Source: Phoebastria nigripes
Taxonomy: Eukaryota > Chordata > Aves > Procellariiformes > Diomedeidae
Reading direction: 5' to 3'
NCBI GenBank assembly: GCA_035582835.1
Contig: JAYKAV010002948.1
Coordinates: forward strand, 291,125-355,124
DNA length: 64,000 nucleotides
Part shown: positions 1 to 64,000 of the stretch, in pieces
How the letters are laid out: every line of letters begins with the position of its first letter
Numbering within the stretch: position 1 is the first letter of the stretch
Position numbers and translations under genes: made by a program
The notes under the pieces: model-generated
What the model was told of the DNA's origin: nothing
The model's database searches: none
What the model saw: only the letters and a program-made list of their open reading frames with translations

Positions 1-3000
1 TAAGGCTTTTGATCCTTCTAACACCTTGTATGCTAGCAAACGCATGCATATGAGTAGCATCTTTGACTTATGCAGAGGTACTTGTGCAGAAATGAGTTTG
101 AAGTTCTGGACAATATTTTTCTGTGGTGGCATTTGGCTTGATTATCATCTTCATCAATTATGAAATACTTTTAAGACCATCTCAAGAATGATGGATTTCC
201 CTAGGGGACCTAAGTCTACCATAAACTTTAGTCTTCTGCAGGTGCTAGGTACCTGTCTCCAGACTCAGTTTTGCTCCGCCCCCTCCCTGCCAAGTAGTCC
301 ACTATTTTTAATTGCATGTGTTTTACATTCTTTTGGTTTTAAGCCACATCCCATTTTCTCCCATGGTATAGAAAGGTAAACAGAGAGAGGTAATATTTAT
401 GAGTTATACCACAGAGTGAATGTGAGAAAGAATACCATCACTGCACGGGAGTACAGCAGAGGAGAGTACAGGGTGGGACAGCAAAGTGGAGAAGCAAAGC
501 ATAGAATAGAATAACAAATCTCAGGAGGGTCAGAAGGGTGTCTTCTCTCCTGTATACAATGGCCTGGATCCCACAGTGAGGAGATACTGATGCCAGAGGA
601 GTTCTGGATTACAGATGACCTTTTTAATTCACTGGCCAGTAAACTCTCACAGAAAACTAGATGTCTGGAAGATATTAAATTCNTACAGATTTTATAGAAA
701 CTGGTTGGTAGTTAGTGAAGAATGGTCCCCATTGCTGTCCCATTTAAGGTAAAGGTTGCTGAGTGAACTCAACACTTATCCTCTGCGTTTGGCCTCCTGG
801 CTGGCAGTCAAAAGCATGTACCTTCAAGCCAGTCACTGTTCATGTTGCCCCTTACCCCTTTGGAAATTATGTGACTTGCAAAGTAGATAGAAAGTCCTTG
901 CAAAGTAGATAGAAAGTGCTTGAGGGAATATGAGAATAAATATAGGAGTACTGGGAGGAGGGGAGCATATGTGGGAGAAACTGGAGGTTTGAGAGAATGA
1001 AGCTGGGACAAAGGACAGAGGGACAAGGAGTGCATTGGGGATGTGCAGAGAACAAGAACTCTGCTAGAGTCAGCTTCCAAACTTCTGCTGATCACTTAGT
1101 GTATAAGTCTTTGAATATAAGGTGGGGTGGAGGAGAAATGTTACTTTTGTATATTTAATGGCTATAAAAAACAGTTGGTGCTTCCAAAAAGATACTGCTT
1201 TTTGGAATATTGAGTAACGAGTCCAAAGCTTTTTGCANTAATAAGAATCTTTCCAATAGGTTCAGCTGGCTTAGATTTGTCAGATTTTTAACATAATTTC
1301 TTCAATGCTGTGTTAGAGGTCTCTGCTCTTAGGAGCTCATGACTGAAAGGACAGATGTTGAGCTAAGATACGAGAGAGTTAGAGAAATGTTATGGATTTC
1401 TTTTTCATTTGGTTGTTTGCCAAGTATGTAAAATCGAGTGTCTTCGGCTGTAAGCTACTTGGAACTGTAAGTGTTAATGATAAGATGATGTGAACTTGTT
1501 GAACTCCAAACCCTTCTTCTCTCACAGATTAAAGTTCCTTCACCATTTAAAAATGAGCGTACATGTTACCGTGTATATTCTCAAAACCAGTTAAAGACCA
1601 GAGTACTTAGGACCTTTGCTTTCTCTTTGTGCTGTCTGCAAACAGCACGAGAAAGTTAAATGAGGCTGTTGGGTTTTCACCAGTTTTAAAGGTCACCATT
1701 GTACCGTATATTCTTTCGATGAATCATGAAATTCACTGTAACTGTCTCTTTCTTGCTCTGTGTTTTCCAAGGTATTGCTGAACCTGAGCCACATCACTCA
1801 ATTCCTAAACCAATGTAATTGTGTTTTGGCTGTGTATTCTTCTCCATAGCAGATTGATTTTCTACAGCTCTGTTCAACAAAATTTATCTTACTATTTCAA
1901 TACTGTCCAGTCTAGAAGAGCTGTTTAATGGTAACAGGATGACACACAAGGTAACCATCTACTGCCGAGTTGGAAATTTCAAAAGAAAATATGCCTGTAC
2001 TGAATTCTGCTCTCTTACAGCTAATTACTAGTATTCAGTTACTTATGGGGAAAAAGACATTGGGATTTTATGGGATTTGTGAGGTCAGTTGCTAAGCATA
2101 TCTGAAAAACAGAGCATGTGTTTAGTACTTAAAGATATTTACAAATGTTCAGCCTGAGGACTCCATGTGTAAAAATGTTGGCCAACATACACATAATCAC
2201 GTAGGGATGGAAAAAATGCATTCTAAAGAATCTTTAATCTGTGCAAAAAACAATGATGCCAAAAAGATTTCTATGTAATCCAAATTCATTTTGTTCTTGA
2301 AAAGCTGTCTGGAAGGAGGGAATATGAGACACAGTTTACACTCATATCTCAGNCTTCAATAACAGATTCTGATTGAAAGGTCTTATGTTAATTTAATTTT
2401 TTACTTCCAAAGTCTTTGACATATAGCAGTTTTCAACTGATGATGCGCTTATAATAAAGCAAGGAGGTAAAGAACATGCATGGATATGTTGTTTTTGGGG
2501 ATCCAAGTGATCTATATTTGGATCCTTGGGAGCTTGAAGTATACATTTCCCATGTGTGTCTGTCTGGGACAAGGGCAATGAACCATGTTTCCAGTTCTCA
2601 AACTAACTCATTCTGTGAGGAGAAAAAGCAAACAAATGAGAGCTCTATTACGTATGTGGGCTCTGACAGCACCAAAACAGTTTTGGAAGTTTGTCCAGTG
2701 TCAGAGGAATGGCCTAAACTTTTTAAAGGTCTGTAAAGTCTGTAAAGGTACAGACTTNTGAGGTTTGGTGATACAAAGCTTGGTGCTACAGTCAGCCCCT
2801 GATCAGTAAGACATTTTCAGCTACTTGCTTCTCTTTCAGGTTTTCTCCATGCATTAGAAAAGTTGGCAGAGAGAACGAACTTATTCAAGAATAAATATGA
2901 AAGAGACTTTCTATTCCTCTTTCACTCTCTCCACCATAAGTGCACTTTATGACCTTATGTTTCAGACCATTGACACTGAAAGATTTTAAATATGGCACAG

Positions 3001-5869
3001 TCACATCGTCCAGAAGGTTAAGTGTCCTTCATCCTATGGTTTTTCTAATCATAATGTTAAAATTCGGTATTTTCGTCTCCCAGGCTTTTGGGTGAGTAAG
3101 TTGAAGTGTTCAAGTAAAGTTCAGGATTTTCCATATCTTTCAATTTTTTTCAAGGAATTGATTTCCTTAATAACAGTTATNAGTTTTTCTGCCAGGTGCC
3201 AAGGCAAATATGGATATGCAAGACAATGACAGTGTAGTATATGCTTTCAGTGGAGTGAGCTGCTCTCTGTCCCTTTCTCTCCCAAAAGTGTTGAATAAAC
3301 CTTTTTCAGTCAGGGCATCTCAGGCCTGTGAAAATCATGCCAAAACTTACATTTGGGTACCTAAGCACAAGTTTAAGAGCTTAACTTTAATTTTTTATTC
3401 TGGCTTTCACTGGTATTACTCAAATACCAGTCTGTTTCTCTTGGAGTGAATTGTTGAAATGCACAGCTATCAGCATGCATTGTTAAAGTCATCATAAAGT
3501 AACAAACAGAACAAAGCCATACCATGTAGTCCCAAGAAGAGAAATCTGATCTTTTCTCATAAAAGAAACTTACAGAAAGGAAACCTGCAAGAAATTTTTC
3601 CATAACTGAATATGTGAAGAAAAGAAATCAGAAATCAAGAGGCAGGTAATGAAAAGACAGGGTAAAAAGCTAACCAGCTCACACTAGTTGTCCTTTCTTG
3701 GAGGTGTGAATTTGCAAAGCAAAAGTGGATCACTGTTGCAAAACTTCCTTTTGAACTGTTGAATACAAAATACAGTAACGTAGATATGGAAGAATTTACA
3801 AATGACAAAGCTTGGAAGTCAGAATTAGGATCTCAAAAAAATATTAGTCCAAACAAGGTATTTATGGTTCATGGTCAGGTAATTTTGCCAGTGGGAATGG
3901 AAAATTTTTTATCTTAAAAATGATGACTTAGAAAGTTCTGCAGCTCCAAAACACCCAACTTAGTGAATATTATAGGCCTTTCTTGAAAGACAAATGTTTT
4001 ATTTCTAATTAATGAAGAAAAAAATGCTGAGGTACTCTTGCTTACAACTGCAATTAGTCTTGTTCTCTAGTTAATGTCTACAATTAAATGAGAATATGTC
4101 CATTCTGTCCTATCTTCATTTCTAAGGGAAAAGATGCTTGATCAGTACCAGACATCCAGATTAACAATTAACTTTATTTAGCTACATGCCAAGCTTACTG
4201 TGTACAGTCTATAAAAAAACCTAGGTAATAAGTGCAGCAGAATTTGATAAAGTACTGGTTATCAAATAAGCAGTGAAAAGGTATAATCCCAAATGTGAAC
4301 AATATTTGGAAAATCCAGGGCAAAAAGATTTATGTAACAGTTTAATATAAAAATATCCTCAAGATAAATACTAAATGAAATGTGCAGATCAAATTTGGGA
4401 TGCAGAAATTGTTTCCTTTCATTTTGCAATAACAAGATATGGTATAAAGAACCTCTTCCTTCCCTTCCAGCTAATCTATTGCTGTGCACTTGTTCAGTGA
4501 GATAAATAAGTATATGTCCAATTTTGAACACTTGAGTAGTTTCTATTTCAGAGGGACTGTTCTCCCGAGAAGGTTAAGCAGGAGCCAAGTGTCTTACTGA
4601 ACTGATCCTTTTGGGCTTGCTGCTCTGGCCATTGTGGTCACTGGAAATCTAAACCCATGCCTTTTTCCTTTTCTTTTTCTCCTAGGAGCTTGAAACAAGA
4701 TTTAGGTAGCCTTTAGGCCCACAAATTCAACTTGTAGTGCAAAAAATACTTGTGCAGCAGCAGCTTTGTCTGGGGAGTAGCTAACCTCCGTGATTGTTTC
4801 CATTTCTGCCCTGAGACTTTCCCCGATGACCAGATTTGCAGGTGTAGGTATGCCTACTCAGGTGATGCCTGGGCAGGTAGTTCCCACCCAAACGCTAGCT
4901 GGATCCAAGACCAGGGTCAGTCTGTAACTTCATCTCCCAGAGGGTCTGGCACCGTAGGAGTGCTCACCGCCCCCTGACCAGACCTGATCCCTGGCAAAAA
5001 GCAAAAAAAATCTCTTTTCTTTTTGAAATGGGGAAGTAGTGATCCCCTTTTATCTGAGAGGTTATAGCTGGGAAATTGTAGGTCTCCTAGCAACCTGAGA
5101 GCAGGCAAACCCACATCCTTTGACCTGCTGGGAAGCTCAGTCTATGGGCTCTACCGAATACTGCAGGCAATGTGAGTGGGAGCTGGCACTGGCGTTAAAG
5201 CTGAGCCACCAAGCAGAGAGAAGCAAAGGGCAAGGGGAGGAGAAGGCACAGGCAGCACCAGTCCTGCCTGCCCGTGTCCCTGCTGCGCGGGTGCCTCGTG
5301 TTAGATAGCTGCTGGGTACAAGGCAAACTGGCTATGTGTGCTGGAGAATACTTCTAACCTGAACTTTATATTGAATTTTTCTTGGTTGATTTGTTAGAGA
5401 TCCGCCAACATTACCTGTGTTACCCCTCAGACGGATGGGTGCTTCTGCTTCACTCAGAGTCCTGCCGGGGTCTCGCAGAGCCACGCTGTGCTCTCAGGTG
5501 CCACATTTCACACCCAGACGCCGAGATCCTGGAAGTAGAGAACAACAGTGCAAACACAACCAAGCTTTCTGTTCGCCGGGTACTGCTGGAGAATTTTTCA
5601 GTTATTTATTCCTAAAATTATCTGGAATAATTGAGGTGGAGTTTTTTGGAGAGGGTATAACAGAGGTGTGTTTTATAGTAATAAATCCTCATGGCCAAAA
5701 CTAATCCCTTTAAGGGAAGGATTATTTCTTCTTTCAAATGCTGCTCCTTCACCTTCCGCACCCCTCTGCCAAAAATAATTTTGGAAGCAGTATCCTAAAT
5801 GACCATACCTGCGGTACAAGCAATTTCGGATCTCAGCTGGCATGAGACCAGGAGTCTGGGAGATGTGCA
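1..5869. other. Anonymous AT-rich intergenic or intronic DNA
   Basis: I see no supported gene, RNA or repeat family here apart from the short tandem duplication at 875-918. Open frames are all under 100 codons, overlap on both strands, lack family motifs and are what chance would give. From about 4560 the base composition becomes less AT-rich, with several short overlapping frames to 5700, but none shows a recognisable domain or convincing splice sites. Single Ns occur at about 683, 1238, 2353, 2758 and 3181. Confidence 0.6.
875..918. repeat. 22-bp tandem duplication
   Basis: Two adjacent 22-base copies (875-896 and 897-918) differ only at the last base. The unit begins CTTGCAAAGTAG. This looks like a simple local duplication by replication slippage, with no further copies nearby. 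Confidence 0.85.
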
Positions 5870-5989
5870 AAGTAGGTATGTTAACGCCTCCAGGTGGGTC
5901 CTTGGTGGCACATTGCGTTGGTTTGCTCTCCATCAGCACGCTGGCTGCCCACAGAGGAGAGAGGGTGAAGGTTGCTGGGACCTGCCAGG

Positions 5990-6255
5990 GGAGTGGGGCC
6001 AGCTACTGCCCACAGCCCACAGCCCTGGAGGTGGCTGCAGAGAAGCCAGTAGAGGAGCTGGAGAGGCACCACATCGAGCAGGACACCCTCCACTCCGGGG
6101 CTGCAGGGGGAGCGGGCAGCCGGCACGCAGCCAGTGTCAACGGAGGTGGGAGGGAAGGCATCCTGGGGATCCAAGAGGAACATGCACAGTATGATCCCAA
6201 GCAGAAAGCTTTAGAGTTGGCCAAAACTGCTGCAGAAAGTGAGGGTACAATGGGC
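5990..6255 (+). other. Possible exon, unidentified
   Basis: A GC-richer stretch is open in one frame and encodes a hydrophilic, Glu/Lys/Ala-rich peptide, including ...YDPKQKALELAKTAAESE, which looks helix-forming. It ends at a good-looking donor (GGC followed by GTAAGA at 6256). I do not recognise the protein. The frame runs upstream into low-quality sequence with no clear acceptor. The phase at the donor (0) does not match the candidate exon at 7043, so the two cannot simply be joined in frame. It may be a pseudogene, a non-coding exon or chance. Confidence 0.2.
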
Positions 6256-7042
6256 GTAAGAGAGATTTGTTTATAAACCCTTTTACTTCTGTTCCATCTC
6301 ACCCAGTCACTTTGAGTGCTTCTCTATTTATGAAGTATTTATATCCTAATAAGACCTGTCTTTTTGAGTTTAGAAGCCTTTTGATCTTTCTGGGAAGTTA
6401 CTATAGTGAAAAGTAAATCCATTTGAAAGTGCTGGCTGGGACCCATCACATTCCACTATCCCAAATTTTCAAATAATTTAGTGTGGATGCTAATATTAAA
6501 ACTTTGAATTTTGAACATATTTCTGTAGGAAATATTTATAGTATTTTGGCACTAGTTTTGATGTTTCCTTCTATAGCATTCAGAAAGAAAATTAATTCTG
6601 TTTTTTTTTAAGAGACTGGACATGATGTATAGGCTCTGATTGCTCTCAGTTTTCTGTGGTCCTTATTATTTTGAAAATGCTGAGAGGTATTAGGACTACA
6701 GAAAAGAGAAGATATTGAAGGTTGAAGGTTTTTGTGGTTAGATTGCTAGTGGAATATGTCAATCAGGACTTCCCTGTGATAATACCTGACACTAGTTCTA
6801 AGGAGAGAAAGAAATGTTCCTGCTGTGTGTTTCAGGTAACTTTGGGCAACTAAGGAACCTGAAAGTTAGCCTTGACTATTTATTTAAGAAAGGTTGACAT
6901 ATTTCCTAATCATTCCTGCTAAGCAGCTTGTTTTCTTGACAGTCTCCAGGACAGAAATTATACAATATCTTTGTAGACTTGGTTACAGCAAACCCAGTGA
7001 CTGGGTGGCATTTAGTCTTAACTACAGTTGTTGTTATTACAG

Positions 7043-7190
7043 CACCACTATAAAACCTGTGAGAGCTGGTCCTGGATGGGGGGCCCATCAGCCGGATGCT
7101 GTACAGAAAGTGATCAAGGAGATGGAAGCCGATACCAAGCATGTCAATACCTTGAGAAAACATTATAAAGCTTTGAAAGATCTGGAGTGA
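7043..7190 (+). other. Possible terminal coding exon, unidentified
   Basis: After an acceptor-like TTGTTATTACAG at 7031-7042, an open frame encodes about 48 residues with a charged helical C-terminus (QKVIKEMEADTKHVNTLRKH and then YKALKDLE) and stops at TGA 7188-7190. A donor-like AAAG/GTAGGT follows at 7195. The helical pattern is typical of a coiled coil, but I recognise no family. No compatible upstream exon was found, so this may equally be a pseudogene fragment or chance. Confidence 0.2.
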
Positions 7191-9687
7191 AAAGGTAGGT
7201 TGTGGCAGAGAGCATCACACTGCGCCTGTAACTAACACGGCCACAGCTGGTTTTTTGTTCAGCTGTGGGAGGGCAGAAGGGCGAGGATGCCATTTTCTGT
7301 ATTCTGGGACTGAAAAAAGACCAATGATGATCAGTTACTGAGCTTCAAACCAAGGTGAATGCTTAATGAGAAACCTAATGCAGACCTTGAAATGAACATT
7401 TGTGTTACTTACCTTAAACAGAGCAAGAGGCTATCAAAGATAAAGGAAGAATTAATGAACTATTTTGGGCTGAACCAGCCTTGCTGCTTCTGCAACAGCA
7501 TCTTAATTTTAAAAAATAGCAGTTAAGAGGAGAGAAAAACACCTTTGCTGGGACCGGCTAGAACAGAGCAGTTTTTTCTTTGCTTTTTGAAGGAATATCC
7601 GGTTAGATACCAGAGGCNCCCCAAAGAGAGGCAGCCTGGTAGCAACCTGTTGTTTCTCTTTGTTTCCTACATCTGCNGTGTTCTCTTTTTGACTTGGTTC
7701 AGTGTTTCCTGTTCTACCTGGGAAAGCTTGAGAGAGGCTACTGCAGTTGATTAATCTTTCCCTCTGTAAACTGGCAGGCTGTTGCTTATCCTCATCCATT
7801 GTTAGGAGCTGCAGCACATCAGGTCCTATCATCTCAGAGAATCAGGAGTCCTAAAAAGACAGCTTTGCTCTTCTCCCTAAGTTACCACAGAGAAACATTT
7901 TTCCCACTTGGATTAAGCAATATTTTCTTAGATTCTTTAATATTTGTTCCTTTGTGGGCATAACAAGGATTTTTTAAGACATAGATAAAAGCCTCTGTTG
8001 ACTTTGGAGAAAAGAAGCACATGTTGTGCCAGAATTACCAAGAAGCAAATTTATAAAAGTATTTAGCTGTTTAAGTGTAGTTGTGATTCTTAGGCAGCAT
8101 CTGCTTTTTCTGGTGAAAAGTCATATCTTTCAAACTCCTAATCTTCTTCTTGTGTTCCTGCATTGCTCTTTGCACAGTCAAGTACAATAACCTAATGAAT
8201 TCTACAGAATCCTTTTTCATGCCAGTAGGAACACAATAAAAATACCTGCACAGAAGAGGTGAAATATACAGTAATGATGACTAGCCTAAGCAGATGGGGC
8301 CAGGCTCACTTCTGGTTTCATGGAAGACAATCAAATGTAGAATTACACTAGGATAATTAAGGTGCACACAGCTTCCAAGAATTTCCTTTAATGGAATGTT
8401 ACTTAAGAAAAGCAAATTTACAGCAGATGCCAGTTAGAGCTAAGGAGAAGAAGATAATATAATGTAGTGGAGAAACATTAAGTGCATAGGTTGGTGGCAC
8501 ATAACAACTGCATGTTAAAATGTTTTCTCAGTTTCGCCATATTAAAGCCACCTATAATCTCAACAATTCTCTGCCCAGAGGACTTCTGATAAGATTCTGT
8601 CAGACCTGCTGAGAAGTGTGAGAAGCCTAAAGCAATTTGACCCAGGGCCTGAAACAGCTCTTAGGGACCCTGCTCCCTCTAACTTTTATTTGGAGAGTGA
8701 GTGGCAGGCAATGAATTGCCAGAAGAAGTCCCAACTCTTCCACCAAGCACTGTTTCTGATCTTCAAAACCAGAAACAAAATCAGTACTGGCCTCACGCCC
8801 AGTGCACCCATATAAGGGACAAGAGAGGAACAGTGTTGGAAATCAGGATGTAGAGGGTTACTGAAATAACCCAGCAGAGTCATGAAGGGTGGGGAACAGT
8901 GTAAATCTTCTGAAGAAAAGAATACCTTGTCCTGGAGTAGAGGTCTCAAACCCCATCCAAACTGGCAGATCTAGCGGGATTTTTGCAATCCCTGGTCCAG
9001 ATATGCATCCCCATAGCAGAGCTAGGCTTACACATGCACTGGTCCTCTCTCTTCTTGCATCTTTGTGCTGGGGGCAAACGCAGGAGCTCTGGGCAGCACC
9101 AAGATCCAGCAAAGTCCCTGCCCTGGTTGAGGGCAGACCCACTGTGCAATGCAACAGGGACTTGTTGCTCAGCCCAACAGAATTTTCTCTAAATCACCTA
9201 TCCAAACATGTAGGGGATTTAATCTTTGATATAAGTTCTCTGCAGATCCAAGCATACACCACTGCATAGATTGTGCTCGAGACTCATCAGACTCAGCTTT
9301 ACTATGCAAAAGTGGTGACTTGAAGTATGTAAAAAATCTGCCATCATCATACAGTGACTGCAAGAAATAGGGCCAGACATATACCTGCAGTTACACTGGG
9401 CTTTCATAATCGCCTATTGTGACTCCTTCTGCCTAAGTGTACTGTTTAGTTGCTCTGCCATTCCATATAAGTGTGGAATCATTTCTTGTTACAAATATTC
9501 TCTGACAGCTCTAAAACTAGTTCTGCTACTGACTATAATATCTTAGTTTGTCATATGGTCTACTTTTTACTTATTGATTTCCTTTTCTCAGGTTTATTAA
9601 AAACACATTTTAAAAGTGCATCATATTAGATTATCATTGAAAATACCTTTTATATTCATTTCATAATCACAGATTGAGAACATGAAG
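7191..9687. other. Anonymous DNA, no feature recognised
   Basis: This stretch is AT-rich and apparently unique. Open frames between 8600 and 9400 overlap on both strands and carry no domain signature. I found no repeat family, RNA gene or long open frame. Confidence 0.55.
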
Positions 9688-9851
9688 TAGCACAGCCAGG
9701 TTGTGGAGTTTCCCTCCTTGGAGATATTCAAAACCCATCTGGACATTGTCCTGGGCAACCTGCTCTAGGTGGCCCTGCTTGAGCAGGAGGGGTTGGACCA
9801 GATGACCTCCAGAGGTCCCTTCCAGTCTCAACCATTCTGCGATTCTATTCT
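9688..9851 (+). mobile_element. CR1 LINE, 3' terminal stub
   Basis: This is the last 160 bases or so of a CR1 retrotransposon in sense orientation. It begins in the conserved 3' UTR segment (GTTGTGGAGTTTCCCTCCTT), passes through the GAGATATTCAAAACCCATCT block and the GGTTGGACCAGATGACCTCC block, and ends in a degenerate ATTCTGCGATTCTATTCT tail. CR1 elements prime reverse transcription from this 3' end and are usually 5' truncated, as here. The same block recurs at 13140-13303, so both belong to a related older subfamily. Confidence 0.92.
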
Positions 9852-11204
9852 AAAATTCAAATTCCCTTTAGGCTTTATCTGTAGAAATAATTCGGTATGT
9901 CTTCTTGACATCTATTTGGTAATAGCACCAGTGAGACAGAAAACAGTTGATTTTCAGCCAGGGGAGGGAGTTACATTCTACAGACACATTGCTTTCCATT
10001 TTCTATGCCTAGTTCTCGTTTTAGCTAGTGAACGAGTACAATGTGTTCAGCATGAATTTCAGTGAAGAACTGGAGAATTTTATTTTAGAAAATCTTTTCC
10101 AAATGCACTTATTTGCCTAACCATCCAATTTATTCTGATGTACTTTATCAGTCTCCTTTTTCTTTTTACATAATGACCATTCTAAAGCATTCCATGGCTT
10201 TTCTCAATAGACTAAAACGTGCCAGTGCTGCCTAGACTTTATACATCACCTATTTTTTATGGTTTTGTTTGTGTGTATGGTTTTTTGCTTTTAAAATGTG
10301 AGTTATTGTTTTTGTCAATATGTTCTTCCAGTGCTAGACATGGATTTTTAGAAGGATAATATAAAATGGCATAAACTTGTTTTGTTCTACATACTGTCTC
10401 CAAACAGAAAAAGAAATGACACTTACTTTTTTTTGTTTAGCACAACATATAATTTTAAAAATTGTTTCATTTTCATAATTATGTGTGTATGAATATTGTT
10501 ATGTGTGTGTGTATCATACTGATATATTTTAGTACGTATTCATACTGATCTTTATATGTGCATGTATGCATACAATTATCATATGACTTAGGCATTTCAT
10601 GTTGAGGATTTAGAGCTAATTTTGCTATGTGTATCAGAACAGCTGATTACAGATAAAGTGAAGGTTTGTGAAATCTGGTGTATGTGATTTCATGTTAATG
10701 GCATGTCCTTATTTTGATGTCCAGTTCCTCATTAGAGGAACATGAATTTATGACACATCTTTGATACTCTTCTGCTTTTCAGTCTTATCTATTTTCTATG
10801 CAAATCTAAATGGCAAATGGGAGGATATAAGGGCATTTGCTGGTTTCAACAGAGAATAAAAATAATTTTGAAAGATGAAAACTCACTTTATCTTCAACAA
10901 AGTAGAATGAACACATAGACAGAAAGAGTCTTTGGGGATAGGACCCATATGACCAAATACAGTTGTCTACTTGTGAGTTAGTTACCCTCTGCACTGTTTA
11001 TAGTTGATGAAGATAATTAGGCACTTTTAACTGGGGTTCAATTCAGCATAAAGTAGAAGTTTAAAATAGATTGGGTGTATTGCATCCCAAAAGTTCCTGT
11101 TTGTTTCCAATTACTATAAAATGGCCCTTGGGTTCTTAGCGTAGGTGTAGGTATCTCTGTTGTAGGCATATAAAACTGGTTGAGATAGATCAACCTGAAC
11201 AAAA
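9852..11204. other. Anonymous AT-rich DNA
   Basis: No gene or repeat family is recognisable. A TG/TA-rich stretch at about 10480-10570 is a degenerate dinucleotide-like microsatellite with ATGTGTGTGTGT and related runs. Confidence 0.55.
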
Positions 11205-13303
11205 GTGATAGAGGAGCCAACAAGGAGAGGTGCTCTGCTGGACCTCATACTCACAAACAAGAATGTATTGGGGATGTGAAGGTCAAAGGCAGCCTTGGCT
11301 GCAGTGACCATGAGATGGTGGAGTTGAGGATCCTGACAGGGGGGAGCAGGGCAAAAAGCAAGATCACAAGCCTGGACTTCAGGAGAGCAGACTTTGGCCT
11401 CTTCAGGGATCTGCTTGAAAGAGTCCCGTGGGATAAGGCCCTGAAGGGAAGCGAAGTCCAAGAAAGCTGGTTGATATTCAAGGATCACCACCTCCAAGCT
11501 CAAGAGCAGTCCAACCTAACAAGCAGGAAGTCAGGCAAACATGTCAGGAGGCCTGCATGGATGAACAAGGAGCTCCTGGCAAAACTCAAGCACAAAAAGG
11601 AAGCATACAGAAGGTGGAAGCCGGGAAAGGTAACCCAGGAGGAATACAGAAACACTGTCTGAGCACACAGAGATGGGGTTAGGAAAGCCAAAGCCCAACT
11701 GGAGTGGAATCTGGTGAGGGATGTCAAAGGCAACAGAAAGGCTTCTGTAAGTACATAGGTGACAAAAGGAAGAGTAGGGAAAATGTGCGCCTGCTACTGA
11801 AAGGGGCAGGGGCCCTGGTGACACAGGACATGGAAAAGGCTGAGTGCCCTCTTCGCCTCAGTCTTTACTAGCAAGACCAGCCTTCAGAAATGCTAGGCCC
11901 TGAAGACCAAGGGAAAGTGAGGAAGATGTGCCCTTGGCCAAGGAGGATCACGTCAGGGAATACTTTAGCAAACTGGGCATAGATAAGTCTATGGGCCTTG
12001 ATGGGATGCACCCACAAGTGCTGAGGTAGCTGGCTGATATCTTTACGAGGTCACTCTTGATAATCTTTGCGTGATTGTGGTGACTGGGAGAGGTGCCTGA
12101 GGACTGGAGGAAAGCAAATGTCACTCCTATCTTCAAGAAGGACAAGAAGGGAGGACCCAGGGAACTACAGGCCAGTCAACCTCATCTCAAACCCTGCACA
12201 ACTAACACTGGGAACCATTTCCATGCACATGATGGGCAAGAGGGTGATTGGGAGTAATCAGCATGGATTCACAAAGGGAAAGTCATGCTTGACCAACCTG
12301 ATAAACATCTATGATGAGATGACTTGCTTGGTAGATGAAAGAAGAGCAGTGGATATTGTCTACTTTGCCTTCAGGAAGGCTTTCGACACCAGCTCCCATA
12401 GCATCCTCATAAAGAAGCTGATGAATTATGGGCCAAATGAGCAGACAGTGAGGTGGACTGAAATCGGCTGAACAACCAAAAGAGTGCTGGTCAGTGGTAC
12501 AAAGTCTAGTTGGAGGCCAGGAGGTGTACCCCAGGGGTCAATACTAGGTGCAATCCTGTTCAACATCTTCATTAATGATCTGGATGATAGGGCAGAATGT
12601 ACCCTTAGCAAGTTTTCAGGTGACACAAAACTGGCAGGAGTGGGTGATACCCCAGCGGGTCATGCTGCCATCCTGAGGGACCTGGACAGGCTGGAGAAAT
12701 AGGCAGACAGGAACCTCATACAGTTCAAAAAAAGAAAGTGCCAAGTCCTGTGGCTGGGAAGGAACAACCCCCCACACATGCTGGGGATCAAATGGCTAGA
12801 AAGCAGTTTTGCAGAAAAGGACCTGAGGGTCCTGGTGGACACCAAGTTGAACATGAGCCAGCGAAGGGCCACTAAAATGACTAAGGGACTGGAGTATTGC
12901 TCCTGTGAGGAACGGCTGAGAGAGCTGAGACTGTTTAGCCTAGAGAAGAGAAGGTTATTGTCAATGTGTACAAATACCTGAAGGAAGGGTACAAAGAAGA
13001 TGGAGCCAGGCTCTTTTGAGTGGTGCCCAGTGACAGGACAAGAGGCAATGTGCACAAACTGAAGTAAAGGAGGCTCTGTCTGAACATCAGGAAACACTTT
13101 TTTACTGTGAGGGTCACTGAGCACTGGCACAGGTTGCGCAGAGAGGTTGTGGAGTCTCCCTCCTTGGAGATATTCAAAAGCCATATGGACATGGTCCTGG
13201 GCAGCCAGATCTAGGTGAGCCTGCTTGAGCAGGGGGGTTGGACAAGATAATCTCCAGAGGTCCCTTCTAACCTCAACCATTCAGTAATTCTGTGGTTCTG
13301 TGA
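11205..13303 (+). mobile_element. CR1 LINE, decayed ORF2 and 3' UTR
   Basis: This is a 5'-truncated CR1 in sense orientation. It starts near the end of the ORF2 endonuclease domain (the GCSDHEMVE motif at about 11300, with the SDH catalytic motif of AP endonucleases), continues through the linker (LDFRRADFGLFRDLLE at 11370) into the reverse transcriptase, and ends in the 3' UTR with an ATTCTGTGGTTCTGTG tail. The reading frame is broken many times, with recognisable segments at 11276-11662, 12067-12471, 12484-12702 and 12778-12981. RT motifs such as [19 protein letters not shown] (12530) are visible. About 200 bases are missing at 12859, by comparison with the copy at 13886-14780. Confidence 0.92.
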
Positions 13304-13526
13304 ACCAACCCTCAGTTGTTGTGATTCCCAACTTCTTGCTTGCTGGGGCTACATACCAGGAACGCTTCACTGGGGATACATGCCACAAACACTTTGGTTC
13401 TTCCAGAACCCTGAAACCTAGTGGAAAGGCAGGACACTCACAAATTCCCNGGTTGAGAAGCTGTGTCATTGTACCCCAGGAGAGAAGCAGTTAGAGCAGA
13501 CTACACAGGAGAGTAAAATATTGTGA
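13304..13526. other. Spacer between CR1 and the 7SK copy
   Basis: Unique-looking DNA of 223 bases. No TATA box at about -25 or proximal sequence element is evident upstream of the 7SK copy. The only AT-rich motif, AGTAAAATATTG at 13512-13523, lies too close to the start to act as a pol III TATA box. Confidence 0.5.
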
Positions 13527-13860
13527 GGATGTGAGGGCGATCTGGCTGCGACATCTGTCACCCCATTGATCGCCAGGGTTGATTCGACTGATCTGGCTGG
13601 CTAGGCAGGTGTCCCCTTCCTCCCTCACCACTCCATGTGTGTCCCTCCCAAAGCTGCATGTTTGGTCAAAGAGGATGACCTTCCCGATAGAGACAACACC
13701 AATAGAGATGTACCATTCATTGGTCAAGGGTATATGGTAGCTGCGCTCCCCTGCTAGAACCTCCAAACAAGCTTAAGGTCCATTTGTAGGAGAACGTAGG
13801 GTAGTCAAGCTTCCAAGACTGCAGACACATCCAAGTGAGGCACTGCATGGGGCAGTCTGG
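13527..13860 (+). pseudogene. RN7SK: 7SK snRNA retropseudogene, near full length
   Basis: The sequence matches vertebrate 7SK snRNA, as I remember it, from its first nucleotides (GGATGTGAGGGCGATC) to CAGTCTG near the 3' end. 7SK is the scaffold of the RNP that holds P-TEFb inactive through HEXIM. The GATC/GATC pairs of the 5' HEXIM-binding hairpin are intact (13539-13542, 13568-13571, 13590-13593), as is the long conserved 3' block (CTGCTAGAACCTCCAAACAA at about 13760). Evidence that it is a dead copy: the terminal pyrimidine/U tail is missing and replaced by A-rich sequence; many expected CG positions read TG or CA; a central segment (about 13690-13725) is longer than and unlike the known RNA; a 2-base gap follows CAAGCT; and no pol III promoter is visible. 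It lies directly upstream of a CR1 fragment in the same orientation. Confidence 0.93.
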
Positions 13861-13885
13861 AAAAAAAAAAATAAAAAAAAAAAAA
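13861..13885 (+). repeat. A-rich tract joining 7SK copy to CR1
   Basis: A run of As, with one T after the eleventh A, separates the end of the 7SK copy from the start of the CR1 fragment. It could be a poly(A) tail on the 7SK copy, or bases added at a template switch. CR1 itself does not end in poly(A), so the tract is unexpected either way. Confidence 0.85.
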
Positions 13886-14780
13886 GCAGACAACACCAAG
13901 CTGAGTGGTGCTGTTGACACACCTGAGGGACGGGATGCCATCCGGAGGGACCTGGACAAGCTCGGGAAGTGGACCTGTGTGAACCTCATGAGGTTCAACA
14001 AGTTAAGTGCAAGGTCCTGCATCTGGGTCGGGGCAACCCCCGGTATCAGTACAGGCTGGGGGATGAAGGGATTGAGAGCAGCCCTGCCGAGAAGGACTTG
14101 GGGGTCCTGGTGGATGAAAAGCTGGACATGAGACGACAATGTGCGCTCGCAGCCCAGAAGGCCAACCGTATCCTGGGCTGCATCAAAAGAAGCGTGGCCA
14201 GCAGGTCAAGGGAAGTGATTCTGCCCCTCTACTCTGCTCTGGTGAGACCCCACCTGGAGTACTGAGTCTAGCTCTGGAGCCCTCAGCACAAGACATGGAC
14301 CTGTTGGAGTGGGTCCAGAGGAGGGCCACGAAAATGATCAGGGGGATGGAACACCTCTCCTATGAAGAATGGCTGAGAGAGTTGGGGTTGTTCAGCCTGG
14401 ACAAGAGAAGGCTTCCGGGAGACGTTATTGCAGGCTTTCAGTACTTAAAGGGGGCTTATAAGAAAGATGGGGACAAACTTTTTAGCAGGGTCTGTTGCGA
14501 CAGGACAAGGGATAATGGTTTTAAACTAAGAGAGGGTAGATTTAGACTAGATATAAGGAAGAAATTTTTTATGCTGAGGGTGGTGAAACACTGGAGCAGG
14601 TTGCCCAGAGAGGTGGTAGATGCCCCATCCCTGGAAGCACTCAAGGTCAGGTTGGACGGGACTCTGAGTAACCTGATCTAGTTGAAGATGTCCCTGCCCA
14701 TGGCAGGGGGGTTGGACTAGATGACCTTTAAAAGGTCCCTTCCAATCCAAACTATTCTATGATTCTATGATTCTATGATT
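13886..14780 (+). mobile_element. CR1 LINE, 5'-truncated, RT C-terminus and 3' UTR
   Basis: Sense-orientation CR1 fragment of about 0.9 kb. It begins inside the reverse transcriptase catalytic block (ADNTKLSG, from the conserved FADDTKL). It carries the C-terminal half of ORF2 in two overlapping open frames, 13969-14265 and 14139-14681; the latter gives about 180 residues with few lesions and includes LLEWVQRRATKMIRGMEHL. The 3' UTR ends in three perfect ATTCTATG units (14753-14779). It is better preserved than the copy at 11205 and resembles the subfamily of the 50471-54830 element. It joins the 7SK copy through the A-rich tract. Confidence 0.95.
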
Positions 14781-16224
14781 TGGCAATGATTAAAGCATAT
14801 GCAGAAAGGAAAACCTTCATGAGCCTACGCAAATGATTCAGGCTGTTGTCATATGAATAACAGTAAACTCTGGGGAAGGAGAAGGTCTGTTGAGATTGAA
14901 TTCCCACTTCTTCACATATGCTAGTGAAGGGACTACCTCACTGGTAGTCTTTCCTTGGTTAAAATCATGTTTTCTGTTCTCTGTGCCACCGAGTAGCAAG
15001 AGCGTTTCTTCTCTATCATACTGCTTGCCTGTAACTAATGTATGAAATGAGGTGTTTTGAATGGGGGTGGTGAAAATCTCCAGCTAAGAGATGGAGGCAG
15101 GGTCCTCACTTTATGAACGCTGTGCTGTTTGCGAGGGAAAAGAGTTGACTCCACAAAATCAGTGCCCTTATCTGCTTGAGAAGTTTTCATCTCTCTGTGT
15201 CTTTCATGTCTAACATGGAAGGTTGTAGGCTAAATTGCCCAAAAAGCTGGTATCCAATTAGGAAGATTTCTGCACTGATGAATCTCTTACAGGTCAACAA
15301 AATCAAATGCTGGACTAGTGTTGGACCAGTCATGTTGCTACCTCACCTGTGAGTGTTTCGGGGATATTAGTGGAGCATGAGAGCAACTGGCTCTTATTGC
15401 AAGATGAGGCAGGAAGGCCAGAATGAAGAGAGAGAAAAAGGGCTGTTGGACCCTGTCTTGTGCATCTGGTGATGGAAAAATTGGATGATTGCTTTTCAAG
15501 GCCTGCAGTCTGTTTTAACTGCAACTGAAAAAAGCATTATGTTTCTAGGCACAAAAAAGATTTTTTTCATGGCAAAAATGGTTAATATTGTAACAAAGAC
15601 AGCGGAAAGTCAATTGTGATCTTTTGAAGAGCTGTGACTTAAATTCAGAAAATAAGGAAGTGAATCCCGTTCCTAAGCATAACTCTCAACATACCCTCAC
15701 TGAAAAGCAATATTCCCCACCTCCACAGAACTGCAGCAATACCTGTATGAATAACCTACTAGCAGGTAATCATCCCATACCAAAGAGACATCACAGGCAG
15801 TATTGCATGACTATGTATAAATGCAGAATACAGTCCCCTTCAAGATATGTTTCACCTTACTCCAATGTGAGACACTTTCCAAGGATATAGCAACAGAAGG
15901 CCCTCCAGACACCTTGCAGCCAGTCAGTGCTGCCCTTTCTATGCACTTTTCTAAGGTCTACCCTGACAGCCAGCTTTCAGAGAATGGGAGATGGGCACAA
16001 CCATGTGCCAACCATTGACGCACTTCCACTGCCAGGCAGCAGATGATGAACATCACAACAGGATCACAACCGTGGGTTTGCACCAAGCTGCTTCTGGTCT
16101 AAATGTTAGGATTGAATCAGTGATGCTAAAAGGCCAGCCTGAGGCTTCAAACAGTTCAATTATTACTGGAAGAAAATAAAGTTTTACTGTGTTTGCATGC
16201 TTGTTTTTCCTTAGTTATGCAAGT

Positions 16225-16290
16225 AATTTTCCAGATTTTTCAGGCATGTTTGCAAGGAATTTTCCAGATTTCTCAGGCATGTTTGCAAGT
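16225..16290. repeat. 33-bp tandem duplication
   Basis: Two adjacent copies (16225-16257 and 16258-16290) of a 33-base unit beginning AATTTTCCAGATTT differ at only two positions. A partial, more diverged copy may precede them (TGCATGCTTG at about 16194). Confidence 0.85.
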
Positions 16291-16441
16291 ATCCACTGAT
16301 GCAATGTCGAAGGCATACGTCTTAAAACTTATGGTTGCCATGATGAAGTCATGTAAAAAAGATCAGTTCTGCCAATTCATTTAACTGTCCTTTTGTGTGT
16401 GAGCGTATATTCCTATTAAACAGCTCTTTTTTTCTTTTTTT

Positions 16442-16443
<2 letters not shown>

Positions 16444-16477
<34 letters not shown>
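16444..16477. repeat. Poly(T) run of 34 bases
   Basis: An uninterrupted T run preceded by T-rich sequence from about 16425. Read on the - strand it would be a poly(A) tail, but the adjacent DNA at 16478 and beyond matches nothing I recognise, so it may just be a mononucleotide microsatellite. Confidence 0.8.
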
Positions 16478-16480
<3 letters not shown>

Positions 16481-17168
16481 TGCACTGGTTAAGCTGTGTT
16501 TGTGGTAAGCTCCTATTTGGCCTCTCCTCACCTTATATTCATTATTCTAAACATAGGTGTACAGGTTTTTGGTCTTTAAGTAGATCTGTGAGGCATTTGC
16601 AGTGAAAGCGTATATCATCCTTTGGGGTGGCATATGAAAAAATAATTTGTTCTTATACAAATGCTAGTAGGTGACAATATTTTGTATTACTGGAATGGTA
16701 GTTTTCAGTAGTGCCTCTCATGAGCCTGCAATAATTTAGATCAATGCCTTCAGGCTTTAAGTTTGACCTGTACCTTCAGTCTAGATCTGTATGTTAGCTT
16801 GGGATTCAGGGCTGAATCCAAACTCCCTAATTGTCCCTGGTGCTTATAAATTAGCACTCACTTTGTGGAGAACAAATGGCTGGCTGGGCAGGGAGTCTGA
16901 GGCACAGGCTTGGCCCTGAAACAGGGAGGGGGTATCCCTTCAGACCATTCAGCTTTGAGAGCTGGAGTCCATAATCAGACATAGATATTAAAAAAAGGCA
17001 GTATGCATCCTGGTGCTCATATTTCCCCTCTTTAAGTGAACAGTTTTCTTTTTGCAACTCAGAAAGCATACCCTTTATTCATTCTTCTTTTTTGCTGTGT
17101 GTTTAGTGTTGGGACTTAGCTAAGGATGGTTCTCTCAGTTTACAAGAAAGTCCATTTTTTCTTAAGGA

Positions 17169-17198
17169 TTTTTGTTTGTTTGTTTGTTTGTTTGTTTG
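17169..17198. repeat. (TTTG)n microsatellite
   Basis: Seven uninterrupted TTTG units, followed by CAGG. Confidence 0.95.
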
Positions 17199-20100
17199 CA
17201 GGCTGTTTCCCCCATTCCCTGCACACATTCTCCTATCAAACAGGCAGGGTGCACTGAAGTCATCATACTGTGAGTGTGGGATTAGGGTTAAAGGGACTAG
17301 GGTTAAAGGGCAGTCCTTTGGCCTCTGCCTGGGTTGGGCTCCCTGAAGCAAGAGAAGAGGGCCAACATCTCGTAGTTGATGTAAGAAGAAGAGGCCAATT
17401 CAGTTTCTGCTGCAGAAGTAAGAAGGTAGACGGATGCATTCTGCTAAGCTGCCAAAGAGGTAGGGTTTTTTTGGTCAGCAGAGCATGGAAAATTAGAGAC
17501 AAGAAAAGCACCAAAGCAACACTGGGGCTGCATGTTCAAGAATGAAAATCCTAAGCAAGAAAAGCAACATTTGTAAAGTCAAGCAGAAAGTGTCTAGTTA
17601 CAAGAATAGTTGAGACAAAGACAAATAACAGGATATGGCTGGTAGAATAAATAGGCGAGGAGTCTACAGGCATTTCCATGAGTCACTGCTGGGCTACATA
17701 CAGTAACCAAAACGGCACAGAGAAATTATTCAAGGAGACGCAAGGGAAGTGGATGCAGAAGAAATAAAAAGGAGGATAAAAGTGTTGTAAGGCTGAGGAG
17801 ACAGGGAAATGGATGAGATGGAATGATGTCATGGAGAGATACCTTTCTTGGCCAGACATGCGGAAAATTGAGGTACATAGATTATAGTTCTGTTTATGAC
17901 CTGCTGCCAGCAACTGCTTGTTTACAGCACTGAGAGTTAAGATGACAGCTGTACCTTACTATGACAGGAAACCTTATTTCACAGTAAGTCTGACTGGTCT
18001 GGCAAGGGATCACGTCTGGTAGCAATGGAGGTCTGAAGAGACTTTTTAAATCTAGTACACATCTGAAAAGAACCGAAGTGGAAAAGGAAGAATATATCTT
18101 TCTTTTTCAGATTTATGGTACTGAAAAAGAAAGATCATTTTTTCCAAGAATCATTGCTAGATACTGGTGGAAGCAAACAAAATCAAACAGGCAACGGAAA
18201 TCAAAGCATATTTTAAAATGAAGGATTTGTTTTTATCCTCACCAGGAGTAAAAGCTGGAATGAACCTGAGCCTACTGTTACCATGTAAGTGTCTGAAATG
18301 AATAAACAGTTTTCTGACTGAATGGCTATCCCCATGGCAATAGGAGAGGATCTTGCACATTAAAGACTGAAAGGAATGAATAGGTGAGAAGGAAGCACAG
18401 TAGATCCTGACACAGCCCAAGGTACAGGATGTATCCTTAGAACTGAGCTGTGAAGGATACATGCAGAAGGAACAGTCCCTGTATTTCCAGGGTTTATCAG
18501 TAATATGAGATAGGACTACACCGCAAGTCAGGCAAGGACAACAAGAACCCCTGTTAATTTTAGAGGCACTGGGATTATTGTGTCGGGGGCATTAAAGGTG
18601 CATTATTTAATGGGTGTCTAAAACTTTTATTAACTCCTCTTCAGTTACATTTATTTTCTATTCAATGGCTCAAACACAGCCCTGGATAGTTACCAGGATA
18701 AACTTTAAAGCCAACAGGAGCTGTGCCTATTTATTCCAGGGTTGGAAGGAGCTCTCTAGCTCCAGCTCTAAACTGAATAACCCTTGCAAACCTGCAGCAG
18801 AGCTCTATATGAATTACTGATTTTTTTTTTTTTAGTTCTGCTGTAAAACAGGAAATGAGAAATAAAAATGTCATTGGCACCAACCAAATTCTAAGTTCTT
18901 ATTTTGGCAAGAACAAAAAAAAAGATGTTCTGACACAGAATGTTCCCATTTGGCACAAACAAAACCATTAAGGTATTTGAAAGAAAAGCCAAAGAAATAA
19001 AGCATTAGCTTCATAAAATATGATGTGGCAATTTCATGCCTTTTCTCCATAGGTTCAGGGATCAGATTTCTCACCCAAGCTATGACNGGCTGAATTCTCT
19101 CCTCTCCTACATGCCCCATATCCTCACAGAGCACCCCACTCTCCAGCCTAGTAGGACAACTCTACGTTGAGCTTTCTCTCTAATCCCAAATAATGTTGAT
19201 ATTCTTACATTCCATTAGAAAAAGCATATATATATTCTTTATATCACAGAGTGTGAGTGAGGGCAACTTGTTTGCTTGGTTTACACCAGGAAGGTAAGAG
19301 GGCAGGTTTCAGTTCCCTCAAGCAGAAAATGGAACTTAATTTGCATCTCTAGTATCCTGCGTATTCCTGAAAAACCCTGAAAAGCTCTGGTTCTTGAGCC
19401 CTTGTGTGACTGGGGAACATTATTCCTTTTTCTTTTATTCTGGTTTTGTGTGTCTGGTTCTTAAAGCAAACAAACCAACCCACTTAAAACCTTTCAATAC
19501 AGCTGGACTGAATTTGTTATTTAAATTCAGGCAGATTGAAATTCTAGTTTTACCAATCATTATTCACTAGAAAAAAATCTACCCAGCTAGTGTTGAAAGG
19601 GAGTGAAGTCTCCCCAGATGATCTTTACAAATGTCTCCAAGCTCATATTCAGTGGGAAACACCCTGGTCTTGACCCCTCCTTCCCCCCAAAGTCTCTCGC
19701 ACAATAAAAAAAGGAAAGGGGAGGTGATAGATTTTCTTCTCCCATAAGCAAAAGTATCCTCTGGAGTAATTTATTTTCCCTGATCCTTTTAGCCCTTTCA
19801 CTGTTAGTGAAGCTAGAGTATGCTACCCCACCATGGGGTCAGGGGAGGGTTGTGGTAAGATGTCTCATGTTTTAAGATCACTGGACCGTCCTAAATTTAC
19901 ATACATTTATAAAAACAAAAAGCTGAAGCAATAATTGGCCTGGTCCTAATTTCCTCCACAGTTAACACAGTGAGTTGCACATTCAGATTTAAAGGTGGAG
20001 GCTGGAAATAAAATAATCAATTTTGGTAGCGCTATATGACATCTTTGGAAACTTCAGTGGAAAGAGCCATTCCCTAGCAATCCATAGTTGCAGGGATCAG

Positions 20101-20336
20101 TATGAACATTTATTTTAAATTGCCACGCAGGATCTAAAACAAGAACTTAGAAATCAGAGTGATCAATTTATTTCAGATGGCCTTTGGTTTGTGAAGGTTT
20201 TTTACTGAAAGCAGTTTAGCTACAGGAGAAAGCACGAATAGCTACCTTTGCAAGCTTTCCGTGACAATGCATAAATACGATGCATAAAGAATAATAAGGT
20301 TACAAAGTCAAGCAGTCTAATGGAAGAAAAAGGCGA

Positions 20337-20665
20337 ATTCACAGAATCATAGGATAATCCAGGTGGGAAGAGACCCCAGGAGGTCACTAGTCCAACCTCC
20401 TGTTCAAAGCAGGGTCAGCTAGGGGGTCAGACCAGGTTGCTCATGGTTTTATCCAGATTAGTCCTGAAAATGTGCAGTCCCCAGGAAACCTGCTCCGCTG
20501 CTGGGCTGTCCTCACAGTGTAAAAGTTTCTCTTTCCATGCAATCTGAACATTTCTTGTTGCAATTTAGGTTCATTCTCTCTCATCCTGCCTGTCTTTGTC
20601 TTCTTGATGACCTCGTCATAGGTCCTAGAAGGCTGCTTGTAGGACCCCCTTAAGATTTTCCTTAA
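20337..20665 (-). mobile_element. CR1 LINE 3' fragment, antisense
   Basis: The + strand begins with a tail remnant (ATTCACAGAATCATAGGA) and continues through the reverse complement of the CR1 3' UTR and RT end (CCAACCTCCTGTTCAAAGCA, then GACCAGGTTGCTCA), reaching the region complementary to the end of ORF2 near 20660 (GGCTGCTTGTAGGACCCCCT). It is strongly diverged, with small indels, so it is an old copy. Truncation is at its 5' end, as usual for CR1. Confidence 0.85.
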
Positions 20666-21589
20666 TTAACTTTAGAAAAGTTAATTAAAGTTTCCTCCTC
20701 AACTTTATTTCAGATTCCTCGTGTATCTGCATATGGCATGTGCTATGATAGAGTCTCTAATTACCTGAACAAGTGCTACTTCTTTCTCAAGATTTCATCC
20801 TCATTTACTGAAAAGGATGGATGGCATCTTACTTAAAGGGTAGCAACTTATTAAATTTTTATTCTGCATTGTTCAGCATGTGGTCTCATTCCTTGTTTAC
20901 AGCACACTCTTAAAATTCACCCCCTAAGGAGGTTTTTCTCATTATCATTAATTCCCTCACAGGTTTCTAATAGTATTAACTGTGAGACTTGTGTGGGAAT
21001 TGGAATTTGCGTTACATGAAATTACATGGAATAGTCTTGTATTTTTAATTTCTGATTTAGAAAACAAAGAAAAATATTCCTGTAAAGCATTTTTAAATTA
21101 GAAATTGACCCATTTATGTGGAATAACTCAGACTGAACAAAACTGTAATTGTTAAGTTACATGATTTGTTTTCACAATTTCATAATTTCAAATACCAGGT
21201 GGCCTGAAGGTGTATTATGCTTATTTTACAAGTAGGAAATTGAAGCACAGAATAAGAAAGTTCTAGGGCAACCATATATTTCATATGTCTAAACCAAAAC
21301 ACCTGAGAATGTGGTTAAACAGAGAGCTGAGAGAATTTTACAGAGTCCTGAGCCCTTGTGCTCTTCCAAATAGAGAGATGAACACTTGTGAACCTTAAGG
21401 AGATTATGATGCTTTAGAAAGAGAATGGAAGGGACTTGAGTCTTCTCTGTTAGTCTGTGAGGGTCTACACAGGGACAACCATCTTGACTTAATTACATTT
21501 CCAGCTGTTTTGGAGGACAGAGTGCAGCTCATACATCTACTGGGAAGAACTGCCAAAAGGTGACGCTCTGCTTACAAATCCAGTGCAAA
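20666..21589. other. Anonymous DNA with a possible MIR core
   Basis: AT-rich sequence without open frames of note. The only recognisable element is the MIR-like core at 21211-21280. Confidence 0.5.
21211..21280 (-). mobile_element. Possible MIR SINE core, very old
   Basis: The + strand reads CTTATTTTACAAGTAGGAAATTGAAGCACAGAATAAG and so on, with spacing matching the antisense MIR core (in mammals: TTTTACAGATGAGGAAACTGAGGCACAGAG). Identity is moderate and the match short, so this rests on pattern memory only. Confidence 0.4.
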
Positions 21590-24487
21590 ACTAAAAATAA
21601 GTGACGATTTTCTGATTTGGCTAGTCTGCTCCCAGACACAGCAGGTTTTGGAGGACAACACACAGAGGGGGCCAGCATCTCTGCTCAGAACAGCATCCGC
21701 ATCCTCTGCAGTGGTGGTGACGTGTGTCAGGGCATGGTCCCCAGCTCCCCAGGACCATCTACCCCTGGCACATCAGAGACCTCGGACTGGAGTGAGCTCC
21801 TAAGGGTGGATGCAGCTCTGCAGCTGGGGGCTGTGGAGACACCAGAGGCCTCTCACCGGGGGCACAGCTTAGACGTGCTGCAGCACATGGGTGCTGGGGG
21901 TGGCCCATACTGCCAACTGAGGGAGCTGCAGGAGGGGGTCCACAGGCTGCGCAGCGTCAGAGATGGCAAAGAAGAGATTGGCTGGAGCTTCTCCAAAACC
22001 CTGCAGGTACCANAGCCTGAACCCCCAGCTGCATCGACGGAGGGGGAGGCAGAGTCCATGCTTGTGACACTGGGAAATAGAGACTGCTGTGATGGTGAAG
22101 GCTGGAATCTGGTGACTTCTGGCATCAGGAGGATGACTCCAGCCCCATCTGCAGATCTGCAGCTCCAGAAGGGGGTCAGTGCCCTAGTAGCAGAGGAGAG
22201 GCTGGATGCTGTGTCCATGAAGCCCCTTAGCTGGCAGCATAAGATGGTGAAATTCAGGATCTTGAGAAAAAAGAGCAAGGCAAGGAGCAGGATCACAACC
22301 CTGGACTTTAGGAGAGCAGACTTTGGCCTGTTCAGGGATCTTCTTTGAAGAATCCCATGGGATACAGTCCTAGAGAGAAGAGGAGTCCAGGAAACCTGGT
22401 CAGTTCTAAAGGATCCACCTCCTTCAAGCTTGAGACAGGTCCTTCTCCACATGTAGTTAGTCAAGAAAAGGTGGCAGGAGGTCCGCATGGATGAACAAGG
22501 AGCTCCTGACAAATCTGAAACATAAAAAGAAAGTGTACATAACGGGAAGCAGGGACAGGTCACAATGGAGGAATAGAGAGAGAGACACTATTTGAGGGAG
22601 CAGGGGTGGGGTTAGGAAAGCCAAAATCCACATGGAGTTGAATCTGGACAGGGATGTAAAGGGCAACAAGAAAGGCTTCAGCAGGTACAACAGCAGCAAA
22701 AGGAAGACAAGTGAAAATGCAGGCCCACTGCTGAATGGGGCAGGTGGCCTGGTGACAAAGGACATGGAAAAGGCTGAAGTACTCAATGACACTTGCCCTC
22801 TGTCTTTAGTGGTAAGAACAGCCTTCAAGTATTCCAGGCTCCTGAGATGAGTGGGAAATTCTGGAGCAATGGAGACTTACCTATGGTGGAGGATGATCAC
22901 ATTAGGAGGCATTTAAACAAACTGGACATATACAAGTCTGTGGAACCTGACAGGATGTGCCCATGAGTGCTGAAGGAGCTGGCTGGTGTCATTGTGAGGC
23001 CACGCTAGNCTACCTTTGAAAGGTCATGGTGATCAGGGGAGGACTGGATGACAAATGACAGGCAAATGACACTCCTGTCTTCAAGAAGGGCAAGAAGGAG
23101 GATCTCAGGAACTACAGGCCTGCCAGCCTCAGCTTGACCCCTGGGAATATCCTGGAGGAACTAATCCTGGAAATCATATCCAAGCATCCAGGGCAAGACG
23201 GTGATTGGGAACAGTCAGCATGAAATTAGGAAAGGGAAATCATTCCTGACTAACCTGACAGCCTGCTATGATGAGATGACTGGCTCAGTGGATGAAGGGA
23301 GAGCAGCGGATGTTGTTTATCTTGCCTCTGGTAAGGCTTTTGACACTACCTCTCACAATATCCATATAGACATACTGAGGAAGTATAGATTAGATAGGTG
23401 GACAGTGATGTAAATCAAAAAACTGGCTGAAGTGCTGGGCTGAAAAGGTAATGATCTGTCTGTGGCATAAAGCCCAGCTGGAGGCCCATCACTAGTGATG
23501 CACCCCAGGGGTCAATACAGAGGCCAGTGCTGTTTAACATCTTCATTAATGATCTCAATGGTGGAGCAGAGTACATCCACAGCAAGTTTGCAGATGATAC
23601 AAAACTGGGAGGAGTGGCTGATACATCAAATGGGTGTGTCATCATTCAGAAGGACCTTGGCAGGCTGGAAAAAAGGGCCAGTGGTTATCTCATGAAGTTC
23701 AGCAAAGGGAAATGCCAAGTCCTGCCCCTGGGGAGGAATAACCCCATATGCCAGTGGGGATATACCTCCATGCTGGGGGCCAATGAGTTGGAAAACAGTT
23801 TGGCAGAAAAGGCACTGAGGATCTTGGTGGACACCAAGTTGAACATGAACCAGCAATGCNCCCTTGCAGCAAGGAAGGCCAAAACCATCCTGGGCTGCAT
23901 GGTGGGGAGCATTGCCATCAGGTTCAGGGAGGTGATCCTTCCCCTCTACTCAGCTCCGGTGAGACACATCCAGAGTGCTGGATTGAAGTCTGGGCTTCCC
24001 TGTACAACAGAGACATGGACATACTGGAGCAAGTTGAGCAAAAGGCCACAAAGACGACGAAGGGATTGAGACACGTAGGAGGAGAAGCTGAGAGAGCTGG
24101 GACTGTATAGTCTGGAGAAGAGAAGGCTCGGGGGGATCTTACCAATGTCTATAAATACCTGATGGGAGGGAGTAAAGATGGAGCCAGACTCTTAGTGGTA
24201 TTCAGTGACAGGACAAGATGCAATGGGCACAGAAGGAAATAAGGGAAATTCCATTTAAACATAAGAAAATATACTTTTCTGTGAGGGTTATTGAGCACTG
24301 GTACAGGTTGCCTAGAGAGATTGTGAGATCTCCATCTGTGGAGATGTTCAAAACCCAACTGGACACAGTCCCAGGAAATGGGCTGCAGCTGACCTTGCTG
24401 TGAGCAGGGACTAGATGATCTCCAGAGGTGTCATCCAGCCTCAAATGGTCAGTGATTCTGTGATTCTGTGATTCTGTGATTCCATGA
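21590..24487 (+). mobile_element. CR1 LINE with internal deletion, ORF1 joined to ORF2
   Basis: Sense CR1 copy of about 2.9 kb. A 243-residue open frame (21617-22348) starts with ORF1 N-terminal sequence: a Gly/Ser/Pro-rich part and then the coiled-coil segment LRELQEGVHRLRSVRDGKEE, homologous to the ORF1 of the element at 50471-54830. At about 22225 it switches in frame to the end of the ORF2 endonuclease and linker (ITTLDFRRADFGLFRDLL). The ORF1 esterase and most of the endonuclease are therefore deleted. Decayed RT follows (23201-23413 and 23527-24069, with KFADDTKLGG at about 23585, so the catalytic FADD is still legible). The 3' UTR ends in ATTCTGTG repeats at 24453-24487. Many stops and frameshifts make it non-functional. 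Confidence 0.92.
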
Positions 24488-25539
24488 ACAAAATGGGTGG
24501 AGCTTGCTTTCATTACAGCTCTTTCTTTCTGTTCCCCCTTAAAATATCCTCAGAAACCTCTTGCTTGTGGTCTTTTGGGTCTTCATGGATTTTGTGGATT
24601 TTTCTCCATATATTCTAAAGTGTAGGTCCTGGACACTACCACTGCTCAGGACCTGCGTGGAGTTATGTTCAGGCCAAAGTAAGGTGTATATACAGTCCAC
24701 AGTCCCATCTGTGTTCTCAGTAACAGATGGTGAGAACAGGATATCATAAGGTCATGCTTCCCTTGCTGTACCTTCACTGCCCCAACTTCCTGCAATCTGG
24801 CAGTTGGCCAGTGTCTTTAATGGTTCTCAATGGTCTTTTCACCCATGCATTTATCGAAGTAGATTTGAGCCAATTTATCTTTCTGGATTCTCTAACGTCC
24901 TGCAGCAATCATTCCACAACACTTATGTTTTTGACTACATCTGTTTGCTTTAAAGTTGCTGCTTAGATTAATTTCTTTATTCCTGTATTGTAACTAGTGA
25001 ATAATCACTCCCTCTTCGTGTTCTCCATGGTGCTAATGATTTCATACACTTTTAAAATATTCACCTAAGGAATCTTTTTGTGTGCTAAAGAATGCTAATC
25101 TATCTACTTATAAAGCAGTTGTTTCATACTCCTACTCGTCCTTGCCACCTTCCTCTGCCACCTTCCACTGTCCTTATTCTATTAGACATGTCCATGGGCT
25201 GGGAAGACAGGACCTTACATAATGCTCAAGATGTGGACAGAGAGTAGCATCACATTTTTTCTTTTCTCTTTTCTTTTCTCTGATTCTTTCCCTTTTCTAA
25301 TAATTTATTATGTTTTGTTTTAAGTACTGAGCAGACATCTTCCTAGAATGATCCACAATGCTTCCATGATCCGTTTCCTGAGATGTAATAACTGATTTAG
25401 AGCCTTTCAGTGAGTATGTCTAGTTAGAGTTGTTTTTCTCCATGTGTTTTACATTCACCTACATTAAAACTTACCTGTGATTTACAATTTTGCTAGACCT
25501 ATGGCTCTCCCACAGCAACACGCCAGTTTTGTTAGGCAG
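24488..25539. other. Anonymous DNA between CR1 and gypsy relic
   Basis: No motif is recognised. It may include the decayed 3' end (integrase C-terminus and LTR) of the gypsy relic that lies to its right on the - strand, but I could not identify an LTR. Confidence 0.45.
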
Positions 25540-25705
25540 TGGTACATTCGGTCTTTCTGGCTTTGCTGTGCTTTGGTTCAGCTATGTCATCCTGCTGTAT
25601 TTGTGGCCTGCCTGCAGCCGCCTTCTCCACAGTAGATAACTTGTGGCCATTCTTTTGGTGGTAAATTGAGGTGCTTTATCTGTTTCTTTATCATATTTAC
25701 CCATC
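25540..25705 (-). pseudogene. Gypsy integrase core fragment
   Basis: In one frame the - strand encodes TDKAPQFTTKR (25651-25683), resembling the integrase catalytic block SDNGPQFTSKEF with its Asp retained. About 25 codons later comes GHKYSRMT, a stop, then LNQSTAKPERPN (25546-25605), resembling the block HVTSSPxYPQSNGKAER that contains the catalytic Glu. Spacing between the two blocks is close to that of intact integrases. The zinc-binding N-terminus and first catalytic Asp were not found. An open frame at 26257-26487 lies between RNase H and this block but has no recognisable motif. Confidence 0.55.
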
Positions 25706-26714
25706 CTGATTAACCACCTCATCAAAAGGTAGAGCTAGGTCTTGCTACCCCAATGGTATTGCAATGCCATTTGTATGAATTGAATTCCAAGCCATATGAA
25801 ATTTTATATTGGTTTTTTTTTGCTTGTTTCCAAAAATTTCCATGCCTGATATCAGTGTATAGCAGTGAAGGTTTCAGTTTTCTGCAGGGGAAAAAAAGTC
25901 CTATACTTCCTTAGTGATAGTCTTACTTTAACTGAAGAGTATTAAATACATATGCATGTCAATCTCAGCATCTTTTTAGGTAGGTACTATATTTTTGTCA
26001 TTAACTTATTCCAACTACTTAGGCTGGAGGTAATTGGAGCTAGTTAATTATATTTTTAAATTCAAATTTCACTGCGAACTCATGCCTACTGAAAAGCATG
26101 CTGTAGCCAGGCCAGGAATACTATATTCCACAAAAATAAATTTATATAATTATTTGTTTAAGCATGGTTACTGTCCAGTATTTTAATCTCAGGGAAGGCA
26201 GAACAACTATAAAAAAAGCCTTATCATAAACAAATATATATAATGTAAAAAAATCTCTACCTGTAATTCCTTAATGGACCAAGTCTTCCTATATCACAAG
26301 CATTGGCTCTTTCAGATGACTTGTTATATATATTCTTTGTACTTTTTGTAAGCCAAACAGCCTTAATGAAAGCAATTGTTCTTTTTAGGTCAACATTGAA
26401 GTCTTGTCCTACTCTTAGGTTTTTGGTTCTGTAAATCATCCTTATACCTATCCTTTGAAGCAATTTTTTTCTATAATAGCTTGGCAATCATTATCTTGGT
26501 GCTTTCAAATAAAATCTCAACAGTACTGAAAGCCTTCCCTTGCAATGGGGTCTAGGAAGACACTGTACTGGTTCTCCAGGGCTACTTTTTGTAGGGTCTT
26601 GTTCCTAACAATAGTGCCAGGAATAATAGTCCTCATTTTCACCTGAAGCCAGACCACATTTTAATCAGATTCACAGTACATAATATACCTCTTGACTTAG
26701 CTCCATTGCACTGT

Positions 26715-27400
26715 CAAAATGCTCTGAGTGCATCTGCAACCACTAATTCTTTCCCCACTTGGTGTTCAATTTGCAAATCATACATTTGTAGCTGAAAAAA
26801 CAAGCTCTATTCTTAGCAGCAGCAGAACGGTTTGCCAGGCCCCTTTTGGCACTGTCAACAAGTGGTTTATGGTCAGTGTCAGCTAATAGTGGCCTCCCAT
26901 AAATAAAAACATGAAACATTTTTCACCCATGGACTGAGACCAAAGCCACATTCTTTATTTGAGTTTATTGAAAGCTTGGTTATTGTTCATTCCTATGATG
27001 ATTATTCTATTGGGGTTTTTAAGTTTTGACCACACCATTGTAAAGGATTGTGCAATGCTTTTCTTAGAGCCATCAGTGAACAAACTTGTTTTGCATTTAT
27101 CATCATAGCAACTCATGACTGAAATCTCATCGACCCCTTTAATCTCTTCCTTTTTTTAAGGGCCAGAATGAGTGTTTTGTCTTTATCGGGATACCAATTC
27201 ACTACAGCCTCCTGGTTCATTAAGCAAGAAAAAATCACTTGTATTTGCCATTTCTCTAAATAATCCTCTCCCTTCTAGGTAACAGAAAATGTTCCATTTT
27301 AGTGTGACTATTTAGCTTCTTGGAGTTGACATCTAAATGAAGGGTCCTTTTTCTGCGCTGAACTGCACGTGCCTGGATGTTTGTTGGTTCTCCTCGTTGC
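26715..27400 (-). pseudogene. Gypsy RT thumb and RNase H remnant
   Basis: RNase H degrades the RNA strand of the RNA-DNA hybrid during reverse transcription. In order on the - strand I read: FSAEKG and MSTP (27310-27372, the SAEG..P..MPTP region), DYLEKW (about 27265), NWYPDKDKTLILALKK (the W..E...AF..LK block), YDDKCKTSLFTDGSKKSIAQ (27040-27108, with the first RNase H Asp), then TQIK..ALV, then KMFHVFIYGRPLLADTDHKP (26858-26920, with the TDHKPL motif), and GKE/LVVADAL (26720-26775, with the last Asp, after a one-base frame change). Several stops and at least three frame changes interrupt it. The motif order and spacing leave little doubt about the family. Confidence 0.85.
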
Positions 27401-27454
27401 TGTATGGTTCTGAGGCAAAGAGCCTACTTCCCTATCTTCTTGCTGCAGACTTAG

Positions 27455-27640
27455 GGGGTTTCATGAGATCGCTGGGATTTTTCAAGTGTAGTACATAGAA
27501 GACAGGTGTGAACTTCTTTTTCCTCTGAATATAACCTTGGAACGTGTTTGACACAGCTAGTTCCTCTGCCATCTCCAGCGAATGCATCTGCTGGATGAAA
27601 CCAAGGGGTTTGGCACATTTCTAATGTGGTCTTTTCCCTG
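27455..27640 (-). pseudogene. Gypsy RT fingers fragment
   Basis: A short open frame (27451-27669) contains TPWFHPADAFAGDGRG, followed by SCVKHVPRLYSEEKEVH and TLEKSQRS. These align with the RT fingers blocks TxWCSPxVxVPKxDGKxRxCVDxxxLN and KREVHPLPxxxxTLAKL of Ty3/gypsy elements. The next recognisable block downstream belongs to the thumb, so the palm including the (Y/F)xDD active site is deleted between about 27460 and 27390. Confidence 0.6.
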
Positions 27641-28214
27641 AGTACTATTACAGGGAACAACTTTTCCATTCTCTATAAAATGGAGTGTAAACACCTCACA
27701 CGGGAAAAACGTGGAAAAAATTAATGAAAAGATATTACTACCATACCCTTCCTTTTGCTTTTTCACACACACACGTACACAAAGTTGAGACCAGAGAAGC
27801 AATTAGAAAATCTGCTGCAAAGGCATGATGAAGGGGCAGTTGCTCAGTGAGCTGCAGAGTTGCAGGGGGAGAGCAGCCCGTGGCAAGAGGAGATAGGCAG
27901 CGAAGCCAAGAAGCCACAGCTGGCTGGTGAGCAAGCTCAGCGGGAAGCAGAATGGGCCGTTCCTGGGGAAGGGCAATGATGCCCAGCAGCAAAAGGTCCC
28001 ACAGACAAGAGCCTCCCACACAGGGGAAGCCAGAGCCTGAGAGGGCCATGCTTGGGGGTGCGCATCAGGCTGGGCTACCACCCATCAAGGGCTTCGCTGG
28101 CTCACAGGTCCTTGCTCCAAGGCACATGAGGGACACCAACACTGAGCTCTGTGATGCTTCCCTGATTATATGGCAGTCTGTTATCTTCTGTCCATAAGGT
28201 TGTTGCTGGTTTTT

Positions 28215-28330
28215 TCCCTCAGAGCAAACATGTTTGCTTTTGGCACCACTTTGGCTTCTGCTCCTCTGACTGTGTTACGAGTAATGTGTCCCATTAGCTC
28301 TCAGGCTGACTGTCCATTTGTCATCTGCTG
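28215..28330 (-). pseudogene. Gypsy aspartic protease remnant
   Basis: The - strand encodes DDKWTVSLRANGTHY (28285-28326), a stop and frame change, then NTVRGAEAKVVPKANMFALR (28219-28280). This matches the gypsy protease pattern W.V.L..NG followed by DTGA.ANV(I/V)P, with the active-site DTG degraded to NTV-RG. The position, just after the zinc knuckle and before RT, is as expected for gag-pol. Confidence 0.65.
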
Positions 28331-28394
28331 CATCATTGTCCTATGAGGCTTGTTTGAGCTAGCAATACAGTGGCGTTCATTGTTCCTCCTGTGT

Positions 28395-28490
28395 GTATGC
28401 ACCACAGAAGTGTGTGTCCAAGGTTTTGTATCTTTTTCCATATGCTTGGCATTGGCAGTGCTGTTTGGCAAAGGATACACAACTTTTTGT
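28395..28490 (-). pseudogene. Gag zinc-knuckle remnant
   Basis: Two overlapping frames give CILC and, after a shift, CQAYGKRYK, followed in the first frame by LGHTLLWC. Read together these fit the gag nucleocapsid pattern C..C....H...CPA.GK.C..C...GHF...C of Mag-like gypsy elements. The frame change and lost cysteines make it a tentative call, supported mainly by its position between capsid and protease. Confidence 0.5.
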
Positions 28491-28619
28491 GCTATTTCCT
28501 TGTGGAATTTTATTTTGAGCTCTCATATACTTTTCTATCCTGGGTCACTCTTTTTGCATGTCTTGCTGGGCTTAGGTGTCCACTCCTAATGCATGTCATT
28601 CTGGACAGGTAGGCTCCTT

Positions 28620-28850
28620 TCCTTGAGAAAATCTAATGGCTTTGTCTAAAGGTTAGTTTTGGGAACTCCACAACAGTCTTGAGGTGTTTTTTCTTGCATC
28701 TAAATCCAAATTTATCATTTAATGTGTGATTTGATTAGTGCCACATACCTTCTAAACTGCAGCCTTCAGCTGTCAGCCTTTGTTCAATCTTTTTCACTTC
28801 TTTTTATTTCTTAGTGTGTTGAAACCTGTTTCTCCTAAGTTTCACCTTCA
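28620..28850 (-). pseudogene. Gypsy gag capsid C-terminal remnant
   Basis: One frame (with three stops) reads IEQRLTAEGCSLE, then NDKFGFRCKKKHLKTVVEFP, then KLTFRQ. It aligns with the conserved gag stretch FV..LR.LA..C.FG, then (I)RDRIV.GIRD..LRERLL.EPKLTLEKA. The match extends over about 60 residues with the correct spacing and lies immediately upstream of the zinc knuckle, which gives it more weight than any single motif. Confidence 0.65.
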
Positions 28851-29507
28851 TGTGGAGACACAGACAAGATAAGAAACAGCAGAGGTGAAGGTCAAGGTGA
28901 AATTATGCAGAATCAACAGCTACACTATTGTTTGTGTAACACAATGTGTGAAATGAACATAGTACTACACTGCACTGGCTGTAAAAAATTTTAGCTTTCC
29001 TGATTTTTTCAGATACTGTTGCTCAGACTTTCCTAAAATTATCACTTTCAGAAAGTTCAAAACATGAGTAATTTCAGCCCCCAGACTCTGACATCTATGA
29101 AGGTATAAAGGGCTGATTTTTAGTAGAAATTGTTTTAGTCTTTTAGCTGTTCAAGCATTGACAGGAATCTGCTGCTTCTTTGTATTGTCCCTTAAAAATG
29201 ATATTTCAATAAACTTCCTTGTCTAATGCAGCAAAATGGAAATAAAATTAAATTTTAAGCTACCAAATGATGTTGTTGAAAAAATATGTTCCCAGTGTAT
29301 GAACAGGAAAAGAATATATTTGTTGCCTGCTGTCTCCTCCAATTCTCCTCCAAATGACCCACTACCCTGACTTACCATCTTAACAGAGAGTATGAACCAG
29401 CTCCTACTTCTGAAGGACAGTCATATAATTTCCATCACTCAGCACCACAGTTTGCCTCTCCATAAAGCTTTTATTAATGGAGGGCTAAGCATGCTGACTT
29501 GAAATAT
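28851..29507. other. Anonymous DNA upstream of the gypsy relic
   Basis: No recognisable feature. The N-terminal part of gag and a 5' LTR would be expected here if the relic were complete, but nothing could be identified. Confidence 0.45.
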
Positions 29508-29765
29508 GGAATCATAGACTGGTTTGGGTTGGAAGGGACTTTTAAAGATCACCTAGTCCAACCCCCCTGCCATGGGCAGGGACATCTTTCACTATTGAGC
29601 ATCACTGTTGCTCAAAACCCCATTCAGTGTGACCTGGAACTTGTCCATTGATGGGGCCTCCACAACTTCTCTGGGCAAACTGTATGCTTCAGTTCTTACC
29701 CTAAAGACATTAATATTTAATTTGTATTGGTGCTTTTTCATGCCCTCAGTAAAACAATTCTTCCT
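29508..29765 (-). mobile_element. CR1 LINE 3' fragment, antisense
   Basis: The + strand reads ATCATAGACTGGTTTGGGTT, then AGTCCAACCCCCCTGCCATG, then GGGGCCTCCACAACTTCTCT, the reverse complement of the CR1 3' UTR. After about 29690 it drifts (TTAATATTTAATTTGTATTG in place of the usual TTCCTTATATCTAATCTAAA) and fades by 29765. Confidence 0.88.
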
Positions 29766-32679
29766 CTTCAGGCTGGGAGTGTTTCTTCAGAGTCNTGCTC
29801 ACTTGGAGGTTGGTTCTCCCACTCTGACCCACGAACACTGCTCCCATACAGCATCCCTCCACTGCGACCAAAATCCTGCTCTGGCTTTTGCAGAAAAACA
29901 GGCATCAAACAACATGAGAAGCATGTCATGACAAAGCAGGAGCTATGCTACTTCTCCACACCACCTATTAGTAGAGAAAAACCTTCCTACCATGAGTCTA
30001 ACCACTAAATAAGAGCCTTCCAGCCTGACACCCTTTACCACTGTGAATTTCATGGTCTGCATGAAACACCCTCCCAGCTTCCTCAGCAGTGATGTTCAGC
30101 GATTACAGCACCCATCAATGTCCTCCGAGGTNCCTCAAGCCAGAGCCCTTCCTGGCACGTGCAGGTCCGGGGCTGTTGCTGCACCGCAGGGCTGCCACGA
30201 GGGCTGGGGCTGTGCGAGGGGCTGCGCCGTAGGCAGTGCCAGCTGGGAGCCCCGGGCACAGATGGCTCCCAGACACCATGTCCTATGCGCTGGTATGGCT
30301 GCCTGTGCTGGATCTGCTCACAGTTAGAGAGGGTTTGATTTTCTCTGCATATCTCCCTTGGTAATTAACTGTTTCTGTTTCATACATCAGCCACTCTTCT
30401 AAATTACAGGTACAAAGTTAGTGGCTGATTGTGTGCTGCCATGGCCTCCTGTCGATGTATCATTGTTTGAACATCTGCCTGTTTAAAAAAACTCTGCTTG
30501 CCCTAATTGCAGCTTTGGGCAGCATCTTGGCATAATGCACTTCTGAGGTTTGATTGACTATTTTGTCTATTTTCATATTCTGTGGAATGATTTTGCTCAT
30601 TTACAACAGGCATGGTCTTCTCTGGAAACATCTAAAATTACAGCCATACAAATTATTGCAAAGACCAGAGGGTGAAACATTCTCCTCTCCCAACATTTCT
30701 GAGTGCACATGTTGGCTGGTTAAGTGCAACGCTCTTGCATGCAGTGGAGTTGGGCCAGCTGACACCACTTGTAAATCTGGCACTTTGCATTTAGACAAAA
30801 CTACTGTTTCATGCAGAATCTATTTTTTTCCTCTAAGGAAGGAGTCCAGGAACTGCAATCACGAAGGGGTTTACAAATGAGTCTACAATTTAGAGCCTCA
30901 AAACCACTGTTCAGCTGCTGTTTTATCCTGGATTAGACATTGCAGGTTCCTGGAAGCCCTCTGCCTCAAANTGCCGAACAGCTAATGCCATCTTCTTAAA
31001 CCCACCCCACTGGACCTCTGCATGAGGCGCACTGTGGGTAAGCAAGCTTGCCTGGGGAATGCTTGACTGATTTGGCTCCACAAAAAATGCAGTAAGGAAA
31101 GATAATGGATGCAGACCCCTTAGCTGCCATCACCCTCACTTGTTCAGCACTTTTGTGATTACCCCTGGCATTGGACATCTGTGAGAGAAATTTGACCCAC
31201 ATCTGAGGCCACCACAGCCAACTGCACAGGGCAGGGTGGGAATATTCATATTTCCTCTGGGTCTTGTCCACTTGCCTGGAAGAAGTCAATATGCAGTAGT
31301 TCAGAGAGAGAATGAGGATGAAATCCTTGTTCCTGGTGAATTAGGGCATCCCACCAGAAAAAGGGACACAAGGCTGCCGGGTCTGATGAATATTAAGTAT
31401 ACAGAAGTAAAACTACATCAGTATTTAGGCTCTCCCCCAGGCAGGTAAGTATATTGATCACTAGTGTATAAAATAATTTTCACTGTCCCACTGAAAGTAG
31501 GAATTTACCTATAATGCCTGGGTACCATTCCTGGATTCAGACATAAATTTGTATTCTCTCTTAGTAACTATGAAAGGTCTCTTCTTTCTTTTTTTTTTTT
31601 TTTTTTTTTNNNNNNNNNNNNNNNNNNNNNNNNNNNNNNTTTTTTTTTTTTTTTGACCACTACTGGAGTTGTGCACATAAATGAAGATTAACCTCAAATG
31701 ATGGGGAGCTAGAAATTAACCGCTGCATGATTTTAAACAAATGAGATACCTTGTATGGATCTATGGTACTTTTAAACTACCTTTTTCATGTGTAATTTTG
31801 AGTCCTGTAGCTCACCAAGAATTCTTTTTCCCAGAATTTAAATCCATTTTTCTTTGTTTACACTGAAAATATTCTACGTTCCCCAAGTATAGGAAGCTAC
31901 TCTGACTATAAAGCCTTGCAGTTGCAGCTTTTTCTTTTCTGTCACTTCTAGCAGTTAGAAAGTCTTATTTATGACTTTAATATAAATTTCTTCCCTAGTG
32001 TATTTGTCACTGTGATCTTGTCAAAACTTTTGTTTTGTTGTAAAAGTTTTTTATCCCCAAAGGCATTATTCTGTATCAGAATTTTGTCTTTTCTCACCCC
32101 TAAAAATGAAACTTAAGGTTTTCTTGATATGGTGTGTTAATTCTCTCCATCTCTTTTCAGTAACTGTGATCCCTCTTAGATTTTACACATGTGCTTTATT
32201 TTAAACTTGTGATGAACTCAAAGAGACTGCAGTTTGTCTGAGAGATTGGCAAGATGGACAAGAAAGGATTTGTGCCCCTCATTTCTCAGCCTTTGGGCTG
32301 GAGACAAAGAATGATACCTAAATATAAGCAACTAATGTAATTTGAGATATCAAATGGCTCAGATGTCTCAAATGTCCTAGGGCATTTCAAGTCTATGGCC
32401 CTTGAAATGGCACTAAATGTCTATGTTCAGGTAACTGATTCCCACCCCAAAGAGGTGGGATTAAGACACCTGAAGTTAGGTAGCTAAATATAGGTGTTTA
32501 CATGTGAGCTAGGTGCCAAGCTTGCATTATAGTCAACAGGGCTCAATTCAAACTGGCAGCTGGAGGCACACTATCTGACGCTGCATGTCACTCCACATTT
32601 ATTTTTAACTTTCATAAAGAGTACTCAATGCAGCTCGTATGTCGTGCTGGGGTGACAAGATATCACTCCTCAGCCAGAG
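29766..32679. other. Anonymous DNA with a poly(T)/N gap
   Basis: No gene supported. A T run interrupted by a 30-base N gap lies at 31587-31654. A segment at 32430-32560 (ACCTGAAGTTAGGTAGCTAAATATAGGTG and so on) has the short TAGGTG/TAGGTGCC words of ancient amniote interspersed repeats, but I cannot name a family. A 7-bp stem (TCCCACC ... GGTGGGA) sits at 32439-32460. Confidence 0.45.
31587..31654. repeat. Poly(T) tract with assembly gap
   Basis: About 23 Ts, 30 Ns (31610-31639) and 15 Ts. The gap is almost certainly a failure to read through a long T homopolymer. Confidence 0.9.
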
Positions 32680-33354
32680 GTGTGTCAAAGGCAATTGCCC
32701 TCTTTTCAAACAAAATGGATTTTCACAGGCGTGCACACATTGGGTGGCAGGTGGGTTGTAAAATTAGCCAGAGACGTACAAAAACTTTGCACCCACAGCC
32801 CATCATGCAAGGTCCCATGGCAGAGTATGACCCTTGCAGGCTCCATGTCCTTCTTGGTCCCAGCCATCACGGGTTCTCACACTGCTCCTGCAGCTCAGCA
32901 GCAGCACTGTCCCTGGGAAGCAGAGCTGGGGAAGCACTGGCACCTCCAGGAAGGCAGAGACCTCGCCAGCAGACACAGCAGCATGCACCAGGCATGCGGT
33001 GACGACGATGGCGGAAGTGCCGGGGCAGTGCTAGCAGGCAATGCCTTGCTGCCGCACGTGCTAAACAGACTGTGCCGGTGTGCAGTGGACGCAGCTGTGC
33101 CCTTGGCACAATTACAGGGGTTCACGTGGGGCTGCCAAGAGCTGAGCACGGGGCACATGCCAGATGCAGGAGGTGGAAATATTGTGGGGTGTGCACAGAC
33201 CCACCACAGGCACATTTTGCTCTTCAGGATGCCGAGTGAGAGCAGGGTGGGGAGTAACCAACATGCACAGGGCCTGAGTTTGATCTGTGACATGTACCCC
33301 TGTGAGAGTATGCACATCCTCAAGCAATACTTGGAGAGAATAGGTGGACCATGA
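32680..33354 (+). pseudogene. Possible Harbinger/HARBI1-type nuclease fossil
   Basis: A 224-codon open frame, unusually long for this window. In order it shows LAGSMSFLVPAITGS (about residue 52, compare the LAALxFxxTGSF helix of HARBI1), SRHSSMHQA (about 100, compare ISQASMSR), ALLPHVLNRL, then GHMPDAGGGNIVGCAQTHHR (around 33155-33215, compare AGMPxVxGxxDCxH with the first DDE Asp, here changed), and SLICDMY (about 33285, compare LMVCD, with Asp retained). Harbinger transposases cut and join DNA through a DDE nuclease. The motif order fits, but inter-motif distances are longer than in HARBI1 and the frame ends before the C-terminal catalytic block. The stretch is GC-rich, so a long open frame by chance is possible. 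The call is tentative. Confidence 0.33.
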
Positions 33355-33359
33355 AGCAT

Positions 33360-34580
33360 CCATCCTTCTTTTGTAAAGCTGAAACTTCTCTAAGTCTTTA
33401 GTCAAAAAAAAAAACAGACTCCCTGCACAAATGTTCTTTCAATTTAGTTTTGTGATCAAAAATACTGTCCTGCTATTACTTTTTGGGTAACAAATCATGC
33501 TAGCTAGTGCAACGAGGTTGTAGGACTGGGATACATAGACCTGCCAAGACTTGTATGCTAACTGGTCAAAACATATCAAAGATTAAAATTTCAAATAACA
33601 CTTTTCACTGAAACTTGAATTTTGGCACAATTTAAAAAAACTGGTAGAGGATGCGAGAGCTCAGTGAAGCTCCCACAGATGTTTAATTTAAGGTATCTGT
33701 TCTATACCTAAATAATTATAAAAGTGTTGGCATCACATCTGGACTTTCTGGTTACGCATTCTCTCTTAAAATGGGGAATAGTTAGGGTCAGAATCATATT
33801 AACTAGTTGGAGGCCCTAAAAAACGTCCACATCTTAGGTGTTATAAGCCAAAGCCTTTATCTGACTAGATATAGCTCAGATATGTTTTAAGGATATAATT
33901 GTGATTAAGACAATAAAGATAATGTCTCAACAACACATTTTCATTCCCAAAGAACTAAACAATTTCTCCTATTTCCATAGCAAATGCCTTAAGGAAAGTG
34001 AACAGACTAAATAATTTCGAACAGCTTCATTTTCTTCCAGGGGAATCTTGAAAACTGCTTTTAAAAATCACCCACATCTATTCAATATGCAACACATTAC
34101 ATGAATGTCAAGTTATCACCACGTTAGCAATGGAAAGATGTTTTTCAGTAGAAATTTGTGCAGCAGAACAAACTCTGAAAAGTGTTTGCCTTGTTTTTTC
34201 TGCATTGTGGATTTATTTTGTGGAAAGGTGTGAATGGCCTCCTAACATTGAATCCCAGCTAACACAATTATTTGCAAAGAGTCAGACTTTGATGGCTTTT
34301 TTCCTTAAAGCACCAAGACTGAGGTGCTTCATACAGGGAAAGGGAGGTAGTTGTAGGAAAGAGGTTCCTTCACAGCATTGCTAAGGTAAGACCTGTTGGT
34401 GCTGGGCGTGTAAATGTACATGGGCTGAATAGCCGAAACCACTGGCCTTGGCAGAGCTGAAGTCCCTTCCCTATGGCTGCCCATAAAGCATGGCAGTCAG
34501 CATCCACTGCCGCCCCTGCAACTGATGTTGGAGAAGTCAAGAGGCTCTGACAGTGCAACCTGAAGTGCGAAGACAATGAT
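33360..34580. other. Anonymous AT-rich DNA
   Basis: No gene, RNA or repeat recognised. Several short overlapping frames lack motifs. Confidence 0.55.
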
Positions 34581-35030
34581 TTATAGAATCATTAAGGTTG
34601 GAAAAGACCTCTAAGATCATCAAGTCCAACCATCAACCCAACACCACCATGCCCACTAAACCATGTCCCTAAGCGCCTCATCTACATGTCTTTTAAATAC
34701 TTCCAGGGATGGTGACTCCACCACTGCCCTGGGCAGCCTGTTCCAATGCTTAACCACTCTTTCAGTAAAGAAATTTTTCCTCATGTCCAATCTAAACCTC
34801 CCCTGGCGCAACTTGAGGCCATTTCCTCTCGTCCTATCACTAGNTGCTTGGCAGAAGAGACCAACACCCACCTCGCTGCAACCTCCTTTCAGGTAGTTGT
34901 AGAGNNNGATAAGGTCTCCCCTGAGCCTCCTCTTCTCCAGACTAAACAGTCCCAGTTCCCTCAGCCGCTCCTCATAAGACTTGCTCTCCAGACCCTTCAC
35001 CAGCTTCGTTGCCCTNCTCTGGACTATCTA
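34581..35030 (-). mobile_element. CR1 LINE 3' fragment, RT end and 3' UTR
   Basis: Antisense CR1 of about 450 bases. The + strand starts at the decayed tail (ATAGAATCATTAAGGTTGGA) and runs through the 3' UTR (TCCAACCATCAACCCAACAC, a subfamily-specific block unlike the other copies here) into the last part of ORF2. A - strand frame at 34656-35000 encodes [19 protein letters not shown] and [20 protein letters not shown], typical CR1 ORF2 C-terminus. This frame is unbroken for about 114 codons, so the copy is relatively young. Ns lie at 34843, 34904-34906 and 35016. Confidence 0.93.
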
Positions 35031-36711
35031 GCAACCTTCCCAAAAATCGCATTGATATGTGACTATGTTGTGACCTTTTTTCAATTTTTTTTTTTTGTCA
35101 GATGATAATATTTGGAAATAGATGAAAGAAGCACAAGATGATGTGGGTATGAAGAGTAAGGCAGGAGAACGGAGAGCTACAGTCAAAGACAAAAAAGAAA
35201 CATTAAAGTTCTGTTGAAAAACTTCCGAAGTAAGTTTCCTCCCAAAATTATAAGAACAAATTCAGACTGTTTTTAGGCTCTTTTTTAATAAGCAGTTTGG
35301 ACAGTCCACTATTACTGGTGGGACAAATCAGGTCCTTGAGTTGCTGATGTTTGGGGATAGTTGAAATTTATTTACGTTGTGAGGCCAGCTTTATGTCAGC
35401 TCCTGTCTGTACTCTTGAGGGTACCAAATGATGTCTTTCAGAGTAATTTTCAGAGTTACTGAAAACAGTGTACCTATGCGTACAGGTATGAAGAGAAACG
35501 AAAAAGGTCAATAGTAAATACAAATTCTGATTTTTTATTGTACCTGCTGATCTGGGTAGAATAAAAGTACTATGTGTTGAGTGATAACCCAACATTTACC
35601 TAAAGAGGCTGCAGAAATAAATATCTTAACCCTATTCCTCATCCTAGGAGGGATGATTACCCACTTCAGGTTTTTTAGTGGCAGCATAACTTCTAAACAC
35701 TGGTATTTCCCTTTCTAAATATTAGGATGAAACTACCAACCAGTTCATCTGCAATTCCACTCTATGAAAAGACGTGTGGTATCACCTAGGTCAGGAAAAA
35801 TACTATAAACACTTTAAATTTAATACATTACTAAGCTACAGACTTTCTCCTGGGAGAAGAAACATGTACATCAGTTTCTATCAATTTAATTTGTGGTGAG
35901 TTTCTTACTGGAAAACAAGCAAGTAATTGTGGTGAACCAGCTTTACCTTTAGATTTTTTTTTTTACCTAGCAGCAGAATATTTTGGTGAAAACACTTGAA
36001 TACAAATCTTTGAAGACTGTGATCTCCTCTTTATGGCTTCTAAAAGATCTGTCATATCATTCTCCTTTTTTTTTTAACAGCACTCAATTTAATTTTAAAA
36101 GGCTTCTATTAACCTTTCTTTTTGAGTTAGACTCAAATCATTCCCACCAAAAAATTATTTAAAAAAAACTTTAAAGTCTGATAACTTCCCCTCAAACACA
36201 GAGGAGGGGAACCCTCTGTTACCCCTACAGAAAATTTTTATAGGTCGTATAGTAGTAATATCTAGAGGACGCTTTAAAGACCCACAAACAGAATTTCCTT
36301 AGGTAAATCTTTTTCCTTCAGAGCAGGCATTGTAGGTTTATTTTGAAACCACTTAGATCATGTTATTACTTTCTATAGAAAAGCTGTAAAATATATTTTG
36401 TATAAGCAAAAAACCATAACATATTCCCAGCACTAGCTTATTTCTAAATGTCTTCAAAGAACAGGGGCAGGGGGGAGGAAGGGAAGAAAAGTCATCTATA
36501 TCGTGCTGTACCCAGTAAATACTGCAAGGTTAGATTTCTCAATCTACTGTAGTCATCCCGCTAAAAAGCTGTGTGTGTCATGGATCCTGCAATGTATCCC
36601 ACTTCTGCTGATGAGGGCGCCTTTTTAGTAGCTGGTATTTTTGCTGCCATGAGACCTGGAGGGAATCTCTGGCAAGCACTAGACATAATTTCTTTAGACA
36701 AGGGACACATC
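35031..36711. other. Anonymous AT-rich DNA
   Basis: No supported feature. Short A and T runs only. Confidence 0.55.
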
Positions 36712-37315
36712 CCACTGTCGTGTTTTAACCCCAGCTGGCAACTAAGCACCACACAGCTGCTCGCTCACTCCCCCTCAGTGGGATGGGGGAGAGAATCAGA
36801 AGAGTAAAAGTGAGAAAACTCATGGGTTGAGATAAAGACAGTTTAAGACATAAAGCAAAAGCCGTGCATTCAAGCAAAGCAAAACAAGGAATTCATTCAC
36901 TACTTCCCATCGGCAGGCAGGTGTTCAGCCATCTCCAGGAAAGCAGGGCTCCATCACGCATAACGGTTACTTGGGAAGACAAAGCACCATCACTCCAAAC
37001 GTCCCCCCTTCCTTCTTCTTCCCCCAGCTTTATCTGCTGAGCATGACGTCATGTGGTAAGGAATATCCCTTTGGTCAGTTGGGGTCAGCTGTCCCGCCTG
37101 TGTCCCCTCCCAACTTCTTGTGCACCCCCAGCCTACTCGCTGGTGGGGTGGTGGGAGAAGCAGAAAAGGCCTTGACTCTGTGTAAGCACTGCTCAGCAGT
37201 AACGAAAACATCCCTGTGTTATCCACCCTGTTTTCAGCACAAATCCAAAACATAGCCCCGTACTAGCTACTATGAAGAAAATTAACCCTATCCCAGCCAA
37301 AACCAGCACACCACT
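36712..37315 (-). mobile_element. Solo LTR of an endogenous retrovirus (copy 1)
   Basis: A 595-base LTR at 36716-37310. In sense (-) orientation it begins TGTGCTGGTTTTGGCTGGGA at 37310 and ends in CACGACA at 36716, so it has TG...CA ends with short inverted repeats (TGT...ACA). The host word CCAC(T) flanks both sides (36712-36716 and 37311-37315; one base is ambiguous with the LTR end), consistent with a target-site duplication. The U3 region holds a CRE palindrome (37044-37051) and a TATA-like AGATAAAG (about 37027-37034); a degenerate poly(A) signal (CTTAAAC) lies near 36841. No gag, pol or env sequence adjoins it, so it is a solo LTR left by recombination. I know the sequence type from many bird genomes but do not assign a family name. 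Confidence 0.9.
37044..37051. promoter_or_regulatory. CRE palindrome TGACGTCA in LTR U3
   Basis: A perfect cAMP-response element (CREB/ATF site) lies about 10 bases upstream, in sense orientation, of the TATA-like element of LTR copy 1. This is a normal promoter position. Whether it is active cannot be told from the sequence. Confidence 0.7.
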
Positions 37316-38382
37316 CAAGAAAATATATATCAGGCTATGCCTTATAGTGGTTCCCAATTTTCTGCTTTTGGTAAAAATTTAGTTCTCCTTCATAAGAATT
37401 CACCAGGATATGATTTAGGTAATCAGACACTTTAAATATTTTAGCATGAAATATCTTCTTGTATCTTAGCACCGGAATACCGTACTCTTTTCTCAAGCTG
37501 AAATCGATGGATATTTTGCTCCCACCTCTTGAAATAGATGGATATTTTGCTGTTCATTTCAGGAGAATGAAGAATTTCCATATTGAGCATTTCTTTATTC
37601 TAAAAATATTGAAATAGTCCATGAGGTAAGGACTTACTCATCATAAATGAGGACTACCACAGTCTAGTCATTAATTACTGAAGCTATATCTTCTTGATGT
37701 AAAAAATAGAAAATTGTCATAGCACAAATAAGGTCTAACAAGGAGACGTTCAAAGTCCAGGGGAAAGCAGTAAAATGCATTGTGTGATTAAGCTGCTGAA
37801 GACTGACATCTGATATTTTCTGAGTATCCATTAAAAAAAAAGGTTTAAATATAAATTGCAGATTGCAGTAATGCATTCCAGATACTCGCTTGGTCGAAAA
37901 GGAAAATAGAAATCCAGCACGCAATTTTTTTCCATAAGAGGTGAGAACGCTGGGGTCCTGTCACTGCAGCAAGGGCAGGATTATGCCCAAGATGTTCGCA
38001 CAGGCTTCTATCTGGAAGAAGGAGCTACACCCAACTGGTGGTGGCCTCTCAACAGAAAAGACTTCAATAAAAAAGTTGGTTGGGGATGTGAGGAGGTGAG
38101 GGGGCCCTCTTCTGCTTGGTCTTCAGGTTGGGAGTCTCTGCATCCTGATTCAGAGCTAGCCTGGCAGCTGGAGCTAATTCAAGAAAAGCACAAAAAGCTT
38201 GGAGGAAAAGTCAGATTCAACCTGGCTGCTGTTTCTGGAGAAGACAGTGCCTTCATCTGCTAGCCAGCTCACCAGGTTGACGTGCGAGTGGGCTGAGTCC
38301 ACAGGGGCTGTCTGTTAGTAAGCCTCGCTATCAATGCTAAACAGAAGATTTGCAATGCAAAATAGGGAGCAAAAGAAATCAG

Positions 38383-38399
38383 AACAACAACAACAACAG
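38383..38399. repeat. (AAC)n microsatellite
   Basis: Five AAC units with a trailing partial unit. Confidence 0.9.
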
Positions 38400-38690
38400 A
38401 AATTGTGTGTGTTGGAGTCTCTGCACTTCAAGTAAGCAATTCAAAATCCAAATTGAACTCCCTCCTTAGGAAGGAAACTCTTCAACTGCACAATCAGCTT
38501 TATTCAACATCATGAGATTCCTCTGGCAGCCCCTCGAAGCCACCTGCCACAGAACAGGGATCGTGGATCATGCGGCATTCTGTGGGCATGTGGGTTTTTC
38601 AGGGTCTGACATTTGATTATACTCTCCATCCTTTTTAAATAGAAAGGCTGTACATATTTTTAACAGGAGTGCTAATGTGCGTGTGCTCAT

Positions 38691-38756
38691 ACATCATATA
38701 TATTATAATGTGTATGAGTACTAAATTATAATATATATCTACAATATATATATAAA
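38691..38756. repeat. AT-rich low-complexity region
   Basis: Mixed TATA/ATAT runs, including ACAATATATATATAAAAG at the end. Confidence 0.8.
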
Positions 38757-41700
38757 AGATATGAAAGGCATTACATAATTCCAGGAAACTGTGAAAACCA
38801 GCCTTTGAATCACTGCTGATTACTATTCAATGATTTAAAAAGGTGAGTGATGGATCCCAAACGGACATTTTTCTAATGTGTTTTGTAGATAGATGCTGTC
38901 CCTGGCAAGGCACCTGCAAGGTGCAACTGTTATAAGGCAGGTGGCTGACTCCCTCACGTGCACAGTAAAAGGCACACAAACCTCTAAGCAGAAGCTGGAG
39001 AGGGGCAGCCTTCCCCAGCTCATTGCTATGTGGAGGCTGCGTTACATCTACAGGATGATGGCAGGTCATGCACAGACCTGCGCATTCACTCTCTTCTGCC
39101 CCTCGCCTCTTTCCAGTCGTGCATCCATTTGCACTTCTTCTTTAAATCGTTGCCATTCTCTGCAAGAAGTGAGCCTCCTCTGCCTGGGAGGCTCACTCTC
39201 TGCCCTCCCTGCTTCCCAGCACCCTCCAACCAGTGTCAGCTCTGGAAAGAGCAGGGGCAGTCCATGTGGACAGAAGAGTTTAGGGAACTGCCTTTGCCCT
39301 CTGAGCTATTTCACCAAAGGCCTGACTGAGGACATGCTGCTAACAGATTACCTCTCCTGCAATCTTTACCCCTAGGGCTGGTTTTCAGCACACTGGCAGC
39401 AGGCAAAGGATGTTGTTCCCAGCTGGAGATGACACAGAGGCTCTCTCAGATGACACAACATCTTTTCACTTTCCCTCTTTGCTTCTGCAGAAGGAAAGGG
39501 AAAACACAGCTGCCAACTCCTGATGCACAGCCAGGTCCCAAGCCGGGTCCTCCCCCACCTCCAGCATGATGTGGCTGGCAGTCAGGGTCTAACATGAACA
39601 AGTCCAGACCATTGCATTTCCCCTGTCCTGATCAAAGCAGGGAGTATATCCACATATTGAGCCACTCTTGGGTCACCAGGCTCCTAAGCAATGAGATGCC
39701 TTCTTTCTAGAGATGGAAATAGGAGAAAAGGAGAAGAAGGGAGGAGGAGGAGGATAGGCTTCTGTAAAGGCCTTTCCTTTCTTCCATGCTTGGAAATAAG
39801 AGGTAACTATGGTTTCCACCAAATCAGAGGTGGTGCAGGCAGGGAGCCCAGCCCACAGCCTCTGGTCCCCTATNCTCGGCAGTGGTGCTTTTCTGCCGGG
39901 GGATGGAAGGGGTGGTCACCAGCAAGTCAGCTGGTGCGTTTGGGAAAAGACATGGATATTTAAGAAGTAGAAGTGGCATCACAGTGGATAAACACATCTT
40001 TCACTAATATCTAAATATTTTCAGAGTTCAGTAGTTGTTTAGTGTGGAAAAGCTGTGGAGAACTGGTGCTAGATTTGGCATCAGCAGGGATTTGGATGGG
40101 AATCGCTGACAGAAAGTTACACTGCTTTTTAAAATAAACTTGGCACCAGACCCAACAAAGTTTACCATCACTGCTGCAGAAAAAAGATCAGTGGAAGTAT
40201 GAGAAAATATTGGAAATGAATATTTTATGTGCAGGAAGATCAACAGGGAAGCCTAAGAAAAAAATCACAGTGTTGCCCTCATCTTAACTTGTTACTCCAA
40301 ATCTTAGATTTTCCTGTAAGAAATTAGATAGAGTTTTTATATTTGGGCCTAACTTGGAGAAGATCTCAGAACATTTTTAATGGAGTACTCTCTTACTTGT
40401 AATTTAGTCTTGGCTATATCTTACACCTAGGTGAGAGTGAACATTTTCTTTGATTCAATAGTCATGAAAGATCACTCATGACATAGAAGAAACTATGCTG
40501 ATATTTCTTCTGTGCCCTTTAAAACCTGCTCACTTAGTACCCATTAAAAGCAGAAAAAACACTGGAATTAGCAAAAAAAGGTTTAAATATCTTTCCTGCT
40601 TTTTATTAACCTTTCAATAGATGACTAGTTTGATTTTTTCCCAGAAATATCTGTTTTAGAGTTGAACCCCTTTTTTGTTTGTTTAACTGTATGGGATGAA
40701 CTAGGCTTCAATTTGAAGAACATTTTTACTGTCTGAAGAAATGATATTAATATCCGCCTCTCCTTCTTATTAACAGGAGTTTCCAGAAGTTGGCTTTTGA
40801 GCTCTGGTGTATTTTTTTCATTTTGTTTCTCATTGATAAGAAAATTAATATATGGAAAAAAGTCTATATAATAAGTCTAATCATTAAGGTACATTTTGAT
40901 GCAGTGAGATCCCTGTAATTATGGTAGCCTAATGTGCTGTTTAACATCAATTACATCAGCGAGGTGTCATGTATTCAATGAGATGTTTCATGGCATGGGA
41001 AAACAGGCTTTTTTCTGTTGTTTATTTTCACAGTTGGGCAAGTGGGTCCTATAGCTGATCTTCATGTCCTTCATATCTCCAAATCAAATTTGAAAATCAG
41101 ATATGATAACAGACCTAATAAGATAAAGCAGATTACTTACTTAATATAGCATGATGCCAAGTTTGCCAATTAGTTGTGTTTCTAAATCACTGTACAAGAA
41201 GGTGGCTATTAGCAGGGAGTTGTTTTTAACTCTAACTGGAAAACACTTGTGATGAAAGGTAATTGCCTGCTAGAGCAAATGCATTGAAGTCCTTCAATCA
41301 TTAAAATCCCTATCCTTCAAATATGCAGGCAACTCTCATCGTTCCATCAAATTCAGTGGAATAAGCTACATGTGTTACTACAAATAGTTCGCAAAATTCC
41401 AGTAAAATCAACTAAAAAAAAAAGTCTAGTGAAGCATCTAATCTCAGCAGTAGAAAATTTTTCTTATTAAAAAATTTCTTTAAAAATTCAGAGTCACATT
41501 TGTTTGCTACCTACCAGAGCTGAAGAATGTCAAGAGGATTTATCTTTTGTATGTGGAAAATCAGTGACTGATGGATAATATAAATGACTGTTTGAGAACC
41601 AAATTCTGAAGTAGATGCTATTATACACTCTATGCCACTTAACTGAGTGCTGCTGTATCTTATTATTACCTAAGAGTCTCATTTTTTTTTATTTTAACAA

Positions 41701-42439
41701 AAACAAAACCTTCTATTATTTTGATTACAGTTGATAATCAAACCACTAGCAGAACATGTTTTTGTTAAAATAGTGTAGCTCTCTTTAAACGCTTTGTGAA
41801 GTCTTATCTTTTTTACTGAAATTTCATTTATGTGAGGAAAAACCAGGATGAAAGGCTCTGGCAATGTCAAAATAGCTCATTCTGACATCTTTAAATGAAA
41901 GTCTTATACTTTCCTTTTTGAAATGGCTTTTTTCTTTGATTTTTGTGTTTTATACAGACGTATGTAAGATGTGTAAAAAATCTAAAGTGGAAAGAATTGA
42001 TCCATCTGAAACTAGATATTTTTCATTTTGCAGAACACTTTAATATTGAAGTTTTCTTGAACTGCGATAAAAATATCTCTAGAAAACTCAAAGTTCTGGA
42101 AGCATTTTCATTCTCCATATAGTTCTAGCTTTGCTTTAAGTTATGGAACAGACATGTTACCAGAGTTACAAGTAAAATGGCCTATAATAACTCTCTACAC
42201 TGATGTCTGCCCTGGAAGTGTGAACAAACATGAAAGCTTTAAGAGAAGCAGCTATCCAAGCACTTTTGGTGTGTTAATTGGAAATTCAGAGACAAGCACT
42301 TCTCTCTAGTGATTCCATCTTGCAAATTTTTGAAGAGTAGAGCTGAGTCAGAGGAACCACATCCTCTGAGTATTTTCTTCAAACAACAAGCATCCATCTT
42401 GTATAATGGAGATGTTCTTTTGGAGAAAAGGAAAATTAA

Positions 42440-43061
42440 CCCTTTGTCATGGTTTAACCCCAGCCGGCTACTAAGCCCCACACAGCCGCTCGCTCACTCC
42501 CCCTCAGTGGGATGGGGGAGAGAATCGGAACCGTAAAAGTGAGAAAAATTCTGGGTTGAGATAAAGACAGTTTAATAGGCAAAGCAAAAGCTGCGCACAC
42601 AAGCAAAGCAAACCAAGGAATTCATTCACTGCTTCCCATCGGCAGGCAGGTGTTCAGCCATCTCCAGGAAAGCAGGGCTCCATCACGCATAACGGTTACT
42701 TGGGAAGACAAAGCACCATCACTCCANNNNNNNNNNNNNNNNNNNNNNNNNNNNNNNNNNNNNNNNNNNNNNNNNNNNNNNNNNNNNNNNNNNNNNNNNN
42801 NNNNNNNNNNNNNNNNNNNNNNNNNNNNNNNNNNNNNNNNNNNNNNNNNNNNNNNNNNNNNNNNNNNNNNNNNNNNNNNNNNNNNNNNNNNNNNNNNNNN
42901 NNNNNNNNNNNNNNNNNNNNNNNNNNNNNNNNNNNNNNNNNNNNNNNNNNNNNNNNCCCTGTGTTATCCACCCTGTTTTCAGCACAAATCCAAAACATAG
43001 CCCCATAGTAGCTACTATGAAGAAAATTAACTCTATCCCAGCCAAAACCAGCACTCCCTTT
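42440..43061 (-). mobile_element. Solo LTR of an endogenous retrovirus (copy 2, with gap)
   Basis: Second copy of the same LTR family in the same orientation, 42445-43055, with 230 Ns at 42727-42956. The flanking CCCTT(T) repeats on both sides (42440-42445 and 43056-43061), a clear target-site duplication different from that of copy 1. The outer parts are nearly identical to copy 1. Sense (-) strand shows the poly(A)-like CTATTAAAC near 42570. The gap replaces the segment that in copy 1 is 214 bases (36998-37211) and holds the TATA and CRE elements, so its size estimate is nearly right. No internal retroviral genes adjoin it. Confidence 0.9.
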
Positions 43062-46000
43062 GAAACCTCAGAAAGATTCAAGCCTTGCTTTTCCCTTTCA
43101 AGATTTCCTGCAAACCATGCAGTGGTCCTTGGCTTGTGCAAAATGAGGCTTAGCTATCTCAGAGTGGTTGTCCATGGTTCTCCCCCAAGTTGTCCTTGAG
43201 ACAGCAAAGAAATGGAAGCAGAAATAAGTGAAATTTAAGGACATCATTCTAAAAATGGAGGCAAAATAAACAAATTTCTTAAGCTTTGGGATGGCAAGAT
43301 TACATTTTTCAGAGGTGGCATAGTGGATTTGCCAGAGACCAGGCTTCCCAAAGAAACCCAGGTCCCCTGGCTCCTTGGCCACGGTAATGGCAGGTTGTGG
43401 TCCAAGCTGCCACCAAGCCCGGTCCTGTTTTGCAGCTGGCTTCGGCTGATTGCATGGGCCTTGTACTGCCCAGACAAGGTCTGATGCCAGCCAGGAGGAA
43501 AGGAGATGAAAAGCTGCCTGCTCAGCTGCTGGCACAACCTGCTACCTCACCTCTCCCACAGGACAGCAAAGAGGACTAAGACAGAGCTGGTGACAGAGCA
43601 GCTCCGAGAACAGTTTTAAGTTTTTTAGCATCACGATTGCCTACAGTGTGGTTGGGGAATGCACTTGGTGTCCCCATCCTGAACCTCTTCAGGGATGCTT
43701 CTGTGGAAGCACTTCTGAGTCAGCACAGTCCGGCACAGACCATGGCCAACGATATGAGACAAACAGGGTATAGATGTTCTGCTTGATGTTGTGGTTTCGC
43801 CCACCTAGACCTACGCCTACAGCCAGCAATGGGTAGTCCTAAATGCAGCATCTAAAAATGAGAAGCAGACTTGCATGTTTCCCAGCTGTTAAAAAGTTGA
43901 CAGCCCATGCTGTCCCTCTTGCTGCAGCAGCTGCTTACATTCACAGTGAATGGGCAAGGGGAGGGGACGACATGTCAAGGTAGGACAACCGGCAGGGCTA
44001 TTGGAGGTGATGAGTGACAGACAATGCTACCGCTGGGACATATCTCACAGGAAAGAGAATGGCGCAGGCAACTCTGCCTGCCCAAATGAAGCTCCTCGTC
44101 AGGGGAAATAGAAGTTGTTGATGTGCTGAGCATGTCAGCACCCACTGCAGGGTTTCCAAAAGTGAGCTGTGGTTGTACAAGCCTCTGTGCCCTTCTGTCT
44201 TCNGAGAATAAGCAGATACTCAGGACTTGTTGAAAATCCCTAAAGACTGGAAGGTGGGATAAATCCAGGCTTGCACGGTACTGGTTTGTAATGCGAGTCT
44301 TCCCAGTTCTGTCCCCAGAATAGTTTATCCTCAGGCTGAGTATCAGCTTACCAGTGGGAAAAACAGAATGATTTAAAATGTGTTATGTAAACCCAAATAT
44401 ATAAACAAATTGAGATCATCTCTATGTTTTCCTTGGTTTCATTACGAAGTATATAGCCAATTTCTTTCCTTTCACTATTTTTCCCAATAACCTAGCTAAG
44501 TAAACACAGTTCCAACAGTATTTATAATACAATAATACATGCGCATAAGCTCTTGCATCAATAATTTAAGCAACCTTTATAAAAAAACAATAAAAAAACT
44601 ACAGAGTAAGTAAAATGTCTATCTTTTTCTTTTTTTTTGTTTTGTGAGTGGAATTCATACCATTCAGGTGGTGCAGTTAAATTCCACTTTAGATGAATTT
44701 TATAGTACTGTAGTGAAGACTATCAGGAGAACCAATTAAAAACCTTTATATGACTTGCTGTTTACAGTAGTCCTGCTATATTATAATAATAACACTCAGG
44801 TATTGGAAAGATTTCCCACATGACACTGTAAATGTAGTTGGATTCTGATTTTCGGTAATCTTTCTCTAACGTCAAGCCTTACTGAAGCAAATGTGGGGAG
44901 AGGCTACAAACTGTGTCTATATACAACTCATTCCATGTTTGGCTTTGATTTTTAATACTGTGCAGTTCTACCAGAGCAATACAAACAAACTGCAGTACAG
45001 GTGATTATATGGACTACATTTAGAGCTAGATCTCCAGAGATTAAAAGCTGGAGAAATATCCCATTGGATTGGCAGGTTTGTGCTCAGGAAACTAAATTTG
45101 CCCATCTCTCATAGATGTAACTACCAACTTAGCAAAGAATACCAAGTCACTGGAAAAATAAAGATGGAACAAGATATTTTAAGATATAGGTACTACGTAC
45201 TTTATGTTACCCTATACATGAACTGTGGTTTGAGGTTTGGAACAAAAGCAATGGCTCAATAATATCTCCATAATAATAATAACCTTGTATCTCAGTACCT
45301 TGCCAATGACCTATGGCCAGAAACGAGTCCCCGGGTCCATATTCTCAGCTGGCTGAACGGTCAGACGTGCTGCATAGCCAATAGTTCCTACTGACTTGTT
45401 GAAAGTTAATGTTCCCTTGTTGTTCATAGGAATTTGGATTTAGTATATAACTTAAGGCAGCCAAAGTAGAAGGAAGTTTCTGAGCATCCGTGGCACAGTA
45501 AACTAACAGGGCCATCTGCTCACCAAAACCCAAGAGCCTGACCCTGAGCCCGAGGCACATTCTACCGCATCCCTTGACACCCCGTGTAATCTATGTGGGG
45601 ATTTTATCGTACCTCTCCAAAACAGTGTGACTGGCGAATCCCCTTGTCTCTTACGGCTCTGACCACACAGCTTAAGCCATCCTGCCAGGTGAGTGATGGG
45701 AAAAGGGAGAAACAGAGAGCAAAGCGGTGGAGGAACTTTGGTTTGTTCACATATCAACAAGGTGCTTGCAGGCTTTCAAATATTATATTAAACTAGTCAA
45801 TAAGTAGATAAATTACTTTGGTGAAGAGGGGAAGGGAATGTCAACATCCACTGGAGGAGAGAGGAATATCACTCAAGTGAGCGCACACTCAGAAGATTGT
45901 ACTTCAGACTGTAATATTTTGCAATAAAACAGCAGCATAACTTGGTTTCAGTATGGGTTTAATCCACTCCTTGTCATCTTGCTATTTCCACTTGTACGCT

Positions 46001-49000
46001 TCAATTCAGGGTTGCTCAAATGCTTCATGATTAAAATTTTTAAGGCATTTTAAAATTATCTGCAGGGTAACTGAGTCAGATTTTGATCGGTTGTGTATAA
46101 TAACAGATGTTTGTTAGTACTGTAGAGCAATATAACAACATGCTACAAAATGTTCCATTAGAAATGCGTACTTGTTATAAGAATAAGAACATTTACTTGA
46201 TTTACCCTGTGGTAATAAATTTTTTCTCTTAGTCATGCATTAAAATAGATGTATTTTACATAGTGACAAATGTACAAAACATCTCACTGACTAAGCAACA
46301 TCCTCTTGTGTCGGAGTTATCCTGACTGTGAGCACAGTCCTCTCCATCTGTGGTAGATGACTGAAGAAATAAGCAAACTGTGTTTTTGAATATGAAGAAA
46401 GAGCAGATGTATTTAACGGTGGGCTTTTAAACCATCTGAAGGATGATAGCAGCAAACTTCCAAAAATTGAGGGGGATATCATTATAACACCATCTGAAAT
46501 AACAAATTATTACTCCAATTTTACTGTTGGGAAACTGAGGCATAGACATGCCCAGTCTGCTCGGGGAGACTGCTGGCTGTGCTGATAAGAGAACACCAAG
46601 CTCCTGGCAAACTAATGGATTTGCCGTAGTGTCCTTCATACACATCCAAGATAAATCAGCAGCAGTTAAATTTGAAAACAATCTTCCTTCCGATGCTTTC
46701 TCATGAGATGTCCCCTTTTTCTAAACCAAGAATTAATTCTTCCTCTTACCTCGTTCCATAAAAGTACTTTAATCTGAAAGTTGAGATCCTAATACAACTC
46801 TGGCCAAGATCTGAGTTGCTTTTATGTCCTGTCCCCCAGCTAGCTTAGAAAAGGGGAGGAGTGCATTTTGGGGGTCTTTCCTGCAGTGCATTGTACTCCC
46901 TGCATAATTCCCAATTGAGCAGTTAATTAGAGAACTTAAAGAGTTTTCAAAAAAGCTGAAACAAAAATCACAAAGACTCCATTCCTCTGCATGCTGACAC
47001 CTCAGACAAATGCTTTTCTGATAAAAAACTACAGAAGATTTACAGCCCCTGTAGAAAAATTATTTAATATCAATATAAACCTTTCCCTTGTTTATTAAAA
47101 TTTTGTAAAACCTACATCCTAAATTGTTCTTAAAAATACTGCAGAGAAAAGCTTTTCTCAGGCAGATATCTCTATTGATTCTGCCATAAACTTGATGCTC
47201 TCATGTCATAATAAAATTGCTTAGTCAAAACCCATTCTGCATGCCTCTAAGAAGGAACATAATATCTAAAGTGAGTACCAAATCACACCTTTACTCACCT
47301 GAAGTCGTCTGGAGCAAAATGGGCAGAAAGCTGAATGTACTAAATGGCATCATGGTAGATGCTGAACCCCTTTAGTAACACGCTTACTGAAAATCAGGGA
47401 ACTTGGTAGGACGCTTCTAGTTAAGCTCCCTTCCAGATATTTCCTGAAGGTGTGATCTTTGCCTTTCTGTCTCCTGAGAAAGAGTTTGTGCCCTCTGAAC
47501 AAATGAGCAAAGTTAAGGGTAGGAAGTGGAAGCTTTTGGGGGCTTCTTTCTTCTGCAGAAGGACAATTTAGGGATCAATAATTGGCATGAAGTTCTCTAA
47601 CTTTAAAAACCAGTTGCTATTCAATACCATAATATCACTTGGAAAGGGAGTAGTAGAACTTTTCAGGATATAAAGCAAGAAGAAAACAAATTTAAAGGTG
47701 TTACAGTGTGGTAGAGCCACCACTTGTAGCAACCACAGAAGTAATAAGGGAATATTTATTTTATGTCAAAAAAGAGTATTAGATGTGTTATTAAGCATTT
47801 TATTTTGTCAGAGTTCTGTAACAAGTCACTGAAATAATTGCACTAGAAGTCAGGAAAGCCATGATCCTCAGGGAGACAAAGTGTTCCAGCCCTGTGAAAT
47901 TGCTTGATCTTTGTAGTGTTGCTCCCAAAGCAGATGCATGCTTCTGGTGATTGGCGTAAGTAATACAGGTACCCACAGTTACACACAAAATTGAAAGTCT
48001 AAATCTAGGAGGAGCGTATTTCCTATATGCTACTGGTATAAGTGCATAAGGTAAGGCTACATTTAAAATAACAATAAATAGATGAGGATAGTCTTCTTTA
48101 TACTATTTTGGCAGGAGAAAGAGGACTGCATGTAAATATTAACTTCACAATTTAAAAAAGTTCGTTTACCTGCAGTTACATGTATTTCAAGAAATCTGTA
48201 AGCTGCAGATTTCATTTTAAGTAACTGCAAGCATCTGATCTAGTGCAATAGTTTGACAGCTGGTAAGAGCAGCATGGAAAATATGTAGGATTTTGTGTTT
48301 CCACAGCCTAACACCAGTCAGGCTTCCACTACTCTGCTGCCTTTGTACCAGCCTCTGTCATCGGAGCATGCATTTTAATGAAAAAAACATTGCAGTAATC
48401 AGTTTGAGACGTCTTAGAGCCAGGGAAAAAGCTTCAAAAAAGCAGAAGTCTGGGAATGTTCTCCAATGGGAAGCAATTAGAACAATACAGAAAAGTTAGG
48501 TGTTATTGAATGCTACAGGAGGTAAACAGAGCCACGCAGCCATGGAAACTACCACACCAGCAGGTCTCCTCTGATGGAACACGCAGAACCTCAGAGGGAC
48601 GCACAGAACTACCCAACCTGCACCTCCTTCCTTTCTCTGCTTCCCGCTTACTTCCTCTTCTGTCTCGATATGAATCATCATCAGTGGGCAGGTGAAGAGG
48701 AACTGTCAATCGATATGCCTCTCTGGGTTCCAGAGATAGGCTTCTGAAGCTCTTGTCAATAAAGATAAGCATGTTCTTCCCCCCATAGAAAATGTATTAT
48801 TTCCTAGTTGCCTGAAGCCCCAAATCACAAGACCTATAATTTCTTTTAAAAAATTTGAGTCCCACTTGAAATCATTAACTAGCCAGCACATGACTGCACC
48901 AAATTGCCACAGTTTTAAATAGTGGATACACAGCTTCTGAAAACAAACAGAAAAGCTGTCAGATGATACATGCAAATGAGCCAAAGATATAAAAATATGT

Positions 49001-49904
49001 ATTTTCATAATTTATAAACAGGTACTAGCAAATAAATAGAACCTACAAAATACAATACTCCATTACTCTTGCCTTATTCCCTCTTAACTAGAGAACCACA
49101 TGTGCTATACAAAAACCTAAAATAACCAAAAATAATGAGCGGTATTCGTTACTGATGTCATTCCACCAAAATTAGCACAGACACAATGGGGAACAGAGTC
49201 TGGATCAGCATCTCAACTACCCTTATTTAGATGAGTACTAATTAAACAAACTCCATTCAACAATTGTTCCTGCAAACCCTAATCCTCTTAATATGTAATC
49301 ACTTGTGGTAGCCATTGCAAAAAGAGATATATTTAACTTAAGGCTATTTTAAAACCCTTAAGATACAATAAAAAATGATATTACAGAAATATATAAAATA
49401 CCTCAGAAAGAAATAGAAAAAAAACACAGACACCATTTACCATGGCTGGCTGTATAAACTCAACACGTTCACATGATTAATATTTTGGAAACTCAAATAA
49501 AGAGGGATCGCCCTGTCTGAAATTTAATTGTTTCAACACGCTTTTACATGGTTACTTTTTTACGTATCTGCTCCCTTCAGGGAATAGCTCAAGACTGGCA
49601 ACGCTTATAGACCATTGTGTAAGCAGTCACAGAAGTATTTAATCATAACAGCATTAAATTCACGTTGACCAAATTTAACAAAAAAATATGTTTTCTACCA
49701 TGATGTTTTTACCATCATTTACACACAAGTCCAATTACAGCCGTGATGGTGAAGGGACTGCATGGATGGGGGAGCAATACTTTTGATTTGTTTTTGAGGG
49801 GCTGTGGAGTTCTTTGGGGGTGGTTTTTGGGTTTTTTTCTTCCTGATGGCATCATTTTTTCTTTGAAATTCCTTTGAAGAATTACTTAACAAATATTAAA
49901 AGAC
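43062..49904. other. Anonymous DNA
   Basis: Nearly 7 kb with no supported gene. Only the possible MIR core at 46506-46565 stands out. A 145-codon - strand frame at 43098-43535 has no recognisable domain and overlaps others. From 48800 to 49800 the DNA is very AT-rich. Confidence 0.55.
46506..46565 (-). mobile_element. Possible MIR SINE core, very old
   Basis: The + strand reads TTACTCCAATTTTACTGTTG and GGAAACTGAGGCATAGACAT, followed by GCCCAGTCTGC. This matches the antisense MIR core (TTTTACAGATGxGGAAACTGAGGCACAGA, then TTGCCCAAGGTC) in order and spacing. The fit is better than for the candidate at 21211. Confidence 0.5.
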
Positions 49905-50110
49905 CCACACTGCGTGCGAGGGGGGGGGCGGAAGAAGGACATGTCCTGCCACCCACCTGCGATGCCGCTCCCCGGTGCCCGCTGCAGCCGCTCCGCGGAG
50001 CCCCGCGGGGCGGCCGCCTCCCCGCGGGCGGGCGCTGGGGGGGCTCCGCGCACCCCTCCCCGCCACGGGCCGCCACTGCCACCTGCTGAAGGCACCGAGC
50101 TACTGACGGT

Positions 50111-50152
50111 CCCGGCCCCCGGCGGTCCCCCGGGGGACCGCCGGGGGCCGGG
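50111..50152. repeat. Perfect 42-bp palindrome, almost entirely G and C
   Basis: Bases 50111-50131 are the exact reverse complement of 50132-50152, with no spacer. The left arm starts CCCGGCCCCCGGCGGTCCCC. The centre is CCCGGG. It could form a very stable hairpin or cruciform. The bases just outside do not continue the symmetry. Confidence 0.9.
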
Positions 50153-50160
50153 CGGTGCGG

Positions 50161-50196
50161 AGGATGCAGAGGATGCAGAGGATGCAGAGGATGCGG
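50161..50196. repeat. 9-bp tandem repeat, four units
   Basis: Four units of AGGATGCAG, the last AGGATGCGG, immediately follow the palindrome region. In the + strand frame they encode a repeated Glu-Asp-Ala. The unit length keeps the frame, but no protein is established. Confidence 0.9.
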
Positions 50197-50220
50197 AGTG
50201 CGTGGTCAGCCCCGCACGTC

Positions 50221-50470
50221 GATGTTGGTGTTCACCAGCAGTATCACAACGCTAAGGACGATGTCAAATAAAGATAAATTTAGGGCCGCCAGTTTTCTTT
50301 CTGTTCCCCTGCAGCCAGTCAGTCTACCAGCTCCAGCCTCCTAAAACAGCCGGTTAGTAGGTCTTAAGTGAGAAGAAATGATGTTTAGTGGCCTCATGAT
50401 TGTGGGGCATTTCCACAATGTGTCTTTTGCTGTAAATTCTTCCCTTTTACAAAGCATATTGTTTGATTTC
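50221..50470. other. Region between CpG island and CR1, possible - strand exon
   Basis: On the - strand, a TACTAAC branch-point-like word precedes TTTTAG (about 50342), followed by an open frame that ends at a TGA near 50210. The frame encodes ERKLAALNLSLFDIVLSVV and then ILLVNTNIDVRG, a hydrophobic segment like a membrane anchor. I recognise no protein, and chance is a real possibility. Confidence 0.2.
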
Positions 50471-50896
50471 ATAGAACCATAGAATGGTTTGGGTTGGAAG
50501 GGACCTTAAAGANCATCTAGTTCCANCCCCNCTGCCATGGGCAGGGACACCTTCCACTAGACCAGGTTGCTCAAAGCCCCATCCAACCTGGCCTTCCAGG
50601 GATGGGACATCCACAACTTCTCTGGGCAACCTGTTCCAGTGCCTCACCACCCTCATAGTGAAGAATTTCTTCCTTATATCTAATCTAAATCTACCCTCTT
50701 CCAGTTTAAAGCCATTACCCCTCGTCCTATCACTACATGCCCTTGTACAAAGTCCCTCTCCAGCTTTCTTGTAGGCCCCCTTCAGGTACTGGAAGGCTGC
50801 TATAAGGTCTCCCTGGAGCCTTCTCTTCTCCAGGCTGAACAACCCCAACTCTCTCAGCCTGTCTTCATNGGAGAGGTGCTCCAGCCCTCTGATCAT
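50471..50896 (-). pseudogene. CR1 ORF2 C-terminal part and 3' UTR
   Basis: The frame encodes MIRGLEHLS, then [20 protein letters not shown], then [20 protein letters not shown], the conserved end of CR1 ORF2. It is out of frame with the RT part because of a one-base deletion at about 51040, in a run of As (ATCAAAAAAGC where the copy at 14185 has ATCAAAAGAAGC). The 3' UTR follows, with Ns at 50513, 50526 and 50531. Confidence 0.9.
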
Positions 50897-51036
50897 CTTC
50901 GTGGCCCTCCTCTGGACTCACTCCAACAGGTCCATGTCCCTCTTATGTTGGGGGCCCCAGAGCTGGATGCAGTACTCCAGGTGGGGTCTCAGGAGAGTGG
51001 AGCAGAGGGGCAGAATCACCTCCCTTAACCTGCTGG

Positions 51037-52698
51037 TCATGCTTTTTTGATGCAGCCCAGAATACGGTTGGCTTTCTGGGCTGCAAGCGCACATTGCTGG
51101 GTCATGTTGAGCTTCTCATCAACCAACACCCCCAAGTCCTTCTCCTCAGGGCTGCTCTCAATCCATTCTCCTCCCAGCTTGTATTTGTGCTTGGGATTGC
51201 CCCAACCCATGTGGAGGACCTTGCACTTGGCCTTGTTGAACTTCATGAGGTTCACACAGGCCCACCTCTCAAGCCTGTCAAGGTCCCTCTGGATGGCANC
51301 CCTTCCCTCCAGCNTGTNGACCNCACCACNCAGCTTNGTGTNGTCNGCAAACTTGCTGAGGGTGCACTCAATCCCACTGTCCATGTTGCTCACAAAGATG
51401 TTAAACAGCACCGGTCCCAATACTGACCCCTGAGGAACGTCACTCATCGCTGGTCTCCACTTGGACATCGAGCCGTTGACTGCAACTCTTTGAGTGCGAC
51501 CATCCAGCCAATTCCTTATCCACTGAGTGGTCCATCCATCAAATCCATGTCTCTCCAATTTAGAGACAAGGATGTCATGCGGGACAGTGTCAACTGCTTT
51601 GCACAAGTCCAGGTAGACAACGTCAGTTGCTCTTCCCTTATCCACCAATGCTGTAACCCCATCATAGAAGGCCACCAAATTTGTCAGGCACGATTTGCCC
51701 TTAGTGAAGCCATGTTGGCTGTCACCAATCACCTCCTTATTTTCCATGTGCCTTGGCATAGTTTCCAGGAGGATCTGCTCCATGATCTTCCCAGGCACAG
51801 AGGTGAGACTGACCGGCCTGTAGTTCCCCGGGTCTTCCTCTTTCCCCTTTTTAAAAATGGGGATTATGTTTCCCCTTTTCCTGTCAGTGGGAACTTCACT
51901 GGACTGCCACAACTTCTCAAATATAATGGATAGTGGTTTAGCAACTTCATCCGCCAGTTCCCTCAGGACCCACGGGTGGATCTCATCAGATCCCATGGAC
52001 TTGTGCACCTTCAGGCTCCTTAGATGGTCTCGAACCTGATCTTCTCCTACAGTGGGTGGCTCTTCATTCTCCCAGTCCCTGCCTTTGCCTTCTGCGGCTT
52101 GGGCGGTGTGGCTCGAGCACTTGCCGGTGAAGACCGAGGCAAAAAAGTCATTGAGTACTTCAGTCTTCTCCATATCCTGGGTAACCAGATCTCCTGTTTC
52201 GTTCCGGAGAGGGCCCACATTTTCCCTCGTCTTCCTTTTATCCCCGACGTACCTAGAGAAGCTTTTCTTGTTGCCCTTGATGTCCCTGGCCAGATTTAAT
52301 TCTATCAGGGCTTTAGCTTTCCTAACCTGATCNCTGGCTGCTCGGACAATTTCTNTNTATTCCTCCCAGGCTACCTGTCCTTGCTTCCACCCTCTGTAGG
52401 CTTCCTTTTTGTGTTTGAGTGTGTCCAGGAGCTCCTTNTTCATCCANGCAGGCCTCCTGGCNTTTTTGCCTGACTTCCTCTTNNNTGGGNTGCATCGCTC
52501 CTGAGCTTGGAGGAGGTCATCCTTGAAGATTAACCAGCTTTCTTGGGCCCCTCTTCCCTCCAGGGCTTTATCCCATCGCACTCTACCAAGCAGATCCCTG
52601 AGGAGGCCAAATGCTCTCCTGAAGTCCAGGGTAGTGAGCTTGCTTGTGCGACCTCCTCGGTGCCCTAAGGATCTTGAACTGCACCATTTCATGGTCAC
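51037..52698 (-). pseudogene. CR1 ORF2 reverse transcriptase domain
   Basis: A 553-codon open frame, the longest in the window. It starts in the endonuclease-RT linker (LTTLDFRRAFGLLRDLLGRV, lacking the Asp of the usual RRADFGL), then shows RT blocks: [58 protein letters not shown] (first catalytic Asp region), [20 protein letters not shown], and FxDxxKL where the catalytic FADD falls partly on Ns. After it come [20 protein letters not shown] and [20 protein letters not shown]. It makes cDNA on nicked target DNA in intact elements. The frame ends at a stop after ILGCIKKA owing to a one-base deletion. Confidence 0.95.
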
Positions 52699-53476
52699 TG
52701 CAGCCCAGGCTGCCCTTGAGCTTCACATTCCCCACCAGCCCCTCCTTGTTGGTGACAACACGGTCCAGCATAGCACCTCTCCTCGTNGGCCCCTCTACCA
52801 CTTGGAGAAGGAAGTTATCACCGATGCATTCCAGGAACCTCCTGGATTGCTTATGCCCTGCCATGTTGTTCCTCCAACAGATATCAGGGTGGTTGAAGCC
52901 CCCCATGAGGACCAGGGCTTGTGAAGGTGAGGCTGCTCCTATCTGTCTATAGAAGGCCTCATCTGCTCGGTCTTCCTGGTCGGGTGGCCTGTAGCAGACC
53001 CCCACTGTAATGTCACCTGTCCCTGCCCTCCCTTTAATCCTGACCCATAAGCTCTTGGTCGGCCCCTCATCCATCCCCAGGCAGAGCTCCATGCACTCCA
53101 GCTGGTCATTGACATAGAGGGTGACACCCCCTCCTCGTCTCCCCTGCCTGTCCTTCCTAAAGAGCTTGTATCCTTCCATTCCNACACTCCAATCATAGGA
53201 GCCATCCCACCACGTCTCTGTGATGCCAATAAGGTCGTAGCCCTGCAGGTGTGTGCATGTCTCTAACTCCTTTATTCCCCATGCTACGTGCGTTTGCATA
53301 GAGGCATTTAAGTTGGGCCACCGATGAAGCTNTCTTACTGGCTGGGGTTCCTTCCTGCTGCTCTTCAGGTGCTCTACTGCTGACCTGTGATCCTTCTCCA
53401 GGCTCTGGGCATCTATTGGTGGCACTGGCATCAAACTGGTAGGAGTGGGATGTATTGAGGTTCCCCTCCCCGGCAA
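52583..53476 (-). pseudogene. CR1 ORF2 AP-like endonuclease domain
   Basis: A 297-codon frame encodes YDLIGITETWWDGSYDW (with the catalytic Glu), then [57 protein letters not shown] and GSLGCSDHEMVQFKI (with the catalytic SDH). The usual GDFNHPD reads GGFNHPD, so one catalytic Asp is lost, which would inactivate target nicking. The frame then leaves the RT frame near 52640, so a frameshift separates the domains. The first 40 or so residues upstream of YDLIGI are degraded, and the expected N-terminal LxxLYTNARS block is not clear. Confidence 0.93.
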
Positions 53477-53670
53477 CTTTAATTTAAAGACCTCTTCACC
53501 AGCTTGGCAAGCCTACAACCGAAGATGCTCTTCCCCTTCTCTGAAAGATGGACCCCATCAGCCCCCAGTAGACCAGGTTTCCCAAACCAAGTCCCATGGT
53601 CTAAGTAGCTGAACAGTCCCATGGTCTAAGTAGCAGAACTGCGGCACCAGTCCTGTAACTATTTGTTGAT

Positions 53671-54000
53671 TCACCAGATTTGACTGGCCCTTTCAAACCC
53701 CTTCCGTTTGACTGGCAGGATTGATGAAAAAACTACCTGCACTCCAGAGTCCCTCACAGCCACTCCCAGGGCTCTGTAATCCTTCTTGGCACTCCTCAGA
53801 CTGCTCCTCGCTGTATCACTGGTGCCCACGTGAAACAGCAGCAGCGGACAGTAGTCAGTGGACTGTATGAGGCTTGGTAGCCTCTCAGTGACATCCCTGA
53901 TACAAACCCCCAGTAAGCAGCACACCTCTCTAGAGAGTGCGTCCAGTCGGCAAATGGGTGCCTCCGTACCTCTCAGAAGAGAATCGCCTACTACTGTCAC
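53671..54000 (-). pseudogene. CR1 ORF1 esterase (SGNH/GDSL) domain
   Basis: The frame starts VVGDSLLRGTEAPICR, with the GDSL nucleophile motif of SGNH hydrolases, and continues through RLPSLIQSTDYCPLLLFHVG to GTSDTARSSL (the block that carries GTND in relatives) and VQVVFSSILPVKR. CR1-type ORF1 proteins are known to carry such an esterase; its role in transposition is not settled. It is in a different frame from the upstream coiled-coil part and has a stop after RASQIW. Confidence 0.85.
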
Positions 54001-54040
54001 CCGTTTCTTAGTTGCGCTGGTTGTTATACGGGGGAGCAGA

Positions 54041-54589
54041 TCAGGCTGCCTTACTCAGCTCCAGCGTCTCTCCTGGTGTGACGGGACTTTCCTCTTCAGC
54101 CTGCAGAGCGGTGAAGCAGTTCTGCAAGGGCACCTCAGGCTTTGGGGGAAGTCTCTTCCTCCTGCTGGTCCTTGCCGTTGCAACCGTCCATTCTTCTGCA
54201 TTATTGGCCCCCCTGCTCCCTTCTGTGTGTGCCGGTGGGGGAGTTTTTGGCTGTTTGGCCATGGGCTGTGGGTCCACTGCAGACCGCGCTTGGAACCAGC
54301 CATCTAGCTCCTTCTCTGCCTCCCTGATGTTGCGCAGCCTTCTCACCGCCTCCTGCAGCTCATCCACCTGCTGCAGGAGGTCCTCCCCCTGGGCACACCT
54401 TTTGCAGGCAGGTCTGCCGCCTGTCCCTGCCCCAGGGGAGAGGTCTGGGCACTTCCCGCAGTCCGAGGTCTGCACTGCAGCCTCTCCCTTCAGCAGCTCC
54501 GACTGCGTGGAGGCATCGGGCACCGCTGGGGTAGATGGTGCAGACCCCCCAGCCAGAGCTGCGGCCTTTGCTCTCAGATGAGTGCCCAC
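54041..54589 (-). pseudogene. CR1 ORF1 N-terminal part with coiled coil
   Basis: A 182-codon frame. Near residues 58-64 it has CKRCAQG, a possible half zinc-binding site, followed by a leucine-zipper-like helix (LLQQVDELQEAVRRLRNIRE). After it come a proline-rich linker and PLQNCFTALQAEEE. The same helix appears in the copy at 21590-24487. ORF1 proteins bind element RNA. The frame closes at a stop about 40 bases before the esterase frame starts. Confidence 0.85.
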
Positions 54590-54830
54590 AATTCTGCCTT
54601 GAGGGTCAGGTAGGATGAGTGCCCCTGACCTGTGCAGATGGTCACAGAACGGTGCCCAGTTGCTGGGTTATGTGTACGCCAAGTCCCCGCTCGGCCCGTG
54701 GAATGCCCCTCCTTCGAAGAGGTGCCCTCCCTGAGTGCCCTCCTGTGCGAACTGCCGCACCGCGCCCTGGCTGACGCGCCATGCCCTGTTTGCCTGTCCT
54801 TGTTCGCAGTGCTCCTCAGAGGTGTGCTTT

Positions 54831-56797
54831 AGGAAGAGAACCTACTGGTTCAGTGGGCAGCAAATAATTATGCAAGAGGAGGTAAGGTTACACGGTGGAA
54901 ATTATTACTCCTAACTAATGCGGTGCATGAAACCAGAATGCCTTTTATAGGGCTCCTCTGCCAAAGGCTACGTACAAAAGAGATTGTCATATACTATATT
55001 AAAGAAAACCTGTTTGTTTTGTAACAGGGAATAAGATCCTAATCAATATTACTTGGGGTCTAAAGCAACATTGCTCTTCTGAAATTATCATCAGCATTGC
55101 AAATGCTCCCCTCAGTCAGTAATTCTTCATCAGCTGAGCATAAAATGTTTGTTACTATCTGGGGCTCATTTGTTTCAGCAGGAAACTGCCTCCACTGTTA
55201 CACTACTCAAGTGTACAGATTCACTCTGGTAACAGAGAGGTATCCTTATCTGTATGGATTTAAATATGGAAAGAGACAGTGAATGGAAAGAACAACTTCT
55301 ATCAGATATTTTAAGTTACATCTAAATCGTGTGTTTATGGCCCCAGACAGCATGCTCTGCAAAATGTTCCAAAACACTCATCTCTAAGCTTTCAACTATT
55401 TCTCACTTCTGCTCCAGTGAAACATTTTGAGAAAGAAAAAAAAAAAAAGGTTTGCTATCAAGATCTAACATAAGGAAGGTAGAATAATAGTGATAACCAT
55501 TTCCAACTGAGTTACAAAGGTAGTTTGTTGCTTTTATTTATCACCCATCACTATCACCTAGGCCATCATTTCTTTTTGAAATATGTAAGAGTTTTGCTTC
55601 CAGCACATGATCTTTACACTATAAAAACCATTTTAGAACCATAGTTTTATAGTGCACCTTTTAGAAGATAATGGCTTAATTTCTAGTTTCTCTCTTTATT
55701 GCAGTGATAAGATAGCTGCTTCTATAAACCAGTCTAGATAATATGTCATATCTCCCTTCAGCAGCTACTGCACACACGATATAGGAAACTCTCCTGCTAC
55801 TGGTTACTCATTAAAGTTAAGTGATAGGGATCCACATGGCAAGGTTAAATTTCAACACTTTAAACCCTGCTGAAAGTTGCTAAAAACAATGTTTAATTTT
55901 CATTCCAAGCATTTATGGTATCATCAACTTGAGCCAGTTATTTTCTTCTTCTCATTAGTTAGAATCAATGAACCTCCCTGCAGAATAACAATCTTCAGGC
56001 AGAACAACAAAATAGAGGCAGAATTTGACCCCTGCTTAAATTAAACAACCTAAATGTTTTTAATGTGAATGTCCTATTAACCAGAGATAAAGTCTGCTCA
56101 AGATTTTCAAAAAGGACTAAAGATTTCAACATCCTAGTAGGGAAATGCTAACAGAAACATGATTTTCAGGCCAGAAGCACTCCACAAGTTCTTAAAATGG
56201 TCTGTTATGTAGGGCAACTAAAATAACTACTCCCTTTTAAAAAAATTAAAATTTTGAAATGCTGGCTTTTTATTTGGGGAAAATAAGGTTTGCAACTAAT
56301 CATCCATAATCTTTTGACACTGAAAAGTCTTGTTGCAAAAAATTCAGCCAAGTTCAAACCATCTCACAGGGAAAGAAAGAGATGAGAAAAGGAAGGATGT
56401 TTGCTATGGCAAAGAGGGCTGGAGAAAGGAAGGGGAAGTCAATGGGCTACGGGGTGGTGGAACCCATGGCAGAGACAGGGCAGGCACCTGGTCTTGTGCT
56501 GTTCCTTGCGGTTATGCTTGCATGGGACTGTGCTACGATGTCTCTCTCTGCTCATTCTCCCATTCCCCTCTTTTTAGAGAAGCAATCGGAGGAGCTATCA
56601 CATCAAAGACAGAAACCACTGCTATCCTTTCAACCCTCTGCCCCCTGCACATAAGATTTGTGATTTTGCAGCAGGGCCAGAATATCAGCAGTGACAGATG
56701 CTTAAGTGCCCTTCCAGCATTGACCAGGTCAAACTTATCAATGGGTTTTTATTTCACAGGGTAGGTCATAAAGTATTCATTGCCCTAGGTCATCTAG
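54831..56797. other. Anonymous AT-rich DNA
   Basis: No supported gene. A poly(A) run lies at about 55434-55448. A 144-codon frame at 56330-56764 overlaps another on the same strand and has no motif. Confidence 0.55.
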
Positions 56798-57045
56798 ACT
56801 CATGGAATAATTTAGGTTGGAAGGAACTTCTAGAGGTCATCTACTCCAACCTGCCCATCGCATGGCTCTCACCAAGGTTATGTCAGGTTGCTTGAGGCCT
56901 GCTAAGCTTTGAAAAACTCCAAGGATAGAGATTTCACAACCTATATGGGCACCTGTGCCAGCGTCCAACCACCCTCATGGTAAAAGGTTGTGGGTTTTGC
57001 CTTATATCTAATCTATATTTGTACATCTTGCTTCTCATGTAAATA
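56798..57045 (-). mobile_element. CR1 LINE 3' fragment, old, antisense
   Basis: The + strand reads CTCATGGAATAATTTAGGTTGGAAGG, then TCTACTCCAACCTGCC, then CACCTGTGCCAGCGTCCAAC, and ends near TTATATCTAATCTATATTTG: the reverse complement of the CR1 3' end and ORF2 terminus, with about 20-30% divergence by eye. Confidence 0.85.
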
Positions 57046-60029
57046 CTCCCCTAGTAAATTTGGCCTATGGCATTTAATCATCTTCTCCCAACCCTACAAG
57101 GATATTAAAAATTACTTTTGGCTTATACGTTTCCTTGCAGACAATGATATATGTGGAGACAAAACAAGCAAGCTTTAGATACCTCACAGCTTCTTTTTTA
57201 TTCTTCTTTTGAAATGAAATAACTACCTCGAGCCTTTCTCTAGGAATAGAGCTGTTAGACCACCCTAAGCTGTGTGGGAAAAAGCCCTGTTCTCTGCTAT
57301 TATCTTATTCCCCATTTTTATGATTCCTGTTTACCTGTTGTTGTAAACTTTGTCTCATTATTGTTGTTGTCTCACAGCCTCACTAGATTGCCTATATTCT
57401 ACTTAACCTTTGCTTTCTTGTTTTTCATCTTTCTCCTGATGGAGAATTTTGAAGTGCATGCTTTAGGATGAGATTTAAGAACATGGGTAAGTAAGTGCCT
57501 AACCATGCCTGAAGAAGCCTAAGGAACTCCTTTCTGATGTGCTAGAGTTCCAACAGCTCTGACTGAACCTCGTTACTCGTCCAACACGAGCTCTTGAGGG
57601 CCCTACTGACCTTAGACACTTGCCCTTCCGCCTTTATGATTTACCTAATGACAGGAATAAATCTCACTGAAGTCAACAGGAATGCAGTAGCAGAAAGGAG
57701 GAGCCCCAAGCATACAATTCCTACAAAGGGTTTCTAATGACTAGTTGTCCTCTGATACACTAAACGGAAGCAGACGCTGTCAGAGTTTGTATCTATTCCA
57801 GCTTTCTCTGGTGCCTCTAGCTTATGAGTAAGTTCTCGTTATGTCACTTCGGTAACTCAGAGGGCACATCTTATTCAAATTCTTTGAGGATCATAGATGC
57901 TGTCAAATTATTTGAACAGGCACATCAAAAAGGCCAAATATTTTTATATTTTTTATGAAAAATGGCAGTAAATTATTTTTTATTTTAAAATGTACCTGCA
58001 GAGTATGTTAGGTTGGTGATTAACCATCTAATTTAGAAAGAATGTTACTCCAGTTACAGTGAATTACAGTCATTGAGTTTTGAGTCCTGTATTTATGCAT
58101 GAATAAAGCCTAAGACACAAGAACATTTGTATGCAGGATGAACAGCTGACGATCTTTTGAGAATATTAAATCACTCCTAGATTTCAACAAAGACTTTAGA
58201 TGCCAGGAAACTCTGGGCTTTAGCCCCTAAAATTTTAAGTCCTATTCCAAGAGCAGAAACGAGACTCCTGTGTTAGGACTGTGCCATCTCAATAACGCAT
58301 GAAGCGTATAGGCACCTCCATATGAGAGTCGCAGAAGCCAGGGTGCCAAACAAGGAACCTTTTAAACTGCCCAGAAATATGCAGAGGGTATATCCTCTTT
58401 TGTCCCGTACGTGAGATTAGTGATGCTGCCAACCTGTCCTAGTGGTCAGTGGTCAGACTACTCTCTCCAGCATCAGCATGGCTCAGCTGCCCAGGAGCAA
58501 CACCTAGAGATGTTCAGCATTTCTGAAGTACAAGCACACTGAGGTAAGAGCACTTGAACCGGTTGGCTGTTTCCATGCTACTCTGCATAGATTTTCTTAA
58601 ATTTATTTGGGCCAGAGAGAGCAAAGGTGAGCACAACTCCTGTATCTACAAGTTAGTCTGTGGAAACAAACAGCATAAATGCAAATTATGTTCCAATTGA
58701 CTCAAGTGAAGACTGACGGGCTTCTAGGTATTTTCAAAAGAAAAATTTTATGTGATTCTGAAATATTAATGTCAAAAATTTCAATGCTTCAAAGGTTAGG
58801 CCATAGTTGAATAGGAATTTTCAAAATCAGAGCTGCTATAGTACAAGTGGAAAAGATGTGCAGAGAACAGGAAAGAGGAGATGGCCAGAAGTTCATGTCT
58901 GGCAAGTAATGAAGGTCACTATAGTCTAAAGGAAAAGCTCATAATGAGATACATCAAAATATCAGCCAACAGCTTCTGTCAGGTACATCTGTAGATGATC
59001 TAATGCATAAACTAAGACTATGTATTGCTGTGTCTTAAAGGAATTTCGTTAACTCTAGGGATCAAGCTGATCCCTAGATCATATTCAAACAGAATATTTC
59101 CTCCGTACCCAAAGAAACCAGAAACAAATCCANACCAAAAAAATCCTTACTTGCCTCCTACACTGGAAACCTGGAAAAAAAAAGTCCTCTTGCTGAATTC
59201 CTAAGTAGCGATATTCTGACCTTGCCAGGTTTCTTCAGGTCTGCTGTGGGTTGTTACCATGCCTGCTCAAAGGAAGCAGCAAGCTAGCCAAATTGCACTC
59301 TTCTCCTTGAAAACAAGCAATTTTGAAGACAATATCCCAAGGATCCCGAGAATCTCCTTTCTTATTTAGAAGCTGTGTTTGGCTACAAAAGGCTGCATTA
59401 AACATTAACATTTTTGACTGGCATGTTTTCTCCAAAACTTCTAGGTATTTTGGGGAATATGATTTTGAACATCTAAATATTTTGAGAAATGAAACTTTTC
59501 TATCTGAAAAAATATTTCATATGCTATTCTATCTATATTACATTCCCAGCTCCTGAATGGTAAACTGCTCTGCAGTTCTCAGTATAGACTAATGTCTTTT
59601 TTTTTTTCTTTTTTTTCTTCTTTTAAATGGTCAAACTTGGTTTCACTAGATTAGAGAGTGGGAATGGTCTATGGAGCAGGCCCTGCACCTGTGGCAGAGT
59701 TGGCACCATTCAAGACATATGGTCTTGTTTTGTCACCAGACTGTATGCTCACGAGTCCAGATAGTTCAATCACAGACGGAGGAGGCTTAGGAAGGAAGGA
59801 AGAAAAGCACCACAAAATAGTAAAAAAAAACCCAGAAAATGAAAAAGAAAGTAAAAGAGATGAACAGAAGAGCCATTTAGGAGAGAGGGTGTTGGGGTCT
59901 GGCAATGACTACAGAGAGGCATGCCTTATTAACAGAGAGTGATGTTTAGTTATTTAGTTAAGTAGGAATGAATGGAATCAATTAATTCTCTTATCAGGGA
60001 TGAATATCTGATGAGTGAGAGGAAATACT
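57046..60029. other. Anonymous DNA
   Basis: No gene or recognised repeat. A T/C-rich low-complexity run lies at about 59597-59626. Confidence 0.55.
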
Positions 60030-60550
60030 AGATGTCAGGAAGCAAAATGAACATTTTGCTAGGACAGCTGGCCAGCACAGAAGCAAGGCCAGGAATTTCT
60101 GCTATTGAGCTGGACCAGGCAAGGACAGAAGGCCAAACCGTTCCTCTAGCTGAGCAGGAGCAAACAGCTCCTGGCAGAGGAAGGGGCCCACTAGAAACAG
60201 TTTGGGAACGGGCCCTGGTTTTTACAGATGTAATAACTAGGCAGAAGTGTTTCAAGCATACCTCCGGCCAAGGAGGCACAAGTACTGCGAGTGAGCCATT
60301 CACGTCTTGTACTCCGATTAAAATTTAGCCTGTGCTGGTAGTAACCCAGAGTGATTATCAGTGCTGGCCATGGTCTGCTTGGAATGAAAGTCTGGTCTCA
60401 GGACAGCTCTTTGTGGAGACAGGTCTTCCTCAGAATGAGCAACCTTGTAGCAGTCTAACAGCAAGGTCAACACATAAAAGGGACATCAAAACTAAATTAC
60501 TTTTGAAGTTACTCCCTCGAGTTCAAGGTCAAGGGATCTCATGAAGAATG
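60030..60550 (+). other. Possible old LTR, unidentified
   Basis: A block of different composition from its surroundings. It starts near a TGTCAGGAAGC word and includes GAGTGAGCCATTCACGTCTT and ACTCCGATTAAAATTTAG, which look like the R/U5 part of an LTR with a poly(A)-signal-like ATTAAAA. No target-site duplication or second copy is visible in the window, so this is a suggestion only. Confidence 0.2.
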
Positions 60551-63500
60551 CACCGGGAAGGTTGGGCAGTCCTTTCTTCTGTGTTCAGTGCATGAATGCC
60601 TCATGCTACTGACAGTCTTTCTTCTTTCATTTATGTGAAAAAAGCTTGCAGGAAAATATTCCAACATCTCAGAATAATAATGTAATATATATAATATTCC
60701 AACATTTTTGAATATTATTATCAGAGCCCTGCTACAGCTGCTAGCATGTTACATGCGCTGCCTAGACAGCTTGTAATATGCATCCTAACATGCTGTTCAC
60801 CTCATCCGACATTTTGCTAGTGATTTATTATGCAATAGTGATGCTCAATTTGGGGTTTCCAGGAGATGCATACCATGTATTACAAGCCATACAATATAGG
60901 TCCACATAGCAAATGAATTGTTCCTAACACCTAAGTGCTTTGAAAACTTATTCCTGACTCTTGTATGCTTGGCACCAAAAATAGCTATGTGTATCCCCTC
61001 CTCCATATAATTAGGCAGAAAGCTAAAAAACTTATGAAGAGATGCAAAACTAGAGCGTACATGATACCTCACCGTATTATATAACACAAAAAAGCTTATT
61101 AACAAGCAACTCAAATGAACTCAAAACATGATACCAGGGTAAACTGACCTTTGCAAAGCGTTGCTACGAAGGCCCTCCAGCTTGCACTCTGGCTGCTTTT
61201 CTGTTTAAAACAGCCGCTGTGTGTACGTGATTTGCACCGTTCCCCCTTTGCAGCATTTGTGTGTCTTACACTGTTCCATGAATTTATGTGAACAACCCCT
61301 CTATGAACGAATTGCTACCGCCCCGTGACAGATACGTAATCAAGGCACAAAGACAGAAAGACTTTCCAAATCCATGTAAATACTAAAAGCTGTATATAGG
61401 TGGTTTTCACCAACTCGATAAGCATCTGTCTGTGACTTGAGGCAACTACATGCTCAGGTACTTGGACTTGACGCGAGCAGGCTGCAGCTCCTACCCGCCC
61501 TGGCAGCACAGAGCAAGACAGTGAACCAGACATCCTGAACTCCAGCCAGTGCCCTCCAGTGCCACTGGTCGTCTTTGTTTCCCTCTTTTTTTGCCCTGTA
61601 ACAAGGTTCTTCTATTAATATCTACCCTGTGTCACGATTACACCAGTGCGTTTCAGTATTCCTGTTATTTATCTGCAAATTTAGTCCTTGTGAAGGCCTG
61701 CTTTAACTTCTAGTGTGGCTAACCCCAAAATCGCATTAGTAAATGTCTTAGAAAAGAAGTTTACATGCTGTTGCAAAAACATATTTTATTATAAATAAGG
61801 GAATAAGGGAATATCACTGCTGTTTAAATAATTTCCTCTCTTTTATTAAAATGGAACCCAGAAACACTGATTTAAGACAACATATCACAAGTAACACATT
61901 AGAAAGAAAACCCCGAAAATCCCAAACATATGTAACATTTTTTCCTGATCAGAAAAGATTATATGCATCAGCTAATCCTTCCACAAGTCAGGATACATAA
62001 CATTTGATGTATACATTCGGAATAATGCAACACGATCTTAAAACCTGTGATTTACAATTTTGGAAGAATATGTTGTTGGCATTTGCCATAAAGCACAGTA
62101 ACAGCTACTTCCCAACTGCACTTTAGCGTGCCATTTTCCTTGTCCCGCCTGTAGGTGGGATATACTGTACCAGCAGCCTCGAGAAGTCAAGATTCCTTGG
62201 GATGTTCTTGCCTTGGAGATTTCGTCAAGTAGATCCTTTTACTGACACCTGAACCCAGGGCGACCTTGGACCATGCGGACACGCTAGAATTTCACATGAC
62301 TCATCTCTGTAGGTATTATATAGTCTGAAGCCAAAATATCAGGGGAATTTGTTGTCATATAAATGTAGACCCATATTTTGCAATAAATAGTTAGAGGAGG
62401 ACTAGCTTTTTTACATAGTACAGCTCCTCTGCCTGGTACAGGGCAGGCAGCTGCCTGAGTACTCAGCATTCAACCAGCATATCATGCCCTGGTTATCTGA
62501 CATAGTAACAAGTAGGAATTAGAATAAATACCATCAATCTCTTTCCATAATACATACTTTTTAAAGCATTATTTAATAAAAGATAATAAATGGGAAAATA
62601 CTTTTGTTCACACACTGTAAAAATAAAATACTTAATCCATCACTAAGAGTATTACTTTTGTTTGCTTCTAGCTGTCCTGGCATCTATGGCTACATTTCAA
62701 TATTGGCCCATACTATTTGTGCTCACAGACTGCTTTCCTTACTATTATTTAAATTAATAGATGATTTTAAGCGCCACTAGAGGGCACAGAATTATAACAA
62801 TATTTCTTAGTGGAACACAAAAAGTACATCAGGAACAGGAGTTCAGTAATTTTCACAGTTTATTGTCCAAATCCCCAGTTTAAAGCCTCGATCCTATCAG
62901 CAGTGATACATGTGTGTAGTTCTGCTGCTGCAAGCTGTGCCATTGCCTACCCACGGCAATTAAACAAAACTCATGGATGAGCGCTTGCGGGACAGGGGGC
63001 CTTACTGAGCCTTGCTGAGGGGGCTGGACTGTGTGCTCCCAGATGAACAGCACAGTTTAGGTTTCTGGAACTTGAGTACCAAACCTCAAATATCTTACTC
63101 AAGTGACTAAGGCCAGTAGAGTATAAATCTAAGCATGGTGCCGGAGGCCCAGCTGATGTGAGAGGTATGCTATATATATTCGACTGTAAATGAGTACATA
63201 GGGATGAGAAAAATGAAGAGTATAAACACTTGCATATCAAACCAGGGAAATGCAAACAAGTAGTAAATGAAGGCTTAGCTAACTCAATTTACAATTCAAA
63301 AGAAAGAGGAGTAGGCATGTGCCACTGGAAAGCTTAAATATTAATAGGTTGCTGTGGATGCTTATATCAACTACTTAACATCTGTTTTGACATGTGTGCT
63401 GTTTCTGCCATCCCTTATCACGAGCGTGAGTGGCCACTGCGGTTCACATGTTAGAAAGTTTCTGTTTGAAGCTGCCTGCAGTGGAGGAGGAAGTGCAGTG

Positions 63501-63840
63501 AAGAAAGGAAGAAGATTAAGCTCTTTATTTAAAGACAACTGATTGAATGGCTCTGGAGACACTGTAGCACTGACTTGGTACTGTTGATGTTTCCACGTTG
63601 CTTTAGTAGAGGCACCAAGTTAATGCCCTCAGCCAGACTTCACTGCTTACATCTTCTTTTCTGGAAGTTGGAGACGGTGTGTTAATCAAAGGCTTGAGAG
63701 CCTGGCCTCCAACTAGCCAGTACGAAGAAAAAACCCGAAATTGAATTGAATTTCAGAATGCCTCTATTGATTTTCGCATAACATTAGCGTTCACATCATT
63801 ACTTTCCATTAACTCTTCACGAATTAGCATCACATTTTCA
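60551..63840. other. Anonymous AT-rich DNA
   Basis: No gene, RNA or repeat family recognised. Short frames only. Confidence 0.55.
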
Positions 63841-64000
63841 CACCGCGGTGCTCAGGCTGCAAAACCAGCGACACGCAGCTGTTTGTCATGAAGTCAGTGC
63901 TAAAGTGCCCGGGCGGCGGCTCGCCCTCTCCCCCGGGCACCGCGGGGCTCCCGCGGCCATCACGGTGTTCCCCGGGGGGCGGCGGGCGCTGCCGAGCCCC
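63841..64000. promoter_or_regulatory. CpG island continuing past the right edge
   Basis: The last 160 bases turn abruptly GC-rich with many CG dinucleotides (GCCCGGGCGGCGGCTCGCCC at about 63907, then CCCGGGGGGCGGCGGGCGCT near the end). This is the usual signature of a promoter or first exon. The gene itself would lie to the right, or run leftwards with its first exon here; neither can be told. Confidence 0.65.

Follow-up and report, generated by a model that had tools for sequence, protein, structure and literature searches.

A very probable Ty3/gypsy retrotransposon relic, broken by frameshifts, in DNA of a probable bird

Decayed Gypsy sequences have been described from other vertebrates. 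Frith 2022 reports 83 pre-amniote Gypsy fossils in human, 3 of which were previously found by RepeatMasker, and at least four more that were dated to tetrapods via genome alignments and are 159-328 bp in size in human (PMC9004415). In birds, a repeat table for the spotted owl lists 111 Gypsy/DIRS1 fragments over 14,921 bp, or about 134 bp each (PMC5629816). Here we describe a locus in a 64-kb stretch of DNA, the whole of which is referred to as the window. The segment at about 28.3-25.5 kb on the - strand is very probably what is left of one Ty3/gypsy (Metaviridae-type) LTR retrotransposon, now dead and frameshifted; its RNase H is firmly identified, its protease and RT/RNase H junction are likely, and its integrase is possible. 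The first-pass annotation had emphasised the rarity of such elements in birds; the kind is indeed thought to be scarce, but the surprise is smaller given the Gypsy fossils and entries already published (PMC5629816, PMC9004415), and the most fitting reading of the locus is that of an inert fossil belonging to an already known kind.

Thirteen peptides quoted in that annotation were located on the - strand, so the peptides themselves exist. Its series of six gypsy domains in order held in part: the RNase H is secure, the protease and the RT/RNase H link are moderately supported and the integrase is suggestive, whereas gag, the zinc knuckle and the RT fingers are unsupported. The features, from the 5' to the 3' side of the relic, are as follows.

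28614..28652, - strand: possible gag tail, PLDKAIRFSQGKE, identified by eye; the LTFRQ block of the first-pass annotation overlaps it in another frame.
28389..28481, - strand: possible zinc-knuckle remnant, CVSFAKQHCQCQAYGKRYKTLDTHFCGAYTQ, identified by eye.
28220..28316, - strand: putative protease remnant, WTVSLRANG (28316-28290) and GAEAKVVPKANMFAL (28264-28220); motif score 35.3.
27800..28200, no strand: G+C-rich stretch without a gypsy-like reading; 57% G+C, neighbouring 200-nt bins 39% and 46%.
27562..27609, - strand: peptide previously read as RT fingers, TPWFHPADAFAGDGRG, located; two Pfam pieces without a match.
27051..27122, - strand: putative RT/RNase H link and start of RNase H, SVMSCYDDKCKTSLFTDGSKKSIA; link motif 37.0 at 27054, the best in the window.
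26860..26907, - strand: RNase H, FIYGRPLLADTDHKPL, in a second frame; aligned without gaps it scores 56.2, the highest of 40 shuffles being 41.5.
26726..26785, - strand: end of RNase H, MYDLQIEHQVGKELVVADAL, in a third frame; end of the alignment scoring 89.6 and top window match of a real Ty3 piece.
26190..26358, - strand: possible integrase zinc and first catalytic-D regions, VWLTKSTKNIYNKSSERANACDI and GRDFFTLYIFVYDKAFFIVVLPSL, identified by eye.
25552..25686, - strand: possible integrase region from the second D to E, ETDKAPQF (25686-25663) and QSTAKPER (25575-25552); motif score 29.8 at 25552.

Motifs were aligned to both strands of the window with tolerance for frameshifts. Their templates did not derive from vertebrate gypsy elements and were composed once the window had been read. 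The controls were 900 shuffled 3.6-kb blocks and 60 shuffled 64-kb single strands, the real search space of both strands being twice as large as each of the latter. Against the shuffled blocks, five of the eight motifs (gag, zinc knuckle and three of integrase) were not significant on their own.

At 27122-26726, the - strand carries the C-terminal RNase H part of a Ty3/gypsy pol, spread over three frames. The gypsy RNase H tail motif scored 89.6 at 26726 in the search of the whole window, compared with only 39.7 at the best unrelated place. This score was reached by none of the 900 shuffled blocks, the 60 shuffled strands had a mean of 36.5 (sd 3.6, maximum 45.6), and none of 40 column-permuted versions of the motif exceeded 55.8 when aligned to the real window. 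The match was retained under three gap settings, two reversed-sequence controls gave scores of 35.9 or lower, and further matches of 62.5 at 26573 and 42.8 at 26408 were taken as tails of the alignment at 26726. The support for the RNase H tail is decisive. A real RNase H piece from yeast Ty3 also had its top window match at 26726, scoring 58.5, with 46.5 at the next place and 58.4 as the highest value among 60 shuffles, while the best match of a CaMV piece, used as a second real reference, fell elsewhere than this locus. The block has the make-up of an RNase H of gypsy type, in which YGR-x5-TDHKPL and VADALSR are spaced as in Ty3: by hand count, the D of TDGS and the D of TDHKPL lie 200 nt apart (204 nt in Ty3), and the latter and the D of VADAL 140 nt apart (129 nt in Ty3). 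By eye, the wording GKELVVADAL and CQAYGKR may be closer to metazoan Mag-type elements than to Ty3.

The motifs for protease and link peak on the same strand in gypsy order, with the putative protease upstream of the RNase H. The top protease score in the window, 35.3 at 28220 (next 31.5), was matched by 3 of the 900 shuffled blocks and exceeded in 3 of the 60 shuffled strands; the template itself matched PF13975 (E 0.0014) and PF13650 (E 0.0015) in Pfam, both below the cut-offs. For the link, the next best place in the window scored 30.5, and the score of 37.0 was reached by 0/900 blocks and 2/60 strands. Its template matches PF17919 at 6.4e-10 and the Ty3 RT/RNase H in PDB at 7e-5. A real Ty3 link piece had its best match within the locus at 27054 (38.5), but four or more places elsewhere in the window scored higher. 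These alignments argue with moderate strength for a protease and, likewise, for an RT/RNase H link. The core motifs of RT are LPFG and YxDD. The assignment of 27609-27562 to the RT fingers was rejected, having no support and no Pfam match, and RVT_1 had no Pfam match in the pieces scanned, which cover one frame at most of 28.0-27.3 kb.

Integrase motifs are suggestive of a further domain. The motif from the second D to E had its best match within the locus at the expected place, 25552, yet a score of 29.8 was equalled by 207 of the 900 shuffled blocks. A spaced pattern of the two parts, defined post hoc, occurred once in the window and not in 200 shuffles; taken separately, the first part had 2 occurrences in the window and 9 in the 200 shuffles, and the second part 1 and 9. 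The zinc and first-D motifs were matched by 561/900 and 149/900 blocks and had their best matches elsewhere than 26190..26358. At the other end, the gag motif scored only 20.9 at 28614..28652 and higher elsewhere in the locus, the gag tail motif being equalled by 90/900 blocks, while the zinc-knuckle motif scored 22.8 at 28434, under the shuffled-block mean of 28.9, and was equalled by 754/900 blocks. Both the gag and the zinc-knuckle motifs matched best at places other than those quoted in the first-pass annotation. No LTR pair was found, the best direct match between the flanks (37.0) being equalled in 34 of 300 shuffles; the LTRs of old elements may become unrecognisable.

We also scanned Pfam with 20 single-frame pieces (10 + 10, the second ten mostly within the first) at E <= 10. 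Of the locus from 28.85 kb downwards, the pieces covered all three frames at 28.76-28.0 kb and about 27.3-25.64 kb, only frame 2 at 27.8-27.3 kb and below 25.64 kb, and none at 28.0-27.8 kb. None of the 20 matched a retroelement family, RNase H and integrase on the - strand included, an outcome that had formally been specified beforehand as counting against the gypsy reading. We put the lack of matches down to decay and frame breaks. Weak matches to DUF3278 (0.021), CxxCxxCC (0.088 and 0.0083) and PAN_2 (0.13) were below the cut-offs and taken as chance. In PDB searches with pieces of the window itself, one set had no match and the other a single unrelated match (E 0.99). The relic illustrates how single-frame profile searches can miss such elements, since frame changes interrupt its best domain. 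The collections scanned (protein database, IMG/VR and GTDB contigs) yielded no vertebrate gypsy reference. Six candidates from the protein database gave no homologue at E <= 10, nor did a further search; IMG/VR gave 13 unconfirmed pattern matches, 6 false loci and one pattern without a match; and the 4 loci from GTDB contigs were all chance matches.

That the whole is an assembly of motif-like peptides picked by eye from six frames is extremely improbable: most of the domains previously proposed fail individual tests and Pfam is without a match, but the RNase H tail beats every control run: the shuffles, the permuted motif, the reversed sequence and all unrelated places in the window. A decayed endogenous retrovirus is very unlikely. 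ERVs are the common LTR elements of birds, and TDGS is found also at the start of retroviral RNase H. Among 177,635 PDB sequences, however, the RNase H motif had three distinct matches at E <= 10, two of them Ty3 and the third the "Enzymatic polyprotein" 8r0s, which we take to be CaMV; no retroviral RT matched. An MLV-type piece had its best locus match at 28380, away from the RNase H link, and two retroviral integrase pieces matched best within the locus at 26739 and 27174 rather than at the proposed integrase; none of these matches was significant, which makes this second test weak. A gypsy element is likelier than an ERV, because the RNase H motif matches Ty3 and the "Enzymatic polyprotein" in PDB and no retrovirus, and the Ty3/gypsy assignment of the first-pass annotation stands on its best-preserved block.

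The earlier argument that heavy decay implies great antiquity is not established. When frame switches are allowed along the RNase H, 16-34% of shuffles reach as low a minimum of stops as the real sequence, and with no more than two switches 21% of them have as few; stop-codon counts are uninformative for dating the relic. Of the 29 motif residues counted, the RNase H block keeps 19, or 19 of 36 once seven specified mid-motif positions are taken as lost (hand count). If neutral, this retention agrees better with about 0.1-0.35 substitutions per site than with the approximately 0.6 expected for a neutral pre-amniote insertion. At an avian rate of 1.9e-9 per site per year, 0.1-0.35 substitutions per site correspond to roughly 50-180 million years. 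Since the best block keeps about 53-66% of its motif residues, we tentatively consider, as a possibility that is still doubtful, that the element moved in the archosaur/bird line later than the split of the amniotes, probably during the Mesozoic, rather than being a Paleozoic leftover. If true, gypsy activity, vertical or by horizontal arrival, would have outlasted the usual account for the bird lineage by far. A retention above the neutral prediction at d = 0.6 could instead reflect selection on an exapted gypsy fragment of pre-amniote age, comparable to the ancient fossils of Frith 2022, for which extreme conservation is described (PMC9004415). This is unlikely: a younger neutral insertion explains the retention equally well, and the frameshifts mean that the RNase H block is not preserved as protein.

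When alive, the Ty3/gypsy element would have moved through reverse transcription of its RNA followed by integrase-mediated insertion, as established for the family. Its function would later have been lost through decay by frameshifts and stops, perhaps with an internal insertion, and no present activity is apparent. The G+C-rich stretch at 27800..28200 inside the relic, for which a self-comparison of the 64-kb window found no second copy, is perhaps such a later insertion. Apparent CR1 elements and two apparent LTR-like copies occur in the window, and a bird host is a plausible fit to them. Multi-domain gypsy relics in birds could date the extinction of this retrotransposon class in the bird-ward line, and could tell early loss from late extinction as the cause of its present scarcity.

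The relic resembles Ty3 of yeast (PDB 4ol8, 7q5b) in the RNase H tail motif, the order of the putative protease and the RNase H and the aspartate spacing, and differs in that its RNase H is read in three frames while the RT core, gag and LTRs are unrecognisable. With the Paleozoic Gypsy protein fossils (PMC9004415), it shares the nature of decayed gypsy protein pieces missed by standard searches; the tetrapod-age examples of 159-328 bp in human contrast with the several blocks over about 2.7 kb seen here in a probable bird. Like the Gypsy/DIRS1 entries of the spotted owl (PMC5629816), it represents a small amount of gypsy-like DNA, here in a probable bird genome, but it is longer than those entries and multi-domain.

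The first-pass annotation had read a Ty3/gypsy relic with six domains in order on the minus strand at 25540-28850. Judged by its RNase H, this relic is real and inert. We aligned eight short family motifs, composed after the window had been read and then checked against PDB and Pfam, to both window strands using local alignment with frame changes allowed. The controls were 60 shuffled single 64-kb strands, the real window having two strands, and 900 shuffled 3.6-kb blocks, matching the locus in length. The RNase H tail motif matched Ty3, the yeast element, in PDB at 2e-10 and PF17917 at 7e-6, the motif for the RT/RNase H link matched PF17919 at 6.4e-10 and the integrase zinc motif matched PF17921 at 2.8e-6. 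Matches of the integrase core motif to rve (4.7e-5) and of the protease motif to PF13975 (0.0014) were under the cut-off, and the zinc-knuckle, gag and integrase-D1 motifs had no match in Pfam.

The RNase H tail motif scored 89.6 at 26726 in the frameshift-tolerant alignment, and the best unrelated place in the window scored 39.7. The shuffled 64-kb strands yielded at most 45.6 (n=60), none of the 900 shuffled blocks attained 89.6, and in 40 trials column-permuted motifs did not exceed 55.8 against the real window. Without gaps or frame changes, the block FIYGRPLLADTDHKPL at 26860-26907 on the minus strand scored 56.2, as compared with 41.5 in 40 shuffles. A real Ty3 piece from PDB had its top window match at exactly 26726, with a score of 58.5 versus 46.5 for the next place, and one of 60 shuffles gave 58.4. 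In the relic TDHKPL lies 200 nt from TDGS, where the RNase H begins, as against 204 nt (68 residues) in Ty3; VADAL follows TDHKPL at 140 nt, as against 129 nt in Ty3.

A retroviral origin was examined using the same motif. Among 177,635 PDB sequences (E <= 10) it gave three distinct matches and none to a retrovirus; two were Ty3 and the third was 8r0s ("Enzymatic polyprotein", E 0.045), which we take to be CaMV. Retroviral protein pieces were not placed at the annotated RNase H link or integrase and none was significant anywhere, so this second test is weak. The real Ty3 link piece was locus-best where expected, but was outscored at four or more other window positions, making this a weak comparison.

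Support for the remaining domains was uneven. The protease and link motifs were window-best at 28220 and 27054, both fitting the gypsy order, but each is moderate evidence alone since 3 and 2 of the 60 shuffled strands, respectively, did as well or better and the window has two strands. The integrase D2-E motif was locus-best at the expected end (25552), but was equalled in 207 of 900 shuffled blocks. The motifs for the gag tail, zinc knuckle, integrase zinc and integrase D1 did not single out their quoted places in the locus; several of these look good by eye and were not counted as support. The peptide at 27562-27609, quoted as RT fingers, was unsupported and was dropped. No significant pair of LTRs was found for the relic. 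One segment inside it may be a later insertion:

27800-28200: G+C-rich stretch (57%), with no gypsy-like reading and no second copy in the window

No Pfam retroelement family matched single-frame pieces of the relic region at E <= 10, literally the outcome that the first-pass annotation had named as counting against its claim. The pieces numbered ten, plus ten shorter ones mostly nested within them, with stops written as X; they covered the region except 28.85-28.76 kb, frames 0 and 1 at about 28.0-27.3 kb, frame 2 at 28.0-27.8 kb, and frames 0 and 1 below 25.64 kb. As a positive control we used seven CR1-like frames from the same window, of which four matched Pfam and three did not; two of the four matches, both to RVT_1 (E 9.8e-6 and 4.2e-5), were under the Pfam cut-off. 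The control included:

50469-53512, minus strand: long CR1 copy in which one frame is open for 561 codons (RVT_1, E 1.8e-27) and another encodes an endonuclease (Exo_endo_phos, E 2e-9)

Since four CR1 frames matched and the relic did not, the relic is either unreal or has decayed further than the better-preserved CR1 copies.

The window contains several CR1 copies and two other neighbours:

36716-37312 and 42445-43057, plus strand: LTR-like repeat in two copies, presumably an avian ERVL-type LTR, with 92% and 96% identity over two aligned parts; the second copy includes an N run
13527-14770, plus strand: 7SK/CR1 chimera, the 7SK part matching Rfam RF00100 (positions 1-331, 299 bits)

The CR1 copies and the LTR-like repeat make a bird the likely host; in a turtle or crocodilian such a relic would be unremarkable. 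The chimera consists of a full-length 7SK RNA copy followed by an A-rich stretch and, from a junction at 13886, a 5'-truncated 3' part of CR1 in the same orientation, with 83% identity to the CR1 at 51348-50469. It looks as if the template was switched while CR1 was being reverse transcribed. Inspection by eye showed no clear target-site duplication, and no paper among the matches listed described a 7SK-CR1 chimera. Template switching has been proposed for a passerine SINE in the available part of PMC5729268, whose reference list includes a title on human U6/L1 template switching.

The great age first suggested for the relic was not established. Stop-codon counts were uninformative; the RNase H motif retained 19 of 29 counted residues, or 19 of 36 with the unmatched middle taken as lost. 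If decay was neutral, this would suit about 0.1-0.35 substitutions per site, and a lower value if the motif was already a poor fit to the living element. With an avian rate of 1.9e-9 per site per year this hints at about 50-180 million years, younger than pre-amniote, but it is only a hint because the block was noticed for being well kept, which biases the estimate downward.

No paper among the matches listed, for birds and other amniotes and with many subscription papers outside the scope, described a multi-domain avian gypsy relic. In the parts available, the repeat tables list 111 copies (14,921 bp) of Gypsy/DIRS1 for the spotted owl (PMC5629816) and 15,529 for "LTR-RT-Gypsy" in the gyrfalcon (PMC9997569), the gyrfalcon entries perhaps including misnamed ERVs; a review states that BEL and DIRS are undetected in bird genomes (PMC5753468). 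Excerpts of PMC5486457, PMC5006616, PMC4299795, PMC9025612 and PMC8310711 had little bearing on the relic. Gypsy fossils predating amniotes and tetrapods are described in the available text of Frith 2022 (PMC9004415), where they were found by a codon-trained DNA-protein search and 3 of 83 pre-amniote ones were previously known from RepeatMasker. The gypsy relic is a further example of this already known kind.
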